Shown: piece after piece, positions 1 to 64,000 of the stretch
Layout: every line of letters starts with the position of its first letter
How positions within the stretch are numbered: the first letter of the stretch is position 1
Assembly: GCF_024600715.1 (NCBI RefSeq)
Contig: NZ_CP102332.1
Location: 3,100,001 to 3,164,000, forward strand
Source of the DNA: Streptomyces changanensis
Lineage (GTDB): Bacteria > Actinomycetota > Actinomycetes > Streptomycetales > Streptomycetaceae
Reading direction: 5' to 3'
DNA: 64,000 nt
Made by a program: the position numbers and the translations under genes
Notes under the pieces: generated by a model
Databases searched by the model: none
Seen by the model: only the letters and a program-made list of their open reading frames with translations
Told to the model about the DNA's origin: nothing

Positions 1-367
1 GCCGGGTGCGGACGTGAAGCACTCGGACGCGGCCCCGGGCGCTCGGGTACGGACGCGGGGCGCTCGGGTACGGACGCGGGGCGCTCGGGTACGTCCGCAG
101 GCGCAACCGCAGGGGCATGGGTACGCGGGCCCGGCGGGCGCGGGAGTGTAGGGCCCCGGGCCCGTCCGCGAGGGGCGGCCTGTGGACAACCCGCCCTGGT
201 GGCGCCACCTGTGGGCAGCCTGTGGACAGTGGGGCCGGCGCCGCTCCACGACCCTGTTACTTTCGCGCTCTACATGGCACGATCGCCGGGGCACCGAAAG
301 TTACTGACGGTAAATCAGATGGGGTGCGGTGCCGCCTGGTCGGTCGACGTCCGGAGGGGGAGAGCTT
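1..367. other. Left-edge intergenic DNA without a supported gene
   Basis: I see no convincing coding frame here. Positions 40-93 carry 2.6 copies of a 21-bp tandem repeat (unit cgctcgggtacggacgcgggg). A perfect 10-bp inverted repeat, GTTACTTTCG at 256-265 and CGAAAGTTAC at 295-304, lies upstream of the first gene. The remainder is GC-rich and simple. The tandem repeat could be the tail of a gene beyond the left edge. Confidence 0.6.
256..304. promoter_or_regulatory. Perfect 10-bp inverted repeat upstream of the NlpC/P60 gene
   Basis: GTTACTTTCG (256-265) and its exact complement CGAAAGTTAC (295-304) flank a 29-bp spacer, ending 63 bp before the GTG start. The arms are AT-richer than their surroundings. 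The spacing suits a dimeric regulator bound at two half-sites or a looped site. No regulator is identified. Confidence 0.45.
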
Positions 368-1429
368 GTGAACCGACGCCGCTGCGTCTCTGTCGCGATC
401 ACCGTGGTGTGCGCCCTGACCGTGCTGGCGGGGCCCGCGCACGCCGCGCCCGCGCCGACACCGTCACCGGGCGCCGGCGCCCCGGTGGCACCGAAGAAGA
501 GCCTGGAGGAGGTGCGCGCCGAGATCGACGCCCTGTACCGGCAGGCCGCCTCCGCCACGGACGCGTACAACCTCGCCGAGGAACAGGCGAAGAAGCAGTC
601 AGCGGAGATCGTCCGGCTGTCGAAGGCGATCGTCGACGGCCGGGAGCGGATCGACGACCTGAAGAGACGGGCGGGAGCCGCGGCCCGCGCCCAGTACCGC
701 AACGGCGGCATCCCCGAGGAGGCGAAGCTCGTCCTCACCGACGACCCGCGCCTCTTCCTGGAGAGCACCAACCGCGTCGTGCAGGGCCAGAAGGCCACGC
801 GAGACCTGCTGACCGAGCTCCAGAAACGCCAGGACGACCTGGAGACGTACACCAGGGACGCCAGCGCCGAGTACGGCCGGCTGGAGGCCAACCGCGTCAA
901 GCAGGCCCGGACGAAGAAGCTCATACAGGACAGGATCGCGGCGGCGGAGCAGCTGGAGTCCCGCCTGGAGGTCGCCGAGCGGGAGCGGCTGCGCGAGCTG
1001 GAGCGGCGGGCGCAGAACGACGCGCAGGCCGAGTGGCTGGCCTCCGGCGCCCTGCGGGAGATCGGCAGCAGTGCGACCGCCGAGGGCAGGAAGGCCATCG
1101 CGTACGCGACCGCGCAGATCGGCAAGCCGTACGTGTGGGGTGCCGAAGGCCCGGACTCGTTCGACTGCTCGGGGCTCACCCTGCGGGCCTGGGGCGCGGC
1201 GGGGCGGGGCATACCGCGCACGTCGCAGGAGCAGTGGCGGCTCCTGCCGCGCGTCGCGGTGCGGGACCTGCGTCCCGGCGACCTGATCATCTACTTCGAG
1301 GACGCCAGCCACGTGGGGATCTACGTCGGCGACGGCCGGATGGTGCACGCCCCGCGACCGGGGCGGGACATCACGGTCGCGGGCGCCGGCTCGATGCCGA
1401 TCCTCGGCGTGGTCCGACCGGACAAGTAG
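368..1429 (+). CDS. Secreted NlpC/P60 peptidoglycan endopeptidase with N-terminal coiled coil
   Basis: A 353-residue exported cell-wall hydrolase. The GTG at 368 is chosen because GGAGGGGGAGAG lies directly upstream; the ATG at 329 would add residues before the signal peptide. Residues 1-26 form a signal peptide (RRR n-region, hydrophobic core, A-H-A cleavage). Roughly 45-220 is charged and heptad-rich, predicting a long coiled coil as in RipA/CwlO-type hydrolases. Residues about 235-353 are the NlpC/P60 domain, with catalytic Cys in SFDCSGLT and His in SHVGIYVGDG. The family cleaves peptide stems of peptidoglycan, and the coiled coil usually regulates or anchors the enzyme. No c-di-AMP riboswitch is apparent in the short leader. 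Confidence 0.93.
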   Translation: MNRRRCVSVAITVVCALTVLAGPAHAAPAPTPSPGAGAPVAPKKSLEEVRAEIDALYRQAASATDAYNLAEEQAKKQSAEIVRLSKAIVDGRERIDDLKRRAGAAARAQYRNGGIPEEAKLVLTDDPRLFLESTNRVVQGQKATRDLLTELQKRQDDLETYTRDASAEYGRLEANRVKQARTKKLIQDRIAAAEQLESRLEVAERERLRELERRAQNDAQAEWLASGALREIGSSATAEGRKAIAYATAQIGKPYVWGAEGPDSFDCSGLTLRAWGAAGRGIPRTSQEQWRLLPRVAVRDLRPGDLIIYFEDASHVGIYVGDGRMVHAPRPGRDITVAGAGSMPILGVVRPDK

Positions 1430-1510
1430 GGGCGTTCGGGACACGGTGGCGCGGCTCACGGCCGCGAGTGGCGACCCTCGGCAGGGGTCCGCCAACCGCG
1501 TGATGTTTCT

Positions 1511-1555
1511 CATGGGGAGGGCGCCAACTACCTCCCCATGCGCGGCATATGCCGC
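1511..1555. promoter_or_regulatory. Two adjacent perfect palindromic elements
   Basis: CATGGGGAGG (1511-1520) and CCTCCCCATG (1531-1540) form a perfect 10-bp stem with a 10-nt loop. It is followed at once by the 14-bp palindrome GCGGCATATGCCGC (1542-1555). They lie between the NlpC gene and the phosphatase gene. Either could terminate the first transcript or bind a regulator of the second. There is no T-tract, which slightly favours a protein-binding role. Confidence 0.5.
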
Positions 1556-1672
1556 CGACTCTTCACCGATCGCCATTCCGTTCGGACGCCGGGTGCCGCT
1601 ATGGTCCCCGTCGGCGGGGCGTCGTCCGACGCTCAGCCCGCACCCTCGGGGGGAGGGAAGGAAACCGAACCG

Positions 1673-2908
1673 ATGCCCGTACCCGCGCCCGTGCCCGCAC
1701 AGCGCCAGAGGGTGAACCCGCTCGACCTGTCGAACGGCGACCTGACCCTGCTGGTGATCGAGGACGACCCTGCGGGCACCTTCACCGTCCCCGAACTGGT
1801 CGACGCCGGCGGCGGACGGGTCCGCATACGCACCGCCCGGAACCTCACCGAGGCCGAGCGGCTCCTCACCGACGACGTGCACTGCGTCCTGGTCGACCTG
1901 GACCTGCCCGCCGACGCCCGCCGGGGCGACGACCCACTGGCCGCCCTGCGCCACGTCCTCCAGGTGGCCCCGCGCCACGCGGTGCTCGCCCTGACCACGT
2001 CGGACCGCGCCGAACTGGCCTCCGAGGCGGTACGGGCGGGGGCTCAGGACCGGCTGTTCCGCGAGGAGCTGGACGGGCCGCTGCTCAGCCGGGCCATCCG
2101 GTACGCGGTGGAGCGCAAGCGCGCCGACTCGGTGCAGGTGAAGCTGGCCGAGTCCCGGCTGCGGGCCCAGGAGAACGCCCGGCTGGAGCGCGGCCTGCTC
2201 CCGACGCCCCTGCTCCAGGGCTCGGACCTGCGATTCGCCGCCCGCTACCGGCCGGGCCGCTCCCGGGCCCTGCTGGGCGGCGACTTCTACGACACGGTGC
2301 GCACCCCGGACGGCACGGTGCACGCGATGATCGGCGACGTGTGCGGGCACGGCCCGGACGAGGCGGCGCTCGGTGTGGAGCTGCGCATAGCGTGGCGCGC
2401 CCTGACGTTCGCGGGGCTCTGCGGGGACGAGCTGCTGTCGACGCTCCAGCAGGTACTGGAGCACGAGCGGGAGAGCGAGGAGATCTTCGCGACGTTGTGC
2501 ACCGTGGACATCGCCCCCGACGGGCGGCGCGCGGGCCTGTGCCTCGCCGGCCATCCGGCGCCCCTGCTGGCCCGTCCCGGCCAGGACGCCCAGCTGCTGC
2601 CGTACGAGGACGGGGGCCCGGCGCTGGGCCTCCTGCCGAGGGCGCGGTGGCCGCGGCGGCAGGTGGAGCTGGGCGGTGCGTGGAGTCTGATGATGTACAC
2701 GGACGGACTGATCGAGGGCCGCTCGGCGGGTCCGGGCTCACCCCGGCTGGGCCAGGACGGCATGGTCGACATGGTGAACCTCCAGCTGGCACGCGGCCTG
2801 GGCGGCGAGGACCTGTTGGAGGCCGCCGTCGCGGAGGTACGCGAGCTGAACGGCGGCGAACTGACGGACGACGTGGCGGTCCTGCTCCTGGACCGAGCCG
2901 GCCGCTGA
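1673..2908 (+). CDS. Receiver-domain SpoIIE/PP2C-family serine phosphatase
   Basis: A 411-residue cytoplasmic protein, probably countering a serine kinase that acts on an anti-anti-sigma factor. The ATG at 1673 follows GGGAGGGAAGGAAA; in-frame starts at 1538 and 1601 lack a better ribosome site. Residues about 22-140 form a receiver-like domain, with the acidic pair in LLVIEDDPAG and a phosphoacceptor Asp in CVLVDLDLP. After a helical linker, residues about 185-410 form the phosphatase. Metal-binding motifs GGDFYD, GDVCGHGPDEA, YTDGLIEGR and DDVAVLLL are all present, so it should be active. No HATPase kinase or STAS partner gene is adjacent. Confidence 0.92.
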   Translation: MPVPAPVPAQRQRVNPLDLSNGDLTLLVIEDDPAGTFTVPELVDAGGGRVRIRTARNLTEAERLLTDDVHCVLVDLDLPADARRGDDPLAALRHVLQVAPRHAVLALTTSDRAELASEAVRAGAQDRLFREELDGPLLSRAIRYAVERKRADSVQVKLAESRLRAQENARLERGLLPTPLLQGSDLRFAARYRPGRSRALLGGDFYDTVRTPDGTVHAMIGDVCGHGPDEAALGVELRIAWRALTFAGLCGDELLSTLQQVLEHERESEEIFATLCTVDIAPDGRRAGLCLAGHPAPLLARPGQDAQLLPYEDGGPALGLLPRARWPRRQVELGGAWSLMMYTDGLIEGRSAGPGSPRLGQDGMVDMVNLQLARGLGGEDLLEAAVAEVRELNGGELTDDVAVLLLDRAGR

Positions 2909-3014
2909 CACACCCCGGAACCGGAGCCGGGCCCGGACCCGGGCCCGCGGCGGCATGGGCGGCCTCGTCGCCGCGGTCGCCTGGGTCGCCTGCGTCGCCT
3001 GCGCGGACGACGGA

Positions 3015-3054
3015 GCCCCGTGCCCGGCGTCCTGTGGGACGTCCGGCACGGGGC
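3015..3054. terminator. Strong hairpin between convergent genes
   Basis: GCCCCGTGCC (3015-3024) pairs with GGCACGGGGC (3045-3054), with further pairing of an inner GCGTCC/GGACGT. It lies between the convergent phosphatase and DUF2516 genes and could end both transcripts. There is no T-run, as is usual in Streptomyces. A smaller GGGCCCGG inverted repeat sits at about 2929-2946. Confidence 0.6.
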
Positions 3055-3090
3055 GGGTACGGCGGGGGGAAGGGGGGTGGGGCGGGGCCC

Positions 3091-3435
3091 CTACCGGCCG
3101 CCGTTGTACGGGCCGTACGGGCCGTCGCTGCTGGAGCCGCGGGGACCGCGGCCGCCGCCGGACACCTGCCGCAGGGCCGGGCGGACGTCCACCATGAAGA
3201 CGATGGTCGCGATGAGGCCGGCGATCTGGAGGAACAGCATCGGCAGGAAGAGGTCGACGACGACCGTGACGCCCAGGATGATCAGCCAGAAGGGCTTGCT
3301 CTGCTTGTCCGCTGCCCGGTAGGCGTCCTCACGTGCCAGGGCCGCGAAGACCAGCGCGACGGCGGCGAAGACGAGCATCGCGATGAAGAGCAGCCCGATC
3401 AGCGAGTTGAAACCGGACATCAGCATGGTGAGCAC
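3091..3435 (-). CDS. DUF2516 family membrane protein
   Basis: A 114-residue integral membrane protein of unknown function. Two hydrophobic segments (about 8-30 and 48-82) flank a charged loop, AREDAYRAADKQSKPF, characteristic of the family. The tail is Gly/Arg/Ser-rich and ends with PYGPYNGG. The GTG at 3435 is used; the ATG at 3426 is an alternative and neither has a strong ribosome site. It follows the HbhA-like gene on the same strand, as Rv0476 follows hbhA (Rv0475) in Mycobacterium tuberculosis. This supports a shared envelope-related role that I cannot specify. Confidence 0.85.
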   Translation of the reverse strand: MLTMLMSGFNSLIGLLFIAMLVFAAVALVFAALAREDAYRAADKQSKPFWLIILGVTVVVDLFLPMLFLQIAGLIATIVFMVDVRPALRQVSGGGRGPRGSSSDGPYGPYNGGR

Positions 3436-3543
3436 CGCCTGGTAGGTGGATGGAGCGCCTCGCGGCCAAGGTACCCGTACAACGCTCCGCGTTCCGTGAA
3501 TGTGCCCGGCCGGGCCGCTCGCAGACGTGGCCGGGCCGTGCGG

Positions 3544-4137
3544 TCACTTCTCGCCGGCGGGCTCCGACGGGGTGTCGTTCTTGCGGTTGGCGGCCCTGCG
3601 GGTGGCGGCCGTGCGCCGGGCGGCGGGCTTCGCGGTGGGCTCGGCGGTGTCGGTCGCCGTGGTGTCGGTCGCCGTGGTGCCGCCGGCGTCCGCCGTCGCG
3701 GTACCGTCCTGCGCCGGGGTGGTGCCGGGCTCGACGGCGATGGCGATCTCGGTGATCTCCTCGGCGGCCTCGCCCCGCCACGTCCGGACGGTCTGCTCAC
3801 CGTGCTCGGCGACCTTCTCGTACGCCTCGCGGGCCTTCACCGCGTACTCGGCCGCCGCGCCGACACCCCGCAGGGCCAGGCCCTGGGCGGTCTCGCCGAG
3901 CTTCTTCAGGTCCGTGTCGAGGCTGCCGACCAGCTCGGTGACCTTGGCCTGGAGCGACGCCTGGGCCTCCTTCGCCTGCGTGCTGACCTTCTCCTGGACG
4001 ACCTTGGGGTCGGTCTTGCGCAGCTCGTCGATACGGGCCGGCGCCTCGGCGGCGAGTCGGCGGGCCTGCTGCACGGCGAGGTCGGCGGTTCCGGCGGCGA
4101 AGTAGAGGGGCGTGCGCAGCTCGTCGATGATGGCCAT
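3544..4137 (-). CDS. HbhA-like helical protein
   Basis: A 197-residue protein resembling mycobacterial heparin-binding haemagglutinin. The opening MAIIDELRTPLYFAAGTADL matches the HbhA pattern (IDDLRAPLLAALGAADLAL in the mycobacterial protein, from memory). Residues about 25-125 are charged and alpha-helical with coiled-coil character. The tail is Ala/Thr/Asp-rich, containing a 15-bp DNA repeat (about 3650-3680) encoding TDTTA copies, and ends in the basic run RRTAATRRAANRK. There is no signal peptide. In mycobacteria HbhA is an adhesin and lipid-inclusion protein with a Lys-rich tail. This tail is Arg-rich and shorter, so adhesin function should not be assumed. It lies between an XRE regulator and a DUF2516 gene. 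Confidence 0.8.
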   Translation of the reverse strand: MAIIDELRTPLYFAAGTADLAVQQARRLAAEAPARIDELRKTDPKVVQEKVSTQAKEAQASLQAKVTELVGSLDTDLKKLGETAQGLALRGVGAAAEYAVKAREAYEKVAEHGEQTVRTWRGEAAEEITEIAIAVEPGTTPAQDGTATADAGGTTATDTTATDTAEPTAKPAARRTAATRRAANRKNDTPSEPAGEK

Positions 4138-4184
4138 GGTGTGGGGTCCTCCCGTGTCGCGGGGTTCTCGCGGAGTCGTCGCGG

Positions 4185-4685
4185 TCAGAGTTCGGTGGAT
4201 CCTGCGCCTGCTGCGGCATCACCCGCGCCGGAGGCCGTGCCGGGCCCGCCGGATGTCGTACCCGGCCCGCCGGAACCGGAGGTCCCGTCGGTCCCGTCGG
4301 TCCCGTCGGACGTCGTGTCCGGTCCGGCGGGGGCCGTGTCGAGCCCGTTCTCCTTGCGGAAGGACTCGTAGATCTGGAGCAGGACCTGCTTCTGCCGCTC
4401 GGTGATGGACGGGTCGGCGAGGATGGCGGCCCGCGTCTCCAGCTCGTCGCGGTCCTGCTCGTCCAGGATCCCGGCGCGGACGTACAACGTCTCGGCGGAG
4501 ATGCGCAGCGCCTTGGCGACCTGCTGGAGCACCTCCGCGCTCGGCTTGCGCAGCCCGCGCTCGATCTGGCTCAGGTACGGGTTCGACACCCCGGCAGCCT
4601 CCGCGAGCTGGCGCAACGACAGCTGCGCGGTGCGCCGCTGCTCGCGCAGGTACTCGCCGAGGTTGCCGACGTTCAGTGATGCCAT
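4185..4685 (-). CDS. XRE-family transcriptional regulator (Rv0474-like)
   Basis: A 166-residue DNA-binding protein. The Cro/C1-type helix-turn-helix spans residues about 10-66, with recognition region LAEAAGVSNPYLSQIERGLR. A conserved helical segment follows (ILADPSITERQKQVLLQIYE), then a low-complexity tail with a DGT triplet repeat encoded by three 9-bp DNA repeats at 4282-4308. The ATG at 4685 gives MASLNVGNLGEYLREQRR; a longer frame from 4763 lacks family similarity. It heads a probable three-gene unit with the HbhA-like and DUF2516 genes. A perfect inverted repeat just upstream is a good candidate for autoregulation. Confidence 0.88.
   Translation of the reverse strand: MASLNVGNLGEYLREQRRTAQLSLRQLAEAAGVSNPYLSQIERGLRKPSAEVLQQVAKALRISAETLYVRAGILDEQDRDELETRAAILADPSITERQKQVLLQIYESFRKENGLDTAPAGPDTTSDGTDGTDGTSGSGGPGTTSGGPGTASGAGDAAAGAGSTEL
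4282..4308. repeat. Three 9-bp tandem repeats inside the XRE gene
   Basis: The unit gtcccgtcg is repeated three times exactly, encoding the Asp-Gly-Thr triplets in the regulator tail. Such short in-frame repeats can change copy number without breaking the frame, so tail length may vary between strains. Confidence 0.8.
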
Positions 4686-4716
4686 GCCTCGATGGTGCAC
4701 CACCTCCGCTAACAAT

Positions 4717-4734
4717 TGCAAGCAGGCGCTTGCA
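4717..4734. promoter_or_regulatory. Inverted repeat, candidate operator of the XRE gene
   Basis: TGCAAGC (4717-4723), AGGC, then GCTTGCA (4728-4734) form a perfect 7-bp dyad, 32 bp upstream of the XRE start codon. It sits in an unusually AT-rich patch (about 4710-4740) likely to hold the promoter. XRE regulators commonly repress their own operon through such dyads. The link is inferred from position. Confidence 0.5.
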
Positions 4735-4827
4735 GAAGTTATCCATCCGGGCGGGTCCGGCATGCCCGCAGGATGCGGAACGCCGCATCCCGCCTGCCCC
4801 CGCCCCCACCCAGTACACCCGCCGGCG

Positions 4828-5952
4828 TCAGGTCGCGCGCGCCGCCACGCCGCTGCCCGCCCGCACGGCCACGGGGCGTTCCGACGGGCGGCCCCAGTCG
4901 CTCCACGAGCCGTCGTACACGGCGAGCCCGTCGTACCCGGCGACCTCCGCGCCCAGGGCGAGGACGCAGGCCGTCACGCCGGAGCCGCAGCTGAACAGCA
5001 GTCGCTCGGTCTCCCCGCCGACCAGCGGGGCGAACAGCGCGCGCAGTTCGGACGCCGGGCGCAGCCGCCCGGCGTCGTCCAGGAGTTCGCCGAACGGCAG
5101 GTTCACCGCTCCGGGCATGTGGCCGCCGCGCAGCCCGGCCCGCGGTTCGGGCTCGGTACCGGCGAAGCGGCCGCGTGTCCGGGCGTCCAGCACCAGCGCG
5201 GCCGGGTCCGCGAGCGCCGCCGCGACCACCCCGGCGTCGACGAGCCACCCCGCCCGCGGCCGTGCCGTGAAGCCGCCCCGCACCGGAGCCGCGGCGTCCG
5301 GCGCGCGCTCCTCCACCGGCAGTCCCGCGGCCGTCCAGGCGGGCAGGCCGCCGTCCAGTACGGCGACCCGGTCGAAGCCCGTCGCCCGCAGCATCCACCA
5401 GGCGCGGGCGCTCGAGTAGACGCCGGCGGTGTCGTAGACCACCACGGTGCTCGTGTCGTCGACGCCGAGGGCACGCAGCTCCTCGGTGAAGGCGGCCGGG
5501 CCGGGCATGGTGTGCGGCAGGGGCGAGGCGTGGTCGGAGAGCGGGCCGTCGAGGTCGAAGCGCCGGGCGCCCGGAACGCGCCGGTCGGCGTCCCGGTGCG
5601 CGCCCACCGACGCGTCGAGCACGACGAGCCCGGGCACCGCCAGGCGGGCCGCCAGCCAGGTCGGGTCCACCAGGGGACCGGGGAGCGCCGAGTCCGCCAC
5701 GCCGGCCGAAGCCCCGGACGGGCTCCCCTCGGGAACCCCGGACAGGCTCCCCTCGGGAACCTCGGAGGATCTCCCATCGGGCCCCCCGGACGGGGCCCCG
5801 CAAGGAGCCCCGGCCGGCGCCCCGGACACGTCCCCGGACCGAGCCCCGGCCGGCGCCTCGGGCCCGGCCACGGGCGGAGCTCCGGACGCCACCCCGGACG
5901 GGCGCCCGGACAGGGCCTCCTCCGGCTGCTGTCGTCTTCCCGTACCGGTCAT
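4828..5952 (-). CDS. 3-mercaptopyruvate-type sulfurtransferase with low-complexity N-terminus
   Basis: A 374-residue two-domain rhodanese-fold enzyme. Residues about 90-225 form the inactive domain and about 235-370 the catalytic one. The active-site loop CGSGVTAC is typical of mercaptopyruvate sulfurtransferases (SseA). The first ~88 residues are a Ser/Gly/Pro/Ala/Glu repeat absent from normal family members, encoded partly by four 24-bp repeats at 5712-5807. The ATG at 5952 has an ideal GAGGAGG site and overlaps the upstream stop as ATGA, so the extension is probably translated. An internal start just before PLVDPTWLAARL would give a normal-length enzyme. It is coupled to the ATP-grasp gene. 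Confidence 0.88.
   Translation of the reverse strand: MTGTGRRQQPEEALSGRPSGVASGAPPVAGPEAPAGARSGDVSGAPAGAPCGAPSGGPDGRSSEVPEGSLSGVPEGSPSGASAGVADSALPGPLVDPTWLAARLAVPGLVVLDASVGAHRDADRRVPGARRFDLDGPLSDHASPLPHTMPGPAAFTEELRALGVDDTSTVVVYDTAGVYSSARAWWMLRATGFDRVAVLDGGLPAWTAAGLPVEERAPDAAAPVRGGFTARPRAGWLVDAGVVAAALADPAALVLDARTRGRFAGTEPEPRAGLRGGHMPGAVNLPFGELLDDAGRLRPASELRALFAPLVGGETERLLFSCGSGVTACVLALGAEVAGYDGLAVYDGSWSDWGRPSERPVAVRAGSGVAARAT
5712..5807. repeat. Four 24-bp tandem repeats in the sulfurtransferase N-terminus
   Basis: Units at 5712-5735, 5736-5759, 5760-5783 and 5784-5807. The first two differ at one base and the others are diverged. The period is a multiple of three, so copy-number change would lengthen or shorten the disordered N-terminal region without a frameshift. 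Confidence 0.75.
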
Positions 5953-7256
5953 GTGTCCTCCTCGGAGCGGTCGGTCGTCACGATCGGAAGGGCCGTCAGC
6001 TCGTCGACGGCCGCCGCGCAGGCGGCGCCGCTCGGGGCCGTGAGCAGCGCCATGCCCAGCCGGTCCGCCGACGACCTGAGCGGTGACACCGGGTCCCCCG
6101 GCTCCACCTCGACGTCCCACCCCACGAGCCGCCCCGTCGCGAGCCGGGGCCGGGGCGCCACCGCGGTCACCCGGCCGGTCGGCGCGGTGAGGAACACCGT
6201 GGCCGCGGCGGCCGCCTGCGGACCGCCCGGCTCCACGCGAGGACCCTCGCCGACGGCCCAACCGAGGGCCGCGCGGCGCCAGTCGATGCCACGGGTGAGG
6301 CGTACGAGGTCGGCGATGCCGTCGCCGCCGGGTCGGTTGTGCGTCTCGATGACGGTCACGCGGTCGCCGTGGACCTTGACCTCGGTGTGCGCCGGGCCGT
6401 CCACCAGTCCCACGGCGTCGAGGAGTTCGCCGACGGCACGCTCCACGCGGGTGCGCCCCGGGCCGTCGAGGGAAGGCGCCGGCATGAGATGGGCGAGTTC
6501 GACGAACCCCTCCCCCGCCGTGCGCTTCTCGGCGATGCCGAGGCAGGTGTGGCGCCCACCGGACGACAGCGTCTCGACGCTGAACTCCTGCCCGGGTACG
6601 TACCGTTCGAGCAGGGTGGCGGGGGTCCGGCGGTCGGCCGGCAGGTCGGCGGGGGCGCGGACGAGCGTGACGGCGTTGCTCCCGGTGCCCGCCACCGGTT
6701 TGGCGACGACCGCGGTGCCCGGGCGCCCGTCGAAGAGACGTGCCACCCCCTCAGGGTCGTCGCCCGCCGCGAACGCCGGGTTCAGGTGCGGTGCCGCGCG
6801 GTGCAGTGCCCGGCGCATCGCGAGTTTGTCGCGGGTGGCGCGTACGGCCTCCGGTGGGACCCCGGTCGCGCCGAGGCGCCGCGCCGCGACGGCCGCCGGT
6901 TCGAGCCCCAGCTCGGTGAGCGAGACGACGGCGGCCGGGGCGAGCGGCCGCAGCACGGCGTCGACGAAGGCCAGGAAGGTGGGGGCGTGCTGGTAGTCGA
7001 CGGAGTGCTGCACGGCGGGCGGGCGCGGGCGGTCGGCGGGCCGGGAGAGGTGCACGGCGGGCCGGGGCGGACGCGGGGGCGCGGCCACCGCGTGCGCGCC
7101 GTGTTCCGGGGCGCCTCGGCCGACCGGGCCGTACGTGCCGCGGTCGAGGGGGGCCGCCCCGGGCAGCCTTACGTGGACCACGTCGACGGGCAGGGTGGCC
7201 GCCGCCCGCGCGACCGCCGCGTCAGCGCCGAGGACGACGAGCGTCACGGCACGCAC
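5949..7256 (-). CDS. ATP-grasp domain protein, probable carboxylate ligase
   Basis: A 435-residue protein of the ATP-grasp carboxylate-amine/thiol ligase superfamily. The N-terminus has a Rossmann-like pre-ATP-grasp segment (VTLVVLGADAAVARAA). The ATP-grasp core shows the glycine-rich loop VVAKPVAGTGSNAV, the hinge ERYVPGQEFSVE and the metal-binding IETHNRPGGD. A C-terminal subdomain follows. The GTG at 7256 is preferred because GGGGG precedes it; the GTG at 7247 is possible. The gene overlaps the downstream sulfurtransferase by 4 bp, suggesting translational coupling and perhaps action on a sulfur-containing carboxylate. Substrates cannot be inferred. Confidence 0.82.
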   Translation of the reverse strand: MRAVTLVVLGADAAVARAAATLPVDVVHVRLPGAAPLDRGTYGPVGRGAPEHGAHAVAAPPRPPRPAVHLSRPADRPRPPAVQHSVDYQHAPTFLAFVDAVLRPLAPAAVVSLTELGLEPAAVAARRLGATGVPPEAVRATRDKLAMRRALHRAAPHLNPAFAAGDDPEGVARLFDGRPGTAVVAKPVAGTGSNAVTLVRAPADLPADRRTPATLLERYVPGQEFSVETLSSGGRHTCLGIAEKRTAGEGFVELAHLMPAPSLDGPGRTRVERAVGELLDAVGLVDGPAHTEVKVHGDRVTVIETHNRPGGDGIADLVRLTRGIDWRRAALGWAVGEGPRVEPGGPQAAAAATVFLTAPTGRVTAVAPRPRLATGRLVGWDVEVEPGDPVSPLRSSADRLGMALLTAPSGAACAAAVDELTALPIVTTDRSEEDT

Positions 7257-7499
7257 GGCACCCCCGCGGCCGCCCACGTCACCCACGCCCCCATCGACCA
7301 CGCCGCCCCCGCGCCACACGTGGCCGCCCACACTCCAGCCGTGGGCCCCGCGCACCAGGCGACACCCACGCATCACGTACCGACGCCCACGCACCACCCG
7401 GCGCCGGCGCCACGCGCGGCCGGGCGGCGGGTGCGCGGCACAGGTCCCCCAGGCGCATCTCCCCCACCCCCCTCGGCTGATCGTAACCGTCCCCCCGGC

Positions 7500-9578
7500 T
7501 CACCCCACCCCGGCCGCGTCCGCCAACTCCCGTGGGAGCGGCCGGGTGTGGAGCACCTCCAGCCGGGAGACGGCGCGGGTGAGGGCGACGTACAGGCGGT
7601 GTGCGCCGCGCGCCTCGGCCTCGACCACGGCGGCGGGCTCGGCGAGGACCACGTGGTCGTACTCCAGGCCCTTCGCGAGGCCCGCCGGCAGCACCGTGAC
7701 GCGCGGGGTGCCTGCGGTGACGTCCCCGGGGTGGCTGGTCGCGACACCCGCCGCCGTGAGGGCGCCGCGCAGCTCCTCGTACGCGGCGTCCGGGGTGATG
7801 ACGCCGACCGAGCCGTCACGGCCGAGCGCCGCCCGTACGGCGTCGACCACCGCCGCCTCCAGCCGGTGCACCCGGCGGACGGTCACCTCGCCGTCCCGCC
7901 GCACGGACCGGGCGGGCGGTACGTCGACGTCGAGGGTGCCGAGCAGCCGGTTGGCCAGGTCGACCACCGCGCCCGGCACCCGGTAGCCAGCCGTCAGCGC
8001 GGTGATCCGCGCGTCCGGGCGGCCCAGGTGCGCGAGGTGTTCCCGCCAGTCCCGGGCGGCCCAGGGGGTGGTGCCCTGGGCGAGGTCGCCGAGCACGGTC
8101 AGGGACCCGGAGGCGGCGGTGCGGCGCGCGACGGCCCGGCACTGCATCGGGGACAGGTCCTGGGCCTCGTCGACGACGATGTGGCCGTATCCGGCGGGCC
8201 GTTCGAGCAGCGCGGCCAGCTCGTCGAGGAGGAGCAGGTCGGCCGCGGTCCAGCGGGCCGACCGGTACGAGCGCGAGGGCCGGGGCAGGCGGAGCGCGGC
8301 GCGTTCGGCGGGGCTGAGGGCCTCGTCGCGGGGGTCGGCCAGCACCTCGGCGAGCACCTGCTCGGGGGTGACCTTCGGCCAGCAGGCGTCCACCAGCCGC
8401 GACACCGGCCGCGCCCGCGCGACGCGCCGTTCCCAGGCCGCGCCCACCGGTCCCGCCCGCCGCTCGGCACGGTCCCGCAGGGCGCGTACGAAGCGGTGGC
8501 GCACCCGTTCGCGGCCGACCGCGTAGGGCGGGGCGTCGGTCCGTACCCGCTCGACGGCCGCGGCGAGTTCGTCCACCGGGACGCGCCACCGGTAGGCGCC
8601 GTCCGGGAGGACCAGTTCGCCGGTGGGGGCGGCCACGCGCGCGTAGAGGGCCCTTCGCAGGACGCCGGCCATGCGGGCGTCGTGCTTCACCAGCGCCGCC
8701 GCCGCGGTGTCCTCGGCGCGCGGCTCGTGGCCGACCGCGCGGGCGACCTCCTCCTCGACGGTGGTCTGGCGCACGTCCCGTTCGCCGAGCGCGGGGAGGA
8801 CCTCGGCGACGTACGCGAGGAACGCCCGGTTGGGGCCGAGGATCAGCAGCCCGCCGCGGTCGACGCGGCGCGGATGCGTGTAGAGGAGGTAGGCGGCGCG
8901 GTGCAGGCCGACGGCGGTCTTTCCGGTACCGGGCGCGCCCTGCACGCAGAGGGACGTGCCGAGCGGGGCGCGGACGAGGTCGTCCTGCTCGGGCTGGATG
9001 GTGGCGGCGATGTCGCGCATGGGCCCGACGCGGGGCCGCTCGATCTCGGCGGCGAGCAGCCCGCGGGACGTGTCGCCGTACGCGCCGGGGCCCGGTGACG
9101 CACCGGTTCCGGTCGGCTCGGCGGTGGGGGGCGCGTCGAGGTGTTCGTCCTCCAGGCCGGTGAGGTCGGCCGCGTCGCCCCGGCTGTGGGGCGCCCATCC
9201 GAAGCGGCGTCGGACCCGTACGCCCTGGGGGTCGTCGGGCCGCGCCTGGTAGAACGCGCGGGCCACGGGCGCCCGCCAGTCGACGACGAGCGGTGGTTCG
9301 GCGGGGTGGGTGCTGATGCGGCGGCGGCCGATGTGGTGGTGGCGGCCGTCGGAGTGGTCGAGGCGGCCGAAGAAGAGGGGCCCGGGCTCCTCCTCGCGCA
9401 GCGCCTTGGCGTGGCTGCGCAGGTGGTACCCGAGGGCCTCGGCGTCCGCGCCGGACGCGGCGACGTCCTCACCGGTCACGACGCGTTCCTCGGCCGCCCC
9501 GACCATGCGCTCCAGCGCGGCCCGGCAGGTGTCGTGGAAGGCCCGTTCCCGGGTCAGGTCATGGTCGAGTGGCGTCAT
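7500..9578 (-). CDS. helR: HelD/HelR-type RNA polymerase-associated ATPase
   Basis: A 692-residue UvrD-like superfamily 1 ATPase. The N-terminus contains the family signature DWRAPVARAFYQA. Walker A is GAPGTGKTA near residue 212, Walker B/motif II is VVDEAQDLSPMQC, and motif VI is ALTRAVSRLEVL. Such proteins remove stalled RNA polymerase from DNA. In S. venezuelae HelR displaces rifamycin from polymerase and confers resistance. I see no obvious rifamycin-associated element upstream. Instead two copies of AACCGAGTAAC lie 18-45 bp before the ATG, and a TetR gene sits immediately upstream on the same strand. The helR symbol rests on family resemblance. Confidence 0.85.
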   Translation of the reverse strand: MTPLDHDLTRERAFHDTCRAALERMVGAAEERVVTGEDVAASGADAEALGYHLRSHAKALREEEPGPLFFGRLDHSDGRHHHIGRRRISTHPAEPPLVVDWRAPVARAFYQARPDDPQGVRVRRRFGWAPHSRGDAADLTGLEDEHLDAPPTAEPTGTGASPGPGAYGDTSRGLLAAEIERPRVGPMRDIAATIQPEQDDLVRAPLGTSLCVQGAPGTGKTAVGLHRAAYLLYTHPRRVDRGGLLILGPNRAFLAYVAEVLPALGERDVRQTTVEEEVARAVGHEPRAEDTAAAALVKHDARMAGVLRRALYARVAAPTGELVLPDGAYRWRVPVDELAAAVERVRTDAPPYAVGRERVRHRFVRALRDRAERRAGPVGAAWERRVARARPVSRLVDACWPKVTPEQVLAEVLADPRDEALSPAERAALRLPRPSRSYRSARWTAADLLLLDELAALLERPAGYGHIVVDEAQDLSPMQCRAVARRTAASGSLTVLGDLAQGTTPWAARDWREHLAHLGRPDARITALTAGYRVPGAVVDLANRLLGTLDVDVPPARSVRRDGEVTVRRVHRLEAAVVDAVRAALGRDGSVGVITPDAAYEELRGALTAAGVATSHPGDVTAGTPRVTVLPAGLAKGLEYDHVVLAEPAAVVEAEARGAHRLYVALTRAVSRLEVLHTRPLPRELADAAGVG

Positions 9579-9595
9579 TCCCCCGAGAATAACGC

Positions 9596-9623
9596 AACCG
9601 AGTAACTTTTCTAACCGAGTAAC
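9596..9623. promoter_or_regulatory. Direct repeats upstream of helR, candidate TetR operator
   Basis: AACCGAGTAAC occurs at 9596-9606 and 9613-9623 (GTTACTCGGTT on the gene strand), exactly 17 bp apart, in a conspicuously AT-rich island between the TetR gene and helR. Position and spacing fit an operator controlling helR. Binding by the adjacent TetR protein is an inference. Confidence 0.5.
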
Positions 9624-9644
9624 AAATCTTGGGCGACGCGCCGA

Positions 9645-10310
9645 CTACCGCCGCCACCCCTCCCCACCCGGCTCGTCACCGAGCCCTCCGATCAGCTGCC
9701 GGAAGGCCACCTCCGCCGCCGCGACCGCGTCCGGCAGCACCGCGTCCGCGCTCTCGCCGGCGTCGACGCGCCGCCAGTTGTCCTCCGCGAGCACCCGCAG
9801 CACCGCGACGACCTGCCCCGCCGCCAGGCGGGCGCCGACGCCCCCGCCGAGCGCCTCGGCCAGCGCGCCCTCGGCGGCGGCCTGGTGCCCGTGGAGCCGG
9901 GCGAGCAGGCTCGGCGTCCCGTACAGCAGCCGATGGAAGGCGAGGACCGACGGTTCGTCGCTGAGCCCGGTGACGGGGTCGCGGCGGTCGAGCCCGTCGA
10001 GGAAGTGCCGGTGCAGCGCCGTGAGCGGCCCGACGCCCGCGGGACGCCCGGCGACCACCCGGGCCGCCTCGTCGCGGTGGTCGGCGAACCGGTGCACGAC
10101 CAGGTCCTCCTTGGTGGGGAAGTACCGGAACAGCGTCGGCTTCGACACCTCCGCCGCCGCGGCGACCTCGGCGACCGACACCCGGTCGAAGCCGCGCTCC
10201 AGGAAGAGCGCGATCGCCGTGTCGGAGAGGGTCCGGTACGTCTGCCGCTTCTTCCGCTCCCGCAGCCCGGGCCCGTCGCCGGCGGGGGTGCGCACGATCG
10301 GCTCAGCCAT
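9645..10310 (-). CDS. TetR-family regulator (upstream of helR)
   Basis: A 221-residue regulator. The helix-turn-helix covers residues about 18-65, with the hallmark VSVAEVAAAAEVSKPTLFRYFPTKEDL split across helices 2-3 and ending in the YFPTKEDL signature. The remaining helices form the ligand domain. The ATG at 10310 overlaps the end of the preceding TetR gene by 8 bp, so the two are probably co-transcribed. Downstream lies helR, separated by an AT-rich spacer with direct repeats. Its ligand is unknown; candidates are drugs or lipophilic signals related to the exporter or to polymerase inhibition. Confidence 0.9.
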   Translation of the reverse strand: MAEPIVRTPAGDGPGLRERKKRQTYRTLSDTAIALFLERGFDRVSVAEVAAAAEVSKPTLFRYFPTKEDLVVHRFADHRDEAARVVAGRPAGVGPLTALHRHFLDGLDRRDPVTGLSDEPSVLAFHRLLYGTPSLLARLHGHQAAAEGALAEALGGGVGARLAAGQVVAVLRVLAEDNWRRVDAGESADAVLPDAVAAAEVAFRQLIGGLGDEPGGEGWRR

Positions 10311-11055
10311 CGGAGCGCTCCAGCAGGATCCGGACGCCGTCCAGCAGCCGTTCCAACCCGAAGCGGAACTCGTGGTCCGGGTCGTCCGGCTGGTCCAGGA
10401 CCCCCGAGTCCAGCGCCCGCGCCACCCGCGGGTACCGCTCCGGGTCCGCGAGACGCCGCAGGGTGCGGCCGTACCGGGCCATGACCTGCTCGGGCGTCTC
10501 GCCGGTCGCGGCCATCGCGGCACCGAGGTCGGCCGTCATGCCCGCCTCGCTGCGGACGAACCCGCCGACCAGCAGCACCACGGAGATCTTGGCGCCCTCG
10601 TCCAGCGCCGTCCCCGCGAGCGCCTCCATGCCCGCTTCCCACCAGGCCACCGAGTTGGGCGTGGCCGGAGGCCCGGAGATCGGGACGCGCAGGAGCCAGA
10701 GGTTCCGCCGGAACACCGCACGCTGCGCCCACGCCCAGCGGGTCAGCCCCTCGCGCCAGCCGGTGCCCGGCGGGGGCGGGGGCGGCGGGGCGCCGACGGC
10801 GGCGTCCTGCATCAGCACGTACAGCTCGTCCTTGGCGCCGACGTACCGGTACAGGGACATCGTGGAGACGCCGAGCTCCTTGGCGACCCGGCCCATGGAC
10901 ACCGCGGACAGCCCTTCGGACGCGGCCACCGCCACCGCCGTGTCGACGATCGCGTGCACGCTCAGCCCCGGCCTCGGCCCCTTCGAGGGGCGTTCACGCA
11001 GCCCCCAGGCGGCCTCCAGGCCGGGCGTGAGCCCCGTACCGCCACTGTCCTCCAC
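10303..11055 (-). CDS. TetR-family regulator of the divergent ABC exporter
   Basis: A 250-residue protein with an N-terminal TetR helix-turn-helix (about 35-80; VSMGRVAKELGVSTMSLYRY, then VGAKDELYVLM). The C-terminal domain resembles the TetR/TetM all-helical type and contains a poly-Pro loop near residue 95. The GTG at 11055 is chosen because GGAGG lies nine bases upstream; the frame extends to 11109 without a good site. It is transcribed divergently from a drug-type ABC exporter, and two near-identical palindromes fill the shared promoter region. This is the standard arrangement for a local repressor. Confidence 0.9.
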   Translation of the reverse strand: MEDSGGTGLTPGLEAAWGLRERPSKGPRPGLSVHAIVDTAVAVAASEGLSAVSMGRVAKELGVSTMSLYRYVGAKDELYVLMQDAAVGAPPPPPPPGTGWREGLTRWAWAQRAVFRRNLWLLRVPISGPPATPNSVAWWEAGMEALAGTALDEGAKISVVLLVGGFVRSEAGMTADLGAAMAATGETPEQVMARYGRTLRRLADPERYPRVARALDSGVLDQPDDPDHEFRFGLERLLDGVRILLERSDG

Positions 11056-11149
11056 CGGTGCCACCCTCCAGCCGAACCACCCGTACCACCCGCGCCCGGG
11101 CCACCTCACCGCCCGGCGCGAGCAGGACGCTTGACGCCCATCCTAGTAA

Positions 11150-11187
11150 TGCGTAAGGCTTACGCAGTAACGCGTATGCCATACGCA
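11150..11187. promoter_or_regulatory. Tandem palindromic operators between TetR and ABC exporter
   Basis: TGCGTAAG-G-CTTACGCA (11150-11166) is a perfect dyad. CGCGTATG-C-CATACGCA (11171-11187) is a second copy, perfect over seven base pairs per arm. Their centres are 21 bp apart, about two helical turns, and each copy is followed by GTAA. The pair ends 14 bp before the exporter start codon, so a bound repressor would block the promoter of the exporter and probably of the divergent TetR gene. Confidence 0.75.
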
Positions 11188-11201
11188 GTAAGGGGATCGC
11201 C

Positions 11202-12182
11202 ATGCCCGGCACCGCCGCCATCGAGGCCACCGGCCTCCGCAAGTCGTACCGACACGTCCCGGTCCTCGACGGCCTCGACCTCCACGTCCCGCGCGGGGCC
11301 GTCTTCGCGCTCCTCGGCCCCAACGGCGCCGGCAAGACGACCGCCGTGCGCGTCCTCGCCACGCTCACCGCCCCCGACGGCGGCCGGGCCCGCGTCGCCG
11401 GGTACGACGTGGTCGCCGAGCGCTCCCGGGTACGGCGGGCGATCAGCCTCACCGGCCAGTTCGCCGCCGTCGACGACGACCAGACCGGGGCGGAGAACCT
11501 CCGCATGATGGCCCGGCTCTCCGGCCTGTCCCGCCGGGACGCCCGCCGCCGCGCCACCGAACTGCTCGACCGCTTCGCGCTGGCCGACGCGGCCGACCGC
11601 CCCGCCCGCACCTACTCCGGCGGCATGCGCCGCCGTCTGGACCTCGCCGCCGGGCTGGTCGGCGAACCGGACGTCGTCTTCCTCGACGAGCCGACGACGG
11701 GCCTCGACCCGCGCAGCCGCCAGGAGTTGTGGCAGGTGGTGCGCGACCTGTCCGCGCGCGGGGCGGCGGTGCTCCTCACCACCCAGTACCTGGAGGAAGC
11801 CGACCAGCTGGCCGACACCGTCGCCGTACTGGACGGGGGCCGCGTCGTCGCCGAGGGCACCGCGGACGCCCTCAAGGCACGGGTCGCCGGCCACCGCCTG
11901 GACGTCGTCGCCACCGACGCGGCCGCCTACGCGCGGCTCGCCCCGCACGCGGTGCGCCGCACCCCCGACACGCTCACCCTGGGCATCGCCACCGACGGCA
12001 CGGCCGCGCACGTACGGACCCTGCTCGACACCCTCGACCCGCACCGGTCGGACATCGCCCGCTTCACGCTCCACAGCGCCACGCTCGACGACGTGTTCCT
12101 GGCCCTGACCGCCACCCGCCCCACCACGGACGCCGGACCGACCACCCCCACCACCGACCACCGGGAGAACACCCGTGCCTGA
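11202..12182 (+). CDS. DrrA-like ABC transporter ATP-binding subunit
   Basis: A 326-residue ATPase of the daunorubicin-resistance DrrA type, energising drug or lipid export. Walker A is GPNGAGKT (residues about 40-47), signature YSGGM, Walker B VVFLDEPTTGLDP, and the switch His is replaced in LLTTQYLEEAD as usual in DrrA proteins. A C-terminal DrrA-type domain extends past residue 220, ending in a Thr/Pro-rich tail. The start has AAGGGG upstream. It overlaps the permease gene by 8 bp and is probably repressed by the divergent TetR protein. Confidence 0.93.
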   Translation: MPGTAAIEATGLRKSYRHVPVLDGLDLHVPRGAVFALLGPNGAGKTTAVRVLATLTAPDGGRARVAGYDVVAERSRVRRAISLTGQFAAVDDDQTGAENLRMMARLSGLSRRDARRRATELLDRFALADAADRPARTYSGGMRRRLDLAAGLVGEPDVVFLDEPTTGLDPRSRQELWQVVRDLSARGAAVLLTTQYLEEADQLADTVAVLDGGRVVAEGTADALKARVAGHRLDVVATDAAAYARLAPHAVRRTPDTLTLGIATDGTAAHVRTLLDTLDPHRSDIARFTLHSATLDDVFLALTATRPTTDAGPTTPTTDHRENTRA

Positions 12183-12927
12183 CGCCGCCCTCACCCTCGT
12201 CGCCCGCGGCGTCCGCCAGAACCGCCGCAACCCGGACGCGCTCCTCACCGCGATGGTGCTGCCGGTGATGCTGATGCTGATCTTCGTCTACTTCTTCGGC
12301 GGCGCCATCGACACCGGGACGCCTACCTCGTACGTCACCTACGTCGTCCCCGGCGTGCTGCTGCTGTGCGCCGGCTTCGGCGCCTCCACGACCGCCGTGC
12401 GCGTCAGTGAGGACATGCGGGCCGGCATCGTCGACCGGTTCCGCTCGCTCGACGTGGGCCCGACCGCGATCCTCGCCGGGCACGTCGGCGCGAGCGTCGC
12501 CCGCAACGTCCTGTCGACGGCCCTCGTCCTCGGCGTCGCGTACCTGATCGGCTTCCGCCCGCAGGCCGGACCCGCCGCCTGGGCCGCCGCCCTCGGGCTG
12601 CTGTTCGCGTTCGTGCTGGCGGTGTCGTGGTTGTCGGCGGCGGCCGGGCTGCTGGCGCGCTCGCCGGAGGCGGCCGGCGGCTTCACCTTCCTGATGATGT
12701 TCCTGCCCTACCCGAGCAGCGCGTTCGTACCGATCGACACGATGCCGGGCTGGCTCCACGGCTTCGCCGAGCACCAGCCGGTCACCCCGGTCATCGAGTC
12801 CCTGCGGGGGCTCCTCCTCGACCAGCCCGTCGGCGACGCCCCGTGGACCGCGCTGGCCTGGTGCGCCGGGCTGCTGCTGCTGGCACCGGCACTGGCGGCG
12901 ACCCTCTTCCGAGCCCGCACGCGCTGA
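12175..12927 (+). CDS. DrrB-like ABC-2 type permease
   Basis: A 250-residue membrane protein with about six transmembrane helices (first at roughly 24-44, last at 225-243) and the ABC-2 motif around MPGWLHGFAEHQPVTPVIESLRGLLL. It pairs with the preceding DrrA-like ATPase to form an exporter. The GTG start lies within the ATPase gene, giving an 8-bp overlap. The substrate is unknown; drug, antibiotic or lipid export is likely from the family. Its 3' end is 31 bp from the convergent Eis-like gene. Confidence 0.92.
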   Translation: MPDAALTLVARGVRQNRRNPDALLTAMVLPVMLMLIFVYFFGGAIDTGTPTSYVTYVVPGVLLLCAGFGASTTAVRVSEDMRAGIVDRFRSLDVGPTAILAGHVGASVARNVLSTALVLGVAYLIGFRPQAGPAAWAAALGLLFAFVLAVSWLSAAAGLLARSPEAAGGFTFLMMFLPYPSSAFVPIDTMPGWLHGFAEHQPVTPVIESLRGLLLDQPVGDAPWTALAWCAGLLLLAPALAATLFRARTR

Positions 12928-12958
12928 CCACCAGCCACGGCGCGACCGCGCACCCCCC

Positions 12959-14224
12959 TCAGAAGATGTCGGGGCACCAAGCGCGGCGGGAGGCCCGGAA
13001 GAGGACGTCCGCGCGGGCGGCCGCGCCCGTCGTCGCCTCCTCCACCCGCCCCAGCGCCGCGAGCCGCGTCACCGACTCGTCGCCCAGGTACAGCGCGCCC
13101 AGGTCCGCGACGTCCAGGGCCAGGTCGGCCCGCGTGGCGGTCGGCGTGCAGGAGGCGCCGTCCCGTGACGCGTCCAGCAGGAAGCGGCCCCCGGTCAGGC
13201 CGTCCGCGTCCCGCACGTCGAGCACCAGCGAGCCCTCCGTCGCGTACGTACGCGCCTCCAGGGCCCGCACGACGTCGAGGATCCGCACCCACATCATGTC
13301 GGCGTGGGTGACGACGCGGGCGGCCCGCGGGTCCGGCAGCAGCAGCGGCAGCAGGTCGTCGGGGGCGCGGTGGCCGCTGTCGACGAGCGTCACCCAGTCG
13401 ATCGCGCAGACGTACCGCCACAGGGCGCGCTCGGCCGCCGGCGTCAGGGCGACCAGGTCCCGCACGGTGGCGGTGTTCATCGGCTGCTTGCCGTCGTCCC
13501 ACGTCTCGTCGGCGGCGTAGGCCACGTACCCCTCCAGCTCGCCGGAGGCCGAGCGGTACGTCGCGTGGAACGGTTCCGTCCACCGGTCGCTCGCCGGCAC
13601 GTCCTCACCGGTGCGCCGCTGCCAGTCGCGCGCGCTGCGGCTGACCATGCCGTGCCGCACGGCCCGGACGCGGTCGTACAGCTCCGGGCCCAGCTTGCGG
13701 ACGGTCGCGCCGTCGACGAGGTCGATGCGCCCGCCGTCCTCCGGCCCGGACCAGCGCGGGTCCAGGCCCGCGCGGCGCAGGTCGACGCGCCAGTGCGTGA
13801 GCCAGGAGGCCGGACCGAAGCCGAACCGGCCGTAGATCGGATACTCGGCGGCGATGAGCGTCGCCAGCACGTCACCCCGCTCCCGGGACTCCGCCAGCTC
13901 GGCCCGCATCATCCGGCCCAGCAGGCCGCGGCGCCGGTGCGTGGGCGAGACCGTCACGGCCGACACGGCGCTCGCCGGGACCGCGGCGCCGCCGACCGCC
14001 GTCACCTCCTGCGCGAAGGACCGGAACGTCGCCACGCACCGCCCGGTGTCCGGGTCGAACGCCCCGCGCGTACGGGCGAAGTCCTGGTACGGAAGCCGGA
14101 TGGCGACCTCCTCGGCGGAGGGGGTCGGCGGCCGCAGGAAACCGGTGTGCAGGGCGCGGAGCCAGTCGGGGAAGTCGTCCTCGGTGAGCGTGCGGACCAC
14201 GGGGGCGGCGGCGTCGGAGGTCAT
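12959..14224 (-). CDS. Eis-like GNAT N-acetyltransferase
   Basis: A 421-residue protein with the three-part architecture of mycobacterial Eis: GNAT domain 1 with acetyl-CoA loop [14 protein letters not shown], a second GNAT fold starting after ~150, and a C-terminal sterol-carrier-like domain. The protein ends in ...CPDIF. In Eis the C-terminal Phe carboxylate acts as the catalytic base, so this terminal Phe supports an active enzyme. Eis enzymes acetylate aminoglycosides and lysine side chains at several positions. No ribosome site is evident; TAGCGT six bases upstream of the ATG suggests a leaderless transcript. Confidence 0.9.
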
Positions 14225-14387
14225 GGCGCCACGCTAGACAGCGGAACGACGGCGACGCATCCGGTTTCCACGGCACGGCACGCCGCCCACGGCCGGACCC
14301 CCGACAGGCACCCCGGCCGAGAGGGACCGTCCGACGGGCACCCGGATCCCGACCGACGGACCCGAGAACCGGTCAACACCCCCCGGT

Positions 14388-15050
14388 TCAGGACAGCAGG
14401 TCGTCGACCTGGGCCTCGCCGTCGCGGTAGCGGCGGGCGATCTCGGCGCTGCACTCGTCGGCGGTGCGCTGGAGTTCGTGCCGGCGCCGCGAGACCTCCT
14501 GCTCGTACCGCGCGAGCCGCGCCATGGCCTCGCGCAGCTCCTCGTCGGTACGGGCGTCCAGGTCCGACAGCTCGACCTCGGCGAGCATCTCCGCGGCCAG
14601 CAGCCGGTACTCCTCGCCGCGCGGCGTGGACAGCGTGAGGTACCGCGCGGAGTTGGGCCGACGCCGTGAGGGCGCGTCGGCGAGGATCTCCGGCAGCCGG
14701 TGCACCACCGGCCCCTCCGGCACGGCCCGGCTCGCCAGCTCGGCGCGGAGGATGTCGACGCGCCCCTGCAACAGCCGCCGCACGTAACTGAGGTCGGCCT
14801 CGTCGGTGTGCGAGTCACGGCGCAGCGCGCGCACTTCCTCCAGCCGCAGCGCCCGCAGGTCGAGCGCGTGGGCGTACTCGGGGTGCGGGACGGCGTCGAG
14901 GGCGGCGAGGGCGCCGACGGCCCGGGCCGTACCGGCGGTGGGCGGCTCGGCGGGGGTGCGCTGTATCGGCGGGCGGGACCGGTCGAAGCCCGAACCGGCA
15001 CAGGTGGTCCGTGCGGGGCCGGGTGTCTGCCCGGCGCCAGGTGTGCTCAT
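14388..15050 (-). CDS. rsiG: RsiG, c-di-GMP-dependent anti-sigma factor of WhiG
   Basis: A 220-residue protein carrying the diagnostic RsiG motif E(X)3S(X)2R(X)3Q(X)3D twice: E84-S88-R91-Q95-D99 and E183-S187-R190-Q194-D198. In S. venezuelae these two motifs, on antiparallel helices, bind intercalated cyclic di-GMP. The loaded protein sequesters sigma-WhiG and delays sporulation. The first ~60 residues are Pro/Gly/Ala-rich and disordered. The ATG at 15050 has GAGGGGACGG upstream. The downstream neighbour is Eis-like and the divergent neighbour is dtd. The call rests on exact motif matches, so confidence is high without a search. Confidence 0.92.
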
Positions 15051-15152
15051 GTGTTCCGTCCCCTCGACCGGCGCGTCAGCCGCACCGCCTGACAGGCATG
15101 GTGCCACTCCCGCATGGGAAGTGCAGGTGCTCTGCACCCGTTCGGCCCTCGG

Positions 15153-15158
15153 TAAGTT
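15153..15158 (+). promoter_or_regulatory. -10 element of a probable leaderless dtd transcript
   Basis: TAAGTT lies seven bases before the dtd ATG with no Shine-Dalgarno between, so transcription should begin at or next to the start codon. A -35 match is not clear. Confidence 0.5.
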
Positions 15159-15165
15159 GGGGCGC

Positions 15166-15591
15166 ATGCGAGCAGTGGTACAGAGGGTCGACGGGGCGAG
15201 GGTCGAGGTCGCGGGCGAGACGGTGGGCGAGCTGACCGGTGAGGGGCTGTGCGTCCTCGTCGGCGTCACGCACGACGACACCCCGGAGAAGGCGGCGCAG
15301 CTGGCGCGCAAACTGTGGAGCGTCCGCATGTTGGACGGCGAGAAGTCCTGCTCCGACGTGAATGCACCCTTGTTGGTGATTTCGCAGTTCACCCTCTACG
15401 GGGACGCCCGCAAGGGCCGCCGCCCCACCTGGAACGCGGCGGCTCCCGGGGAGGTGGCCGAGCCCCTCGTGGACGAGGTGGTGGCACGGCTGCGGGAGCT
15501 GGGCGCGACCGTGGCGACGGGCCGGTTCGGTGCGGAGATGCGGGTCTCGCTCACGAACCACGGCCCGTTCACGCTGGTCGTCGACGTCTGA
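15166..15591 (+). CDS. dtd: D-aminoacyl-tRNA deacylase
   Basis: A 141-residue enzyme that hydrolyses D-amino acids mischarged on tRNA. The two signature motifs are present: SQFTLYG (SQFTLYA in many homologues) and NHGPFT, which form the active site across the dimer. The length is that of the family, and MRAVVQRV is the canonical N-terminus, fixing the start at 15166 rather than the long upstream frame. It is divergent from rsiG and convergent with ygfZ; a large hairpin separates the latter. Confidence 0.96.
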
Positions 15592-15607
15592 GCCGCCCAC
15601 GGCGAGT

Positions 15608-15716
15608 GGCGGGGCCGTGGTGGGTCGCCCCCGCAGGGGTCGGCGGCGACAGCGGGTCCACCTCCGCGGTACCCGAGGCCGCCGACCGCGAGGAGGTGAC
15701 CCATCGCGGCCCCGCC
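15608..15716. terminator. Large 22-bp-arm hairpin between convergent dtd and ygfZ
   Basis: The 22-nt arm at 15608-15629 matches the complement of 15695-15716 at 19 of 22 positions. Inside the loop a second pairing (GTCGGCGGC with GCCGCCGAC) can form. The total structured length is 109 nt, much longer than an ordinary terminator. It may be a bidirectional terminator or a structured RNA. Confidence 0.55.
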
Positions 15717-15777
15717 CCACCCACCGACACCGACACCGCCCACCGACAGCGGCACCTCCACCGACACCGACACCGGC

Positions 15778-16758
15778 TTACGGCTCGACGACCGGCTCCT
15801 GAGCGGCGGCCGTGGTGCCCACGATGAGCGGCGCGTCCACGGGCACGTTGCGCTTGACCAGGGCCAGGGCGATCGGACCCAGCTCGTAGTGGCGGACCGC
15901 CGTCGTGACGAAGCCCAGCTGCCGGCCCTCGGGGCCGTCCGCGGCGAGCCGGACGGGCGTGCCGTGCGCCGGGAGGTGCACCTCGCTGCCGTCCAGGTGC
16001 AGGAAGACCAGGCGCCGCGGCGGCTTCCCCAGGTTGTGGACGCGCGCGACGGTCTCCTGCCCGCGGTAGCAGCCCTTCTGGAGGTGGACGGCCGACCCGA
16101 TGAGACCGATCTCGTGCGGGATGGTGCGGTGGTCCGTCTCGTGGCCGAGGCGCGGGCGGTGCGCCTCGACGCGCAGCGCCTCGTGGGCGAGCGTCCCGGC
16201 CGGCGGCCCGTGCTCCCCGGCGTACGCCTCCAGGTCGCCGCGGGGCAGGAACAGCTCACGGCCGTGCGGGGTCTCCCGTACGACGACGCCGTCGGGCACC
16301 GGGGCGATCGACCCGGCGGGCAGGTGCACCACCGCGTAGGCGTCGGTGCGGTCGGCGACCTCGACGCGGTAGAAGAACCGCATCGACTCCAGATAGGCGA
16401 GGAGCGCCTCGCGCGTGCCGGGCTCGACGTGTGCCCAGACCGTCGTGCCGTCGTCGACGAGGTACAGCGCGTGTTCGATGTGGCCGTTCGCGGAGAGGAT
16501 CAGCGCGTCGGCGGCGCGGCCGGGCGGCAGTTCGCTGACGTGCTGGGTGAGGAGCAGGTGCAACCAGCTCAGCCGGTCGTCGCCGCTGACGGTGATGACG
16601 CCCCGGTGGGAGAGGTCGACGAACCCGCGGCCGGCGACGAGGGCGCGCTGCTCGCGGAACGGATCGCCGTAGTGCGCGGCGACACCTTCGTCCCGCCCCT
16701 CGGCGGGGACGGCGCCGGGCAGGGACAGCAGGGGGCTGGTCGGTGTACGTCGCTGCAT
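15778..16758 (-). CDS. ygfZ: YgfZ/GcvT-like folate-binding protein
   Basis: A 326-residue protein of the YgfZ family, which uses tetrahydrofolate to support assembly or repair of iron-sulfur clusters. The family signature K-G-C-Y-x-G-Q-E is present as KGCYRGQE at about residue 225. The N-terminal part shows the GcvT-like fold (GFVDLSHRGVITVSGDDRLSWLH, residues about 45-67). The ATG at 16758 is used; the longer frame upstream is Arg-rich and not homologous. It lies 10 bp downstream of nur on the same strand and is probably co-transcribed. Confidence 0.93.
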   Translation of the reverse strand: MQRRTPTSPLLSLPGAVPAEGRDEGVAAHYGDPFREQRALVAGRGFVDLSHRGVITVSGDDRLSWLHLLLTQHVSELPPGRAADALILSANGHIEHALYLVDDGTTVWAHVEPGTREALLAYLESMRFFYRVEVADRTDAYAVVHLPAGSIAPVPDGVVVRETPHGRELFLPRGDLEAYAGEHGPPAGTLAHEALRVEAHRPRLGHETDHRTIPHEIGLIGSAVHLQKGCYRGQETVARVHNLGKPPRRLVFLHLDGSEVHLPAHGTPVRLAADGPEGRQLGFVTTAVRHYELGPIALALVKRNVPVDAPLIVGTTAAAQEPVVEP

Positions 16759-16768
16759 GACGTCCAGC

Positions 16769-17323
16769 CTACGACCCGCTGTTCGACTCCTCCGCCGCCG
16801 CCTTCCCAGGCGCCTCCCCCTGCGCCCGCGCGTGCGCCCCCTCCACCTGAGCCGCCTTGGCGTCGGCCCCCTTCGTGTCCGCCCCCTTCGCCCCGGACTT
16901 CTCCCGCGCCTCCTCCGTACAGGCACCGCAGCGCCCGTAGATCGCGAAGTGCTTCATGTCGGTGTCGAAGCCGAAGGTGTCGAGGAGCTTGCGGGTGAAC
17001 TCGGCGGCCACCGACACGTCGGCCTCGATGACGTCGTCGCAGTCCCGGCAGACGAGGTGGAGGTGGTGGTGGCGGTCGGCGAGGTGGTAGGTGGGGGCGC
17101 CGGGGCCGAGGTGGGCGTGGCTGACGAGGCCCAGTTCCTCCAGGAGCTCCAGGGTCCGGTAGACGGTGGAGACGTTGATCCCCGCCGCGGTCTTGCGGAC
17201 CTGCGTGAGGATGTCGTCGGGCGTGGCGTGGCCCAGCACGTCCACCGCCTCCAGGACGAGCTGGCGCTGCGGCGTCAGCCGGTAGCCACGCTGCCGGAGG
17301 TCGCTCTTCCAGTCGGTGCTCAC
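16769..17323 (-). CDS. nur: Nur, nickel-responsive Fur-family repressor
   Basis: A 184-residue Fur-family regulator. Residues 1-82 form the winged helix (LTPQRQLVLEAV, NVSTVYRTLELLEELGLV). The metal domain has His69 and His71 (HAH), the cluster His85/His87/His89 (HHHLHLVC) and His124. These fit, within one residue of numbering, the Ni- and M-site ligands I recall for S. coelicolor Nur. CRDC and CGAC are also present. Nur with nickel represses nickel uptake and the Fe superoxide dismutase gene. A ~45-residue Ala/Lys/Gly/Glu tail after CGAC is not in the S. coelicolor protein. The GTG at 17323 has GGAG upstream. Confidence 0.88.
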   Translation of the reverse strand: MSTDWKSDLRQRGYRLTPQRQLVLEAVDVLGHATPDDILTQVRKTAAGINVSTVYRTLELLEELGLVSHAHLGPGAPTYHLADRHHHLHLVCRDCDDVIEADVSVAAEFTRKLLDTFGFDTDMKHFAIYGRCGACTEEAREKSGAKGADTKGADAKAAQVEGAHARAQGEAPGKAAAEESNSGS

Positions 17324-17364
17324 CACGCGCTCCAGTGTAGGAGCACCGACCGGCGTTCCCGGGC

Positions 17365-17937
17365 CTACTTGAAGAACGCGATGCCGTCGTCCGGCAGGTC
17401 GCCCAGGCTCTTCGCCATGGCCTCGACCTCCTCGGGCGTGACGACCTTCTTCAGGTGCGCCGACATGTAGGGGCGCAGCGGCACCTCGGGGGTGGCCTTC
17501 TCGCCGACCCACATGAGGTCGCTCTTGACGTAGCCGTACAGCCGCTTGCCGCCGCTGTACGGGCCGGAGGCCGCGGTGCGGGCGACGGCGTCGGTCACGA
17601 TGTCGATCTGCGGCTTCTTGTCGGCGAGCTCGCCGTACCACACCTCGACGATGCCCTGGTCGCGGACCATGACGACCTCGACCTTGCGGCCCGCGTCGAT
17701 CCGCCAGTAGCCGCTCTCGCTCTCCAGCGGGCGGACCTTGTTGCCCTCGGCGTCCAGGACCCAGGAGTGGGAGACGTACTCGATGAAGTCACGGCCGTCG
17801 TGGGAGAAGGTCACCGACTGGCCGAAGTTGCACTTCTCGGAGCCGGGGAAGTCGGAGACGCCCGCGCCCTCCCACGTGCCGAGGAGGAACGCGAGGGGGA
17901 CGAGGTCCGGGTGCAGGTCGGACGGGATCTGGATCAT
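17365..17937 (-). CDS. Nitrobindin/FABP-like haem-binding beta-barrel protein
   Basis: A 190-residue cytoplasmic beta-barrel protein. The N-terminus has the nitrobindin signature GxWxGxG as LGTWEGAG (residues about 19-26), and several beta-strands with aromatic residues follow (FIEYVSHSWVLD, YGYVKSDLMWVG). Nitrobindins bind ferric haem through a conserved His near the C-terminus; SAHLKKV is a candidate ligand site here. They may sense or isomerise reactive nitrogen species. It lies just upstream of nur on the same strand, an arrangement I recall from S. coelicolor (SCO4179-SCO4180). Confidence 0.88.
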   Translation of the reverse strand: MIQIPSDLHPDLVPLAFLLGTWEGAGVSDFPGSEKCNFGQSVTFSHDGRDFIEYVSHSWVLDAEGNKVRPLESESGYWRIDAGRKVEVVMVRDQGIVEVWYGELADKKPQIDIVTDAVARTAASGPYSGGKRLYGYVKSDLMWVGEKATPEVPLRPYMSAHLKKVVTPEEVEAMAKSLGDLPDDGIAFFK

Positions 17938-17977
17938 GGTGTCTGGCTGCTCTGGCGATCTGTGCGGGTGCGGGTGG

Positions 17978-18079
17978 TCAGCGCTGGCCCTGGTACAGCT
18001 TCTTCACGGTCAGCCCGGCGAAGGCGAGGACGCCGACGCAGACCAGGACCAGCAGGGCGGAGAAGAAAGCCTCAAGCAC
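17978..18079 (-). CDS. 33-residue single-pass membrane protein
   Basis: A short frame from GTG 18079 encodes VLEAFFSALLVLVCVGVLAF followed by AGLTVKKLYQGQR. It is one hydrophobic helix (about residues 5-24) with a basic cytoplasmic tail. A clear GAGGAG ribosome site lies eight bases upstream. It is 40 bp upstream of the nitrobindin gene on the same strand and likely heads the nitrobindin-nur-ygfZ unit. Function is unknown. Confidence 0.75.
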   Translation of the reverse strand: MLEAFFSALLVLVCVGVLAFAGLTVKKLYQGQR

Positions 18080-18221
18080 GGGGTGCTCCTCGGTGGCGGT
18101 GGGCGGTATGGGGGCCGGGTCCCAGCCTAATGGGTGGACCCGCCGCCCTCCGTGTGAGGTGAGCCGCCCGCGCCGCCGACCCGGCCCGGGCGGCCACCCG
18201 GCTCGGCGGGACCGGGCCCAC

Positions 18222-18227
18222 TACAGT
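18222..18227 (+). promoter_or_regulatory. -10 element of a probable leaderless DsrE-family transcript
   Basis: TACAGT is followed by seven bases and then the ATG at 18235, with no ribosome site. Transcription is expected to start at the start codon. Confidence 0.5.
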
Positions 18228-18234
18228 TCGGACC

Positions 18235-18597
18235 ATGGCGAAGAAGCTCGTGATCAAGGTGACCGCCGGGGCCGACGCGCCCGAGCGGTGTTCGCAGGCG
18301 TTCACCGTGGCGGCGGTCGCCGCGGCCAGCGGGGTCGAGGTGTCCCTGTGGCTGACCGGTGAGTCCTCGTGGTTCGCGCTGCCCGGTCGGGCGGCGGAGT
18401 TCGAGCTGCCGCACGCCGCGCCGCTGCCCGACCTGATCGGGTCGGTCCAGGCGGCCGGCCGGATCACCCTGTGCACGCAGTGCGCGGCGCGCAGGGAGAT
18501 CACGGAGGGGGACCTGATCGAGGGCGTGCGCATCGCGGGCGCGCAGGTTTTCCTCAGCGAGATCATGGAGGACGGGGTCCAGGCCCTCGTCTACTGA
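18235..18597 (+). CDS. DsrE-family protein
   Basis: A 120-residue small alpha/beta protein. The N-terminus KKLVIKVTAGADAPERC and the pattern AAVAAASGVEVSLWLTGESSW are typical of the DsrE/DsrF-like fold. A CxxC (TLCTQCAAR, near residue 82) could be redox-active, sulfur-carrying or metal-binding. Its partner is unknown. It is divergent from the small membrane protein and convergent with the DUF3099 gene, with a 20-bp gap to the latter. Confidence 0.85.
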   Translation: MAKKLVIKVTAGADAPERCSQAFTVAAVAAASGVEVSLWLTGESSWFALPGRAAEFELPHAAPLPDLIGSVQAAGRITLCTQCAARREITEGDLIEGVRIAGAQVFLSEIMEDGVQALVY

Positions 18598-18617
18598 GGC
18601 GGGCGGGGCCGGCCCGG

Positions 18618-19019
18618 CTACGGTTCGGGCCGGCTCCTGCCGTCCAGCTCCGCCCACCAGGCGTCGGACTCCGGGTCGCCGCCCGGGCCCACCCGGTCCG
18701 GGCCCACCCGGCCGGGGTCCACGAGGCCGGCGCCCGTCCGCTCGGCGCCCGTCCGGTCGGCGGGCGTCCGGTCGGCGGGGTCCGCGGGCGAGCGGTCGGC
18801 GGGAGGCGGGCGGTTCGGGGGCGGCTCGTCCCACCAGTGGTCGTCGGGGTCCCGGCGGTTCGCCGCGATGGCGGCGAGCGGCGGCAGGACCATGGCCGCG
18901 AAGGCCATCCCGACGGCGGCCTCGGTGGACCAGAGGCGCACGAAGGACCAGGCGCTGACGAAGAGGGCCAGGCACGTGCCCATCAGCGCGAAGTAGGTGC
19001 GCCGGCGGCGTGCGTACAC
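18618..19019 (-). CDS. DUF3099 family membrane protein
   Basis: A 133-residue protein. Residues about 9-28 and 34-52 are hydrophobic helices following the basic N-terminus YARRRRTYFALMG, which is typical of the family. The C-terminal half is a Pro/Asp/Arg/Gly repeat region (DRTPADRT copies) of low complexity, ending with a Trp-containing segment DAWWAEL. The start is GTG at 19019 with a poorly spaced GGAAGG. Function is unknown. Confidence 0.8.
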   Translation of the reverse strand: MYARRRRTYFALMGTCLALFVSAWSFVRLWSTEAAVGMAFAAMVLPPLAAIAANRRDPDDHWWDEPPPNRPPPADRSPADPADRTPADRTGAERTGAGLVDPGRVGPDRVGPGGDPESDAWWAELDGRSRPEP

Positions 19020-19114
19020 CCTTCCAGGGTAAGACCGCAGGGCCGCACCTCAAGTCCCGGAAAGCGTCCAACCCCCAGGAGGCGCGGCCCTGCGGCCGTT
19101 CGTCGTGCCGTGTG

Positions 19115-19402
19115 TCAGACGGCGATGGCGACCTCGGCGAGGCCACCGGTCCGGACGGCGACCTTGCGGTCCGCCGTGGCGCCCGGCACCAGGGCGCGGA
19201 CGGTCCAGGTGCCCTCCGCCGCGTAGAACCGGAACTGGCCGGTCGCGGAGGTGGGGACCTCGGCGGTGAACTCGCCGGTCGAGTCCAGCAGCCGGACGTA
19301 GCCGGTCACGGGCTCGCCGTCGCGGGTCACCTGGCCCTGGATGGTGGTCTCACCGGGCTTGATCGCAGAGGCGTCGGGGCCGCCGGCCTGTGCTCCACAC
19401 AT
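19115..19402 (-). CDS. sseC: SseC-like DUF1416 protein
   Basis: A 95-residue protein with the family N-terminus MCGAQAGGPDA and a small beta-sandwich pattern (TTIQGQVTRDGEPVTGYVRL). The conserved Cys2 may be functional. In M. tuberculosis the counterpart sseC sits beside cysA2/cysA3 sulfurtransferase genes. Here it lies 37 bp downstream of the equivalent gene on the same strand, consistent with a conserved sulfur-transfer pair. Its biochemical role is not established. Confidence 0.87.
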   Translation of the reverse strand: MCGAQAGGPDASAIKPGETTIQGQVTRDGEPVTGYVRLLDSTGEFTAEVPTSATGQFRFYAAEGTWTVRALVPGATADRKVAVRTGGLAEVAIAV

Positions 19403-19439
19403 GTCGTTTCTGTCCTTCGCGTCGCAGGTCGGGCGGGGG

Positions 19440-20285
19440 TTACTTGGCGGGGCCGAGCTCGATCGGCACGCCGACGAGGGAGCCGTACTCGGTCCAGGAG
19501 CCGTCGTAGTTCTTGACGTTCCCCTGGTCGAGCAGCTCGTGCAGGACGAACCAGGTCAGGGCCGAGCGCTCGCCGATGCGGCAGTACGCGATGGTGTCCT
19601 TCGCCAGGTCGACCTGCTCCTCGGCGTACAGCGCGCGGAGCTCCTCGTCGGACTTGAAGGTGCCGTCGTCGTTGGCGTTCTTGGACCACGGGATGTTGCG
19701 GGCGCTCGGGACGTGGCCGGGGCGCTGCGACTGCTCCTGCGGGAGGTGCGCCGGGGCGAGCAGCTTGCCGCTGAACTCGTCGGGGGAGCGCACGTCGACC
19801 AGGTTGAGGCTGCCGATCGCGGCCACGACGTCGTCGCGGAAGGCGCGGATGGAGGTGTCCTGGGCCTTGGCCTTGTACTCGGTGGCCGGGCGGCTGGGGA
19901 CCTCGGAGCCGTCGACCAGGTCGCGGGAGTCGAGCTCCCACTTCTTGCGGCCGCCGTCGAGGAGCTTGACGCTCTCGTGGCCGTAGAGCTTGAAGTACCA
20001 GTAGGCGTACGAGGCGAACCAGTTGTTGTTGCCGCCGTAGAGGACGACGGTGTCGTCGTTGGCGATGCCCTTCGCGGAGAGGAGCTTCTCGAAGCCCTCC
20101 TGGTCGACGAAGTCGCGGCGCACCGGGTCCTGGAGGTCCCGCTTCCAGTCGATGCGGACGGCGTTCTTGATGTGGTTCTTGTCGTAGGCCGACGTGTCCT
20201 CGTCGACCTCGACGAGGACCACCTTCGGGTCGTCGATGTGGGCCTCGACCCAGTCGGCGTCTACCAGGACGTCGCTGCGGCTCAT
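19440..20285 (-). CDS. cysA: Thiosulfate sulfurtransferase (CysA2/rhodanese type)
   Basis: A 281-residue tandem-rhodanese enzyme. The N-terminal domain (about 5-125) lacks an active Cys. The catalytic domain (about 150-275) carries the loop CRIGERS, typical of thiosulfate:cyanide sulfurtransferases. It is distinct from the CGSGVTA enzyme at 4.8-6.0 kb, so the window encodes both types. A short cysteine-containing leader ORF and hairpin precede it, indicating probable control by cysteine supply. sseC follows in the same unit. Confidence 0.93.
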   Translation of the reverse strand: MSRSDVLVDADWVEAHIDDPKVVLVEVDEDTSAYDKNHIKNAVRIDWKRDLQDPVRRDFVDQEGFEKLLSAKGIANDDTVVLYGGNNNWFASYAYWYFKLYGHESVKLLDGGRKKWELDSRDLVDGSEVPSRPATEYKAKAQDTSIRAFRDDVVAAIGSLNLVDVRSPDEFSGKLLAPAHLPQEQSQRPGHVPSARNIPWSKNANDDGTFKSDEELRALYAEEQVDLAKDTIAYCRIGERSALTWFVLHELLDQGNVKNYDGSWTEYGSLVGVPIELGPAK

Positions 20286-20417
20286 GCTGAGTTCTCCTCC
20301 GGGGCAGTCTGCGGCGGGATGCGGGTGCGGAAGGTCGCGCCGAGCGCTCTACGCGTACGAGGGTGCGGGGCGGCCGCGGCACGGGGAAGGCCCCCCGAGC
20401 GGGAAGGGCCGAAACGT

Positions 20418-20437
20418 GCGGGGTCTGCGGACCCCGC
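20418..20437 (-). terminator. Attenuator-like hairpin after the leader ORF
   Basis: GCGGGGTC (20418-20425), TGCG, GACCCCGC (20430-20437) form a perfect 8-bp stem that abuts the leader stop codon at 20438-20440. There is no U-run. The structure could pause polymerase or be melted by the terminating ribosome. Confidence 0.5.
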
Positions 20438-20521
20438 TCAGACGGTGCGACAGAGCATGGCGGCGACGCGGCACAGGTCTACTGCCCGCCGCTTCGTGAG
20501 GTCCGCCTGTCGCTTCGTCAT
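20438..20521 (-). CDS. 27-residue cysteine-containing leader peptide upstream of cysA
   Basis: From ATG 20521 the frame reads MTKRQADLTKRRAVDLCRVA then AMLCRTV, with cysteines at positions 17 and 24. It resembles putative leader peptides before sulfur-metabolism genes in actinomycetes. No Shine-Dalgarno is visible, and TACGAT lies seven bases upstream, so translation is probably leaderless. A perfect hairpin abuts the stop, and cysA begins 152 bp further on. By analogy with cysteine-responsive leader ORFs of mycobacteria, ribosome stalling at Cys codons could control cysA expression. That mechanism is inferred. Confidence 0.7.
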   Translation of the reverse strand: MTKRQADLTKRRAVDLCRVAAMLCRTV

Positions 20522-20528
20522 GGCACCG

Positions 20529-20558
20529 ATCGTAGGGACGGAGCGGCGTTCGTGTCAC
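20529..20558 (-). promoter_or_regulatory. Promoter of the cysA leader
   Basis: On the minus strand GTGACA (plus 20553-20558), an 18-bp spacer and TACGAT (plus 20529-20534) match sigma-70-type -35 and -10 elements. The predicted start falls on the leader ATG seven bases downstream. Confidence 0.6.
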
Positions 20559-20787
20559 CGGCGTGTCGCATGGTGAGACGGGATCATCCGCATTCCGGGA
20601 CGACAGGGGCTTCGGACCCGCGTCCGGGCACGTCGCGACGGGGCCGTTCCCACCGTCGGTCTACGGTGCGGACGCAGCCGTCTCGCCATGTGGGAACGGG
20701 GGCGTTCGGCCGTCCCGAGCCGCCACGCCTCATCACGCCCTGCCATGCCCCGCCCCACCCCGCGCCGCCGGGCGACGCCCGGGGCGG

Positions 20788-21477
20788 TCAGCCCGTCAGG
20801 ACGACGTCCCGGCCGCCGACGGTGACGGCGAGCCCGTCCGGCGCCGCCTCGACCTTCTCTATGGCGAGACCGGCCGGGAAACCGCTGACCGGGCGGTCGA
20901 AGTCCGTACGCTGACGGATCAGTTCCTCGATGCCGGGGAGGCCCTCGCCGGGCACCTCGTCCGCCCGCACCCGGAGGGTGTCGCCGTCCACGACGCTGAC
21001 GGTGGACAGCACGCTGCGGGTCACCGTCTGCCCCAGGAACTCGACGCTGCCGGTGACCTTGATCTTGCCGTCGCCGCCGTAGGCGAGCGTGACGTCGCTG
21101 TCGGAGGTCTTGCGCAGCTCGTCGTACGAGATGCGGGCGGTGCCGGTGGCCGTGGCGGCGACGGCCCGGGAGTAGTCGCCCTCCAGGCGGACGTCGTGCA
21201 GCTCGGCCTGGAGCTCGCCGACCCGTACCCGACGGTCACCCGCGGTCACCTCCAGGCCGGTCAGGGCGACGTCGACCCGGTCGAACTTCTTCGCGAGGAG
21301 CTGCGTCAGGAACGGGAAGCCGCCGATCGAGACGTCCGGCTCCGTCGAGAGGCCCTGATTGGCCTGAATCCTCCCCGCGGCCTCCCTCTCGGCCACGCCG
21401 GCCGCCAGCCGGTCGCCCACGACGAGGAGCCCGCCGAGGACGACGGCGATGATCAGGAGTTTTCGCAGTGCTCGCAT
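20788..21477 (-). CDS. DUF2993 (LmeA-like) exported lipid-binding protein
   Basis: A 229-residue protein with an N-terminal membrane anchor or uncleaved signal (residues about 4-24, basic MRALRK then hydrophobic). A DUF2993 domain follows, marked by GGFPFLTQLLAKKFDRVDVALTG split over two strands and by repeated beta-strands. Mycobacterial LmeA of this family binds phospholipids in the periplasm and affects lipomannan elongation. Lipid binding is plausible here; the mannan role is not established in Streptomyces. The ATG at 21477 follows GGGGAG. Confidence 0.85.
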   Translation of the reverse strand: MRALRKLLIIAVVLGGLLVVGDRLAAGVAEREAAGRIQANQGLSTEPDVSIGGFPFLTQLLAKKFDRVDVALTGLEVTAGDRRVRVGELQAELHDVRLEGDYSRAVAATATGTARISYDELRKTSDSDVTLAYGGDGKIKVTGSVEFLGQTVTRSVLSTVSVVDGDTLRVRADEVPGEGLPGIEELIRQRTDFDRPVSGFPAGLAIEKVEAAPDGLAVTVGGRDVVLTG

Positions 21478-21769
21478 GGCTCGGTGTCTCCCCCGCCTCT
21501 TGGTGCCCGGCCCCCGACGACGCAAATGATCGACGTACGGGGTTACCCATTGGTTCCCTGGGGCGTGTCGACGTCGTGCACGCCACAGGCGCGGCTTCCC
21601 GGGATGGGGCCAGGTCACACCGCGCGGGCCACACCGCGGCGCCGGGGTGCGGGCCCGGCGCGGGCCGGACGCGCTCCGACGGGGGCCGGGTCGGGCGGGG
21701 GTCGGACGGGGCCGGGTCGGGCGGGGGTGGGACGGCGCCGGGTGCGGGCGGCCGCACCCGGCGCGCGGG

Positions 21770-23383
21770 TCACACCAGCGTGCGGCCCAGCAGGTAGACG
21801 GCCGGGGCGGCCAGCGCGAGCGGCAGGGCGACGCCCGCCGTCATGTGCACGAACCGCGACGGGTAGTCGTACGCCGCCACCCGCAGTCCGATCACCGCGC
21901 ACGCCCCGGCGGCGAGGCCCAGCACAGCGGCCTGCGGTCCCGCGCCGGTCGCGGCGCCCGCGGCGAGCCCCGCGCCCGCGCCCGCCAGCAGGGCGACGGC
22001 GAGCGAGACGGGGCCGGGCAGCGGGAGGGCACGGGCCACCGTCGCGGCGGCGACCGCGAGGGCGCCCACGACGACCGCGTCCGGCTCGGCCGCGAGGAAG
22101 CCCGCGCACACCACGGCCAGCGCCGACGACACGACCGTCGCCATCAGCCCGTACACGCGCTCCTCGGGGGCCGCGTGGCTGCGCAGCTGGAGGACGAGGA
22201 CCAGGAGGACCCAGACGGCGAGGGTGCCGAGGATCGCGGCGGGGCCGTGCTCGCGGCCCGTCGTGAGCAGCGCGGCGTCCGCGACGAGACCGCCGAGGAA
22301 GGCGAGCGCGATCCCCTGCCGTGCGGGCCACATGCCGTTGAGCCGGAACCAGCCCGCGGCGGTGACCGCCTGGAGCAGCACCAACGGGACCAGCGCCGCG
22401 TACGGGCCGAGCGCGGCGCCGCCGGCGAGCAGCAGGCCGAGCAACGCGGTCAGCCCGGCGGGCTGGACGCCCGGGTCGATGATCGGCGACCGGCCCTCCG
22501 CGCGGGCGCGCTGGGCGTCGGTGACGCGGGCGTTGCCCAAGGTGGTGGGGGAGCCGTACCCGGGGCCGTCGGCCGGGGCGCCGACGGCGCCACCCGCCGG
22601 GGTGGCGGACGCGGGGGCCGCCGGGGTGGCGGACCCGGGGGCCGGGGTCGGGCCGGGCGCGGGCTCCGGGGCGGTGGGCTCGGGGGCCTCCGGCCCCTCC
22701 GGCCGCCCGTACGGGTCGTGCGCCGCGTACGGGTCGTGGGCGACGTACGGGTCGTGCGCGCCGGGGGCGCCGGCGGCCGAGGGCTCGGGGGCGTACGCCT
22801 CCGCCGGCGCGTGCCCGTACCGCTCCTGCCCGTGCCACTGCCCCTGCGACTGCGCCTGGCTCTGCTGTCCCGGCTGCGCCTGCGCCCGGGCGGCCCGGCC
22901 GTACGGCTCGGGGCCGTCGGCGACCGGCGGGAGGTAGGCCGTCGGCGCGTCGTACCCGGCGGCCCCCGTCGACGCCGGTGCCTGCGGCGGCAGGGGGTAC
23001 GCGCCGGAACCCTGCCGCGGCAGGTACGCCGTCGCGTCGGCGGCCTGCTGCTGCGGCGGCTGTCGGTACCCGGGCGCCCCGTGGTGCTGCTGGGGCTGAT
23101 GAGGCTGCGGCTGGGCCTGTTGCTGGTACGGGGCGGCGTCCTGGTGCTGTGAGTACGGGGCCGCGTCCTGGTGCGGCTGGTACGGCTGCTGCGGCTGCGC
23201 CTGGTGCTGCTGGGGCGCCCGGTGCCGGGGCGCCTGCCGGTGGTGCTGCTGCGGCCGCGGCGGCTGGGGGTCGTCGGGCTGGACCGCCGGCTGGTAGTGG
23301 GTGTCCCAGGTCTGCCCCTGCCAGGTCTGGGCGACCTCCGGGTCGGCGTACGGGTCGTGCGGGTACTGCGGATCGCTGCTCAT
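21770..23383 (-). CDS. Polytopic membrane protein with long Gln/Pro/His-rich N-terminus
   Basis: A 537-residue protein I do not recognise by family. Residues about 1-290 are disordered and dominated by Gln, Pro, His, Tyr and Ala, with local repeats such as HDPYxAHDPY. Residues about 300-537 contain some eight hydrophobic helices with a small charged loop (RSHAAPEERVYG). The ATG at 23383 follows AGGAGGGTGA, which contains the stop of the moaD-like gene, so the two are coupled. The composition of the N-terminal half suggests interaction or phase-separating behaviour, an inference only. Confidence 0.75.
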   Translation of the reverse strand: MSSDPQYPHDPYADPEVAQTWQGQTWDTHYQPAVQPDDPQPPRPQQHHRQAPRHRAPQQHQAQPQQPYQPHQDAAPYSQHQDAAPYQQQAQPQPHQPQQHHGAPGYRQPPQQQAADATAYLPRQGSGAYPLPPQAPASTGAAGYDAPTAYLPPVADGPEPYGRAARAQAQPGQQSQAQSQGQWHGQERYGHAPAEAYAPEPSAAGAPGAHDPYVAHDPYAAHDPYGRPEGPEAPEPTAPEPAPGPTPAPGSATPAAPASATPAGGAVGAPADGPGYGSPTTLGNARVTDAQRARAEGRSPIIDPGVQPAGLTALLGLLLAGGAALGPYAALVPLVLLQAVTAAGWFRLNGMWPARQGIALAFLGGLVADAALLTTGREHGPAAILGTLAVWVLLVLVLQLRSHAAPEERVYGLMATVVSSALAVVCAGFLAAEPDAVVVGALAVAAATVARALPLPGPVSLAVALLAGAGAGLAAGAATGAGPQAAVLGLAAGACAVIGLRVAAYDYPSRFVHMTAGVALPLALAAPAVYLLGRTLV

Positions 23384-23393
23384 GCTGTGCGGT

Positions 23394-23648
23394 TCACCCT
23401 CCTGCGAACGGCGGGAGCACCTCGACCGTGCCGCCCTCGGCCAGCCGTACCGTCTCATGGCCCCGCTTGCCCACGGGGTCGCCGTCCACCAGGAACGAGC
23501 ACCGCTGCAGTACCCGGACCAGCTCCCCCGGGTGGCGTTCCCGGGCGGCGTCCAGCGCCTCCGCGAGGGTCTCCGCGGCGTACGGTTCCTCGGCGGTCCC
23601 GGCGGCGGACTTGGCCGCGGCCCAGTAGCGGATGGTTCCCGCTGCCAT
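23394..23648 (-). CDS. MoaD/ThiS-like sulfur carrier protein
   Basis: An 84-residue beta-grasp protein ending in PPFAGG. The C-terminal Gly-Gly is the site of adenylation and thiocarboxylate formation in MoaD and ThiS. The body shows the family pattern (IRYWAAAKSAAGTAEE, FLVDGDPVGKRG, LPPFAGG). AGGAG lies seven bases before the ATG. No MoaE, ThiG or activating E1-like gene is adjacent, so it may serve another sulfur-insertion pathway. The neighbourhood contains sulfurtransferase genes a few kilobases away. Confidence 0.87.
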   Translation of the reverse strand: MAAGTIRYWAAAKSAAGTAEEPYAAETLAEALDAARERHPGELVRVLQRCSFLVDGDPVGKRGHETVRLAEGGTVEVLPPFAGG

Positions 23649-23664
23649 AGGAGGGCTCCTTTCG

Positions 23665-24690
23665 TCAGGCTTCCATGATGGGCCACGCCGGAGGCCCGCC
23701 CGCAGGCGCCGCCGGTTCCCCGGGCCCCACCGCCGCAGGCCCCACCGCATCCCCGGGCCCCGCCACCGCGGACCCCGCCGGTTCCCCGGACCCCGCCGGT
23801 TCCCCGGGCCCCACCGCCGCCGCGGACCCCGCCGACACCCCACGACCCGCCGCCGCCGATGACGTCAGCCACCGGCCGATCCGGTCCAGCAGCGCGTCGC
23901 CGGCCGCGTTCTCGGCGTGCCCCATGCCCGGCTCCAGCCACAGCTCGGCCGCGCCGCCCGCCGCAGCGGCCAGCGCGAGCGGGTGGTCGACGGGGAAGTA
24001 CGGGTCCCGGTCCCCGTGCACGACCAGCAGCGGCGTCGGCGCGATCAGTGGCACCGCCCCGACGGGCGGGAGCGGCACCGGGTCCCAGTCGCGGTCGTGG
24101 ATGCGGGTGCGCAACCCGTACCGGCCGACCAGCCGCCCGGCGGGGTGAGTGATCAGCCAGTGCACCCGCCGCATGGGGGCGGTCCCCCGGTAGTACCAGC
24201 GCGCGGGAGCGCTGACGGCGGCGACGGCGTCGGTGCGCGCCTCCGTGCGCCCCCCGTGCTCCGATCCGTACAGGGCGGCGTGCCGGAGCACCACGGAGCC
24301 GCCCAGCGAGAAGCCGACCGTCGCCACGCGCGCGTACCCGGCCCCCCGCGCCCACTCCACGGCCGCCGCCACGTCGAGCACCTCGCGGTCGCCGACCGTG
24401 GAGCGCCCGCCGGAGCGGCCGTGGCCGCGGAAGGAGAAGGTCACGACCCCCGCGTGCCGGGCCAGCGCGATGGCGGCGCGGCGCACCGCGGGCCGGTCCA
24501 CGGAGCCGGTGAAACCGTGCGCGACGACCACCGCGGTGTCCGTCCGCCCGGCCGCGCAGGGGTCGTGCCGGGCCTCCAGGCGGACTCCGTCAGGAGTCCG
24601 CAAAGACATACGCAAGGTTTCACCCAGAGGGCGGCGAGTGAGCGAGGAGACATCCACACTGTGGAACGCGCCCTCTGTCCCGGAGCTCAT
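23665..24690 (-). CDS. Alpha/beta hydrolase with repetitive C-terminal tail
   Basis: A 341-residue hydrolase. The oxyanion region VVAHGFTGS, nucleophile elbow GFSLGGS, acid in VVHGDRDPYFP and His in GMGHAEN form a complete catalytic set. The last ~55 residues are a Gly/Pro/Ala/Glu repeat (GPGEPAGS copies). The ATG at 24690 is chosen; the frame continues to 24846 without similarity. CAGAAT seven bases upstream suggests leaderless transcription. Substrate is unknown. It is divergent from glnR and 16 bp upstream of the MoaD-like gene. Confidence 0.85.
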   Translation of the reverse strand: MSSGTEGAFHSVDVSSLTRRPLGETLRMSLRTPDGVRLEARHDPCAAGRTDTAVVVAHGFTGSVDRPAVRRAAIALARHAGVVTFSFRGHGRSGGRSTVGDREVLDVAAAVEWARGAGYARVATVGFSLGGSVVLRHAALYGSEHGGRTEARTDAVAAVSAPARWYYRGTAPMRRVHWLITHPAGRLVGRYGLRTRIHDRDWDPVPLPPVGAVPLIAPTPLLVVHGDRDPYFPVDHPLALAAAAGGAAELWLEPGMGHAENAAGDALLDRIGRWLTSSAAAGRGVSAGSAAAVGPGEPAGSGEPAGSAVAGPGDAVGPAAVGPGEPAAPAGGPPAWPIMEA

Positions 24691-24712
24691 GTGGGCTATT
24701 CTGGCTGGCAGA

Positions 24713-24751
24713 GGATCCGGGCGAAGCAGCCCCCGGATCCTTTTGTGTTTT
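24713..24751 (+). terminator. Terminator-like hairpin with T-tract in the glnR upstream region
   Basis: GGATCCGGG (24713-24721) and CCCGGATCC (24732-24740) form a perfect 9-bp stem, followed by TTTTGTGTTTT on the plus strand. It is the most classical intrinsic terminator in the window. It lies between divergent genes where no plus-strand gene ends. It could attenuate a glnR leader transcript or end a short RNA. Confidence 0.7.
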
Positions 24752-24868
24752 CCCGCCGGTGTTACGGGTGGGTGAACAAAGGCTCTCAGGGGCGCGGGAG
24801 CCGGCGTACGAAGCCGTACGAAGCAGTGCCGCAAACGTCCTCGCACGGACCGAGGAGGAACCGACGTT

Positions 24869-24979
24869 ATGGGCGAGCTGATCGTGCACGACCGGACGAC
24901 GACGAGCAGGACGACGACCCGGCCATGGGGATCCCCCCTGCTGGAGCGCAGCCGAGAGCTTGAAGGTGGGACGCGATGA
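24869..24979 (+). CDS. 36-residue ORF translationally coupled to glnR
   Basis: The ATG at 24869 follows GAGGAGGAA, the strongest ribosome site in this region. The frame begins [20 protein letters not shown] and ends at a TGA overlapping the glnR ATG (ATGA at 24976-24979). The peptide is Thr/Arg-rich with no family resemblance. The layout suggests glnR translation depends on ribosomes terminating this ORF. It may be purely regulatory. Confidence 0.6.
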
Positions 24980-25782
24980 GTTCACTGCTGCTCCTGACGA
25001 ACGCCCTGCAGCCGTCGACCGAGGTGCTTCCGGCACTCGGGCTGCTGCTGCACAACGTGCGGGTGGCGCCCGCCGAGGGTCCCGCCCTCGTCGACACCCC
25101 CGGAGCCGACGTCATCCTCGTCGACGGCCGCCGCGACCTGCCGCAGGTGCGGTCGCTGTGCCAGCTCCTGCGCTCCACCGGCCCCGGCTGCCCGCTGCTG
25201 CTGGTGGTCACCGAGGGCGGCCTGGCCGCCGTCACCGCCGACTGGGGCGTCGACGACGTCCTGCTCGACACCGCGGGGCCCGCGGAGGTCGAGGCACGGC
25301 TGCGGCTGGCGACGGGCCGCCAGCAGATCACGGCGGACGACTCCCCCATGGAGATCCGCAACGGCGACCTGTCGGTCGACGAGGCGACGTACAGCGCGAA
25401 GCTGAAGGGCCGGGTCCTGGACCTGACCTTCAAGGAGTTCGAGCTGCTCAAGTACCTCGCGCAGCACCCGGGCCGGGTCTTCACCCGCGCCCAGCTCCTC
25501 CAGGAGGTCTGGGGGTACGACTACTTCGGCGGTACGCGGACGGTCGACGTCCACGTCCGGCGGCTGCGCGCCAAGCTGGGCCCCGAGCACGAGTCCCTGA
25601 TCGGCACCGTCCGCAACGTCGGCTACCGCTTCGTCGCGCCCGAGAAGGTGGAGCGCGCGGCGGAGGAGGCGAGGGCCGCCACGCGCGCCGGTGACGACGC
25701 CGAACGGGCGGCGCCGGAGGTCATCCGGATGGCGGACACGGAGCCGGCGGCGGAAGCAGCCGTCCGACCTGCCCGGAGGTAG
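24976..25782 (+). CDS. glnR: GlnR, orphan OmpR-type global nitrogen regulator
   Basis: A 268-residue atypical response regulator. The N-terminal receiver (about 1-115) begins [19 protein letters not shown] and keeps a central Asp in [12 protein letters not shown], but lacks the full acidic pocket, as known for GlnR. The winged-helix DNA-binding domain (about 130-225) contains [20 protein letters not shown] and the wing VRNVGYRF. The protein corresponds to S. coelicolor GlnR (SCO4159), which activates glnA, glnII, amtB and other nitrogen genes. No kinase is adjacent. It overlaps a 36-residue upstream ORF. Confidence 0.95.
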
Positions 25783-25793
25783 GTCACCCCGCG

Positions 25794-25799
25794 TAGACT
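25794..25799 (+). promoter_or_regulatory. -10 element of a probable leaderless LacI-family transcript
   Basis: TAGACT, seven bases, then the GTG at 25807; no Shine-Dalgarno between. The element lies 12 bp past the glnR stop, indicating a separate promoter for the regulator. Confidence 0.5.
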
Positions 25800-25806
25800 G
25801 CCGCGC

Positions 25807-26835
25807 GTGGCCAAGGTGACGCGGGACGACGTGGCGCGACTGGCGGGTACTTCCACCGCGGTCGTGAGCTACGTCATCAACAACGGACCCCGGCCGGTCG
25901 CCCCGGCCACGCGCGAGCGTGTCCTCGCCGCCATCAAGGAGCTGGGCTACCGGCCCGACCGCGTCGCGCAGGCCATGGCCTCGCGGCGCACGGATCTCAT
26001 AGGCATGATCGTCCCCGACGCCCGGCAGCCGTTCTTCGCGGAGATGGCGCACGCGGTCGAGCGGGCCGCCGCGGACCGCGGGAAGATGGTCCTCGTCGGC
26101 AACTCCGACTACCGAGACGAGCGGGAGATCCACTACCTGCGCGCCTTCCTCGGCATGCGGGTGGCGGGGCTCATCCTCGTCAGCCAGGGCATGAGCGAGC
26201 GGGCCGCCCAGGAGATCGAGGCGTGGGACGCGCGCGTGGTGCTGCTGCACGAGCGGCCCGAGGCCCTCGACGACGTCGCGGTGGTCACGGACGACATCGG
26301 CGGCGCGCAGCTCGCCACCCGCCACCTGCTGGAGCACGGCCACGCGTACGTCGCCTGCCTCGGCGGCGTCGAGTCGACGCCCGCCGTCGGCGACCCGGTG
26401 GCCGACCACGAGGAGGGCTGGCGCCGCGCCATGCTGGAGGCGGGCCGCTCGGTCGAGGGCCGCCTCTTCCAGGCCCCGTACAACCGCTACGACGCCTACC
26501 AGGTCGCCCTGAAGATCCTGTCGGGTCCCGACCGGCCCCCGGCGATCTTCTGCTCCACGGACGACCAGGCGATCGGCGTCCTGCGCGCCGCGCGCGAGCT
26601 GCGGCTCGACGTACCGCGCGACCTGGCGGTGGCGGGCTTCGACGACGTCAAGGAAGCCGCCCTGACCGACCCGCCCCTGACCACGATCTCGTCCGACCGG
26701 CCGGCCATGGCCCGCGCCGCGGTGGACTTGGTCCTGGACGACGGGCTGAGGGTCGCCGGGTCGCGGCGCGAGCGCGTGAAGCAGTTCCCCTCCGCACTGG
26801 TGGTCCGCCGCAGCTGCGGCTGCGACGACGCCTGA
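25807..26835 (+). CDS. LacI-family transcriptional regulator
   Basis: A 342-residue repressor-type protein. The helix-turn-helix (residues 4-50; [20 protein letters not shown], with hinge [11 protein letters not shown]) is followed by a periplasmic-binding-protein-like ligand domain, ending with a Cys-containing tail CGCDDA. The ligand is probably a sugar, but no sugar-uptake or catabolic genes are adjacent, so the target is unclear. The start is GTG with a -10 element seven bases upstream. Confidence 0.92.
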
Positions 26836-27254
26836 CCGTCCGCCCCCGGCAGCACCGGCGACGGCGCCCGCCGCGGACGCGGACGCATCAGCCGTACGTC
26901 CCCGGCCCACCCGGCCACGGCCCCGGCCGGCCAGGGGCACGGACACGGCCGGCCAGGGACCCGGACACGGACACGGGCCGAGCGCCCGCCCGCGGCCCGC
27001 CCACCAGCCACGGCCCACCCGGCCACGCCGGCCCGGCCACCCGTCACGGCCCTGCCGTCCGGCCGCGGCGCGACGCTCGGGCGCCGGCGCGGCACCACCC
27101 CGGCCGCCGGCCGACGCCCGCTCGCCGACGCTCCGACCGACGCCCCCGGCAGGCGCCGCCCCGGCGCCCGTCGTCGAGGGCCGTCCACGACTTCTTCCGG
27201 GACTCTCACGGCGCCCTCAGGAAGCTCTCATCCGCCGGCGCCACAGTCGTATCC
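26836..27254. other. Intergenic low-complexity DNA upstream of the HtrA-like gene
   Basis: No supported gene. Positions about 26910-27010 consist of imperfect repeats around ggccggccagg and cggacacgg, able to form hairpins and perhaps ending the LacI transcript. Positions 27203-27230 carry three phased direct repeats just upstream of the protease gene. Confidence 0.6.
27203..27230 (+). promoter_or_regulatory. Three 11-bp-phased direct repeats, candidate response-regulator site
   Basis: CTCTCA (27203-27208), CCCTCA (27214-27219) and CTCTCA (27225-27230) recur every 11 bp, with five-base spacers. One-helical-turn direct repeats are the usual target of OmpR/PhoB-type winged-helix regulators. 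Such a regulator is encoded 1.2 kb downstream in the same gene group. Confidence 0.55.
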
Positions 27255-28391
27255 ATGACGGACCACGACCGCCGCAGTGACGGCCACCTCCAGGGCGACG
27301 ACGGACCGCAGCAGTACGCCGGGTTCCACGACCGGGTCCCCCCGCCGCCCCCGCAGCCCCCGCCCGAGCCGGCCCGGCCGGTCATGGCCGGGCCCGGGGT
27401 CACCGTGTGGCCGGGCGGTGGACAGCCGCCCGCCGACGGCACCACCCCGCCGCCCGCACCCCCCGGACCCCCCGCGCCCGGCCCCGCGCCGCGCCGCCGG
27501 CGCGCGCGGCGGCCGGTGGGGCTGATCGCCGCCGTGGCGATCGTGGCGGCCGCCGTCGGCGGCGGGGCGGGGGCGCTCGCCCAGGACCTCGTGGGCGGCG
27601 ACGCGACCGGCGGTGGCTCCACCGCCGTGGCCGGCACGGCCGTCTCGCAGTCGGACGCCGGCACCGTCGCGGGGGTCGCGCGGGCCGTCTCCCCCAGCAT
27701 CGTGGAGATCCGGGCGGCAGGGACGGCCGGCTCGTCCACCGGCTCCGGCGTGATCATCACGGCCGACGGGGAGGTCGTCACCAACAACCACGTCGTCTCC
27801 GGCGCCTCCGAGGTCACCGTCCGGCTCAGCGACGGCCGCACCCACACCGCCGACGTCGTCGGCACCGATCCCGACAAGGACCTCGCGCTGCTGAAGCTGC
27901 GCGGCGCCAAGGGCCTCAAGCCCGCCGTCCTCGGCGACTCCGGCTCGGTCCGGGTCGGCGAGCAGGTCGTCGCCATCGGCTCCCCCGAGGGCCTCACCGG
28001 CACCGTCACCAGTGGCATCGTCTCCGCCCTCGACCGCGACGTGACCGTCGCCAAGGACGACGACAGCGCCGGCGGCGGGCAGGGCGGGCAGTGGTACGAC
28101 TCCGGCCAGGGGTGGCCGTTCGAGTTCGGCGGGCAGCGGTTCAACGGCGACACCGGCGCGTCGAAGACCACGTACAAGGCGATCCAGACCGACGCCTCCC
28201 TCAACCCCGGCAACTCCGGCGGCGCGCTGATCAACATGCGCGGCGAGGTCATCGGCATCAACTCCGCCATGTACGCGCCCAGCGCCACCGGCGGCGCGGG
28301 CATGGGTGCCGCGGGCAGCGTCGGCCTCGGGTTCGCGATCCCCGTCGACACCGTCAAGGCCGACCTGGACGCCCTCCGCGGGGGCGGCTGA
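27255..28391 (+). CDS. HtrA-like membrane-anchored trypsin-type serine protease
   Basis: A 378-residue protease. Residues about 1-85 are a Pro/Gly-rich cytoplasmic region, about 88-108 a transmembrane anchor ([20 protein letters not shown]), and about 140-375 an extracytoplasmic trypsin-like domain. The triad is His in TNNHVVSG, Asp in [10 protein letters not shown] and Ser in NPGNSGG. No PDZ domain follows, unlike full HtrA/DegP. No ribosome site is obvious before the ATG. A response regulator and histidine kinase gene follow directly, suggesting an envelope-stress circuit in which this protease is a target or feedback component. Confidence 0.92.
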
Positions 28392-28411
28392 CCCCGTGCG
28401 ACGCTGAGCCC

Positions 28412-29137
28412 ATGAACACCACCGCCGAGCCCGACCGCATCCTCGTCGTCGACGACGAGCCCGCCGTCCGCGAAGCGCTGCGCCGCAGCCTCGCCTTCGA
28501 GGGGTACGGCACGGAGGTCGCCGTCGACGGCGTCGACGCCCTGGAGCGGATCGGGGCGTACGCGCCGGACCTCGTCGTCCTCGACGTGCAGATGCCTCGC
28601 ATGGACGGGCTGACCGCCGCCCGCCGCATCCGGGCGTCCGGTGCGACCGTGCCGATCCTGATGCTCACCGCGCGGGACGCCGTCGGCGACCGCGTCACCG
28701 GGCTCGACGCGGGCGCCGACGACTACCTGGTCAAGCCGTTCGAGCTGGACGAGCTGTTCGCCCGCATCCGCGCCCTGCTGCGCCGCTCCTCGTACGTGAC
28801 CGGCGGCGGCGCGGGCGGGGAGCACAGGGACGTGCTGTCCTTCGGCGACCTGCGGATGGACCTCACCACCCGGGAGGTGGCCCGCGGGCCGCGCCCGGTG
28901 GAGCTGACCCGGACGGAGTTCACGCTGCTGGAGATGTTCCTCGCCCATCCGCGCCAGGTCCTCACCCGCGAGCAGATCCTCAAGTCCGTCTGGGGCTTCG
29001 ACTTCGAGCCGACGTCCAACTCCCTGGACGTGTACGTCATGTACCTGCGGCGCAAGACCGAGGCCGGCGGCGAGCCCCGGCTCGTCCACACCGTGCGCGG
29101 GGTGGGGTACGTGCTGCGCGAGGGGGGCCAGGAGTGA
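28412..29137 (+). CDS. OmpR-family response regulator
   Basis: A 241-residue regulator. The receiver (about 10-122) has acidic residues in [10 protein letters not shown], phosphoacceptor Asp in [14 protein letters not shown], Thr in LMLTARDA and Lys in YLVKPFE, so it is a complete phosphorelay domain. The winged helix spans about 145-238 ([20 protein letters not shown], wing VRGVGYVLR). It begins 20 bp after the protease gene and shares a 4-bp GTGA overlap with the kinase gene downstream. Confidence 0.95.
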
Positions 29138-30588
29138 CGAGCGGTCCCGTGCGGCGCTTCCGGGCGCTGCCGCTCCGCTCGCGGCTGGCCCTGCTGACCG
29201 CGCTGGCGGTCGCCGTGGCCGTGGCGGCGGTGTCGGTGGCGGCGTGGCTGCTGACGCGGGGGCAGCTCCTGCAGGAGCTGGACCGGTCCCTGGAGAACAC
29301 CCGGGCGCCGAAGGAGCAGCTGGCCGAGGCGCTCGTCGCCTGCCGGGTCGGGGTGTCGGCCGAGCCGTCCGCGCAGGACCGGCCCGGGTTCGCGTACACC
29401 CAGCTGGTGGGGGCGGACGGGGAGCGGTGCGTGGCGCGATACTCGCTGCCCGTCGCGGTGGGGGCGGAGGACCTCGCCGTCGCGCGGGGCGACGCGCCGG
29501 AGGCGCTGCACACCTCGCGCACGGACGGCGGACAGAACGTGCGGGTGCACACGGTGCGGGAGGTCGTGACCGTGCCGGGGTCCGGGCAGCGCGTCACGGT
29601 CGCCGTCTCCCTGGCCCGTCCGCTGACGGAGGTCGACGCGGCGCTCGGGCGCCTGGCGCTGCTGCTCACCGCGCTCGCCGGGATCGGTGTCGTGGGCGCG
29701 GGGGCGGCGGGGCTGTGGGTGGCGCGGGCCGGGCTGAGGCCGGTGGACCGGCTGACGGACGCGGTCGAGCACGTGGCGCGGACCGAGGACCTGACGGTGC
29801 GGATCCCGGTCGAGGGCGAGGACGAGATCGCCCGGCTGTCGCGGTCGTTCAACGCCATGACGGCCGCGCTCGCCTCCTCCCGCGACCGGCAGGCGCAGCT
29901 GATCGCGGACGCCGGGCACGAGCTGCGCACGCCGCTGACGTCACTGCGGACCAACGTCGAGCTGCTGGCGCGGAGCGAGGAGACGGGCCGGGCGATCCCG
30001 GCGGACGACCGGCGGGCGCTGATGGCGTCGGTGAAGGCGCAGATGACGGAGTTGGCGGCGCTCATCGGGGACCTGCAGGAGCTGGCCCGGCCGGACGCGG
30101 TGGCGGCGGGCCGCCTGGAGGTGGTCGCCCTGCACGAGGTGCTGGGGACGGCGCTGGAGCGGGCGCGGCTGCGCGGCCCGGAGCTGGTGTTCAGCCCGGA
30201 CGTACGCCCCTGGTACGTGCGGGCGGAGCCGGCCGCGCTGGAGCGGGCGCTGGTCAACGTGCTGGACAACGCGGTGAAGTTCTCCCCGCCGGGCGGTGAG
30301 GTGGAGGTGCGGCTCGTGGACGGGGTGCTGGCGGTGCGCGACCACGGGCCGGGCATCCCCGCGGGGGAGCTGCCGCACGTCTTCGAGCGGTTCTGGCGCT
30401 CCCCGTCGGCCCGCTCCCTGCCCGGCTCGGGGCTGGGTCTGTCGATCGTGGCCCGCACGGTCCGGCAGGCGGGCGGCGAGGTCGCCCTGACCCGCGCGGA
30501 GGGCGGCGGTACGCGTGCGGAGATCCGTCTGCCGGGCGCGCCGACGCCACCGCCGGCCGGCACGGGGTCAGTTGTGCCGCAGCAGTGA
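29134..30588 (+). CDS. Sensor histidine kinase
   Basis: A 484-residue membrane kinase. TM1 lies near residues 15-40 and TM2 near 168-192, enclosing a ~130-residue extracytoplasmic sensor with two or three Cys residues. HAMP (about 193-245) is followed by HisKA with H-box [12 protein letters not shown] and the ATPase domain, with N-box [11 protein letters not shown]1 DHGPGIP and G2 GSGLGLSI. The GTG start overlaps the regulator stop. Its 3' end overlaps the convergent phosphodiesterase gene by 21 bp. Confidence 0.94.
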
Positions 30589-31503
30589 CTCGACGAGGCC
30601 GCCGCGGGTGTGGGGGAAGTCCATCGGGACGATGCCGAGCCCGCGCCAGCCGGCCCCGGCGCCGTCCAGGAGCGTGTGGACGCGCGGGTTCAGCCGGTCG
30701 GCGTTCCAGCGGGGCGGGAGCAGCGCGGCGGTGGAGACGTGGTTGACGTGAAGCCTGCCGGGCTGCTGGGCGGCCTTGCGGAAGTGCGCCTCGATCTTCG
30801 GGTACTTGGCGGTGGGCTCCGCCATGTAGTCGTCCTGGATGTCGAAGAGGGCGCCGTCGCCCCAGCGGACGCCGGGCAGGCCGCCGTTGTCGGCGAGGAG
30901 GACGACCCGGCCGCGGGCCTCGCCGAGCGGCGGGAGGCCGTCGCCGATGCGGAAGAGCGGGCGCCAGCCCTTCGCGTCGAGGTAGCGGTCGAAGACCTGG
31001 CGGAAGACGGCGTCGCCCTCCTCGGAGTACTCCTGCTTGACGCGCATGAGGACGGTCTCGGAGGGGTGGGCGGCGAGGAAGTCGCGGCAGGCGGCGAGGA
31101 CGTCGCCGAACATGAGGTTCTGGTAGTACGCGCCGTGATGGAGGGCGAAGGAGTCGCCGGTGACGCGGCAGCGGACGTCGAGGTACCGGATGCCGCCGTC
31201 CAGTTGCCGGGCCACGGTGGTGTTCTGGCAGGCCACCCAGGGCCCGCCGGTGGACGCGGCGGAGTTGTGGGTGCCGGGGATGGTGAGGGCGCGCAGCGGC
31301 GTGGCGTCGGCGTGGGCGCCCATCCAGTCCTGGAGGCCGAACGCCGCGCGGGTCCGGGGCCGGGGCCGGGGCCGGCTCGTGGTGCCGGTCGGGGTGCGGG
31401 CGGGGGCGCCGGTGCGGGCGTGGGCGGCCGGCGGGGCGCCGAGGGCGAGGGCGGCGCCGGTGGCGGTGGCGGCCGTGAGGAAGCCGCGTCGGTCCAGGGA
31501 CAT
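30568..31503 (-). CDS. Tat-exported PI-PLC-type phosphodiesterase
   Basis: A 311-residue secreted protein. The N-terminus MSLDRRGFLTAATATGAAL is a Tat signal with the RRGFL twin-arginine motif. The mature part is a PI-PLC X-type TIM barrel with catalytic histidines in IPGTHNSAAS and FALHHGAYY. Bacterial members cleave phosphatidylinositol or related glycerophosphodiesters without calcium. CATACT six bases before the ATG suggests a leaderless start. The location beside a secreted 5'-nucleotidase and phosphate genes suggests phosphate scavenging, an inference. Confidence 0.88.
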   Translation of the reverse strand: MSLDRRGFLTAATATGAALALGAPPAAHARTGAPARTPTGTTSRPRPRPRTRAAFGLQDWMGAHADATPLRALTIPGTHNSAASTGGPWVACQNTTVARQLDGGIRYLDVRCRVTGDSFALHHGAYYQNLMFGDVLAACRDFLAAHPSETVLMRVKQEYSEEGDAVFRQVFDRYLDAKGWRPLFRIGDGLPPLGEARGRVVLLADNGGLPGVRWGDGALFDIQDDYMAEPTAKYPKIEAHFRKAAQQPGRLHVNHVSTAALLPPRWNADRLNPRVHTLLDGAGAGWRGLGIVPMDFPHTRGGLVESLLRHN

Positions 31504-31606
31504 GCGCGGAGTATGACGCGAACACGTCAAAGTGACCAGACGGCGGGCGCCGGCGGAAACGGAACCCGCGCACCGGATGGCGGGGCCCCGCCCCGGATGC
31601 CTCGCC

Positions 31607-33436
31607 CTACTTGACGACCGTGATCCGGTCGGCCGCGGGCGGCGCCAGCGGGGAGCCCGCCGACGAGTGCGCGGTCAGGTAGGCGATGAAGACGTCCAGG
31701 TCGGACGCGCCCACCAGCTTGTTCTTGCCCTGCGCCAGCGCCGGGAAGCCGTCGCCGCCGCCGGAGAGGAACTCGTTCATCGCGACGCGGTACGTCTTGG
31801 CCGGGTCGAGCGGCGCACCGTTCAGCCGCACGGAGGAGACGTCCACCCGGGCGGCGCCCGTCTTGGTCATGTCCAGCGTGTACGTGAAGCCGCGCGACAC
31901 CTGGAGGATCTTCGGCGACGCCTCGTTGGAGCCGCTGACCTGCTGCTGGAGCGCGGTGACGATCTGCGCGCCGGTCAGGTCGACGCTGGTCATCATGTTG
32001 GTGAACGGCTGGACGGTGTACGCCTCGCCGTACGTGACGACGCCGTCGGTGGTCTCGGCACCGGACTTCGCGTGGACGAGGTCGCTGCGGATGCCGCCGG
32101 GGTTCATGAACGCGATCTGCGCGCCGCCCTTGTCGGCCGGCGCCAGGCCCTCCAGCTGCGCGTCGGCGATCAGGTCGCCGAGCGGCTTCTCGTACGCGGT
32201 CGAGCCGCGGCCGTCGATGTCGGCGGTGATGTGGCCGACCGGGCGGTCGGCGATCGGCGCGGCGAGCCCCTTCCACCGCTCGATCAGCCGCGTCATGTCC
32301 GGCGCCGGGGCGACGTCACGGGTGACGACGTGGTTCGCGGACGCCACGGCCGTGCGGACGATGTCCTTGGTGGCGCGGTCGTAGGTGAGCGTCGTGTCCG
32401 TGTACAGCTTGCCGAAGGACGCCGCCGAGGTGACCGTGCGCGGCTTGCCCGCCGGGTCGGCGATGGTGCACGCGTACGCCTGGTGGGTGTGGCCGGTCAC
32501 CACCGCGTCGACCTGCGGGCTGAGCCGCTTCGCGATGTCGACGATCGGCCCGGAGATGCCGTCGCCGGGGCCGGGGCTGTCGCAGTCGTAGTTGTACGCG
32601 GACGAGGCCGGGGCGCCGCCCTCGTGGATCAGGGCGACGACGGACTTGACGCCCTTGGCCTCCAGGATCTTCGTGTACTTGTTGATCGTCTCGACCTCGT
32701 CGCCGAACCTCAGGCCCTTGATGCCCTCGGCGTTGACGATGTTCGGGGTGCCCTCCAGGGTCACGCCGACGAAGCCGATGCGGACGCCCGCGCGCTCCCA
32801 GACGAAGTACGGGTCGAGGATCGGCTTGCCGGTCTTCTCGTCCGTCACGTTCGCCGCGAGGTAGGGGAAGTCGGCACCCTCGTACGTCGTGCCCTCGGCG
32901 CAGCCGTCGGTGGGGTGGCAGCCGCCCTTCTGGATGCGCGCGAGCTCGGCGGCGCCCTCGTCGAACTCGTGGTTGCCCACGGAGGAGACGTCGAGCTTGA
33001 GCTTGTTGAGCGCCTCGACGGTCGGCTCGTCGTGGAAGAGGCCGGAGACCAGCGGGGAGGCGCCGATCATGTCGCCGGCGGCCGCGGTGATCGAGAAGGG
33101 GTGGCCCTTGCGGGCGGTGCGCAGGTGGGTCGCGAGGTACTCGACGCCACCGGCCTTGATCTTCTCGGTGGTGCCGTCGGCGTGGACGTGGCTGACCTCG
33201 CCGGACGAGCCGGCCGGCGGTTCGAGGTTGCCGTGCAGGTCGTTGAAGGAGAGCAGCTGCACGTCGACGGTCCGACCGGAGACCTTCTCGCCGCGCTTCC
33301 AGCCGGACGCGCCGGCGTCCTGCTCGTCGGCGGCGCCGGCCGGCAGGGCCGCCACGAGCGCGCCCGCGGTGGCGAGTCCGGCCGCGGTGGCGAGTATCCG
33401 CCGTCCCGTCCGCTTCTTGTGCCGTGTAGTCGACAT
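31607..33436 (-). CDS. Secreted 5'-nucleotidase/UshA-family phosphoesterase
   Basis: A 609-residue exported enzyme that dephosphorylates extracellular nucleotides. A signal peptide covers residues 1-~37 (basic start KKRTGRR, hydrophobic AGLATAGALVAALPAGAA). The metallophosphoesterase domain shows LLSFNDLHGN, GNHEFDEG and VVTGHTHQAY. The C-terminal 5'-nucleotidase domain shows FMNPGGIRSDL and GGGDGFPAL. The ATG at 33436 follows AAAAGGGG. I see no convincing PHO box upstream, although the phosphate neighbourhood would make one plausible. Confidence 0.94.
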   Translation of the reverse strand: MSTTRHKKRTGRRILATAAGLATAGALVAALPAGAADEQDAGASGWKRGEKVSGRTVDVQLLSFNDLHGNLEPPAGSSGEVSHVHADGTTEKIKAGGVEYLATHLRTARKGHPFSITAAAGDMIGASPLVSGLFHDEPTVEALNKLKLDVSSVGNHEFDEGAAELARIQKGGCHPTDGCAEGTTYEGADFPYLAANVTDEKTGKPILDPYFVWERAGVRIGFVGVTLEGTPNIVNAEGIKGLRFGDEVETINKYTKILEAKGVKSVVALIHEGGAPASSAYNYDCDSPGPGDGISGPIVDIAKRLSPQVDAVVTGHTHQAYACTIADPAGKPRTVTSAASFGKLYTDTTLTYDRATKDIVRTAVASANHVVTRDVAPAPDMTRLIERWKGLAAPIADRPVGHITADIDGRGSTAYEKPLGDLIADAQLEGLAPADKGGAQIAFMNPGGIRSDLVHAKSGAETTDGVVTYGEAYTVQPFTNMMTSVDLTGAQIVTALQQQVSGSNEASPKILQVSRGFTYTLDMTKTGAARVDVSSVRLNGAPLDPAKTYRVAMNEFLSGGGDGFPALAQGKNKLVGASDLDVFIAYLTAHSSAGSPLAPPAADRITVVK

Positions 33437-33607
33437 CTGTCCGTTTTTCCCCTTTTGACACCACATGACTTCACACGCCGTCAGAGAAGGGTGAGGTCAT
33501 GGCCACTGGTCTGCCGAGCGCAGCCTAAGGTCAACGCGCGTAGCGCAACAGGGGGGAACGGGTTACGACCTGATTGCCTTCACCCGTCGGGCGGCGCACC
33601 GCCGCCG

Positions 33608-33613
33608 TAGGCT
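33608..33613 (+). promoter_or_regulatory. -10 element of a probable leaderless mshD transcript
   Basis: TAGGCT, seven bases, then the mshD ATG at 33621, with no ribosome site. Transcription is expected to start at the start codon. Confidence 0.5.
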
Positions 33614-33620
33614 CGTACGC

Positions 33621-34622
33621 ATGACGACTGACGTTCGCGCAACGGCCCCCGAGTCGGGACGCCGCATCGAGATCTTCGACGAGCTCACCCCGGAGCAGGC
33701 CCAGGACGTCCTCGACCTGCTCGCCGACGCCGCCCGCACCGACGGCGTCCAGGCCGTCTCCGAACAGGGCCGGCTCCAACTGAAGGCGTTCACGCGCGCC
33801 GACGCCGCCGACGGCGGCGGACAGCGGGGCGACGGCGGCGGACAGCAGGCGGACGGCCGCCGGGAAGGCGTGCGCCACCTGCTCCTCTTCTTCGCCGACC
33901 GGCTCGCCGGCTACGCCCAGCTGGAGGACACCGACCCCGTCGAGGCCCCGGCGGCCGAGCTGGTCGTCGACCCCGCGCAGCGCGGCCGCGGCCACGGGCG
34001 GGCGCTCGGCTCCGCCCTGCTCGCCGAGTCCGGCAAGCGGCTGCGGGTCTGGGCGCACGGCGGCAAGCCCGCCGCCCGCCACCTCGCCCAGGTGCTCGGG
34101 CTCACCCTCTTCCGCGAGCTGCGGCAGCTGCGCCGCCCCCTGGCCCCGCTGGACGTCCCCGAGCCGACCCTGCCCCCCGGCGTCACCGTCCGCACCTACG
34201 TCCCCGGCCGGGACGACGCCGCCTGGCTCGCCCTCAACGCCGCCGCCTTCGCCCACCACCCCGAGCAGGGCGCCCTGACCCAGCGGGACCTGGACGACCG
34301 CAAGGGCGAGCCGTGGTTCGACCCCAAGGGCTTCTTCCTCGCCGAGCGGGCGTCCGACGGCGCCCTGGTCGGCTTCCACTGGACGAAGGTCCACGCCGAC
34401 GAGCGGCTCGGCGAGGTGTACGTGCTCGGCATCTCCCCCGACGCCCAGGGCGGCGGTCTCGGCAAGGCCCTCACCGGGATCGGCCTGCGCCACCTCGCCG
34501 CCGAGGGCCTGCCGACGGCGATGCTGTACGTCGACGCCGACAACCCGGCGGCCCTGCGCGTCTACGAGGGCATGGGCTTCACGACGCACGAGGTGGACCT
34601 CATGTACCGCACGGAGACGTGA
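33621..34622 (+). CDS. mshD: Mycothiol synthase (MshD)
   Basis: A 333-residue tandem GNAT enzyme that acetylates Cys-GlcN-inositol with acetyl-CoA in the last step of mycothiol synthesis. The N-terminal GNAT repeat (about 15-165) includes [16 protein letters not shown]. The active C-terminal repeat (about 175-333) includes [16 protein letters not shown] and ends YRTET. A Gly/Gln/Asp-rich insert near residues 64-82, encoded by imperfect DNA repeats, is species-specific. Corresponds to SCO4151 from memory. Confidence 0.94.
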
Positions 34623-35011
34623 CGGCCCCTCCCCCTGCGGGGTGCCGCCACCACGGCGGCGCCCCGCCCCCGGGGCCCGTGGCGAGTACGCGCCATCGCG
34701 CCCCCGTGCACACCCCCGGCGCCCCGGCACGCCCCCGCCGTACCCGCGGACCGCCGCGCGAGCCGCAGGGCCGCCCGCACCCGGGCCCCCGGCCCCCGGC
34801 CGGCCCAGGCGCCCGGATCACAGCCCGCCCCGGCCCCGGAGGGGCGTGGCCGGGTGGGGGATTTGCGGGGGTGGCACACCCGGAAACGTCACGTCCTCGT
34901 TACCGATCATTCAGACACGCTTGCGACCCTCGGCCAATGAAGCCCGCCGTGTCCGCCTGCCAGGGCCGTTCCGACGCGCCTGACCAGCCCCTGGCGCGGA
35001 AGAATGGTGAC
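34623..35011. other. Intergenic region between mshD and ppk
   Basis: No supported gene. The first ~240 bp are Pro/Gly/Ala-like GC-rich DNA. Positions 34888-34920 hold a weak set of three 11-bp repeats in an AT-richer patch that probably contains the ppk promoter. Confidence 0.6.
34888..34920 (+). promoter_or_regulatory. Weak candidate PHO box upstream of ppk
   Basis: GTCACGTCCTC, GTTACCGATCA and TTCAGACACGC are three consecutive 11-bp units resembling degenerate PhoP direct repeats (GTTCACC-type). They lie 92 bp before the ppk start. ppk is PhoP-controlled in studied Streptomyces, but the match here is poor. Confidence 0.35.
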
Positions 35012-37261
35012 ATGAGCCAGCAGCCCGCCGAGGTCCCGGTCCAGCAGGTACAGCCGTCGCCCCCGCACGCCCAGCCGTCCGTCGGATCCATAGCCGCGCA
35101 CCGGCCCCACGCCGTCGCCCCGGCGTCGGCCGCCGCCGAACTCTCCCCGGACCTGGACGCCGACCTCGACGCGTACGACGTCGACGGCGCCTCCTCGGAG
35201 CTGCCGGAGGGCCGCTTCCTCGACCGCGAGCGCAGCTGGCTGGCGTTCAACGAACGCGTCCTGGAACTCGCCGAGGACCCGAACACCCCCCTCCTGGAGC
35301 GGGCCAACTTCCTCGCGATCTTCGCGTCCAACCTGGACGAGTTCTTCATGGTCCGGGTCGCCGGCCTGAAGCGCCGCATCGCCACCGGGGTCGCCACGCG
35401 CTCGGCGTCCGGCCTCCAGCCCCGCGAGGTCCTCGACCTGATCTGGACCCGCTCGCGCGAGCTCATGGCCCGGCACGCCGCCTGCTTCCAGCAGGACGTC
35501 GCCCCCGCCCTCGCCGACGAGAACATCCACCTCATCCGCTGGCCCGACCTGACCGAGAAGGAGCAGGCGCGCCTCTTCACGCTCTTCCGGCAGCAGATCT
35601 TCCCCGTGCTGACGCCGCTCGCCGTGGACCCCGCGCACCCCTTCCCCTACATCTCCGGGCTCTCGCTCAACCTCGCCGTCGTCGTCCGCAACCCCGTCAG
35701 CGGCCACCGCCACTTCGCGCGCGTGAAGGTCCCGCCCCTGCTGACGCGGTTCCTGGAGGCGTCCCCGCAGCGGTACGTGCCGCTGGAGGACGTCATCGCC
35801 GCGCACCTGGAGGAGCTGTTCCCCGGCATGGAGGTGCTGGCGCACCACATGTTCCGCGTCACCAGGAACGAGGACCTGGAGGTCGAGGAGGACGACACCG
35901 AGAACCTCCTGCAGGCCCTGGAGAAGGAGCTCATGCGGCGCCGCTTCGGCCCGCCGGTGCGGCTGGAGGTCGAGGAGTCCATCGACCCGTACGTCCTCGA
36001 CCTGCTCGTGCGCGAGCTGAAGGTCTCCGACGCCGAGGTGTACCCGCTGCCCGGCCCGCTGGACCTGACCGGCCTGTTCGGGATAGCGGGCCAGGACCGG
36101 CCGGAGCTGAAGTACCCGAAGTTCGTGGCCGGCACCCACCGCGACCTCGCCGAGGTCGAGTCGGCGTCCGCGCCGGACATCTTCGCGGCGCTGCGCGAGC
36201 GGGACGTGCTCCTGCACCACCCGTACGACAGCTTCTCCACCTCCGTGCAGGCGTTCCTGGAGCAGGCGGCGGCCGACCCGGACGTCCTGGCGATCAAGCA
36301 GACCCTGTACCGCACCTCCGGCGACTCGCCGATAGTGGACGCGCTGATCGACGCCGCCGAGGCGGGCAAGCAGGTCCTCGTCCTCGTCGAGATCAAGGCC
36401 CGCTTCGACGAGCAGGCCAACATCAAGTGGGCGCGCAAGCTGGAGGAGTCCGGCTGCCACGTGGTCTACGGCCTGGTCGGCCTGAAGACCCACTGCAAGC
36501 TGTCGCTCGTCGTCCGCCAGGAGGGCGAGCTGCTGCGCCGGTACTCCCACGTCGGCACGGGCAACTACCACCCGAAGACCGCCCGCCTCTACGAGGACCT
36601 GGGACTGCTCACCGCCGACCCGCAGGTCGGCGCCGACCTGTCCGACCTGTTCAACCGCCTCTCCGGCTACTCCCGGCGCGAGACCTACCGCCGGCTGCTC
36701 GTCGCCCCGAAGTCGCTGCGCGACGGCCTCGTGTCGCGGATAGAGAAGGAGATCGCCCACCACCGGGCGGGCCGCCCCGCGTACGTCCGCATCAAGGTCA
36801 ACTCCATGGTCGACGAGGCCGTCGTCGACGCCTGCTACCGCGCCTCGCAGGCGGGCGTGCCCGTCGACATCTGGGTCCGCGGCATCTGCGCCCTGCGCCC
36901 CGGCGTCACCGGCCTGTCCGAGAACATACGGGTCCGCTCGATCCTCGGCCGCTTCCTGGAGCACTCCCGGGTCTTCGCCTTCGGCAACGGCGGCGAACCG
37001 GAGGTGTGGCTCGGCAGCGCCGACATGATGCACCGCAACCTCGACCGCCGCATAGAGGCGCTGGTACGGCTCTCCGACCCCGCCCACCGCGCGGCGATCC
37101 ACCGCCTGCTGGAGACGGGCATGGCCGACACCACCGCCTCGTGGCACCTCGGCCCCGACGGCGAATGGACCCGGCACTCGACGGACGCGGACGGCCAGCC
37201 CCTGCGGCACGTCCAGGAGATGCTGATAGACGCCCGGAGGCGCCGACGTGCACAAACCTGA
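35012..37261 (+). CDS. ppk: Polyphosphate kinase 1
   Basis: A 749-residue PPK1, making inorganic polyphosphate from ATP reversibly. After a ~65-residue variable N-terminus comes the PPK N domain ([20 protein letters not shown]), a middle domain, and C1/C2 domains of phospholipase-D fold. The autophosphorylated His lies in [11 protein letters not shown], with the second conserved His region in [17 protein letters not shown]. The ATG at 35012 is used; an in-frame ATG at 34937 would add 25 residues. The gene overlaps the CHAD gene by 14 bp, forming a polyphosphate operon. Confidence 0.96.
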
Positions 37262-38183
37262 CCCCACCCCGCCCGCGGGCGAGGTCCTGGCGCCGTACCT
37301 GCACGCCCGCGCGAACGACTTCCTGCGCGCGCTGCGGCTGCACACCGAGAGCAACGGCTCGGACAGCTCGGGCGCGGAGGAGGCCACCCGGTCCCTGCGG
37401 GCCGCCGCCCGCCGCATCGGCGCGACCCTGCACACCTTCCGCCCCCTCCTCGACGGGGCGTGGGCGGACGGGCTGCGCGCCGAGCTGGCCTGGCTCTCCG
37501 GGACGCTCGCCCAGGAGCACGCCTGCACCTCGCGCCTGGTCCGCCTCGTGGACGCCCTGTCCCGTCTCACCGGCGGGACCGTGCCGCCCCCGAGGGGGCC
37601 GTCGGGGGGCGGGGCGATGCAGGTGGGCGCCGCCCGGGCCGGCGCCCTGCTGGAACGGCAGCTGACCCTCGCCCGGACCCGCGCCCACTCCGCCGCCCTG
37701 GAGGCCCTCGGCTCCTCCCGCTTCCACGCCGTGGCGGACGCGGTGGCCCTGCTGGCGTCGGAGGTCCCCCTCGGGCCGGCCGCCGCCGCGCCCGCCCCGG
37801 AGGTCCTCCCGGTCCCCGCCGAGACCGTGGAGCGCCGCCTGCTGGACGCGGTCGGCGTGTTGCCCATGGTCCCGGCCGTCGGCGGGGAGCACCAGGACGC
37901 GCCCTGGCACCAGGTGCGGCTGCTGCTGCGCCTCCACCGGTACGCGCGGGAGGTGTGCTCCGTCCCCGCGCCGGAGCTGTACGAGGCGGCGACCGCGCTG
38001 GACCGGCACCGGGACGCCGCCGAGGCCGCGGCCGCCGCCGCCACCGCCGCCCGCACCCCCCGGATCGCCCCGGCCACCGCGTACACGCTGGGCGTCCTCC
38101 ACGCCGACCAGCGCCACGAGGTGGACGCGGCGCGGCTCGCCTTCCACCGCGCCTGGCGCCGTACGGCGGTGACGGCCCCGTGA
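37248..38183 (+). CDS. CHAD domain protein
   Basis: A 311-residue helical protein with conserved basic and histidine residues ([35 protein letters not shown]). CHAD domains bind polyphosphate and localise to polyphosphate granules. Here the domain covers nearly the whole chain, with a low-complexity Ala/Pro loop near 175-190. The GTG start lies inside ppk, and the end overlaps the NUDIX gene (GTGA). Co-translation with ppk strongly supports a polyphosphate role. Confidence 0.92.
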
Positions 38184-38578
38184 GCGGCACCGTCAGGGCG
38201 GCCGGCTGCCTGCTGTGGCGGCCGGGGCCGGGCGGGGTGCCGGAGCTCTGCCTGGTGCACCGGCCCAAGTACGACGACTGGTCCTTCCCGAAGGGGAAGC
38301 TCGAACCGGGTGAGGAGCTCCTCGCGGCGGCGGTCCGCGAGGTGGCGGAGGAGACCGGCCAGTCGTGCAGGCCCGGCCCGTTCCTGGCGACGGTCCGCTA
38401 CCGGGTCAAGGACCGCCCCAAGGAGGTCACGTACTGGGCGGCCGAGGCGACGGGTGGCGGGTTCACGCCAAGCCGGGAGGTCGACGCCCTGCGGTGGGTG
38501 CCCGCCCCGCAGGCCACCGCCCACCTCAGCCACGCGACGGACCGGCCGCTCGTGGCGGTGTTCCTCGCCGCGGTGTGA
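38180..38578 (+). CDS. NUDIX hydrolase
   Basis: A 132-residue enzyme with a complete Nudix box, GKLEPGEELLAAAVREVAEETG (split at positions ~38-59; catalytic glutamates in REVAEE). It lacks the C-terminal RHG phosphatase domain of mycobacterial MutT1. Substrates in the family include (d)NTP damage products, diadenosine polyphosphates and polyphosphate-related molecules. The operon with ppk and CHAD favours a phosphate-metabolite substrate. The GTG start overlaps the CHAD stop. Confidence 0.92.
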   Translation: MSGTVRAAGCLLWRPGPGGVPELCLVHRPKYDDWSFPKGKLEPGEELLAAAVREVAEETGQSCRPGPFLATVRYRVKDRPKEVTYWAAEATGGGFTPSREVDALRWVPAPQATAHLSHATDRPLVAVFLAAV

Positions 38579-39106
38579 GCCACGGGCCGGGGCGCCCCCA
38601 GGGGGCGGTGAGCCCCAGGCCGTACCGCTCCCAGGGGCGGTAGGACCTGGGGCGTACGGTGCTGCCCGGGCGCCTGTGCGGTGCCGGGGGCCGGGGGGGC
38701 GGGGAGCCGCCGGGGTGCGGCCGGGGCCGCGTCCACGCCGGCCACCGTGGTGCCCGGGCCGTGTGCCCGAGGCCGGGGTCTGCCCGGGGCCGTGTGGCCG
38801 GAGGGCGGCCGTGTCACCCGGGCCGGCCGGGGCCGTCGACTGCGGGACAGGGGCGTGCGAGGTGTACGGGGGGCGTGCAGGGCGCAGCGGGGGCGCCCGG
38901 TATGCACTGCACCGCCACTTCCGGCATGGTTCACCTCCCGTTCACTCCCCCCCGTCGACCGCTTCACCTGATCTGCCTAATTTCGGCCGTACACGGTGAC
39001 CAGCAGACGCCATCACCACCCCACTCCGACACACGCCGTCGTACAACCGGCCATGGACCCACCACGCGGCCTCCGGCCCGGCGGTTACTGGAAGGAACAC
39101 CCGAAA
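38579..39106. other. Long intergenic leader upstream of pstS
   Basis: No supported gene. Positions 38579-38920 are GC-rich with repeated ccggggccg-type blocks that may fold and end the ppk operon. The PHO box occupies 38929-38972. The remaining ~135 bp to the pstS start is the probable 5' leader, with GGAAGGAA just before the GTG. Confidence 0.65.
38929..38972 (+). promoter_or_regulatory. PHO box upstream of pstSCAB
   Basis: GTTCACCTCCC (38929-38939) and GTTCACTCCCC (38940-38950) are two adjacent 11-bp direct repeats matching the Streptomyces PhoP core GTTCACC. A degenerate third unit (38951-38961) and a fourth, CTTCACCTGAT (38962-38972), stay in phase. Phosphate starvation should induce pstSCAB through PhoP here. 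Confidence 0.85.
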
Positions 39107-40237
39107 GTGAAGCTTCATCGCAAGACCGGGCTTCGCGCCACCGCGCTCGGCGCCCTCGTCGTCTCCGGCGCCCTGGTCCTCACGGCGTGTGGTTCGGACG
39201 ACAACGCGAGCCCGGACGGGACGAAGAAGACGACGGCCGCCTCGAACATCGCCTGCGAGGGCGCCAAGGGCCAGCTCCTCGCCGCGGGCTCCACCGCGCA
39301 GAAGAACGCCATGGACCTCTGGGTGAAGAACTTCCAGGCGGCCTGCGAGGGCGTCGAGGTGAACTACCAGGCCATCGGCTCCGGCGGCGGCATCACCAAG
39401 TTCAACCAGGGCCAGGTCGCCTTCGCCGGCTCCGACTCCGCGCTGAAGGAGGAGGAGGTGACCGAGTCGCAGAAGATCTGCAAGGGCGGCAAGGGCATCA
39501 ACCTCCCCATGGTCGGCGGCCCCGTCGCCATCGGCTACAAGCTCGACGGCGTGGACGGCCTCGTCCTGGACGCCGCCACCCTCGCCAAGATCTTCAACTC
39601 GAAGATCACCAAGTGGAACGACCCGGCCATCGCCAAGCTGAACCCGGGCGTCAAGCTGCCCGACCTGGCGATCCAGGCGTTCCACCGCTCCGACGAGTCG
39701 GGCACCACCCAGAACCTCGGCAAGTACCTCAGCGAGGCCGCCGCCGCGGAATGGAAGCACGACCCGAAGACGAAGTCGTGGCCCGCCCCCGGCGGCCAGG
39801 CCGCGAACGGCTCCTCCGGCGTCGCCGCCGCCGTCAAGGACACCAACGGCGCGATCGGCTACTTCGAGCTGTCCTACGCGACCGCCAGCAGCATCAGCAC
39901 CGTCAAGCTGAACACGGGCGCCGCCCAGCCGGTCGAGGCCACCCCGGAGAACGCCTCCAAGGCCATCGCCGCCGCCAAGGTCAAGGGCACCGGCAGCGAC
40001 CTCGCCCTCTCCCTCGACTACAAGACCAAGGCCGAGGGCGCCTACCCGATCATCCTGGTCACCTACGAGATCGCCTGCGACAAGGGCAACAAGGCCGACA
40101 CCCTGCCCACCCTGAAGGCGTTCCTCACCTACACGGCGAGCGAGGAGGGCCAGAAGGTCCTCTCCGACGCGGGCTACGCGCCGCTCCCGGCCGAGATCGC
40201 GACCAAGGTCCGGCAGATCGTCCCCACCCTCTCGTAA
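39107..40237 (+). CDS. pstS: Phosphate-binding lipoprotein PstS
   Basis: A 376-residue lipoprotein, the high-affinity phosphate receptor. The signal ends with lipobox LTAC at Cys about 26 (GALVLTACGSDDN). Phosphate-contacting motifs AAGSTAQKNAM, GSGGGITKF and AFAGSDSALK are present, as is HRSDESGTTQNL. The GTG at 39107 is set by GGAAGGAA nine bases upstream; the in-frame ATG at 38996 would precede the signal. It is the first gene of pstSCAB, downstream of a PHO box. Confidence 0.97.
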   Translation: MKLHRKTGLRATALGALVVSGALVLTACGSDDNASPDGTKKTTAASNIACEGAKGQLLAAGSTAQKNAMDLWVKNFQAACEGVEVNYQAIGSGGGITKFNQGQVAFAGSDSALKEEEVTESQKICKGGKGINLPMVGGPVAIGYKLDGVDGLVLDAATLAKIFNSKITKWNDPAIAKLNPGVKLPDLAIQAFHRSDESGTTQNLGKYLSEAAAAEWKHDPKTKSWPAPGGQAANGSSGVAAAVKDTNGAIGYFELSYATASSISTVKLNTGAAQPVEATPENASKAIAAAKVKGTGSDLALSLDYKTKAEGAYPIILVTYEIACDKGNKADTLPTLKAFLTYTASEEGQKVLSDAGYAPLPAEIATKVRQIVPTLS

Positions 40238-40341
40238 CGACCCGACCGGGGCCGGCCCTCCCACCCGGGGCCCGGCCGGCCCCGGCATCCGGTGCACCGC
40301 CGCCAGGAGCCACGCCCGCTCCGCAGACCGGAGAACACACG

Positions 40342-41340
40342 ATGGCCACAGCCACCCCGCACCACGCCCCGCCACCCGGCGGGAACCAGACAACGACCCC
40401 GAAGACGAGCGCCCCGTCCCGCGCCGGTGACCGGATCTTCCGCGGCCTGTCCCGCGGCTCCGGCATCACCCTCCTGGTGATCATGGCGGCGATCGCGGTC
40501 TTCCTCACCTACCGCGCCGTCCTCGCCATATCGAAGAACGAGGGCGACTTCCTCACGACCTCGGAGTGGAACCCGGCCGGGAACCCGCCCGTCTTCGGCA
40601 TCGCCGTCCTCGCCTTCGGCACCATCGTCAGCTCGATCATCGCCATGGTCATCGCGGTGCCGATCGCGATCGGCATCGCGCTGTTCATCTCGCACTACGC
40701 GCCGCGCCGGCTCGCCTCGCCCCTCGCGTACGTCGTCGACCTCCTCGCCGCGGTGCCCAGCATCATCTACGGCCTGTGGGGCGCGATCTTCCTCGTCCCG
40801 TACCTCGGCGGCCTCAACCGGTGGCTGGACCAGTACATGGGCTGGACCTACGTCTTCGACAAGTCCGGCGAGGGCGTCGCGCGCAACCTGTTCACCGTGG
40901 GCGTCCTGCTGGCGATCATGATCCTGCCGATCATCACCAACGTCACCCGCGAGGTCTTCCTCCAGGTCCCGCGCATGCACGAGGAGGCCGCCCTGGCCCT
41001 CGGCGCCACCCGCTGGGAGACCATCCGCATGTCGGTGCTGCCGTTCGGCCGCTCCGGCATCATCAGCGCGTCCATGCTGGGCCTGGGCCGCGCGCTCGGC
41101 GAGACGATGGCCGTCGCCGTCGTCCTCTCCCCCAGCTTCCTCATCTCCGGGCACATCCTCGACCCGGGCGGTGGCACGTTCGCGCAGAACATCGCCGCCA
41201 AGTTCAACGAGGCGAACGAGTTCGGCCGGGACGCCCTGATCGCCTCCGGTCTCGTCCTCTTCGTCATCACGCTGCTGGTCAACGGCGCGGCCCGCTGGAT
41301 CATCGGGCGCCGCAAGGAGTACTCGGGGGCGAACGCATGA
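40342..41340 (+). CDS. pstC: Phosphate ABC transporter permease PstC
   Basis: A 332-residue inner-membrane permease with six or seven transmembrane helices starting near residue 40. The binding-protein-dependent transport EAA loop is [27 protein letters not shown] Pro/Thr-rich cytoplasmic N-terminus of ~35 residues precedes TM1. GGAG lies ten bases before the ATG. It overlaps pstA by 4 bp (ATGA). Confidence 0.96.
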
Positions 41341-42416
41341 GCCACGTCATCCAGGAGAAGCGGCCCGCCACCGCCCCCGCGGGCCGGCCCGCGCCGCTGT
41401 CCCACGCGCGCCTGCCCCGCTGGGCGCCGGCCGTCGTCGCCGTCGGGTCCGTCGCCGCCGCTTGCGGCATCGGCGCCGCCGCCGGCTGGGAGAGCCACAC
41501 GCAGTGGGGCATGCTCTCCGCGGTGCTCTTCGTCGTCACCACGTACGCCGTCACCACCAAGGTCGAGAACGCCCGGCAGGCCAAGGACCGCGTGGCGACC
41601 AGCCTCGTGTGGGTCTGCTTCGTCCTCGCCGTGGTCCCGCTCGCCTCACTCGCCTGGGTGACGGTGAGCAAGGGCGTCGAGGTCCTCGACGTCTACTTCC
41701 TCACGCACTCGATGAACGGCGTCCTCGACGCCGAGACGGGCGGCGGCGTCTACCACGCGCTGCTCGGCACCATCGAGCAGGTCGCCATCGCGGCCGTCAT
41801 CGCGGCCCCGATCGGCATGCTGACCGCGATCTACCTGGTCGAGTACGGCAGGGGCCGCCTGGCCCAGGCCGTCACCTTCTTCGTCGACGTGATGACGGGC
41901 GTCCCGTCGATCGTCGCGGGCCTGTTCATCCTCGCCACCTGGAACCTCGTCCTGGGCTTCGGGCCCTCCGGCTTCGCCGGCTCGATGGCGCTGGCCATCC
42001 TCATGATGCCGGTGGTCGTCCGCTCCACCGAGGAGATGCTCAAGCTCGTCCCGAACGAGCTGCGCGAGGCCTCCCTCGCCCTGGGCGTCCCCAAGTGGAA
42101 GACCATCCTCAAGGTGGTCCTGCCGACCGCGATCGGCGGCATCACCACGGGCGTCATGCTCGCGGTCGCCCGTATCACCGGCGAGACGGCCCCCGTGCTG
42201 CTCCTCGTCTTCGGTACGAAGCTGATCAACCCGAACCCCTTCGAAGGCGCGCAGGCGTCGCTGCCGCTCTACGTCTACGAGCAGTACGCCGTCGGTACCG
42301 ACGCCGCCGTGGCCCGCGCCTGGGCCGCCGCGCTCGTCCTCATCGCCTTCGTCATGATCCTCAACATGGTGGCCCGCGGCATCGCCCGCTGGAAGGCCCC
42401 GAAGACCAGCCGCTAA
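41337..42416 (+). CDS. pstA: Phosphate ABC transporter permease PstA
   Basis: A 359-residue permease with about eight hydrophobic segments: two in an N-terminal extension (about 30-75), then the core six. The EAA loop is [21 protein letters not shown]. It forms the membrane channel with PstC. Its start overlaps the pstC stop, and pstB follows after 50 bp. Confidence 0.96.
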
Positions 42417-42466
42417 GGCTCCACCGCCCGGCCCCGCCGGGCGGCGCAAACTGGGAAGTGATTCAG

Positions 42467-43243
42467 ATGGCCAAGCGAATCGACGTCAGCGGCCTCTCCG
42501 CTTACTACGGCAACCACAAGGCGATCGACGACATCTCGATGACCGTCGAGCCCCGCTCCGTCACGGCCTTCATCGGCCCGTCCGGCTGCGGCAAGTCCAC
42601 CTTCCTGCGCACCCTGAACCGGATGCACGAGGTCACCCCCGGCGGCCGCGTCGAGGGCAAGGTGATGCTCGACGACCAGAACCTCTACGGCAAGGACGTC
42701 GACCCGGTCGCCGTGCGCCGCACGGTCGGCATGGTCTTCCAGCGCCCCAACCCCTTCCCCACCATGTCGATCTACGACAACGTGGCGGCGGGCCTGCGCC
42801 TGAACGGCAGCTACCGCAAGTCCGAGCTGAGCGACGTCGTCGAGCGCTCCCTGAGGGGCGCGAACCTCTGGAACGAGGTCAAGGACCGGCTGAACAAGCC
42901 CGGCTCGGGCCTCTCCGGCGGCCAGCAGCAGCGCCTGTGCATCGCCCGCGCCATCGCGGTCCAGCCGGACGTCCTGCTGATGGACGAGCCCTGCTCCGCC
43001 CTGGACCCGATCTCGACGCTCGCCATCGAGGACCTGATCGGCGAGCTGAAGGAACAGTTCACGATCGTCATCGTGACGCACAACATGCAGCAGGCCGCCC
43101 GCGTCTCGGACCGTACGGCCTTCTTCAACCTGGCCGCGGTCGGCCAGCCCGGCAAGCTGATCGAGCTCGACGAGACGGAGCGCATCTTCTCCAACCCGTC
43201 GGTGCAGGCCACGGAGGACTACATCTCCGGCCGCTTCGGCTGA
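42467..43243 (+). CDS. pstB: Phosphate ABC transporter ATPase PstB
   Basis: A 258-residue ATPase. Walker A is GPSGCGKST (about residues 37-45), Q-loop VFQRPNPFP, signature LSGGQQQR, Walker [13 protein letters not shown] and switch His IVTHNM. These match PstB closely, including the [18 protein letters not shown] block. It energises PstC/PstA. No phoU lies directly downstream; a PhoU-like DUF47 gene is instead paired with pit across the convergent junction. Confidence 0.97.
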
Positions 43244-43298
43244 GCCACCCCCCACACACGTCCTGCGGTGCTGCATGGCGGTGCCACCGCGAGACGAA

Positions 43299-43328
43299 GG
43301 GCCCGCCCCCTCTCCCAGGGGCGGGCCC
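43299..43328. terminator. Hairpin between convergent pstB and pit
   Basis: GGGCCCGCCCC (43299-43309) and GGGGCGGGCCC (43318-43328) form a perfect 11-bp stem with an 8-nt loop. It is well placed to terminate pstSCAB and the opposing DUF47-pit transcript. Confidence 0.75.
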
Positions 43329-43378
43329 GTTCACTTCCTCCGGCCGAACGCCGCGCGGGGCGGGGCCGGCCCCCGCCG

Positions 43379-44377
43379 TCAGCCGAAGAACAGCCGGACG
43401 GCGAAGAAGCTCACCGCGGCGACGGCCGCCGCCGCCGGCATGGTGATGAACCAGCCGAGGATGATGTTCTTCGCGACGCCCCACCGCACGGCGTTGACGC
43501 GCTTGGTGGCACCCACACCCATGATCGCCGAGGTGATCACGTGGGTCGTGGAGATCGGCGCGTGGAAGATGAACGACGCCGAGTACATGACGGACGCCGC
43601 GGTGGTCTCCGCCGCGAAGCCCTGCGGCGGGTCCAGCTCGATGATCCGGCGCCCGAGGGTCCGCATGATCCGCCAGCCACCCGCGTAGGTGCCGAGCGAC
43701 AGCATCACCGCGCTGGCGACCTTCACCCAGAACGGGATCGGGTCGCCGGACTGCTCGACGTCGGCGATGACCAGCGCCATCACCACGATGCCCATCGTCT
43801 TCTGGGCGTCCTGCAGACCGTGGCCGAGCGCCATGCCGGCCGCCGAGACCGTCTGCGCTATGCGGAAGCCGCGCTTGGTCTTGTGCGGCCCGGCGTTCCG
43901 GAAGATCCACATGATGCCGGCCATCACCAGGTAGCCCAGGATGAGGCCGACGAACGGCGAGATGAACATCGGGATGACGATCTTCTGGAGCACGCCGCCC
44001 CAGATGACCTCGGTACCGCCGGCCAGCGCGGCACCGACCATGCCACCGAAGAGCGCGTGCGACGACGACGAGGGCAGCCCGAAGTACCAGGTGACAAGGT
44101 TCCACACGATCGCGCCGACCAGCGCGGCGAAGAGGATGCCCATCCCCTTGTCGCCGGTGGGCGTGGCGATCAGCCCCTCGCTGACGGTCTTGGCGACGCC
44201 GCTGCCCATGAAGGCGCCGGCGAGGTTCATGACCGCGGCCATCGCCAGCGCGGCGCGCGGCGTGAGCGCCCGCGTCGACACGGAGGTGGCGATGGCGTTC
44301 GCGGAGTCGTGGAAGCCGTTGGTGTACGTGAAGAAGAGCGCGACCCCGATGGTCACGACCAGAGCGAAGGTGTCCAC
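43379..44377 (-). CDS. pit: Low-affinity inorganic phosphate transporter (Pit family)
   Basis: A 332-residue secondary transporter with about nine transmembrane helices. The two inverted PiT signatures are present: FFTYTNGFHDSANAIATSV near the N-terminus and AGMALGHGLQDAQKTMG near residue 185. It imports metal-phosphate coupled to protons. It lies 6 bp downstream of the DUF47 gene, the typical Pit-accessory pairing. Corresponds to pitH1 (SCO4138) from memory. Confidence 0.95.
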   Translation of the reverse strand: MDTFALVVTIGVALFFTYTNGFHDSANAIATSVSTRALTPRAALAMAAVMNLAGAFMGSGVAKTVSEGLIATPTGDKGMGILFAALVGAIVWNLVTWYFGLPSSSSHALFGGMVGAALAGGTEVIWGGVLQKIVIPMFISPFVGLILGYLVMAGIMWIFRNAGPHKTKRGFRIAQTVSAAGMALGHGLQDAQKTMGIVVMALVIADVEQSGDPIPFWVKVASAVMLSLGTYAGGWRIMRTLGRRIIELDPPQGFAAETTAASVMYSASFIFHAPISTTHVITSAIMGVGATKRVNAVRWGVAKNIILGWFITMPAAAAVAAVSFFAVRLFFG

Positions 44378-44383
44378 GGAGGC

Positions 44384-45004
44384 TCAGGACTCCTTGACGG
44401 CGATGGTCTCCACCGTGTTGGCCACGTGCTCGAAGGCGTCGGCCGCCTCTTCCAGCACGTCCACGATCTGCTTCAGCTTCAGCACCTCGATGGCGTCGTA
44501 CTTGCCGCTGAAGAGATGGGCGAGCAGCTTGCGGTGGATCTGGTCGGCCTGGTTCTCCAGCCGGTTGACCTCGATCCAGTACTCGGTGAGCTTGGTCATC
44601 GTCCGCAGGTGCGGCATCGCCTCGGCGGTGAGCTCGGCGGCCCGGGCCAGTACCTCGATCTGCTGCTCGACGCCCTTCGGCAGCTCCTCCACGTTGTAGA
44701 GGACGACGAGGTCGACGGCCTCCTCCATGAAGTCCATGATGTCGTCGAGCGACGAGGCCAGGGCGTAGATGTCCTCGCGGTCGAACGGGGTGATGAAGGA
44801 GGAGTTCAGCTGGTGGAAGATCGCGTGCGTCGCGTCGTCACCGGCGTGCTCGGCCGCCCGCATCCGCTCCGCGATGTCGGCCCGCGCGGACGCCTCCGCT
44901 CCCAGCAGTTCCATCAGGAGCTTCGAGCCGGTGACGATGTTGTCCGCCGACGCGGAGAACATGTCGTAGAAGCTCGTCTCCCTGGGGGTCAGACGAAAGC
45001 GCAC
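44384..45004 (-). CDS. DUF47 PhoU-like Pit accessory protein
   Basis: A 206-residue helical-bundle protein related to PhoU. Two acidic metal-binding repeats characteristic of the family are visible (EHAGDDATHAIFHQL and ENQADQIHRKLLAHLF). DUF47 proteins are encoded with Pit transporters and are thought to modulate them. The GTG at 45004 has AAGGA upstream; a -10-like TAGCAT lies at 45041-45046. It precedes pit in a two-gene operon. Confidence 0.92.
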   Translation of the reverse strand: MRFRLTPRETSFYDMFSASADNIVTGSKLLMELLGAEASARADIAERMRAAEHAGDDATHAIFHQLNSSFITPFDREDIYALASSLDDIMDFMEEAVDLVVLYNVEELPKGVEQQIEVLARAAELTAEAMPHLRTMTKLTEYWIEVNRLENQADQIHRKLLAHLFSGKYDAIEVLKLKQIVDVLEEAADAFEHVANTVETIAVKES

Positions 45005-45152
45005 GTGGGGTCCTTCGGTGCATGGATGTCGGTCAGGCTGATGCTAGGCGCATCATCCGGCCACGGCGAACCGGCGTTCCTCAGTGTCGCCCATCGGGCG
45101 CGGAGAACTGAACCGGCCCCGCGCAATCGCGTTCGGATCGGTACCATATACC

Positions 45153-45175
45153 CGCGAGGGGTATACCCCCTCGCG
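45153..45175. promoter_or_regulatory. CsoR operator
   Basis: CGCGAGGGG (45153-45161), TATA, CCCCCTCGCG (45166-45175): a near-perfect dyad around GGGGTATACCCC, the classical CsoR-family target. It lies 20-42 bp before the csoR start codon and implies autorepression relieved by copper(I). Confidence 0.8.
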
Positions 45176-45194
45176 TGGACGACGGGAGGACCCC

Positions 45195-45548
45195 ATGACG
45201 ACCACCGAGCCGGCCGGCCCTCCGGTCACGGACCCCGAACGGGTCGGCAGTGACCACGCTCACGCGGTGCACGGGTACCACAAGCAGAAGGACGAGCACC
45301 TGAAGCGGCTGCGCCGCATCGAAGGCCAGATCAGGGGCCTGCAGCGGATGGTCGACGAGGACGTCTACTGCATCGACGTGCTCACCCAGGTCTCGGCGTC
45401 GACGAAGGCGCTGCAGTCCTTCGCGCTCCAGTTGCTGGAGGAGCACCTGCGTCACTGCGTGGCCGCCGCGGCGGTCAAGGGCGGTGACGAGATCGACGCG
45501 AAGGTCGAGGAGGCGACGAAGGCGATCGCCAGGATGATGCGCACCTGA
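45195..45548 (+). CDS. csoR: CsoR-type copper-sensing repressor
   Basis: A 117-residue all-helical repressor. The core RLRRIEGQIRGLQRMVDED is diagnostic. The copper(I) ligands Cys-His-Cys are present: Cys in VYCIDVLTQV, and His and Cys in LLEEHLRHCV. The ~30-residue N-terminal extension includes a His-containing stretch. The ATG follows GGGAGGA. No copA or copZ gene lies in the window, so its main targets are elsewhere. Confidence 0.93.
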   Translation: MTTTEPAGPPVTDPERVGSDHAHAVHGYHKQKDEHLKRLRRIEGQIRGLQRMVDEDVYCIDVLTQVSASTKALQSFALQLLEEHLRHCVAAAAVKGGDEIDAKVEEATKAIARMMRT

Positions 45549-45705
45549 GTCCACAGGCTGTCCGAAACCGATCGCTCGGGGAGCGGTGGCGCGCACGAGG
45601 GGCCGGCGTGCTCACGGGGAGCGGTGGCGTCGGGGCAGGGACCGCGGTCACGGGGAAGCTACCCGTGGTCACGAGGGGCGGACCGCGGTCACGAGGGGAC
45701 GGCGA
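45549..45705. repeat. Imperfect GGTCACG repeats between convergent genes
   Basis: The core ggtcacg(a/g)gg, or a close variant, recurs at least five times between about 45640 and 45715 in this short convergent spacer, with partner stretches such as accgcggt able to pair. No coding content is seen. The repeats may form termination structures. Confidence 0.45.
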
Positions 45706-45903
45706 TCACGGGGTGAGGCGCGGGCCGGCAGGGGTGCCGCCCGGAGGCCGGGTGCCCGTCGAGACCTTCAGAACCTCGTCGATCCGGTCGGCGCTGAGCC
45801 GCTCCGCCTCGGTGGCGGACGCCGCGATCATCAGTTCTCCGCAGAGCTCGATCTCGGCGAGCGCCACATGGTCCTGGACGGCCGTCATGCTGATCGGCGC
45901 CAC
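45706..45903 (-). CDS. 65-residue conserved-looking hypothetical protein
   Basis: A small cytoplasmic protein starting at GTG 45903, with GAGGTG eight bases upstream. The N-terminal ~50 residues (HVALAEIELCGELMIAASA, RLSADRIDEVLKV) look structured and helical. The remainder is a Pro/Gly-rich tail. There is no recognised family. A single Cys lies in the helical part. Coding use is strongly GC3-biased, supporting a real gene. Confidence 0.65.
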   Translation of the reverse strand: MAPISMTAVQDHVALAEIELCGELMIAASATEAERLSADRIDEVLKVSTGTRPPGGTPAGPRLTP

Positions 45904-46119
45904 GCGCGTTCACCTCTTCCAGCCGGTGTCGGCTTCCTAGCGTAGGGAGCGGAACACGCACCGCGCATGACACGTCCGGACCATTCTGGGAACCATCCGA
46001 ATGGTCCGTCGGGCCCCCGCCCGCAGTCCGGACGCCGCTTCCCACGTCGTCGCGCCGGTCCGGGCCAGGGCTGGGCGGGCCCGGACGGGGCGGGGCCGGG
46101 CGGGCCTGGCCGCGGGGGC

Positions 46120-47022
46120 TCAGCCCTCGATCCGGCCGGCGTAGATGTCGCGCCGGGGCGGGAGCTCCACGCCGACGGGCGTCCCGAAGTCGTACAGCTC
46201 GGTCGTCGACGCGACACCGACCTCCCGTCCCCCGTTGGTGACGCGGAACCGGTGACGGACCTTCCGCAGCCGCCCCTCGTCGTCCAGGTACGCGTCGAAC
46301 GCCACCGCGTCCGTGGCGAAGCCCTTCGCCGCGGCCGCCAGCGCCCCGCGCACCTGCGGTGACGCGGTCTTCGCGGCGGCGGCGATGTCGGTGGTGCCGC
46401 GGTAGTGGGCGACGCGCACCCCGCCGAGGCGCGCCGAACCGACGAACGCCACCCGCCGCGCGGCGCGGAGCAGTTCGGCGGCGGCCGCGGGGTCGGTGGC
46501 ACCGCCCGTGACGAGGTTGCCGTCGGCGAGGGTCGCGGTGTCGACCCGGACCCACTTGTCGGCGGGGACGCCCGCGCCGCGGTTCTTCATGTAGAGCGCG
46601 CCGGGCGTGAACACCTGCGTGATGCGCCGCTGGGGGCGGCCGCCGTCCTCGGGGAGCAGCACCTGGACGCGTCCCCGCCGGGCCCGGAAGTCGTAGCCGC
46701 CCTCGCCGTGGACGGTCAGCCGGGTGCCACCGGTCGTCATCTCCATGGACGTCCTGGCCTTCGACGTACCGGCCCGGGCCAGCGCGTCCGCCGCCGCGCG
46801 CAGCGCCTCCGCGCCCCGGCCCCGCCCGGCGCCGTCTCCGCCCCGGCCGCCGGCGTCGCCGACCGGCCCGCCGGCGGTGACGACCGCTCCGGCGGGGGGC
46901 CTGGCGTCGACCGCGCCCGTGCACCCGCCGAGTCCCGTGACCGCCACCGCCGCCGCCACCACGGCCGCGGTGACGGGCGCGGCGTCCGCGCCGCCCGCCC
47001 GCCTGAGCTTCCGCACCACCAT
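46120..47022 (-). CDS. Lipoprotein, possibly LppX/LolA-like
   Basis: A 300-residue predicted lipoprotein. The signal (about 1-32) ends in lipobox GLGGC, with a basic start VVRKLRR. After a Gly/Arg-rich linker, residues about 75-300 form alternating strands with helices, including MEMTTGGTRLTVHGEGGYD, RVQVLLPEDGG and a repeated valine/arginine strand pattern near VRHRFRVTNGG. This resembles the LppX/LprG/LolA half-barrel that carries lipids, but no exact motif proves it. ATG at 47022. Confidence 0.75.
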   Translation of the reverse strand: MVVRKLRRAGGADAAPVTAAVVAAAVAVTGLGGCTGAVDARPPAGAVVTAGGPVGDAGGRGGDGAGRGRGAEALRAAADALARAGTSKARTSMEMTTGGTRLTVHGEGGYDFRARRGRVQVLLPEDGGRPQRRITQVFTPGALYMKNRGAGVPADKWVRVDTATLADGNLVTGGATDPAAAAELLRAARRVAFVGSARLGGVRVAHYRGTTDIAAAAKTASPQVRGALAAAAKGFATDAVAFDAYLDDEGRLRKVRHRFRVTNGGREVGVASTTELYDFGTPVGVELPPRRDIYAGRIEG

Positions 47023-47164
47023 CGCCTGCCCACTCCAACGCCGTGCCGCCGACTGCCCGGGCCCCACCCCCTCCCCGGAGCACTGAGACGAGGGAAAACC
47101 CCACTCCCCTAACGACCGTTCACACGGCCCGTCACGCATCCCCGCTCCCCGGTACCGTTGCCGT

Positions 47165-47365
47165 GTGCTCCCGCATGACGCGCCGCCGCCGCCCCAGGGC
47201 CCCGGCGGCGAACCGCACCACACGACCACCACGACCGAACGGGGCGCCTTCGCCCTGGCCCGCTGTTCCTGCGGCTGGTCGGGCCCCGCCCGCCGCTCCC
47301 GTGAGCGGGCCCGTACGGACGCCGTGACGCACGTGTCGGAGGAGGGGTGCGGCGTGCGACAGTGA
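47165..47365 (+). CDS. 66-residue CxC-containing small protein
   Basis: Starts at GTG 47165, with TACCGT six bases upstream and no ribosome site, so probably leaderless. The first 28 residues are Pro/His/Thr-rich. The core ARCSCGWSGPARRSRERART is a pattern I recall from many small Streptomyces proteins. Together with Cys62 and nearby His it may bind a metal. It ends 4 bp before the oxidase gene and may be co-transcribed with it. Function unknown. Confidence 0.7.
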   Translation: MLPHDAPPPPQGPGGEPHHTTTTTERGAFALARCSCGWSGPARRSRERARTDAVTHVSEEGCGVRQ

Positions 47366-47369
47366 CGCC

Positions 47370-48974
47370 ATGGACCGGCGCGCGCTGCTGACCACGGGAC
47401 TGACCACGGCGCTGGCCGCGACGGCCGCGGCCTGCGACACCACCGGCCCGCCCCCGACCTCCCCCACCGCCTCCCCCACGGGCTCGGCCCCCACGCCCTC
47501 GCGGTCGCCGGGCGGCTCGCCCGGACCGTCCGCGAACGGCGGACGCCCCTCCTGGCCGGCGTTGGCCCGCGGCCTGGACGGGCTGCTCGTCCTGCCGGGC
47601 GACGAGGCGTACGCGACGGCCCGCCAGTCGTTCAACACCCGCTTCGACGCGCTGCGTCCGGCGGCCGTCGCGTACGTGGCGGGCGAGGACGACGTGCGGG
47701 AGTGCCTGGCGTTCGCCCGCCGCCACGGCGTGCGGGTCGCGGTGCGCGGCGGCGGCCACTCCTACGGGGGCTGGTCCAGCGGCGACGACCGCCTGGTGGT
47801 GGACGTCTCGCGGCTGGCGGCCGTGTCGGCGGCGGGCGGGGACGCCGCCGTGGTGGGGGCGGGCGCGCGCCTCGCCCCCGTCTACCGGGCGTTGGCCGGG
47901 CGGGGCCGCACGATCCCCGCCGGGTCCTGCCCGACGGTGGGGGTGGCGGGTCTGGCGCTGGGCGGCGGGCACGGAGTGGTGTCGCGCGCGTACGGCCTGA
48001 CGTGCGACAGCCTGTCGGCGGCCACCCTGGTGACGGCGGACGGCCGCACCGTCACGGCGTCCGCCGAGGACGACGCGGAGCTCCTGTGGGCGCTGCGGGG
48101 CGGCGGCCACGCGGGCTTCGGGGTGGTGACGGAGCTGCGCTTCCGTACGCACCCGGCGCGTCCGACGGTGGCCGCGTACCTGAACTGGCCCTGGCGGAGG
48201 GCGCGGCGGGTGTTGGCGGCGTGGCAGGCGTGGGGCCCGGACCAGCCGGACGAGGTGTGGTCGACGCTGCACCTGTCGGCGGGCGCGGGCGGCGGGGTGC
48301 CGGGGGTGTCGGTGACGGCGCTGAGCCTGGGGGGCCGGGGGGACCTGGAGGACGCCGTGGACCGGCTCGCCGACCGGGTGGGGGCGCCGGACCCGTCGGT
48401 GTCCCTGCGCGAGCGGGGGTACCTGGAGGCGATGCTGGTCTTCGGCGGGTGCGCGGGGCTGTCGGACGAGCAGTGCCGGCTGCCCGGTCCGCTGCCGGGC
48501 CGCGACCCGCGCGGGGCGCTGGGGCGCGAGACGTACGCGGCCGCCTCGGACTTCTTCGACGGCCCCCTGCCGGAGGCCGCCGGGGCCGCGCTCGCGGCGG
48601 CCGCGGAGGCGTTCACCGGAATCACGGTGGAGCAGGGCGGGGGCGGCGGCACGCTGGCGCTGACGGCGCTGGGGGGCGCGGTGAACCGCGTGGCCCCGTC
48701 GGCGACGGCGTTCGTGCACCGCCGCTCGCGGGTGCTCGCCCAGTACGTGGCGTCGTGGCGGCCCGGGACGCCGGGGACGGCGCAGCGGCGCTGGCTGCGG
48801 GGCACCCACGCGGCGATGCGGCCGTACGCGTCGGGGGCGGCGTACCAGAACTACCCGGACCCGGCCCTGGGGGGCTGGCGCCGGGCCTACTACGGCGACG
48901 CGGCGCCCCGCCTGACCGCACTGCGGCGACGGTACGACCCGACGGGACTGTTCGACCACGCGCAGACGCTGTAG
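47370..48974 (+). CDS. Exported berberine-bridge-type FAD-dependent oxidase
   Basis: A 534-residue oxidase. The N-terminus MDRRALLTTGLTTALAATAA is a Tat-like or lipoprotein-like signal, with Cys at about 22. The FAD_binding_4 domain spans about 95-265 and the BBE domain the last ~45 residues (YQNYPDP). His130 in VRGGGHSYGG and Cys187 in GSCPTVGVAG are the residues that give bicovalent FAD in this family. Members oxidise sugars or alkaloid-like substrates with oxygen, yielding hydrogen peroxide. The substrate is unknown. Confidence 0.9.
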   Translation: MDRRALLTTGLTTALAATAAACDTTGPPPTSPTASPTGSAPTPSRSPGGSPGPSANGGRPSWPALARGLDGLLVLPGDEAYATARQSFNTRFDALRPAAVAYVAGEDDVRECLAFARRHGVRVAVRGGGHSYGGWSSGDDRLVVDVSRLAAVSAAGGDAAVVGAGARLAPVYRALAGRGRTIPAGSCPTVGVAGLALGGGHGVVSRAYGLTCDSLSAATLVTADGRTVTASAEDDAELLWALRGGGHAGFGVVTELRFRTHPARPTVAAYLNWPWRRARRVLAAWQAWGPDQPDEVWSTLHLSAGAGGGVPGVSVTALSLGGRGDLEDAVDRLADRVGAPDPSVSLRERGYLEAMLVFGGCAGLSDEQCRLPGPLPGRDPRGALGRETYAAASDFFDGPLPEAAGAALAAAAEAFTGITVEQGGGGGTLALTALGGAVNRVAPSATAFVHRRSRVLAQYVASWRPGTPGTAQRRWLRGTHAAMRPYASGAAYQNYPDPALGGWRRAYYGDAAPRLTALRRRYDPTGLFDHAQTL

Positions 48975-49120
48975 GGGGCGTGCGGCTCGGGGGGCAGGAC
49001 GGGCCCGGACCGGACCGGGACCCGTGCGCCGGTTCGGAGCGGTCCTGGCACCGGGGGCAGCCGGGGTCAGGCTCGGGCAGCCCGTGCCAGGCAGGGGCTG
49101 CCCGGTCAGGCCCGGGCAAC

Positions 49121-49213
49121 CCGTGTCCGGCCGGGGCAGCCCGTGCCCGGCCGGGGCAGCCCGTGCCCGGCCGGGGCAGCCCGTGCCCGGCCGGGGCAGC
49201 CCGTGCCCGGCCG
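49121..49213. repeat. 20-bp tandem repeat array (4.6 copies)
   Basis: Unit ccgtgcccggccggggcagc: copies at 49121-49140 (one mismatch), 49141-49160, 49161-49180 and 49181-49200, and a partial copy at 49201-49213. Each unit contains the self-complementary GCCCGGCCGGGGC, so the array can fold as stacked hairpins. It fills the convergent junction before the phosphatase stop. It has no spacers and is not CRISPR. Confidence 0.9.
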
Positions 49214-49930
49214 TCAGGCCGCGAGGTCGCTCTGCCCGGCGCCGGTGGCCTCGGCGCGGGGATCGGGCAGGTCGACGGTCTGGTGGCGGGCGCCGCGCGG
49301 CGCCCGCCGGGAGCGGACGAGCCGGCCGGCGCGCGGGGAGCGGGCGAGGGCCGAGGTGAGCGGCGTCAGCAGCGCGAGGGCGACGGGCGCGAGGAGCAGC
49401 GCCACGGCCGTGCCGAGGGCGAGGCCGCCGATGACGTCGGTGGGGTAGTGCACGCCCATGTAGACGCGGCAGAAGCCCTCGGCGAGGGCGAGTCCGATGC
49501 CGGCGAGGCCGAAGCGCTTGTGGGCGACGAAGAGGCCGACGCCGATGGCCATGGCCATGGTCGAGTGGTCGCTGACGAAGGAGTAGTCCGTCTTGCCCGC
49601 GACGAGGACCTCCAGGCCCTCGTGGTCGAGGAACGGCCGGGGCCGTTCGACGAACCCGCGGATCGGCACGTTGACCAGGAGGGCGATGCCCGCGGCGAGC
49701 GGCGCCCAGATCAGCCCGGCGACGGCGGCCGCGGAGTCCTCCGGCGTGCCACGCCGGCGGACGCTCCACCAGCACCACAGCGCCACGAGGACGAGGGCCA
49801 GCATGATGCCGTACTCGCCGACGAACTCCATGACGCGGTCGAACCAGGTCGGGGCTGCCTTCGCCAGTCCGTTGATGTCGTAGAGCAGGCTGACATCGGG
49901 GTTCGAGCCATCCGATGCGAGTCCGGCCAT
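49214..49930 (-). CDS. PAP2-family undecaprenyl-diphosphatase (BcrC-like)
   Basis: A 238-residue membrane phosphatase with about five or six transmembrane helices. The PAP2 motifs are C1 IRGFVERPRPF, C2 FVSDHSTMA and C3 CRVYMGVHYPTD, with SDHS in place of PSGH and Cys at the usual Ser of C3, as in BcrC-type enzymes. It should recycle undecaprenyl pyrophosphate for peptidoglycan synthesis and may raise bacitracin tolerance. The C-terminal ~45 residues are a basic tail. Confidence 0.9.
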   Translation of the reverse strand: MAGLASDGSNPDVSLLYDINGLAKAAPTWFDRVMEFVGEYGIMLALVLVALWCWWSVRRRGTPEDSAAAVAGLIWAPLAAGIALLVNVPIRGFVERPRPFLDHEGLEVLVAGKTDYSFVSDHSTMAMAIGVGLFVAHKRFGLAGIGLALAEGFCRVYMGVHYPTDVIGGLALGTAVALLLAPVALALLTPLTSALARSPRAGRLVRSRRAPRGARHQTVDLPDPRAEATGAGQSDLAA

Positions 49931-50076
49931 GCGCTGCGGCCCCTTGCCTTGTCCTGCGTTGCGGGTGCGGTCAGTCCAGGGAACGACCTGCGTGAGGGGT
50001 ACGTTCCACTCTCCACGGAACGATCACGACGACGTTACCGAAGAGTGATGGGGGCGCCTCCGCCGCCCCGGTCCGA

Positions 50077-51093
50077 TCAGGCGTCAGAAGCCCTCTGTGG
50101 CAACGCCTGCGCGCCGTCCCGGGTCACGCGCGTGGCACCGAAGTAGTCCGGTGTGTCGATCTTGTCGAAGCGGATCACGGCGCCGGTGAACGGGGCGTTG
50201 ATCATGTACCCGCCGCCGACGTAGATCCCGACGTGCCGGATGGCCCGGGAGTCCCGCAGGTCGTCCGAGAAGAACACCAGGTCGCCGGGGAGCAGTTCCT
50301 CCCGCGAGGGGTGCGGCCCGGCGTTGTACTGGTCGTTGGCGACGCGCGGCAGCTCGATGTCGACCGTCCGGTACGCCGCCTGCGTGAGTCCGGAGCAGTC
50401 GAACCGGCCGCCGTGCTCGGGGGTGCCGTTGCCACCCCACAGGTAGGGCTTGCCGAGCTGCTTCTGCGCGAAGTAGATGGCCCCGGCGGCCTGCCGGGAC
50501 GGCTCGACCGGGCCTACGGGCCGGGCGAAGCTCTTCTCCAGGGACCGGATGATCTTGACGTAGTTCTGCGTCTCGCTGATCGCGGGCACTCCGCCGGACT
50601 TTATGACGCGGTAGGCGCCCGCGTTGTAGGCGGCGAGCATGTTGTTCGTGGGGTCCCCGGGCACGTTCTTCACGTACGAGGCGAGTTCGCAGTCGTACGA
50701 GGCGGCGGAGGGGATGGCGTCGGCCGGGTCCCAGATGTCCCGGTCGCCGTCCTTGTCGCCGTCGATGCCGTGACTGGCCCACGTGCCGGGGATGAACTGG
50801 GCGATGCCGCGCGCGTCGGCGTGGCTGACGGCCTTGGGGTTCCACCCGCTCTCCTGGTAGAGCTGCGCGGCGAGGAGGGCGGGGTTGATGGCGGGGCAGA
50901 GGTTCCCCCACCGCTGCACCAACGACTGGTAGGCGGCCGGCACCGCGCCCTTGGCCAGTCCCACGACACCGCGCAGTCCACCGCCCCCGCCGACCAGTCC
51001 GGCGGCGGCCACGTACGTCCCGACGACGAGCAGCGCGACGAAGCTCGTGCACGCGCCGACGACGATCCCGCCGACCAGCCACCCCTTACGCAC
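50077..51093 (-). CDS. Bifunctional lytic transglycosylase-NlpC/P60 protein
   Basis: A 338-residue cell-wall enzyme with an N-terminal membrane anchor (about 5-33). A transglycosylase domain (about 50-190) carries catalytic Glu in LYQESGWNP and motifs GIAQFIPGTW and AAYNAGAY. An NlpC/P60 domain (about 205-330) carries Cys in FDCSGLTQ and His in RHVGIYV. Two-enzyme proteins of this kind occur in Gram-positive conjugation systems, where they open the wall. It is divergent from the secretion-like cluster. The GTG at 51093 is preferred (GGAGG ten bases upstream); the TTG at 51099 is possible. Confidence 0.92.
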   Translation of the reverse strand: MRKGWLVGGIVVGACTSFVALLVVGTYVAAAGLVGGGGGLRGVVGLAKGAVPAAYQSLVQRWGNLCPAINPALLAAQLYQESGWNPKAVSHADARGIAQFIPGTWASHGIDGDKDGDRDIWDPADAIPSAASYDCELASYVKNVPGDPTNNMLAAYNAGAYRVIKSGGVPAISETQNYVKIIRSLEKSFARPVGPVEPSRQAAGAIYFAQKQLGKPYLWGGNGTPEHGGRFDCSGLTQAAYRTVDIELPRVANDQYNAGPHPSREELLPGDLVFFSDDLRDSRAIRHVGIYVGGGYMINAPFTGAVIRFDKIDTPDYFGATRVTRDGAQALPQRASDA

Positions 51094-51234
51094 CGTCAAC
51101 CACCCTCCGCATAAGGCCCGTCGCGTCAGTCTAGGCGGCGCGCTCCCGCTTCAGGAGGTGGCCCGCCCGGCCTGTGGACAACACCACCGGACGCCCCGGC
51201 GCACACCGGTCGCGCGCCCGGCCCGCCGACGCCC

Positions 51235-51261
51235 CGTACCCGCCGTGGCACGGCGGGTACG
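51235..51261. other. Perfect 27-bp dyad in the divergent region
   Basis: Arms 51235-51247 and 51249-51261 are exact complements around a single G. With a one-base centre it is unlikely to fold as a tight RNA hairpin at full length and may bind a dimeric protein. It could also act as a terminator for read-through. Confidence 0.6.
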
Positions 51262-51640
51262 GACGCGTACGGAACGTGTGCGAATGAACATCAGGCCAAC
51301 GCGGAGTGCGCACGGAAGCCCCGGACGGACCCCGCCACGATGCCGCCACGGCCGGCGGGGCGGCGGCCCGACCCCCACCGGCCGGCCGGTGGCGCGCCCG
51401 CCTCCGCCACCCCGATCCCGCCTGCCGCACGGCCACGACCTGCAGCTGGCGCGACCCACCGTGACCGGCCGCTACCTGCCGTGACCTGCAAAGACCCGCG
51501 GAACCCCGGCAGCGCCGAACGTCACAGCGGCACCCATGGCGAGAAGACGACAGGAGGCGCCCGGCGGGTCCGGTCGGACACCGCGCCCCTCCGCCCGACC
51601 CCCTCACCGCACCCACGGGACCTCCACCCAACCCCCGCCA

Positions 51641-51656
51641 AGTGGTCTGGACCACT
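51641..51656. promoter_or_regulatory. DasR-type (dre-like) palindrome
   Basis: AGTGGTC-TG-GACCACT is perfectly palindromic and matches the dre consensus for the GlcNAc-6-phosphate-responsive regulator DasR (core TGGTCTAGACCA) at all but one position. It lies just upstream of the -10-like TACGCT and 86 bp before the small membrane protein gene, a position suited to repression. Confidence 0.6.
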
Positions 51657-51742
51657 GCGCTACGCTGTGCCATGCAGCCGCAAACGGCCGTGACACTCCC
51701 CGCCTACGACCAAGGGCGGGGTCAGCACCACAGGAGAACACC

Positions 51743-51877
51743 ATGGGGAACAAGGTGAGCCGACTCGGAGACTCCGGGGGAACGGCCGCCGCGATCGCTG
51801 TCATCGCACTGACCGCCGTCGCCATCGTGGTACTGGGTTACTTCCTCTTCACCCAGACGGGGCAGTCCAACCTCTGA
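51743..51877 (+). CDS. 44-residue single-pass membrane protein
   Basis: MGNKVSRLGDSGGTAAAIAV begins the protein; residues about 14-37 form one hydrophobic helix and the tail is FTQTGQSNL. AGGAGAACACC precedes the ATG. A strong hairpin follows 30 bp after the stop, so it is probably its own transcript. It lies between the transglycosylase and the secretion-like operon and may be a structural or accessory subunit. Function unknown. Confidence 0.8.
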   Translation: MGNKVSRLGDSGGTAAAIAVIALTAVAIVVLGYFLFTQTGQSNL

Positions 51878-52209
51878 CGCGCGATCATCCCGCGCTCACG
51901 CGCGCACGCCGCCGCCGGACCCGGTCCGGCGGCGGCGTTGTCATATGCGGACGAAAGCCCCGAAAGGGGAACAACGACGGTCATTGCCCGGAGTCACACC
52001 CCGTGATACACAGAGTGACCATACGTGTTTCCGTACGGGCCCGACCCCCTACCCGCCCAGGTCAGAGGCGTCGGCTCGGTCAAACGTGCGGTGATCGGGT
52101 AAAGAGACCCGCCAAGACGTCGTACGTCGGCGGTTCGATCAGCGAAGATAGTTGACGGCCCATGCCACCGGGCGGGCCGTCGAACTACCGAACAGGGGCG
52201 GTGACTTAC
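51878..52209. other. Intergenic region and promoter area of the secretion-like operon
   Basis: Apart from the terminator at 51907-51937, no gene is seen. The region 51950-52150 is AT-richer than its surroundings and holds small dyads (GTCAC-ACCCC-GTGAT near 52000; GACGT-CGT-ACGTC near 52115) that could be regulatory. No confident -35/-10 pair is assigned. Confidence 0.55.
51907..51937. terminator. 15-bp perfect stem terminator
   Basis: Arm 51907-51921 is the exact complement of 51923-51937 (GC-rich, built on GCC repeats), followed by TTGTCAT. It ends the 44-residue membrane-protein transcript and insulates the operon downstream. Confidence 0.75.
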
Positions 52210-52518
52210 ATGTACCTGGCGGCCGAGAAGGGCGACATCACCACCATCATTGGCGGAATCGCCCCGAACTGGGGCCCCTTCGGAAGCCTGGGCAACCAGG
52301 CCCGCGTGATGATCGAGATCGTGATGGCCGTGGCCATCCTGCTGTGCCTCGGCATCGCGATCTGGGGGGCGGCCAAGCAGCGCATCGGCGCGACGGCCAT
52401 GCGCGACACCTTCAGCGCCGAGCAGGGCAAGGGCCTGATCGTGGCCGGCCTGACCGGCGTCTTCATCATCGGATCTCTGGGCACCCTCTTCACCATCGTG
52501 TACGGGATGGCCGTCTGA
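52210..52518 (+). CDS. Two-helix membrane protein, VirB2/pilin-like
   Basis: A 102-residue protein. Hydrophobic helices at about 33-53 (MIEIVMAVAILLCLGIAIWG) and 77-100 (IVAGLTGVFIIGSLGTLFTI) flank a short basic loop, AAKQRIGATAMRDTFS. This two-helix hairpin matches VirB2/TrbC-type pilins and similar first genes of Gram-positive conjugation operons. There is no cleavable signal. The ATG at 52210 is preferred over GTG 52201 and ATG 52162 because GGGG is properly spaced. It begins a run of genes resembling type IV secretion components. Confidence 0.75.
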   Translation: MYLAAEKGDITTIIGGIAPNWGPFGSLGNQARVMIEIVMAVAILLCLGIAIWGAAKQRIGATAMRDTFSAEQGKGLIVAGLTGVFIIGSLGTLFTIVYGMAV

Positions 52519-52654
52519 CCCTCCCGACCGCCTGACCCGCCTTCACTTCCCGGGGCCCGCAGAGGATGCGTCTCCTGATGTCCAGTCACCACACCGCGCA
52601 CGCGTCGCGGCCACCCACACGGCACCAGCCGTCGTCCGAGGAGGCGTACCCGTC

Positions 52655-53497
52655 ATGAGCTTCGGCGACGAGTACGACGGCGGTGGCGGTCGGGGCAGGA
52701 ACCGGGGCACCACGGGCCAGACCCGCACCCGCCTCCCCGACGCGGACACCGACGACGGCTTCGGCGGCCCCGCGCGGCGCCCACCGCGCGCGTCCCGGTC
52801 GCTGGTCACCGTCGTCGGCGTGGTCGTCCTGCTGATCGCCGCCATCGCCTTCGCCAACCGCGGCGGTGACGGCGAGGGCGACACCGCCAAGGGCACCGCC
52901 CCGGGCGCCACCCCCACGGCGGCCACCGGCGTGAAGCCCGTCACCGGCAAGAACGGCACCATCCCGTCCGGCTTCCCCCAGGACGAACAGGGCGCCCAGA
53001 GCGCGGCGGCCAACTACGCGGTGGCGCTGGGATCGGCGGAGATGTTCGACAAGTCCAAGCGGGACGCGATCCTGGCCGCCGTCATCGCCCCGTCGCGCGT
53101 GACCCACTTCCGTCGGACGCTGGACCAGGCGTACTCACCCTCCTTCTTCCAGAACGTGGGCCTCAAGCCGGACGGCACGGTCCCCGACGGATTCACCTTC
53201 GTCTCCCGCACGGCCCCCATGGGCACAAAGATCACCGGTCTTGACTCGGAGCGCGCCACGGTGGCGGTCTGGTGCGCGGGGCTCCTCGGCCTGGCCGGCG
53301 AGGGCTCCACCAAACCGGTGACGAACGGCTGGTTCACCATCACGATGGAGCTCCAGTGGGTCGACGGCGACTGGAAGACCGTGACGTACTCGCAGAAGGA
53401 CGGCCCCGCCCCCGTGGGTGCCGACACCCGCGCCTCCAGTGCCGAAGAGATCGCCGACGCCGTGACGGGGTTCGGAGGATTCACTTATGCCCGCTGA
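52655..53497 (+). CDS. Single-pass membrane protein, VirB8/TcpC-like
   Basis: A 280-residue protein: cytoplasmic Gly/Arg-rich region (1-47), one transmembrane helix (about 49-67), low-complexity linker, then an extracytoplasmic alpha/beta domain (about 105-280) with ANYAVALGSAEMFDK and WFTITMELQWVDGDWKTVTY. Bitopic topology plus a domain ending in the WxxGDWKxxxY strand is typical of VirB8/TcpC-like NTF2-fold subunits. It overlaps the next gene by 11 bp. Confidence 0.8.
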   Translation: MSFGDEYDGGGGRGRNRGTTGQTRTRLPDADTDDGFGGPARRPPRASRSLVTVVGVVVLLIAAIAFANRGGDGEGDTAKGTAPGATPTAATGVKPVTGKNGTIPSGFPQDEQGAQSAAANYAVALGSAEMFDKSKRDAILAAVIAPSRVTHFRRTLDQAYSPSFFQNVGLKPDGTVPDGFTFVSRTAPMGTKITGLDSERATVAVWCAGLLGLAGEGSTKPVTNGWFTITMELQWVDGDWKTVTYSQKDGPAPVGADTRASSAEEIADAVTGFGGFTYAR

Positions 53498-54878
53498 AGC
53501 CAGGCGTCGCGCCGCCACCGTGGGCACACTTCTGCTCACCGCGCAGACGACCGCGTTCCTGCTGGCCGGACGGGCTGTAGCCGCCCCCACGCCGAGCCCG
53601 TCCCCCTCGCCCAGCCCCGATAGGAGCAACAACCCCTGCGACCTCGTCCACGGCCCCTCCCGGGACTTCTGCGAGAGTGAGGACGGGGGCGGCACCGCCC
53701 GCACCTCCCCCCTCGAACCCGGCGACGCCGTCGACCCGCTCTCCTCCCTCGCCCGCGGCTGCGCGGACGCCGCCGCCTGGACCGTCGACAAGCTCAGCGA
53801 CGCCGTGGCGTCCACCGCGGCCGTCGACTTCACCAACACCCGCTTCCTCCAGCAGTACGCGGTGGTCTTCGCCGCCTCCACCATCCTCACGCTCGTCATC
53901 TGGCTGCTCGCCGTCGCCAAGCGCGCCATCCGCGGCGTACCGCTGAGCACGGCCCTCTCCGAAGCCGTCGGCTTCCTGTGGCTGACGGTCCTCGCCTCCG
54001 CCTTCACCCCGCTGATCCTGCACACCGTCGTCTCCGCGACGGACGGCGTCACCGAGGTGATCGCCGCCGGCACCGGCGGCCAGACCGACGCGTTCTTCGG
54101 CTCGTTCGCCACCGCCCTGAAGAAGGGCGACGACATCGGCGGCGGGCCCATCATGCTGATCGTCGTGTCGCTCGTGTCGATCCTCGCCGCCGGCATCCTG
54201 TGGCTGGAACTCGTCATCCGCGCCGCGCTCCTCTACGTCGGCGCGCTCCTCGGCACCGTCGTGTACGCGGGGATCGTCGACAAGAACATGTGGGGCCACG
54301 TCCGCCGCTGGGCCGGCATCATGATCGCCGTCATCCTGGTGAAACCGGTCATCGTGATCGTCCTCGGCCTCGCCGGGGCGCTCTCCTCCGGCGACGGCCC
54401 CGACGCGTTCTCCGCCGTCGTCTCCGGCCTCGCGATCATCCTGCTCGCCATCTTCGCGTCCGCGGCGATCTACCGCTTCGTCCCCGGCTTCGGCGACGAG
54501 ATCGCCACCGCCCGCACCAACCGCAAGCAGGCCACCGACGGCGCCCAGGCCGCGGCCGTCATCTCCTCCCCCGCCGCCCTCGTCTCCCAGGGCATCAAGG
54601 CCCACAGCAGCCGCACCCACCAGCGCGCCGCCGGCGGCGCCCCCGCCGCGGCCAACGCCCTGTCCGGCGGCGTCGCCGCCCACGGCGGCCGCGGCGGCGC
54701 ACCGGCCACAGGCGGGGCCGGCGGCGGAACCGCCCCCGCCGCCGCGCCCCCGCCCCGCAGCGCCCCCACCCCGGCCCCGAGCGCCCACTCGGCCACCAAC
54801 ACCCCGCACACCAGCCGCGCCACCAACAGCGGCACCGGCAACACAGGCAACGCAGGATCAGGAGGTGCAGGGCGGTGA
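53487..54878 (+). CDS. Polytopic membrane protein, VirB6/TrbL-like
   Basis: A 463-residue protein with a signal-like N-terminus (1-~32, ending VAA), a Ser/Pro stretch and a Cys pair (NPCDLVHGPSRDFCESE). About six hydrophobic helices follow between 115 and 335, including a long amphipathic cytoplasmic part (RAIRGVPLSTALSEAVG). The last ~115 residues are Gly/Ala/Thr/Ser-rich and disordered. Organisation resembles the VirB6/TrbL channel subunit. It shares a GTGA overlap with the next gene. Confidence 0.8.
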   Translation: MPAEARRRAATVGTLLLTAQTTAFLLAGRAVAAPTPSPSPSPSPDRSNNPCDLVHGPSRDFCESEDGGGTARTSPLEPGDAVDPLSSLARGCADAAAWTVDKLSDAVASTAAVDFTNTRFLQQYAVVFAASTILTLVIWLLAVAKRAIRGVPLSTALSEAVGFLWLTVLASAFTPLILHTVVSATDGVTEVIAAGTGGQTDAFFGSFATALKKGDDIGGGPIMLIVVSLVSILAAGILWLELVIRAALLYVGALLGTVVYAGIVDKNMWGHVRRWAGIMIAVILVKPVIVIVLGLAGALSSGDGPDAFSAVVSGLAIILLAIFASAAIYRFVPGFGDEIATARTNRKQATDGAQAAAVISSPAALVSQGIKAHSSRTHQRAAGGAPAAANALSGGVAAHGGRGGAPATGGAGGGTAPAAAPPPRSAPTPAPSAHSATNTPHTSRATNSGTGNTGNAGSGGAGR

Positions 54879-56434
54879 CGACCCAGTCCCACGCGATCAC
54901 GCCCCGCCGCACGTATCTCATCGGCCGCGCCCGGCCGAGCGCGATCATCGGCAAGAACCGCGAGACGGGCGAGATCGCCCTCATCATCGCCGGGGCGTTC
55001 CTCGGCATGATGTGCGGCCTCCTCGTCCCCCTCCTCACCCTGCGCATCGCGCTGCTCACCGGCTTCCCGATGCTGGCCCTCGCCGCCGTGTACGTCCCCT
55101 ACCGCGGCCGGACCTTCTACCGCTGGTACGAGATCAACCGCAGCTACAAGCGCGTCCTGCGCCAGGGCACCACGTACCGCTCCGCCGCCATGGAGGCCGG
55201 TACGCGCCTCGACGGCCGCGAGGTCGAGGTCGGCCCGCCCCCCGGCATCGGCCGCATCAACTGGCTCTCCGCCCCCTTCGGCCCCGACGAGATCGCCGTC
55301 CTCCTCCACGCCGACCGCCGCACCGTCACCGCCGCCATCGAGATCGAGGGCCCCGGCGTCGGACTGCGCGACAGCGAGGACCAGGAAGCCCTGGTGGACC
55401 GTTTCGGCACCCTCCTCAAGCACGTCGCCAACGGCGACGGCTTCGTCACCCGCATCCAGATGCTCGCCCGTACCCTCCCCGCCGACCCCGACGCCCACGC
55501 CAAGGACGTCGCCCAGCGCGGCGACGCCCACGCGCCCCGCTGGCTCCGCGACTCCTACGAGCAGCTGCTGTCCATGGTGTCGACCTCCAGCGAGCAGCAC
55601 CGCGCGTACCTCGTCGCCTGCATGCACTACACCCGCGAACTGGCCGCCGAGGCCCACGCCATCGCCCGCGCCGCCCGCCACACCGGCGGCGGCAGGCGCG
55701 TGCGCCTCGACAAGGACGCCGGCCTCGCCGTCGTCATGGCCCGCGAGCTCACCGACATCTGCGCCCGCCTCGCCGAGGCCGACATCCGCGTCCGCCAGCC
55801 CCTCGGCCAGTCACGCCTGGCGTCCCTCGTGCACTCCATGTACGACCCGGACCACCCCATCGACCACATCCAGGCCATGACGAAGCGGAACGCCTGGCCC
55901 GCCGAGCTCGACGCCGTCGAACCGACCCACCTCCGGGCCAAGACCCGCGAGTCCGCCACCCGCGCCCCCTGGTGCCACGCCACCGCCTGGGTCAAGGAGT
56001 GGCCGATGACGCCCGTCGGCGTGAACTTCCTCGCCCCGCTGCTCGTCCACACCCCCGACGTCATCCGCACGGTCGCCGTCACGATGGATCTCGAACCCAC
56101 CGAGATCGCCATCGAGCGCATGCTCACCGAGAAGACCAACGACGAGGCCGAGGCCAGCCGCGCCGCGAAGATGAACCGCACCATCGACCCCCGTGACATC
56201 GCCGCCCACGGCCGCCTCGACCAGCGGGGTGAAGATCTCGCCAGCGGCGCGGCCGGCGTCAACCTCGTCGGGTACATCACCGTGTCGTCCCGCTCCCCCG
56301 AGGCCCTCGCCCGGGACAAGCGGACGATCCGGGCGTCGGCCGGCAAGTCGTACCTGAAGCTCGAGTGGTGCGACCGCGAACACCACCGGGCCTTCGTGAA
56401 CACGCTGCCGTTCGCCACCGGCATCCGCCGCTAG
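54875..56434 (+). CDS. SCO6880-family-like protein: VirB3/PrgI-like anchor plus VirB4-N-like domain
   Basis: A 519-residue protein. Residues about 37-78 are two adjacent transmembrane helices with the PrgI/VirB3-like surrounding (RRTYLIGRARPSAIIGKN). A long soluble region follows that resembles the non-ATPase N-terminal half of VirB4 proteins (strand-rich FGPDEIAVLLHADRRTVTA, helical AHAIARAARHT, and WVKEWPMTPVGVNFLAPLLV). No Walker motif is present. The C-terminal KSYLKLEWCDREHHRAFVN precedes the ATPase gene, as the domains are ordered in intact VirB4. GGAGGTG precedes the GTG. Confidence 0.8.
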   Translation: MTTQSHAITPRRTYLIGRARPSAIIGKNRETGEIALIIAGAFLGMMCGLLVPLLTLRIALLTGFPMLALAAVYVPYRGRTFYRWYEINRSYKRVLRQGTTYRSAAMEAGTRLDGREVEVGPPPGIGRINWLSAPFGPDEIAVLLHADRRTVTAAIEIEGPGVGLRDSEDQEALVDRFGTLLKHVANGDGFVTRIQMLARTLPADPDAHAKDVAQRGDAHAPRWLRDSYEQLLSMVSTSSEQHRAYLVACMHYTRELAAEAHAIARAARHTGGGRRVRLDKDAGLAVVMARELTDICARLAEADIRVRQPLGQSRLASLVHSMYDPDHPIDHIQAMTKRNAWPAELDAVEPTHLRAKTRESATRAPWCHATAWVKEWPMTPVGVNFLAPLLVHTPDVIRTVAVTMDLEPTEIAIERMLTEKTNDEAEASRAAKMNRTIDPRDIAAHGRLDQRGEDLASGAAGVNLVGYITVSSRSPEALARDKRTIRASAGKSYLKLEWCDREHHRAFVNTLPFATGIRR

Positions 56435-56470
56435 GCACACAGGACGAGACGATAGGACGATAGGGGCCTG

Positions 56471-57892
56471 ATGATGCGCGATCCGCTGTCCGTCCTCACC
56501 GATGCCTTCACCTCCTTCCTCTTCGGGAAGGTGGAGACCACCCGGCTGCCCGTACGCACCTCCACGGGCCAGGCCCAGGCCGTGTACCTGCCGACCGCCG
56601 CGCCCGGCCTGGGCGACTCCGGCGTGATCATCGGCCGCGAGGTGTACAGCGGCAAGGGGTACATCTACGACCCGTTCCAGCTGTACGGCCAGCAGCTCCC
56701 CGCCCCGCACTGGCTGGTGCTCGGCGAGTCCGGCAACGGCAAGTCGGCGCTGGAGAAGACGTACGTCCTGCGCCAGCTCCGCTTCCGCGACCGCCAGGTC
56801 GTCGTCCTCGACGCCCAGGGCGAGGACGGCGTCGGCGAGTGGAACCTCATCGCGGAGCAGCTGGGGATAACGCCCGTCCGCCTCGACCCGAGGGCCGCCC
56901 TCGACGACGGCATCCGCCTCAACCCCCTCGACCCGGCCATCACCACGACCGGCCAGCTCGCCCTGCTCCGCACCATCATCGAGGTCGCCCTGGGCCACGG
57001 ACTCGACGAGCGGTCCGGCTTCGCGCTGAAGGTCGCCCACGCCTACGTCAACGCCACCATCACCGACCGCCAGCCCGTCCTGACCGACATCGTCGAGCAG
57101 CTCCGCCACCCCGAACCGGAGTCCGCCGAGGCCATGAACGTCGACATAGACGACGTACGCGCCTGGGGCCTCGACGTCGCGCTCGTCCTCGACCGGCTCG
57201 TCGACGGCGACCTGCGCGGCATGTTCGACGGCCCCACGACCGTCGGCATCGACCTCGACGCGCCGCTCACCGTCTTCGACCTGTCGCACATCGACCGCAA
57301 CTCCATCGCCATGCCCATCCTCATGGCGATCGTCGGCGTGTGGCTGGAGCACACCTGGATCCGCCCCGACCGGAAGAAGCGCATCTTCCTCGTCGAGGAG
57401 GCCTGGCACATCATCAACAGCCCGTTCGTGGCGCAGCTGTTCCAGCGGCTGCTGAAGTTCGGCCGTCGGCTCGGCCTGTCCTTCGTCGCCGTCGTCCACC
57501 ACCTCAGCGACGTCGTCGACGGCGCGGCCGCGCGCGAGGCGGCGGCCATCCTCAAGATGGCCTCCACCAGGACGATCTACGCCCAGAAGGCCGACGAGGC
57601 ACGCGCCACCGGACGCGTCCTCGGCCTGCCGCGCTGGGCCGTCGAGATCATCCCGACCCTCACGCCCGGCATCGCCGTCTGGGACGTCAACGGCAACGTC
57701 CAGGTGGTGAAACACCTCATCACCGAAGCCGAACGCCCCCTCGTCTACACGGACCGCGCCATGACCGAGTCCGCGCCGCACGACCTGCCCGACGACCTGC
57801 CCGACGACCTCAAGGCCGCCGAATGGGAGGCGGAGCAGCGCGCGGCCCTCATGGAACGCCACATGAACGACTCGGAATCGACGGTGGCGTGA
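56471..57892 (+). CDS. VirB4-like ATPase
   Basis: A 473-residue P-loop ATPase. Walker A is LGESGNGKSALEKT (residues about 84-97), a VirB4/TraC-like sequence. Walker B is RIFLVEEAWHIIN (about 303-315), and the downstream motif VAVVHHLSDVVDG is also family-typical. The acidic tail contains PDDLPDD repeats. The protein lacks the VirB4 N-terminal domain, which the preceding gene seems to supply. It likely powers assembly or transport at the membrane. Start ATG 56471 or 56474; the upstream gap is 36 bp. Confidence 0.9.
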   Translation: MMRDPLSVLTDAFTSFLFGKVETTRLPVRTSTGQAQAVYLPTAAPGLGDSGVIIGREVYSGKGYIYDPFQLYGQQLPAPHWLVLGESGNGKSALEKTYVLRQLRFRDRQVVVLDAQGEDGVGEWNLIAEQLGITPVRLDPRAALDDGIRLNPLDPAITTTGQLALLRTIIEVALGHGLDERSGFALKVAHAYVNATITDRQPVLTDIVEQLRHPEPESAEAMNVDIDDVRAWGLDVALVLDRLVDGDLRGMFDGPTTVGIDLDAPLTVFDLSHIDRNSIAMPILMAIVGVWLEHTWIRPDRKKRIFLVEEAWHIINSPFVAQLFQRLLKFGRRLGLSFVAVVHHLSDVVDGAAAREAAAILKMASTRTIYAQKADEARATGRVLGLPRWAVEIIPTLTPGIAVWDVNGNVQVVKHLITEAERPLVYTDRAMTESAPHDLPDDLPDDLKAAEWEAEQRAALMERHMNDSESTVA

Positions 57893-57893
57893 C

Positions 57894-59420
57894 GTGGGCC
57901 GCCCACCCGAGACGCGCGGAACCCAGGGAGGCGTCCCCGACGGGCTGCTCGTGGGGCTGCTGGCGCTCCTGTTCGCCTCGACGTTGATGGTGTGGACGGC
58001 GAGCGGCCTCGCCGGGCTGTTCGCCCACGGCTCCTGGCCCGCGGGCGTCACCTTCGGCCGCTCGCCGCTCGCCCTGCGCTCCCTGGTCACCGACCCGCGG
58101 GGCATGGCCGCTGCCTGGCCGGCGACACCCGCGGACCAGCTGCCGGGCCACGGCGTGTTCTGGGGGCTGCTGATCGGCGAGTTGATGGTGCTCGCCGTGC
58201 TGGCCGTCTTCGCCGTGGGGACGGTGTCCCGCTGGCGCGCGGTACGCGCGGCGGCCCGCGCCGACCGGGGCCACGGCCCCCGGGCCACCACCCCGGCCCC
58301 GCTCCAAGCCCCGGCCCCGCTCCAGGAGCAGGCCCCGGCGGAAGCACCCGCAGCACCACCCGCACCGGCACCCACGCCCACCCCGCTCCCGGCACCCACA
58401 CCCGCACCCGCACCCGCACCGGCCACACCACCCGCCACCGCCGCGCCACCCGCCACCGCCACGGCGTTCCCGGCGCCCCGTACGCCGGCACCGCGCGTCC
58501 TGTACGGCGACCGCGCCACCCGCCGCCCCAGTACTCTCCAGGCCGTCCAGGACGCGGTGGGTCCCGTCCTCGTCGTCACGTCCGACCCCACCGTGTGGGC
58601 CGAGACGAAGGACGCCCGCGCCAAGCTGGGCCCGGTCCTCCTCTACGACCCCGGGCACCTCTGCGACACCCCGGCCCGCCTCCACTGGTCCCCCGCGGAC
58701 GGCTGCGAGGACACCGGTACGGCGGCGGCCCGCGCCACCGCGCTCCTCGCCCCCGTACGCCCCCGGGCGCGCCTCGACGCCGCGGTCGCCGACACCGCCG
58801 AGACCCTCCTGCGCTGCTGGCTGCACGCCGCCGCCGTCGACGGCCGGCCCTTCCGGCAGGTGCACCGCTGGGCACAGAACACCGGCAGCGCCCACGAGCC
58901 CGTACGCATCCTCCGCATACACCCCAGGGCCACCAACAGCCACGCCGGTCTCCTGGAGTCGGCGCTCACCGCCCACCCCGAACGCCGCGAAGCCGCCCGC
59001 GCCCTGACGCTCCGGGCGCTCTCCGCCCTCACCACGGTCCACGTCCGCGAGTCGTGCACACCGAATCGAACTGATTCGCTGACCTTGGAATCATTCATCG
59101 CCGAAGGGGGCAGCCTTTATGTGGTGGGCGAACCCGTGGAGGACCCCCGGACGGCACCCGGAGCCATGCCCCTCCTCACCGCCCTCACCGCACACGTGGT
59201 CGAGCACGGCCGCCGCATGGCCGCACGGTCATCTGACGGTCGGCTCGACCCACCAATGAGCCTCGTCCTCGACGACGTCGCCGCGGTCGCCCCGCTCCCC
59301 CAGCTCCCGGCGCTCCTCTCCACCGGCCACGACCAGGGCCTCCCCACCCTCGCCCTGCTCCGCTCCCACGAACAGGCCCGCGCCCGCTGGACCGATCCCC
59401 TCCCGACCCCGATCCCCTGA
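57894..59420 (+). CDS. VirD4/TraG-like membrane protein lacking Walker A
   Basis: A 508-residue protein. Two transmembrane helices (about 19-42 and 86-112) precede a Pro/Ala-rich linker (120-200). The soluble domain aligns in pattern with VirD4/TraG coupling proteins: VLVVTSDPTVWAETKDARAK, LLYDPGHL...WSPADGCED, and a Walker-B-like SLVLDDVAAVAPLPQLPALL followed by TLALLRSHEQARARW. Where Walker A should lie (before VLVVTS) there is only LYGDRATRRPSTLQAVQDA, with no GxxxxGKT. It may be a structural pseudo-ATPase. One base separates it from the ATPase gene. Confidence 0.8.
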   Translation: MGRPPETRGTQGGVPDGLLVGLLALLFASTLMVWTASGLAGLFAHGSWPAGVTFGRSPLALRSLVTDPRGMAAAWPATPADQLPGHGVFWGLLIGELMVLAVLAVFAVGTVSRWRAVRAAARADRGHGPRATTPAPLQAPAPLQEQAPAEAPAAPPAPAPTPTPLPAPTPAPAPAPATPPATAAPPATATAFPAPRTPAPRVLYGDRATRRPSTLQAVQDAVGPVLVVTSDPTVWAETKDARAKLGPVLLYDPGHLCDTPARLHWSPADGCEDTGTAAARATALLAPVRPRARLDAAVADTAETLLRCWLHAAAVDGRPFRQVHRWAQNTGSAHEPVRILRIHPRATNSHAGLLESALTAHPERREAARALTLRALSALTTVHVRESCTPNRTDSLTLESFIAEGGSLYVVGEPVEDPRTAPGAMPLLTALTAHVVEHGRRMAARSSDGRLDPPMSLVLDDVAAVAPLPQLPALLSTGHDQGLPTLALLRSHEQARARWTDPLPTPIP

Positions 59421-59485
59421 CGCCCGGCCCGGCCCGGCGACCAGCCTGCCCGGCCACCGCCCTGCCCGGCCCACCGGAGCCCCGC

Positions 59486-60094
59486 CTACGCGCCGGCGCC
59501 GGCCCCCTCCGCCACGTCCGCGGACGCGCCGGACCGCAGCAGCTCGTACTCGACCTCCACCGCACCCGCCTCCCCCGGCTCGGGTCCGCGCTCCAGCGAG
59601 ATGATCGCGCCGCTTGGCCGGAAGCCGGCCTTCCGGTACAGCGCCGCGGCCCGCGCGTTCCGCTCGTGCACGTACAGCCGCACCCGGCGCACCACCGGCT
59701 CGCGCAGCGACCACGACCACCGGACGGCCGCCCGCATCAGCGCCTCCGCCACCCCGCTGCCCCGCGCCCCGGGCCGTACGTAGACCCCGACGAGGTGCGT
59801 CTGGTCCACCTCCGCCGGCTCCCCGAGCAGCACGTCGCCGCCCTGCCGCTCCAGCAGCGCGGTCACCGTCCCGACCCACCGCCCGTCGGGCCCGACGGCC
59901 ACGAACTGCCGCGCCCCGGCCCCGGCCGCGGCGCGCTCGGTCCGCCCCCGCCAGTGCGCGTCCGGCCGCGCGGCGGCCTCCTCGTAGGTGTCCAGGAACG
60001 CCAGGTGCGCCAGCGGGTCCCGCAGGGAGGCCAACCGCAACTCCCGCGCCTCACGCCACTCCTCGGCCCGCACGGGCCGCACCGCATAGGTCAT
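59486..60094 (-). CDS. GNAT-family N-acetyltransferase
   Basis: A 202-residue enzyme. The acetyl-CoA binding motif is VYVRPGARGSGVAEALMRAA (about residues 102-121), with the C-terminal strand YVHERNARAAALYRKAGFRPSG. The N-terminus MTYAVRPVRAEEWREARELR is typical. The ATG at 60094 has GGAGG eight bases upstream. The C-terminal ~25 residues are low-complexity. Substrate unknown. It is convergent with the secretion-like operon. Confidence 0.9.
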   Translation of the reverse strand: MTYAVRPVRAEEWREARELRLASLRDPLAHLAFLDTYEEAAARPDAHWRGRTERAAAGAGARQFVAVGPDGRWVGTVTALLERQGGDVLLGEPAEVDQTHLVGVYVRPGARGSGVAEALMRAAVRWSWSLREPVVRRVRLYVHERNARAAALYRKAGFRPSGAIISLERGPEPGEAGAVEVEYELLRSGASADVAEGAGAGA

Positions 60095-60358
60095 CTCCCG
60101 ATCCTCCCGACCGCCCCCGACCACCGGCAACCGGATAACCCGCACCCCGACCGCCCCGCCCCACCCCGCCCGTCAGCACACACCGCCCACGCCCCGGTTC
60201 CGCGCCCGAACTCCACCGCGGACCACGGACCGCACCCTCCCGCCGGGCCCGGGCCCCGCACCCGCCCCGAGCCCCGGACCGGCCGGAGTCGTACCCCGGT
60301 ACCACCCCGCCGCCACCGGTCCCCACCACGGTCGGACGCTCCGCGCCGCCCCGCTCCG

Positions 60359-60364
60359 TAGCGT
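60359..60364 (+). promoter_or_regulatory. -10 element of a probable leaderless ABC exporter transcript
   Basis: TAGCGT, seven bases, then the ATG at 60372. No ribosome site lies between, and the 270 bp upstream to the GNAT gene contain no gene that I can support. Confidence 0.5.
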
Positions 60365-60371
60365 CGGCGAC

Positions 60372-61282
<911 letters not shown>

Positions 61283-61286
<4 letters not shown>

Positions 61287-62098
61287 CCACCGCCCCCGCC
61301 CCCGCCACCTCCACGCCCACCACCGCCCCCGCCCCGTACGGCGTCACCCCGGCCCGTGTCGTACGCGCCGAGTGGCACAAGATCCGCTCGCTGCGCTCGA
61401 CCCGCGTCACCGCCGCCACCGCCGGCGCCCTCGTCGTCACCGTCGCCCTCGTCATGGGCGGCACCTACACCTCCGGAGGCGGCGACTCCGACATCGACCC
61501 GGTCGTCCTCGTCCTCATGGGCACGATGCTCTCCCAGATCTGCCTCGCGGTCCTCGGCATCCTCGTCACCGCCGGCGAGTACGCGTCCGGCTCGATCCGC
61601 GCGACCCTCACCGCCGTCCCGACCCGCCTGCCCGTCCTGTGGGCGAAGGCCGCCGTCTTCGCCGCGACGGCCTTCACCCTCAGCCTCGCCACCGCCCTCG
61701 TCGCCTTCCCGGCCGCACAACCGCTCCTCGCGGACACCGACAAGAGGGCGTCCCTCCTGGACGACGGCGTCCTACTCGCCCTCGTCGGCAGCTCCGCCGG
61801 CATCACCCTGGTCGCACTGATCGCCCTGGCTCTCGGCGCGCTGCTCCGCTCGGTACCGGGCGCCCTCGGCGCGTTCATCGGCGGCGTCGTCATCGTCCCG
61901 GAGATCCTCGGCTCCCTCCCCTACGAGGCCGCGGAGACCGCTCTGCGCCACTTCCCCACCCAGGCGGCGGGCGCCCTCGGCTCCTCCAACCCCCTCCCGG
62001 GCGCGGCCTCCCCCGGCGCCGCCCTCCTCGCCCTGGTCCTGTGGGCGGCGGCGGCCCTGGCAGCAGCCGCGGTGTCCCTGAAACACCGGGACGTGTGA
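61283..62098 (+). CDS. ABC-2 type transporter permease
   Basis: A 271-residue membrane protein with a Thr/Pro/Ala-rich cytoplasmic N-terminus (1-~22), the family motif VVRAEWHKIRSLRST and about six transmembrane helices. The characteristic GEYASGSIRATLTAVPTR lies at about residues 99-116. It pairs with the preceding ATPase through a GTGA overlap. The histidine kinase starts 24 bp after its stop. Confidence 0.92.
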
Positions 62099-62122
62099 CC
62101 GGTTCCGTACGAGGATGACCAC

Positions 62123-63454
62123 ATGAGCCGACAACCGTCCGCCACGGGGTCCCTGACGGCCTTCGTGCAGTCGGTGCTCCACCGGGTCCGCGGCCTCGAC
62201 CGGTGCCACCCGCTGCTGTGGGACACGCTGCTGACCGGCTTCTTCGTCGTCGCCGCGCTCACGGACGCCAACGGCGGCTGGCGCAACATCGCCGCCGCCC
62301 CGGACGTCCCCACGCCCCTCGTGTTCGCGATGAGCCTGGCCCTGTCGGTGCCGCTGCTGTGGCGGCGCCGGCATCCGCTCGCCGTGCTCGCCGTGATGGC
62401 CCCGGCGGCGTTCGTCAGCAACTGGACGGGAGCCCTGCTCCAGGCGGCGATGATCCAGCACGTCGTCGTCTTCAACGTCGCGCTGCGCCTTCCGCTGCGC
62501 CGCCTGTGGTGGGCGGCGGCCCTGCTGCTCGGGCCGCTGCTGGTGGGCGCGTACCGCTTCCCGCGCGCCGGCTGGGACCAGCTGGTCCTGGCACCGATGT
62601 GGGCGTTCGCCCTGGTCGCGTTGGGCGGTCTGCTCGTGCGCACCCGCCAGGAGTACACGGCCTCACTCGTGGAGCGGGCCCGGCAGCTGGAGGTGGAGCG
62701 CGACCAGCAGGCCCGGCTGGCGGCCGCGGCGGAACGGGCCCGGATCGCCCGGGAGATGCACGACATCATCGGGCACAACCTCTCCGTCATCACGGGCTTG
62801 GCGGACGGCGGCCGTTACGCGGCGACCAGGTCGCCGGAGCGGGCGGGGCAGGCCCTCGACGCCATCGCTTCGACGAGTCGCCAGGCCCTGACCGAGCTGC
62901 GCCGCCTGCTGGGGGTGCTGCGTGACGAACCGGTGGACGAGCCGGCGGCCGCGCCCGCCGAGCTCACCCCGCAGCCGGCCCTGGCCGACCTGGACCAGCT
63001 GGTGGACGGGGTGAGGGCGGCGGGCCTGCCGGTACGGTTCGCGGTCCGCGGCCGGCCGGTACCGCTGCCCGCCGGCCCTCAGTTGACGGTGTTCCGCGTG
63101 GTGCAGGAGGCCCTGACGAACACGCTGAAGCACGCGGGCCCGGGGGCGACGGCGACCGTGGACGTCTCGTACGAGGACGGCCCTGGTGAAGGGCGCGCCG
63201 ACGGCGCGCGCGGTGGGTCCGACGTCGGGACCGGTAGCGGGTCCGACGGCGGGACCGGTGGTCGGGGCGGGGTCGCGGTCACCGTCACGGACACGGGCCG
63301 TCCGGTGCTGGGGACGCCGCCGCCCGGCCGCGGTCTGACGGGCATGCGCGAGCGCGCGGCCCTGTACGACGGAACTCTCGACGCCGGCCCGCTGCCCGCC
63401 CCCGCGGGTGGGTGGCGGGTGCGTCTCCATCTCCCGAAGGACTCCCTCTCGTGA
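62123..63454 (+). CDS. NarL-type (HisKA_3) sensor histidine kinase
   Basis: A 443-residue kinase. About four to six transmembrane segments lie between residues 35 and 180 with almost no extracytoplasmic domain, an intramembrane-sensing type. A dimerisation/phosphoacceptor domain has His in IAREMHDIIGHNLSVI. The HATPase has EALTNTLKHAG, and the G box GRGLTGMRERA. A Gly/Ser/Asp-rich insert of ~30 residues interrupts the ATPase domain near 355-385. It overlaps the regulator gene (GTGA). Confidence 0.93.
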   Translation: MSRQPSATGSLTAFVQSVLHRVRGLDRCHPLLWDTLLTGFFVVAALTDANGGWRNIAAAPDVPTPLVFAMSLALSVPLLWRRRHPLAVLAVMAPAAFVSNWTGALLQAAMIQHVVVFNVALRLPLRRLWWAAALLLGPLLVGAYRFPRAGWDQLVLAPMWAFALVALGGLLVRTRQEYTASLVERARQLEVERDQQARLAAAAERARIAREMHDIIGHNLSVITGLADGGRYAATRSPERAGQALDAIASTSRQALTELRRLLGVLRDEPVDEPAAAPAELTPQPALADLDQLVDGVRAAGLPVRFAVRGRPVPLPAGPQLTVFRVVQEALTNTLKHAGPGATATVDVSYEDGPGEGRADGARGGSDVGTGSGSDGGTGGRGGVAVTVTDTGRPVLGTPPPGRGLTGMRERAALYDGTLDAGPLPAPAGGWRVRLHLPKDSLS

Positions 63455-64000
63455 CCACGGTGCTCATCGTCGACGACCAGCCGTTGCAGCGGTTCGGGTT
63501 CCGCATGCTCCTGGAGAGCCAGGATGACCTGTCGGTGGCGGGCGAGGCGGGCACGGGCGGCGAGGCCGTCCGGTTGGCCGCCGAACTGCGGCCGGACGTG
63601 GCCTTGATGGACGTCCGCATGCCGGGGATGGACGGCATCGAGGCGACGCGCCGCATCGTGGCGTCGGGCGGTCGTACCCGTGTGCTGATCCTGACGACGT
63701 TCGACCTGGACGAGTACGCGTACGCGGGTCTGCGCGCGGGCGCGAGCGGTTTCCTGCTGAAGGACGCGCAGCCGGAGGAGGTGTTGTCGGGGGTGCGGGC
63801 GGTGGCGTCGGGGGACGCGGTGGTGGCGCCGCGGCTGACGCGGCGGCTGCTGGACGCGTACGCGCAGCACCTTCCACCGGTGCCGGGGGCGGCGCCGCTG
63901 CCCGATCGGCGCCTGGCGGCCCTGACGGAGCGGGAGCGGGAGATCCTCGCGGTGATCGCCCAGGGGTGGACGAACACGGAGATCGCCGAACGGTTCCACC
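63451..64000 (+). CDS. NarL/LuxR-type response regulator (partial, cut by right edge)
   Basis: The first 183 residues of a regulator paired with the preceding kinase. The receiver (about 3-118) has the acidic pair in VLIVDDQPLQR, phosphoacceptor Asp in DVALMDVRMPGMDG, Thr in LILTTFD and Lys in FLLKDAQ. The LuxR helix-turn-helix begins at LTEREREILAVIAQGWTNTE and is cut by the window end. It probably controls the ABC exporter upstream. Confidence 0.94.
   Translation, partial: MTTVLIVDDQPLQRFGFRMLLESQDDLSVAGEAGTGGEAVRLAAELRPDVALMDVRMPGMDGIEATRRIVASGGRTRVLILTTFDLDEYAYAGLRAGASGFLLKDAQPEEVLSGVRAVASGDAVVAPRLTRRLLDAYAQHLPPVPGAAPLPDRRLAALTEREREILAVIAQGWTNTEIAERFH

Follow-up and report, generated by a model that had tools for sequence, protein, structure and literature searches.

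Type IV secretion systems (T4SS) are known for DNA transfer and for attack on hosts, and an operon of this type without evident means of moving between genomes raises the question of what it does for the cell in which it resides. Such an operon lies within the window, that is, the 64,000-nt stretch of the Streptomyces changanensis genome analysed here, and seems to have been inherited vertically as a component of bacterial development. The initial annotation had taken it for a domesticated trans-envelope machine of the T4SS type lacking mobility functions, which is borne out by the VirB8 and VirB6 folds, the VirB4 motor, the VirD4 family assignment and the core distribution described below. 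In our assessment, the locus is likely to represent a domesticated, chromosomally fixed T4SS of the actinobacterial plasmid (SCO6880) lineage, consisting of TgdA (VirB1-like), CmdF (pilin-like), CmdE (VirB8), CmdD (VirB6-like), CmdC, CmdB and CmdA, a decayed VirD4. No description of Cmd as a full T4SS was found in the literature searched.

Organization of the cmd locus

All reading frames claimed for positions 50077-59420 are present and, together with their junction lengths, matched exactly on recheck:

50077-51099, minus strand: TgdA, the SCO4132 counterpart, divergent from the operon
51743-51877, plus strand: 44-residue membrane ORF in the tgdA-cmdF gap
52210-52518, plus strand: CmdF, 102-residue membrane protein with two helices, likened to VirB2/pilin chiefly by its position
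52655-53497, plus strand: CmdE, predicted bitopic VirB8-type protein with an extracytoplasmic NTF2-like domain (about residues 100-255)
53487-54878, plus strand: CmdD, putative polytopic VirB6/TrbL-type channel protein
54875-56434, plus strand: CmdC, two N-terminal hydrophobic segments (possibly VirB3/PrgI-like) and a possible VirB4 N-terminal-type domain; SCO6880 family
56471-57892, plus strand: CmdB, predicted VirB4-type motor ATPase, a stand-alone counterpart of the C-terminal half of VirB4
57894-59420, plus strand: CmdA, degenerate VirD4/TraG-type coupling protein

A 136-bp gap separates cmdF from cmdE, cmdE and cmdD overlap by 11 bp and cmdD and cmdC by 4 bp, with 36 bp between cmdC and cmdB and 1 bp between cmdB and cmdA. 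The CmdF start at 52210 is where most aligned orthologues begin, and CmdC is read from a GTG at 54875, the mechanical ORF listing giving a longer frame (53978-56434). The proposed correspondence to SCO4126-SCO4131 of S. coelicolor holds: cmdABCDEF (SCO4126-4131) and tgdA (SCO4132) comprise the same genes in the same order, and the CmdB stretches targeted in a 2009 study are present. Translated by eye, the mutagenic primers given in that study encode VQVV-K/R-HLIT and the P-loop ESGNG-x-SALE, both of which occur, with K, in the CmdB of the window (PMC2782261).

An intact motor and a decayed coupling protein

CmdB matched Pfam AAA_10 (6.9e-14) and P-loop_TraG, both above cut-off, the NCBIfam VirB4/TraC families below cut-off, and the VirB4 structure 4ag5 in the PDB (8.7e-6); Walker A and Walker B are each found in 37/37 aligned members. 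On sequence grounds, CmdB is a VirB4-type motor ATPase, as first labelled.

CmdA comprises two hydrophobic segments, a Pro-rich linker and a truncated C-terminus, and has no Walker A motif. Its VirD4-like label stands as a family assignment, given that the family profile matched TrwB (1e9r; 5.1e-10) and that TraG-D_C matches (E 0.1 or better) were obtained for 11/11 members, but it fails as a designation of a working ATPase. The P-loop is absent from 26 of the 27 aligned sequences, the remaining one having GKA; the GK[ST] string of one member (L092) falls at residue 150, in the linker, away from the place of the P-loop. Moreover, 37 residues follow Walker B, compared with 145-175 in the plasmid-type relatives. 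In other genera, tblastn searches did not find the cmdA gene, or at least its ATPase half, in 24/24 loci of the groups g108, f43, g96 and g99. Thus, wherever an orthologous locus allowed a judgement, the coupling ATPase was either inactivated or escaped detection. It appears to have died first, followed by partial or complete loss in three or more lineages, whereas the VirB4 motor has remained intact. The locus offers a readable account of how DNA transport can disappear from a conjugation machine that keeps its VirB4 motor and its VirB6-like and VirB8 parts.

Envelope subunits

Structure comparison, a check that the initial annotation had called for, matched CmdE to VirB8 and, less firmly, CmdD to VirB6, in agreement with both labels. 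For CmdE, T4SS entries occupied ranks 1-27 in VIA-align, with the plastid protein ARC6 at rank 37, whereas Foldseek placed ARC6 in its top two rows and an IcmL/VirB8-like protein third. By its modelled fold, CmdE is a VirB8-type protein, which suggests that DUF8175 (PF26526), linked to it via source names, is a VirB8-type domain. VIA-align assigned a VirB6-like fold to CmdD with moderate confidence. Sequence-profile searches of the PDB with CmdF, CmdE and CmdD returned nothing useful.

CmdF, with its two hydrophobic segments, is present in 36/36 loci and shares a mean identity of 92% across 21 Streptomyces loci; its position and size fit a VirB2/pilin-like subunit. CmdC matched NCBIfam SCO6880_fam above cut-off (3.8e-54), a family matched by 15/15 members, and is probably, judging from its sequence, VirB3 joined to the N-terminal half of VirB4. 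Weak matches within this family included a VirB4 profile (conju_CD1110; 1/15 members) and the type VII secretion protein EccE (2/15), and a profile search of the PDB gave no VirB4 structure, with a stathmin-like coiled coil as the top hit (9e-4). The earlier labels of pilin and VirB3 each draw on a weak match, to T4SS_pilin in 3/18 CmdF members (best E 0.013) and to PrgI in 1/15 CmdC members (E 0.006), respectively.

The predicted wall-opening enzyme and the tgdA-cmdF gap

The divergent transglycosylase-NlpC enzyme noted beside the operon was confirmed: one N-terminal TM helix of TgdA is followed by SLT transglycosylase (Pfam SLT, 1.5e-16) and NlpC/P60 peptidase (NLPC_P60, 8.1e-25) domains, which point to a VirB1/CwlT-type wall-opening enzyme linked to the operon. 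Within the retrieved stretch, tgdA lies upstream of cmdF in 28/36 loci, in two of which it is truncated by the edge of the stretch; in one further locus (G012) it falls immediately beyond that edge, making 29. Overall, identity by family or fold is firm for CmdB, CmdE, CmdA and TgdA and moderate for CmdD.

The 44-residue ORF exists as described, but a role as a subunit was rejected: tblastn found no match at the same place in 40 related loci, and it is probably not part of the system. Genes upstream of cmdF were also called in 15 Streptomyces loci, and the gap contents seen for part of them vary (DUF1023-like hydrolases, sedolisin-type proteases and regulators, labelled by eye), with no conserved cargo genes among them.

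Distribution, selection and mobility

The locus was found in 61/61 genomes of the genus, 121/121 genomes of the family (17/17 genera) and 118/119 genomes of the order sample, and is therefore core rather than sporadic; in the sole miss of the order sample (G464), cmdD lies near a contig end and tgdA is present. In the CmdB tree, Cmd forms a single clade (UFBoot 97, rising to 100 after trimming), within which the family f43 and the genus g96 are each monophyletic. The Cmd genes are under purifying selection, with dN/dS below 1 in every pair tested: 0-0.14 for CmdF, CmdB and CmdC (0-0.04 in five pairs for CmdF), 0.14-0.15 in two pairs for the more freely evolving TgdA, and up to 0.54 for the fast-evolving CmdE. 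The order-wide conservation and the dN/dS values show the locus to be more than a product of chance, and the core distribution supports the earlier view of a resident machine.

The reported lack of mobility genes nearby was likewise upheld. No integrase, relaxase or replication family matched among the 10 flanking ORFs scanned, no tRNA occurs in the window, and no near-exact direct repeat pair brackets the block; one G+C-rich 52-nt pair, 73% identical (51375 and 59717), spans it, probably by chance. Genome-wide, no MOBF (TrwC) domain was detected, MOBF being the family searched at that scale. The possibility raised earlier of an ICE with a relaxase just outside the block thus found no support, and a recent ICE or plasmid insertion is rejected on the core distribution together with the lack of a detectable relaxase or integrase nearby.

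Relationship to other T4SS

The gene order F-E-D-C-B-A is common to Cmd and the SCO6880-type plasmid T4SS of S. alboflavus (pMDJK44.2) and S. chartreusis (linear plasmid NZ_CP108821), and mean identities to the window proteins, taken over the plasmid-type loci, range from 31% to 48% per protein. Wall hydrolases adjoin all four plasmid-type clusters examined, two of them below the Pfam cut-off; the match in NZ_CP108821 is weak, and pMDJK44.2 has an in-line transglycosylase/C40 peptidase as well as a MOBF relaxase typed in PLSDB. Unlike CmdA, the plasmid-type VirD4 proteins retain a P-loop (GKT), and their sequence continues for 145-174 residues beyond Walker B. Cmd also differs from the conjugation systems of Gram-positive bacteria (pIP501, pCF10 and kin) in its undetected relaxase and inactive coupling protein. 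The Ptl system of Bordetella, VirB of Brucella and Trw of Bartonella act on hosts, in diderms; by contrast, Cmd resides in a monoderm, is fixed across an order and is needed for the development of its own cell. All three are, like Cmd, powered by VirB4 without a coupling protein (PMC12857230).

Possible function in development

Because knock-outs have been published, more is known of the function than the initial annotation implied. Single deletions of cmdB-F yield pale, poorly sporulating colonies, whereas deletion of cmdA does not (PMC2782261). The available text of this 2009 study ties CmdB, CmdC and CmdD to genes of SLP2 but draws a link to VirB4 for CmdB alone, names no VirB8, VirB6, VirB1 or VirD4 counterpart and makes no mention that the P-loop of CmdA is dead; its Walker A work could not exclude protein instability.

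For this operon, whose 2009 phenotype came without a mechanism, we offer a subunit-by-subunit hypothesis. TgdA would locally open the peptidoglycan, CmdE and CmdD, with CmdF and CmdC, would form a channel from membrane to wall, and ATP hydrolysis by CmdB would drive channel assembly or push the substrate. This substrate would be protein or the CmdF subunits themselves rather than DNA, given the lack of a detected relaxase and the non-working coupling ATPase. The machine would act in aerial hyphae, and its loss would disturb branching and septation, with indirect effects on chromosome partition and the control of actinorhodin. Tentatively, then, and as a possibility rather than a probability, Cmd may be the first T4SS known to serve an entire bacterial order as a core developmental organelle. 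It would have been left without DNA cargo once its coupling ATPase was inactivated and repeatedly lost, and would send protein through the aerial-hypha wall opened by TgdA or build there a pore or filament of CmdF, with the fast-evolving CmdE tuning it to the envelope or partner of each species. The prediction is that CmdB, CmdC, CmdD, CmdE, CmdF and TgdA matter and CmdA does not.

Considerably less likely is a wall-remodelling platform with no transported substrate, in which the ATPase and membrane ring would only position and switch on TgdA, and peptidoglycan would be cut at branch or septum sites. This fits the usual divergent tgdA neighbour, the branching and septation phenotypes of the deletions (PMC2782261) and the actinorhodin level, which is raised equally in tgdA and cmdBCDEF insertion mutants, SCO5677 mutants having the same phenotype (PMC6585502). 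However, a VirB6-like channel and a highly conserved two-helix subunit under selection are seemingly more than an activator needs, and TgdA evolves more freely than CmdF, CmdB and CmdC.

We regard it as unlikely that CmdF builds a surface filament or a short pilus in aerial hyphae, comparable to that proposed for the VirD4-less Trw of Bartonella. Exposed pilins are usually variable, whereas CmdF hardly varies, and the Pfam pilin match is weak. In its favour, CmdF is hyperconserved, and a VirB4-type motor and a pilin-like subunit with no working coupling protein do constitute a Trw-like arrangement (PMC12857230).

More doubtful still is a DNA translocase, a role suggested by the 2009 authors, in which CmdB-F would move DNA of the chromosome or of plasmids through septa or from hypha to hypha, driven by VirB4 instead of VirD4. 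The uneven nucleoids and 6-8% anucleate spores of deletion strains (PMC2782261) and weak, sub-cut-off TrwB and HerA (DUF87) matches of CmdB beside AAA_10 speak for it, but septation defects can presumably themselves yield segregation defects, and transfer of an SLP2-derived plasmid was unchanged by cluster deletion (data not shown in PMC2782261). The state of the coupling ATPase and the lack of a MOBF relaxase in the genome likewise argue against it, and the same ATPase-dead or absent VirD4-like protein disfavours the hyphal DNA transfer considered at first. Finally, a defective ICE or mobile element on its way out, as the undetected relaxase and decayed coupling protein might suggest, is very improbable in view of the presence of the locus throughout the family and in sister families, the low dN/dS of CmdF, CmdB and CmdC and the knock-out phenotypes (PMC2782261).

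A second T4SS-like locus

The same genome carries a second T4SS-like locus (C1:5.95-5.98 Mb), which may correspond to SCO6871-6884; null mutants of SCO6878 or SCO6881 were free of developmental defects (cited as unpublished data in PMC2782261). It encodes a VirB4-type ATPase 36% identical to CmdB, with one stop flagged inside, a CmdC-like stretch (25%), an NlpC enzyme and a VirD4. A replacement coupling protein for Cmd was sought in the genome and rejected, TraG-D_C matching this second locus only. Unlike CmdA, the VirD4 encoded there is intact (TraG-D_C, 6.9e-35) and has the P-loop APRSGKTT.

Identity of the block and published phenotypes

The genes of the block are those known as cmdABCDEF (SCO4126-4131), with tgdA (SCO4132) as the divergent SLT-NlpC gene. 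The equivalence with SCO4126-SCO4131, proposed in the initial annotation, was borne out by the published primers, which, translated by eye, encode the stretches VQVV-K/R-HLIT and the P-loop ESGNG-x-SALE (PMC2782261), both contained in the CmdB of the window (C1:3100001-3164000; genome of 6.9 Mb, two contigs). Re-derivation of the reading frames reproduced exactly the six plus-strand genes and five junctions described in the initial annotation, with the following starts:

52210, + strand, ATG start of CmdF, shared by most aligned orthologues
54875, + strand, GTG start of CmdC, nested in a longer open frame

The flanks were likewise found to be ordinary on both sides. In a family scan of 10 flanking ORFs, two had no match; the left flank encodes a solute-binding protein of phosphate type, PHO4, PhoU_div, FAD oxidase and PAP2, and the right flank GNAT, an ABC ATPase and a histidine kinase. 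Tandem repeats of ~20 bp (49054-49235) overlap the PAP2 gene (49214-49930, - strand) at its 3' end and extend just past it.

The cmd genes are co-transcribed, the cmdB transcript goes up in development, and the genes are reported to be needed in development (PMC2782261). Single deletions of all but cmdA gave light-grey colonies with seemingly fewer spores; cmdB and cmdA-F mutants showed aberrant branching and 6-8% anucleate spores versus 0.1% in the wild type; blue pigment was overproduced in cmdB, D, E and cmdA-F mutants, not in those of cmdA, C or F; and actII-orf4 was transcribed early in the cluster mutant (PMC2782261). Sporulation was also defective when the cluster was mutated in S. lividans or S. 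avermitilis (PMC2782261). Transfer of an SLP2-derived plasmid was unchanged (PMC2782261, data not shown there). Insertion peaks for raised actinorhodin include cmdBCDEF and tgdA (PMC6585502). SCO4130 (CmdE) appears in a list of membrane glycoproteins (PMC6593405), consistent with an outside domain.

Distribution and conservation

CmdB orthologues were present in 61/61 genomes of the genus (89-95% identity, own genome aside), in 121/121 genomes and 17/17 genera of the family, and in 118/119 genomes of the order sample, including 13/13 from two other families. In the one exception, G464, an assembly gap is likely, since cmdD lies close to a contig end and tgdA is present. At class level, 35 of 246 genomes matched CmdB at 1e-50, 24 within the genus and 11 outside; ten of the latter are relatives at 32-38% identity, and one (G067, 78%), a MAG labelled Sporichthyaceae with 6% contamination, has the block.

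Across the 36 orthologous loci read (L072-L087, L091-L110), CmdF, CmdC and CmdB each occur in 36/36, and CmdE and CmdD in 35/36. TgdA lies inside the fetched stretch in 28/36 (two cut by the edge) and just outside it in a further one (G012); it was not found within ~7 kb upstream in six. In genome G320, the main locus is devoid of CmdD, CmdE and TgdA, and two TgdA+CmdD loci lie elsewhere. Extra loci of this kind, with TgdA-like and CmdD-like genes (L119-L122; L120 also with a CmdF-like gene), occur in genus g96, with no CmdB or CmdC match nearby. Cmd inheritance follows family and genus in outline, with low tree support within the Streptomyces part.

Simple Nei-Gojobori counts on pairwise alignments of up to five close Streptomyces pairs placed the strongest constraint on the motor CmdB (dN/dS 0.04-0.11) and the small membrane subunit CmdF (0-0.04), and the weakest on the VirB8-type CmdE (0.18-0.54), with CmdC (0.08-0.14), TgdA (0.14-0.15, two pairs), CmdD (0.26-0.31) and CmdA (0.34-0.43, four pairs) in between.

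Gene content of the tgdA-cmdF gap varies in other Streptomyces; upstream of cmdF, four loci (L091, L096, L103, L107) carry a DUF1023-like hydrolase and a small lipoprotein (labelled by eye). CmdB is split into two adjacent pieces in G324, G456 and G474, through assembly errors or real breaks. In many drafts the cmd genes sit only a few kb from where a contig stops (e.g. G002:C9, G015:C5, G032:C13, G054:C9), perhaps because the Pro-rich, GC-rich cmdA linker breaks assembly.

Mobile relatives

The Cmd machine is of type IV secretion system (T4SS) ancestry, usually with a linked wall hydrolase. Among 72,556 plasmid records, 80 carry CmdC relatives, the best 10 of which (39-42% identity) belong to Streptomyces (8), Kitasatospora (1) and Actinacidiphila (1). 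We inspected two of these ten and a Citricoccus plasmid found via CmdA. Streptomyces alboflavus pMDJK44.2, typed MOBF by PLSDB, has a run of co-oriented genes in the order transglycosylase/C40 peptidase-F-E-D-C-B-extra gene-A; homology was checked for all seven counterparts. A wall hydrolase adjoins the CmdF-like gene in 4/4 plasmid-type clusters examined, two on named plasmids (L088, L089) and two on 365- and 564-kb contigs taken as plasmids (L070, L071). It is of SLT/NlpC type in L089 and M23 type in L071, with CHAP/NlpC/SLT-like matches below the cut-off in L088 and L070.

The large Streptomyces plasmid NZ_CP108821 carries a complete SCO6880-type T4SS cluster with an intact VirD4 P-loop; such transfer systems may be overlooked, given that MOB-suite types it as 'non-mobilizable' despite the complete cluster. 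A second T4SS-like locus in the S. changanensis genome (G000:C1:5945001-5985000; L068, L069) contains full-length VirD4, VirB4-type and CmdC-like genes and an NlpC enzyme, with a stop flagged within the CmdB match; no MOBF relaxase was found in this genome.

Decay of the coupling protein

The coupling ATPase of CmdA is inactive or lost, and the VirB4 motor CmdB conserved. The CmdA alignment comprised 27 Cmd-type and five plasmid-type proteins; it admitted lengths between 0.6 and 1.5 times that of the query, which left out the g96 stubs and the Streptomyces hits L091 and L094. Plasmid-type proteins have GKT (four) or GKG (L090) at the P-loop place and 145-175 residues beyond Walker B. In Cmd-type proteins, the P-loop is absent at its place in 26/27, with GKA in one (L073, family f42); the DE of Walker B has become DD, DS, DQ, ED or HD; and L073 has 115 residues beyond Walker B, proteins from three other genera 95-107, and all remaining ones 35-61. 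CmdB, unlike CmdA, retains both Walker A and Walker B in 37/37.

In tblastn searches with several CmdA queries (E 1e-3), which a very diverged copy could escape, CmdA was not found downstream of CmdB in 8/8 loci of genus g108 (two matching Kitasatospora records) or 11/11 of family f43 (one matching Catenulispora rubra). By tblastn, CmdA is reduced to an N-terminal two-helix stub in 3/3 g96 and 2/2 g99 loci, although a very diverged remainder could escape. Since f43, g96 and the g108 member L082 form separate branches of the CmdB tree (g99 is outside it), CmdA was lost at least three times. This decay agrees with the reported lack of a sporulation phenotype of the cmdA deletion (PMC2782261).

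Mechanism and alternatives

Taken as a whole, the block is probably best explained as a domesticated, chromosomally fixed T4SS, a confidence tempered by reserves on the VirB6 match and on the CmdA absences. CmdB would power a trans-envelope channel, the cargo of which may be protein or its own CmdF subunits. Less probably, the machine may act as a wall platform or as a filament. DNA export is disfavoured, retaining some plausibility because VirB4 proteins themselves group with DNA-pump ATPases (PMC12857230).

The idea of a type IV-like channel was already present in 2009 (PMC2782261); added here are the subunit assignment, the inactivity of the coupling protein and the record of the system across the order. 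In the passages covered of a 2025 T4SS nomenclature review, Streptomyces appears only around TraB-type transfer (PMC12857230). An ICE survey reports a defective ICE near mid-chromosome in all its strains (PMC9513070), which we suspect to be the cmd locus.
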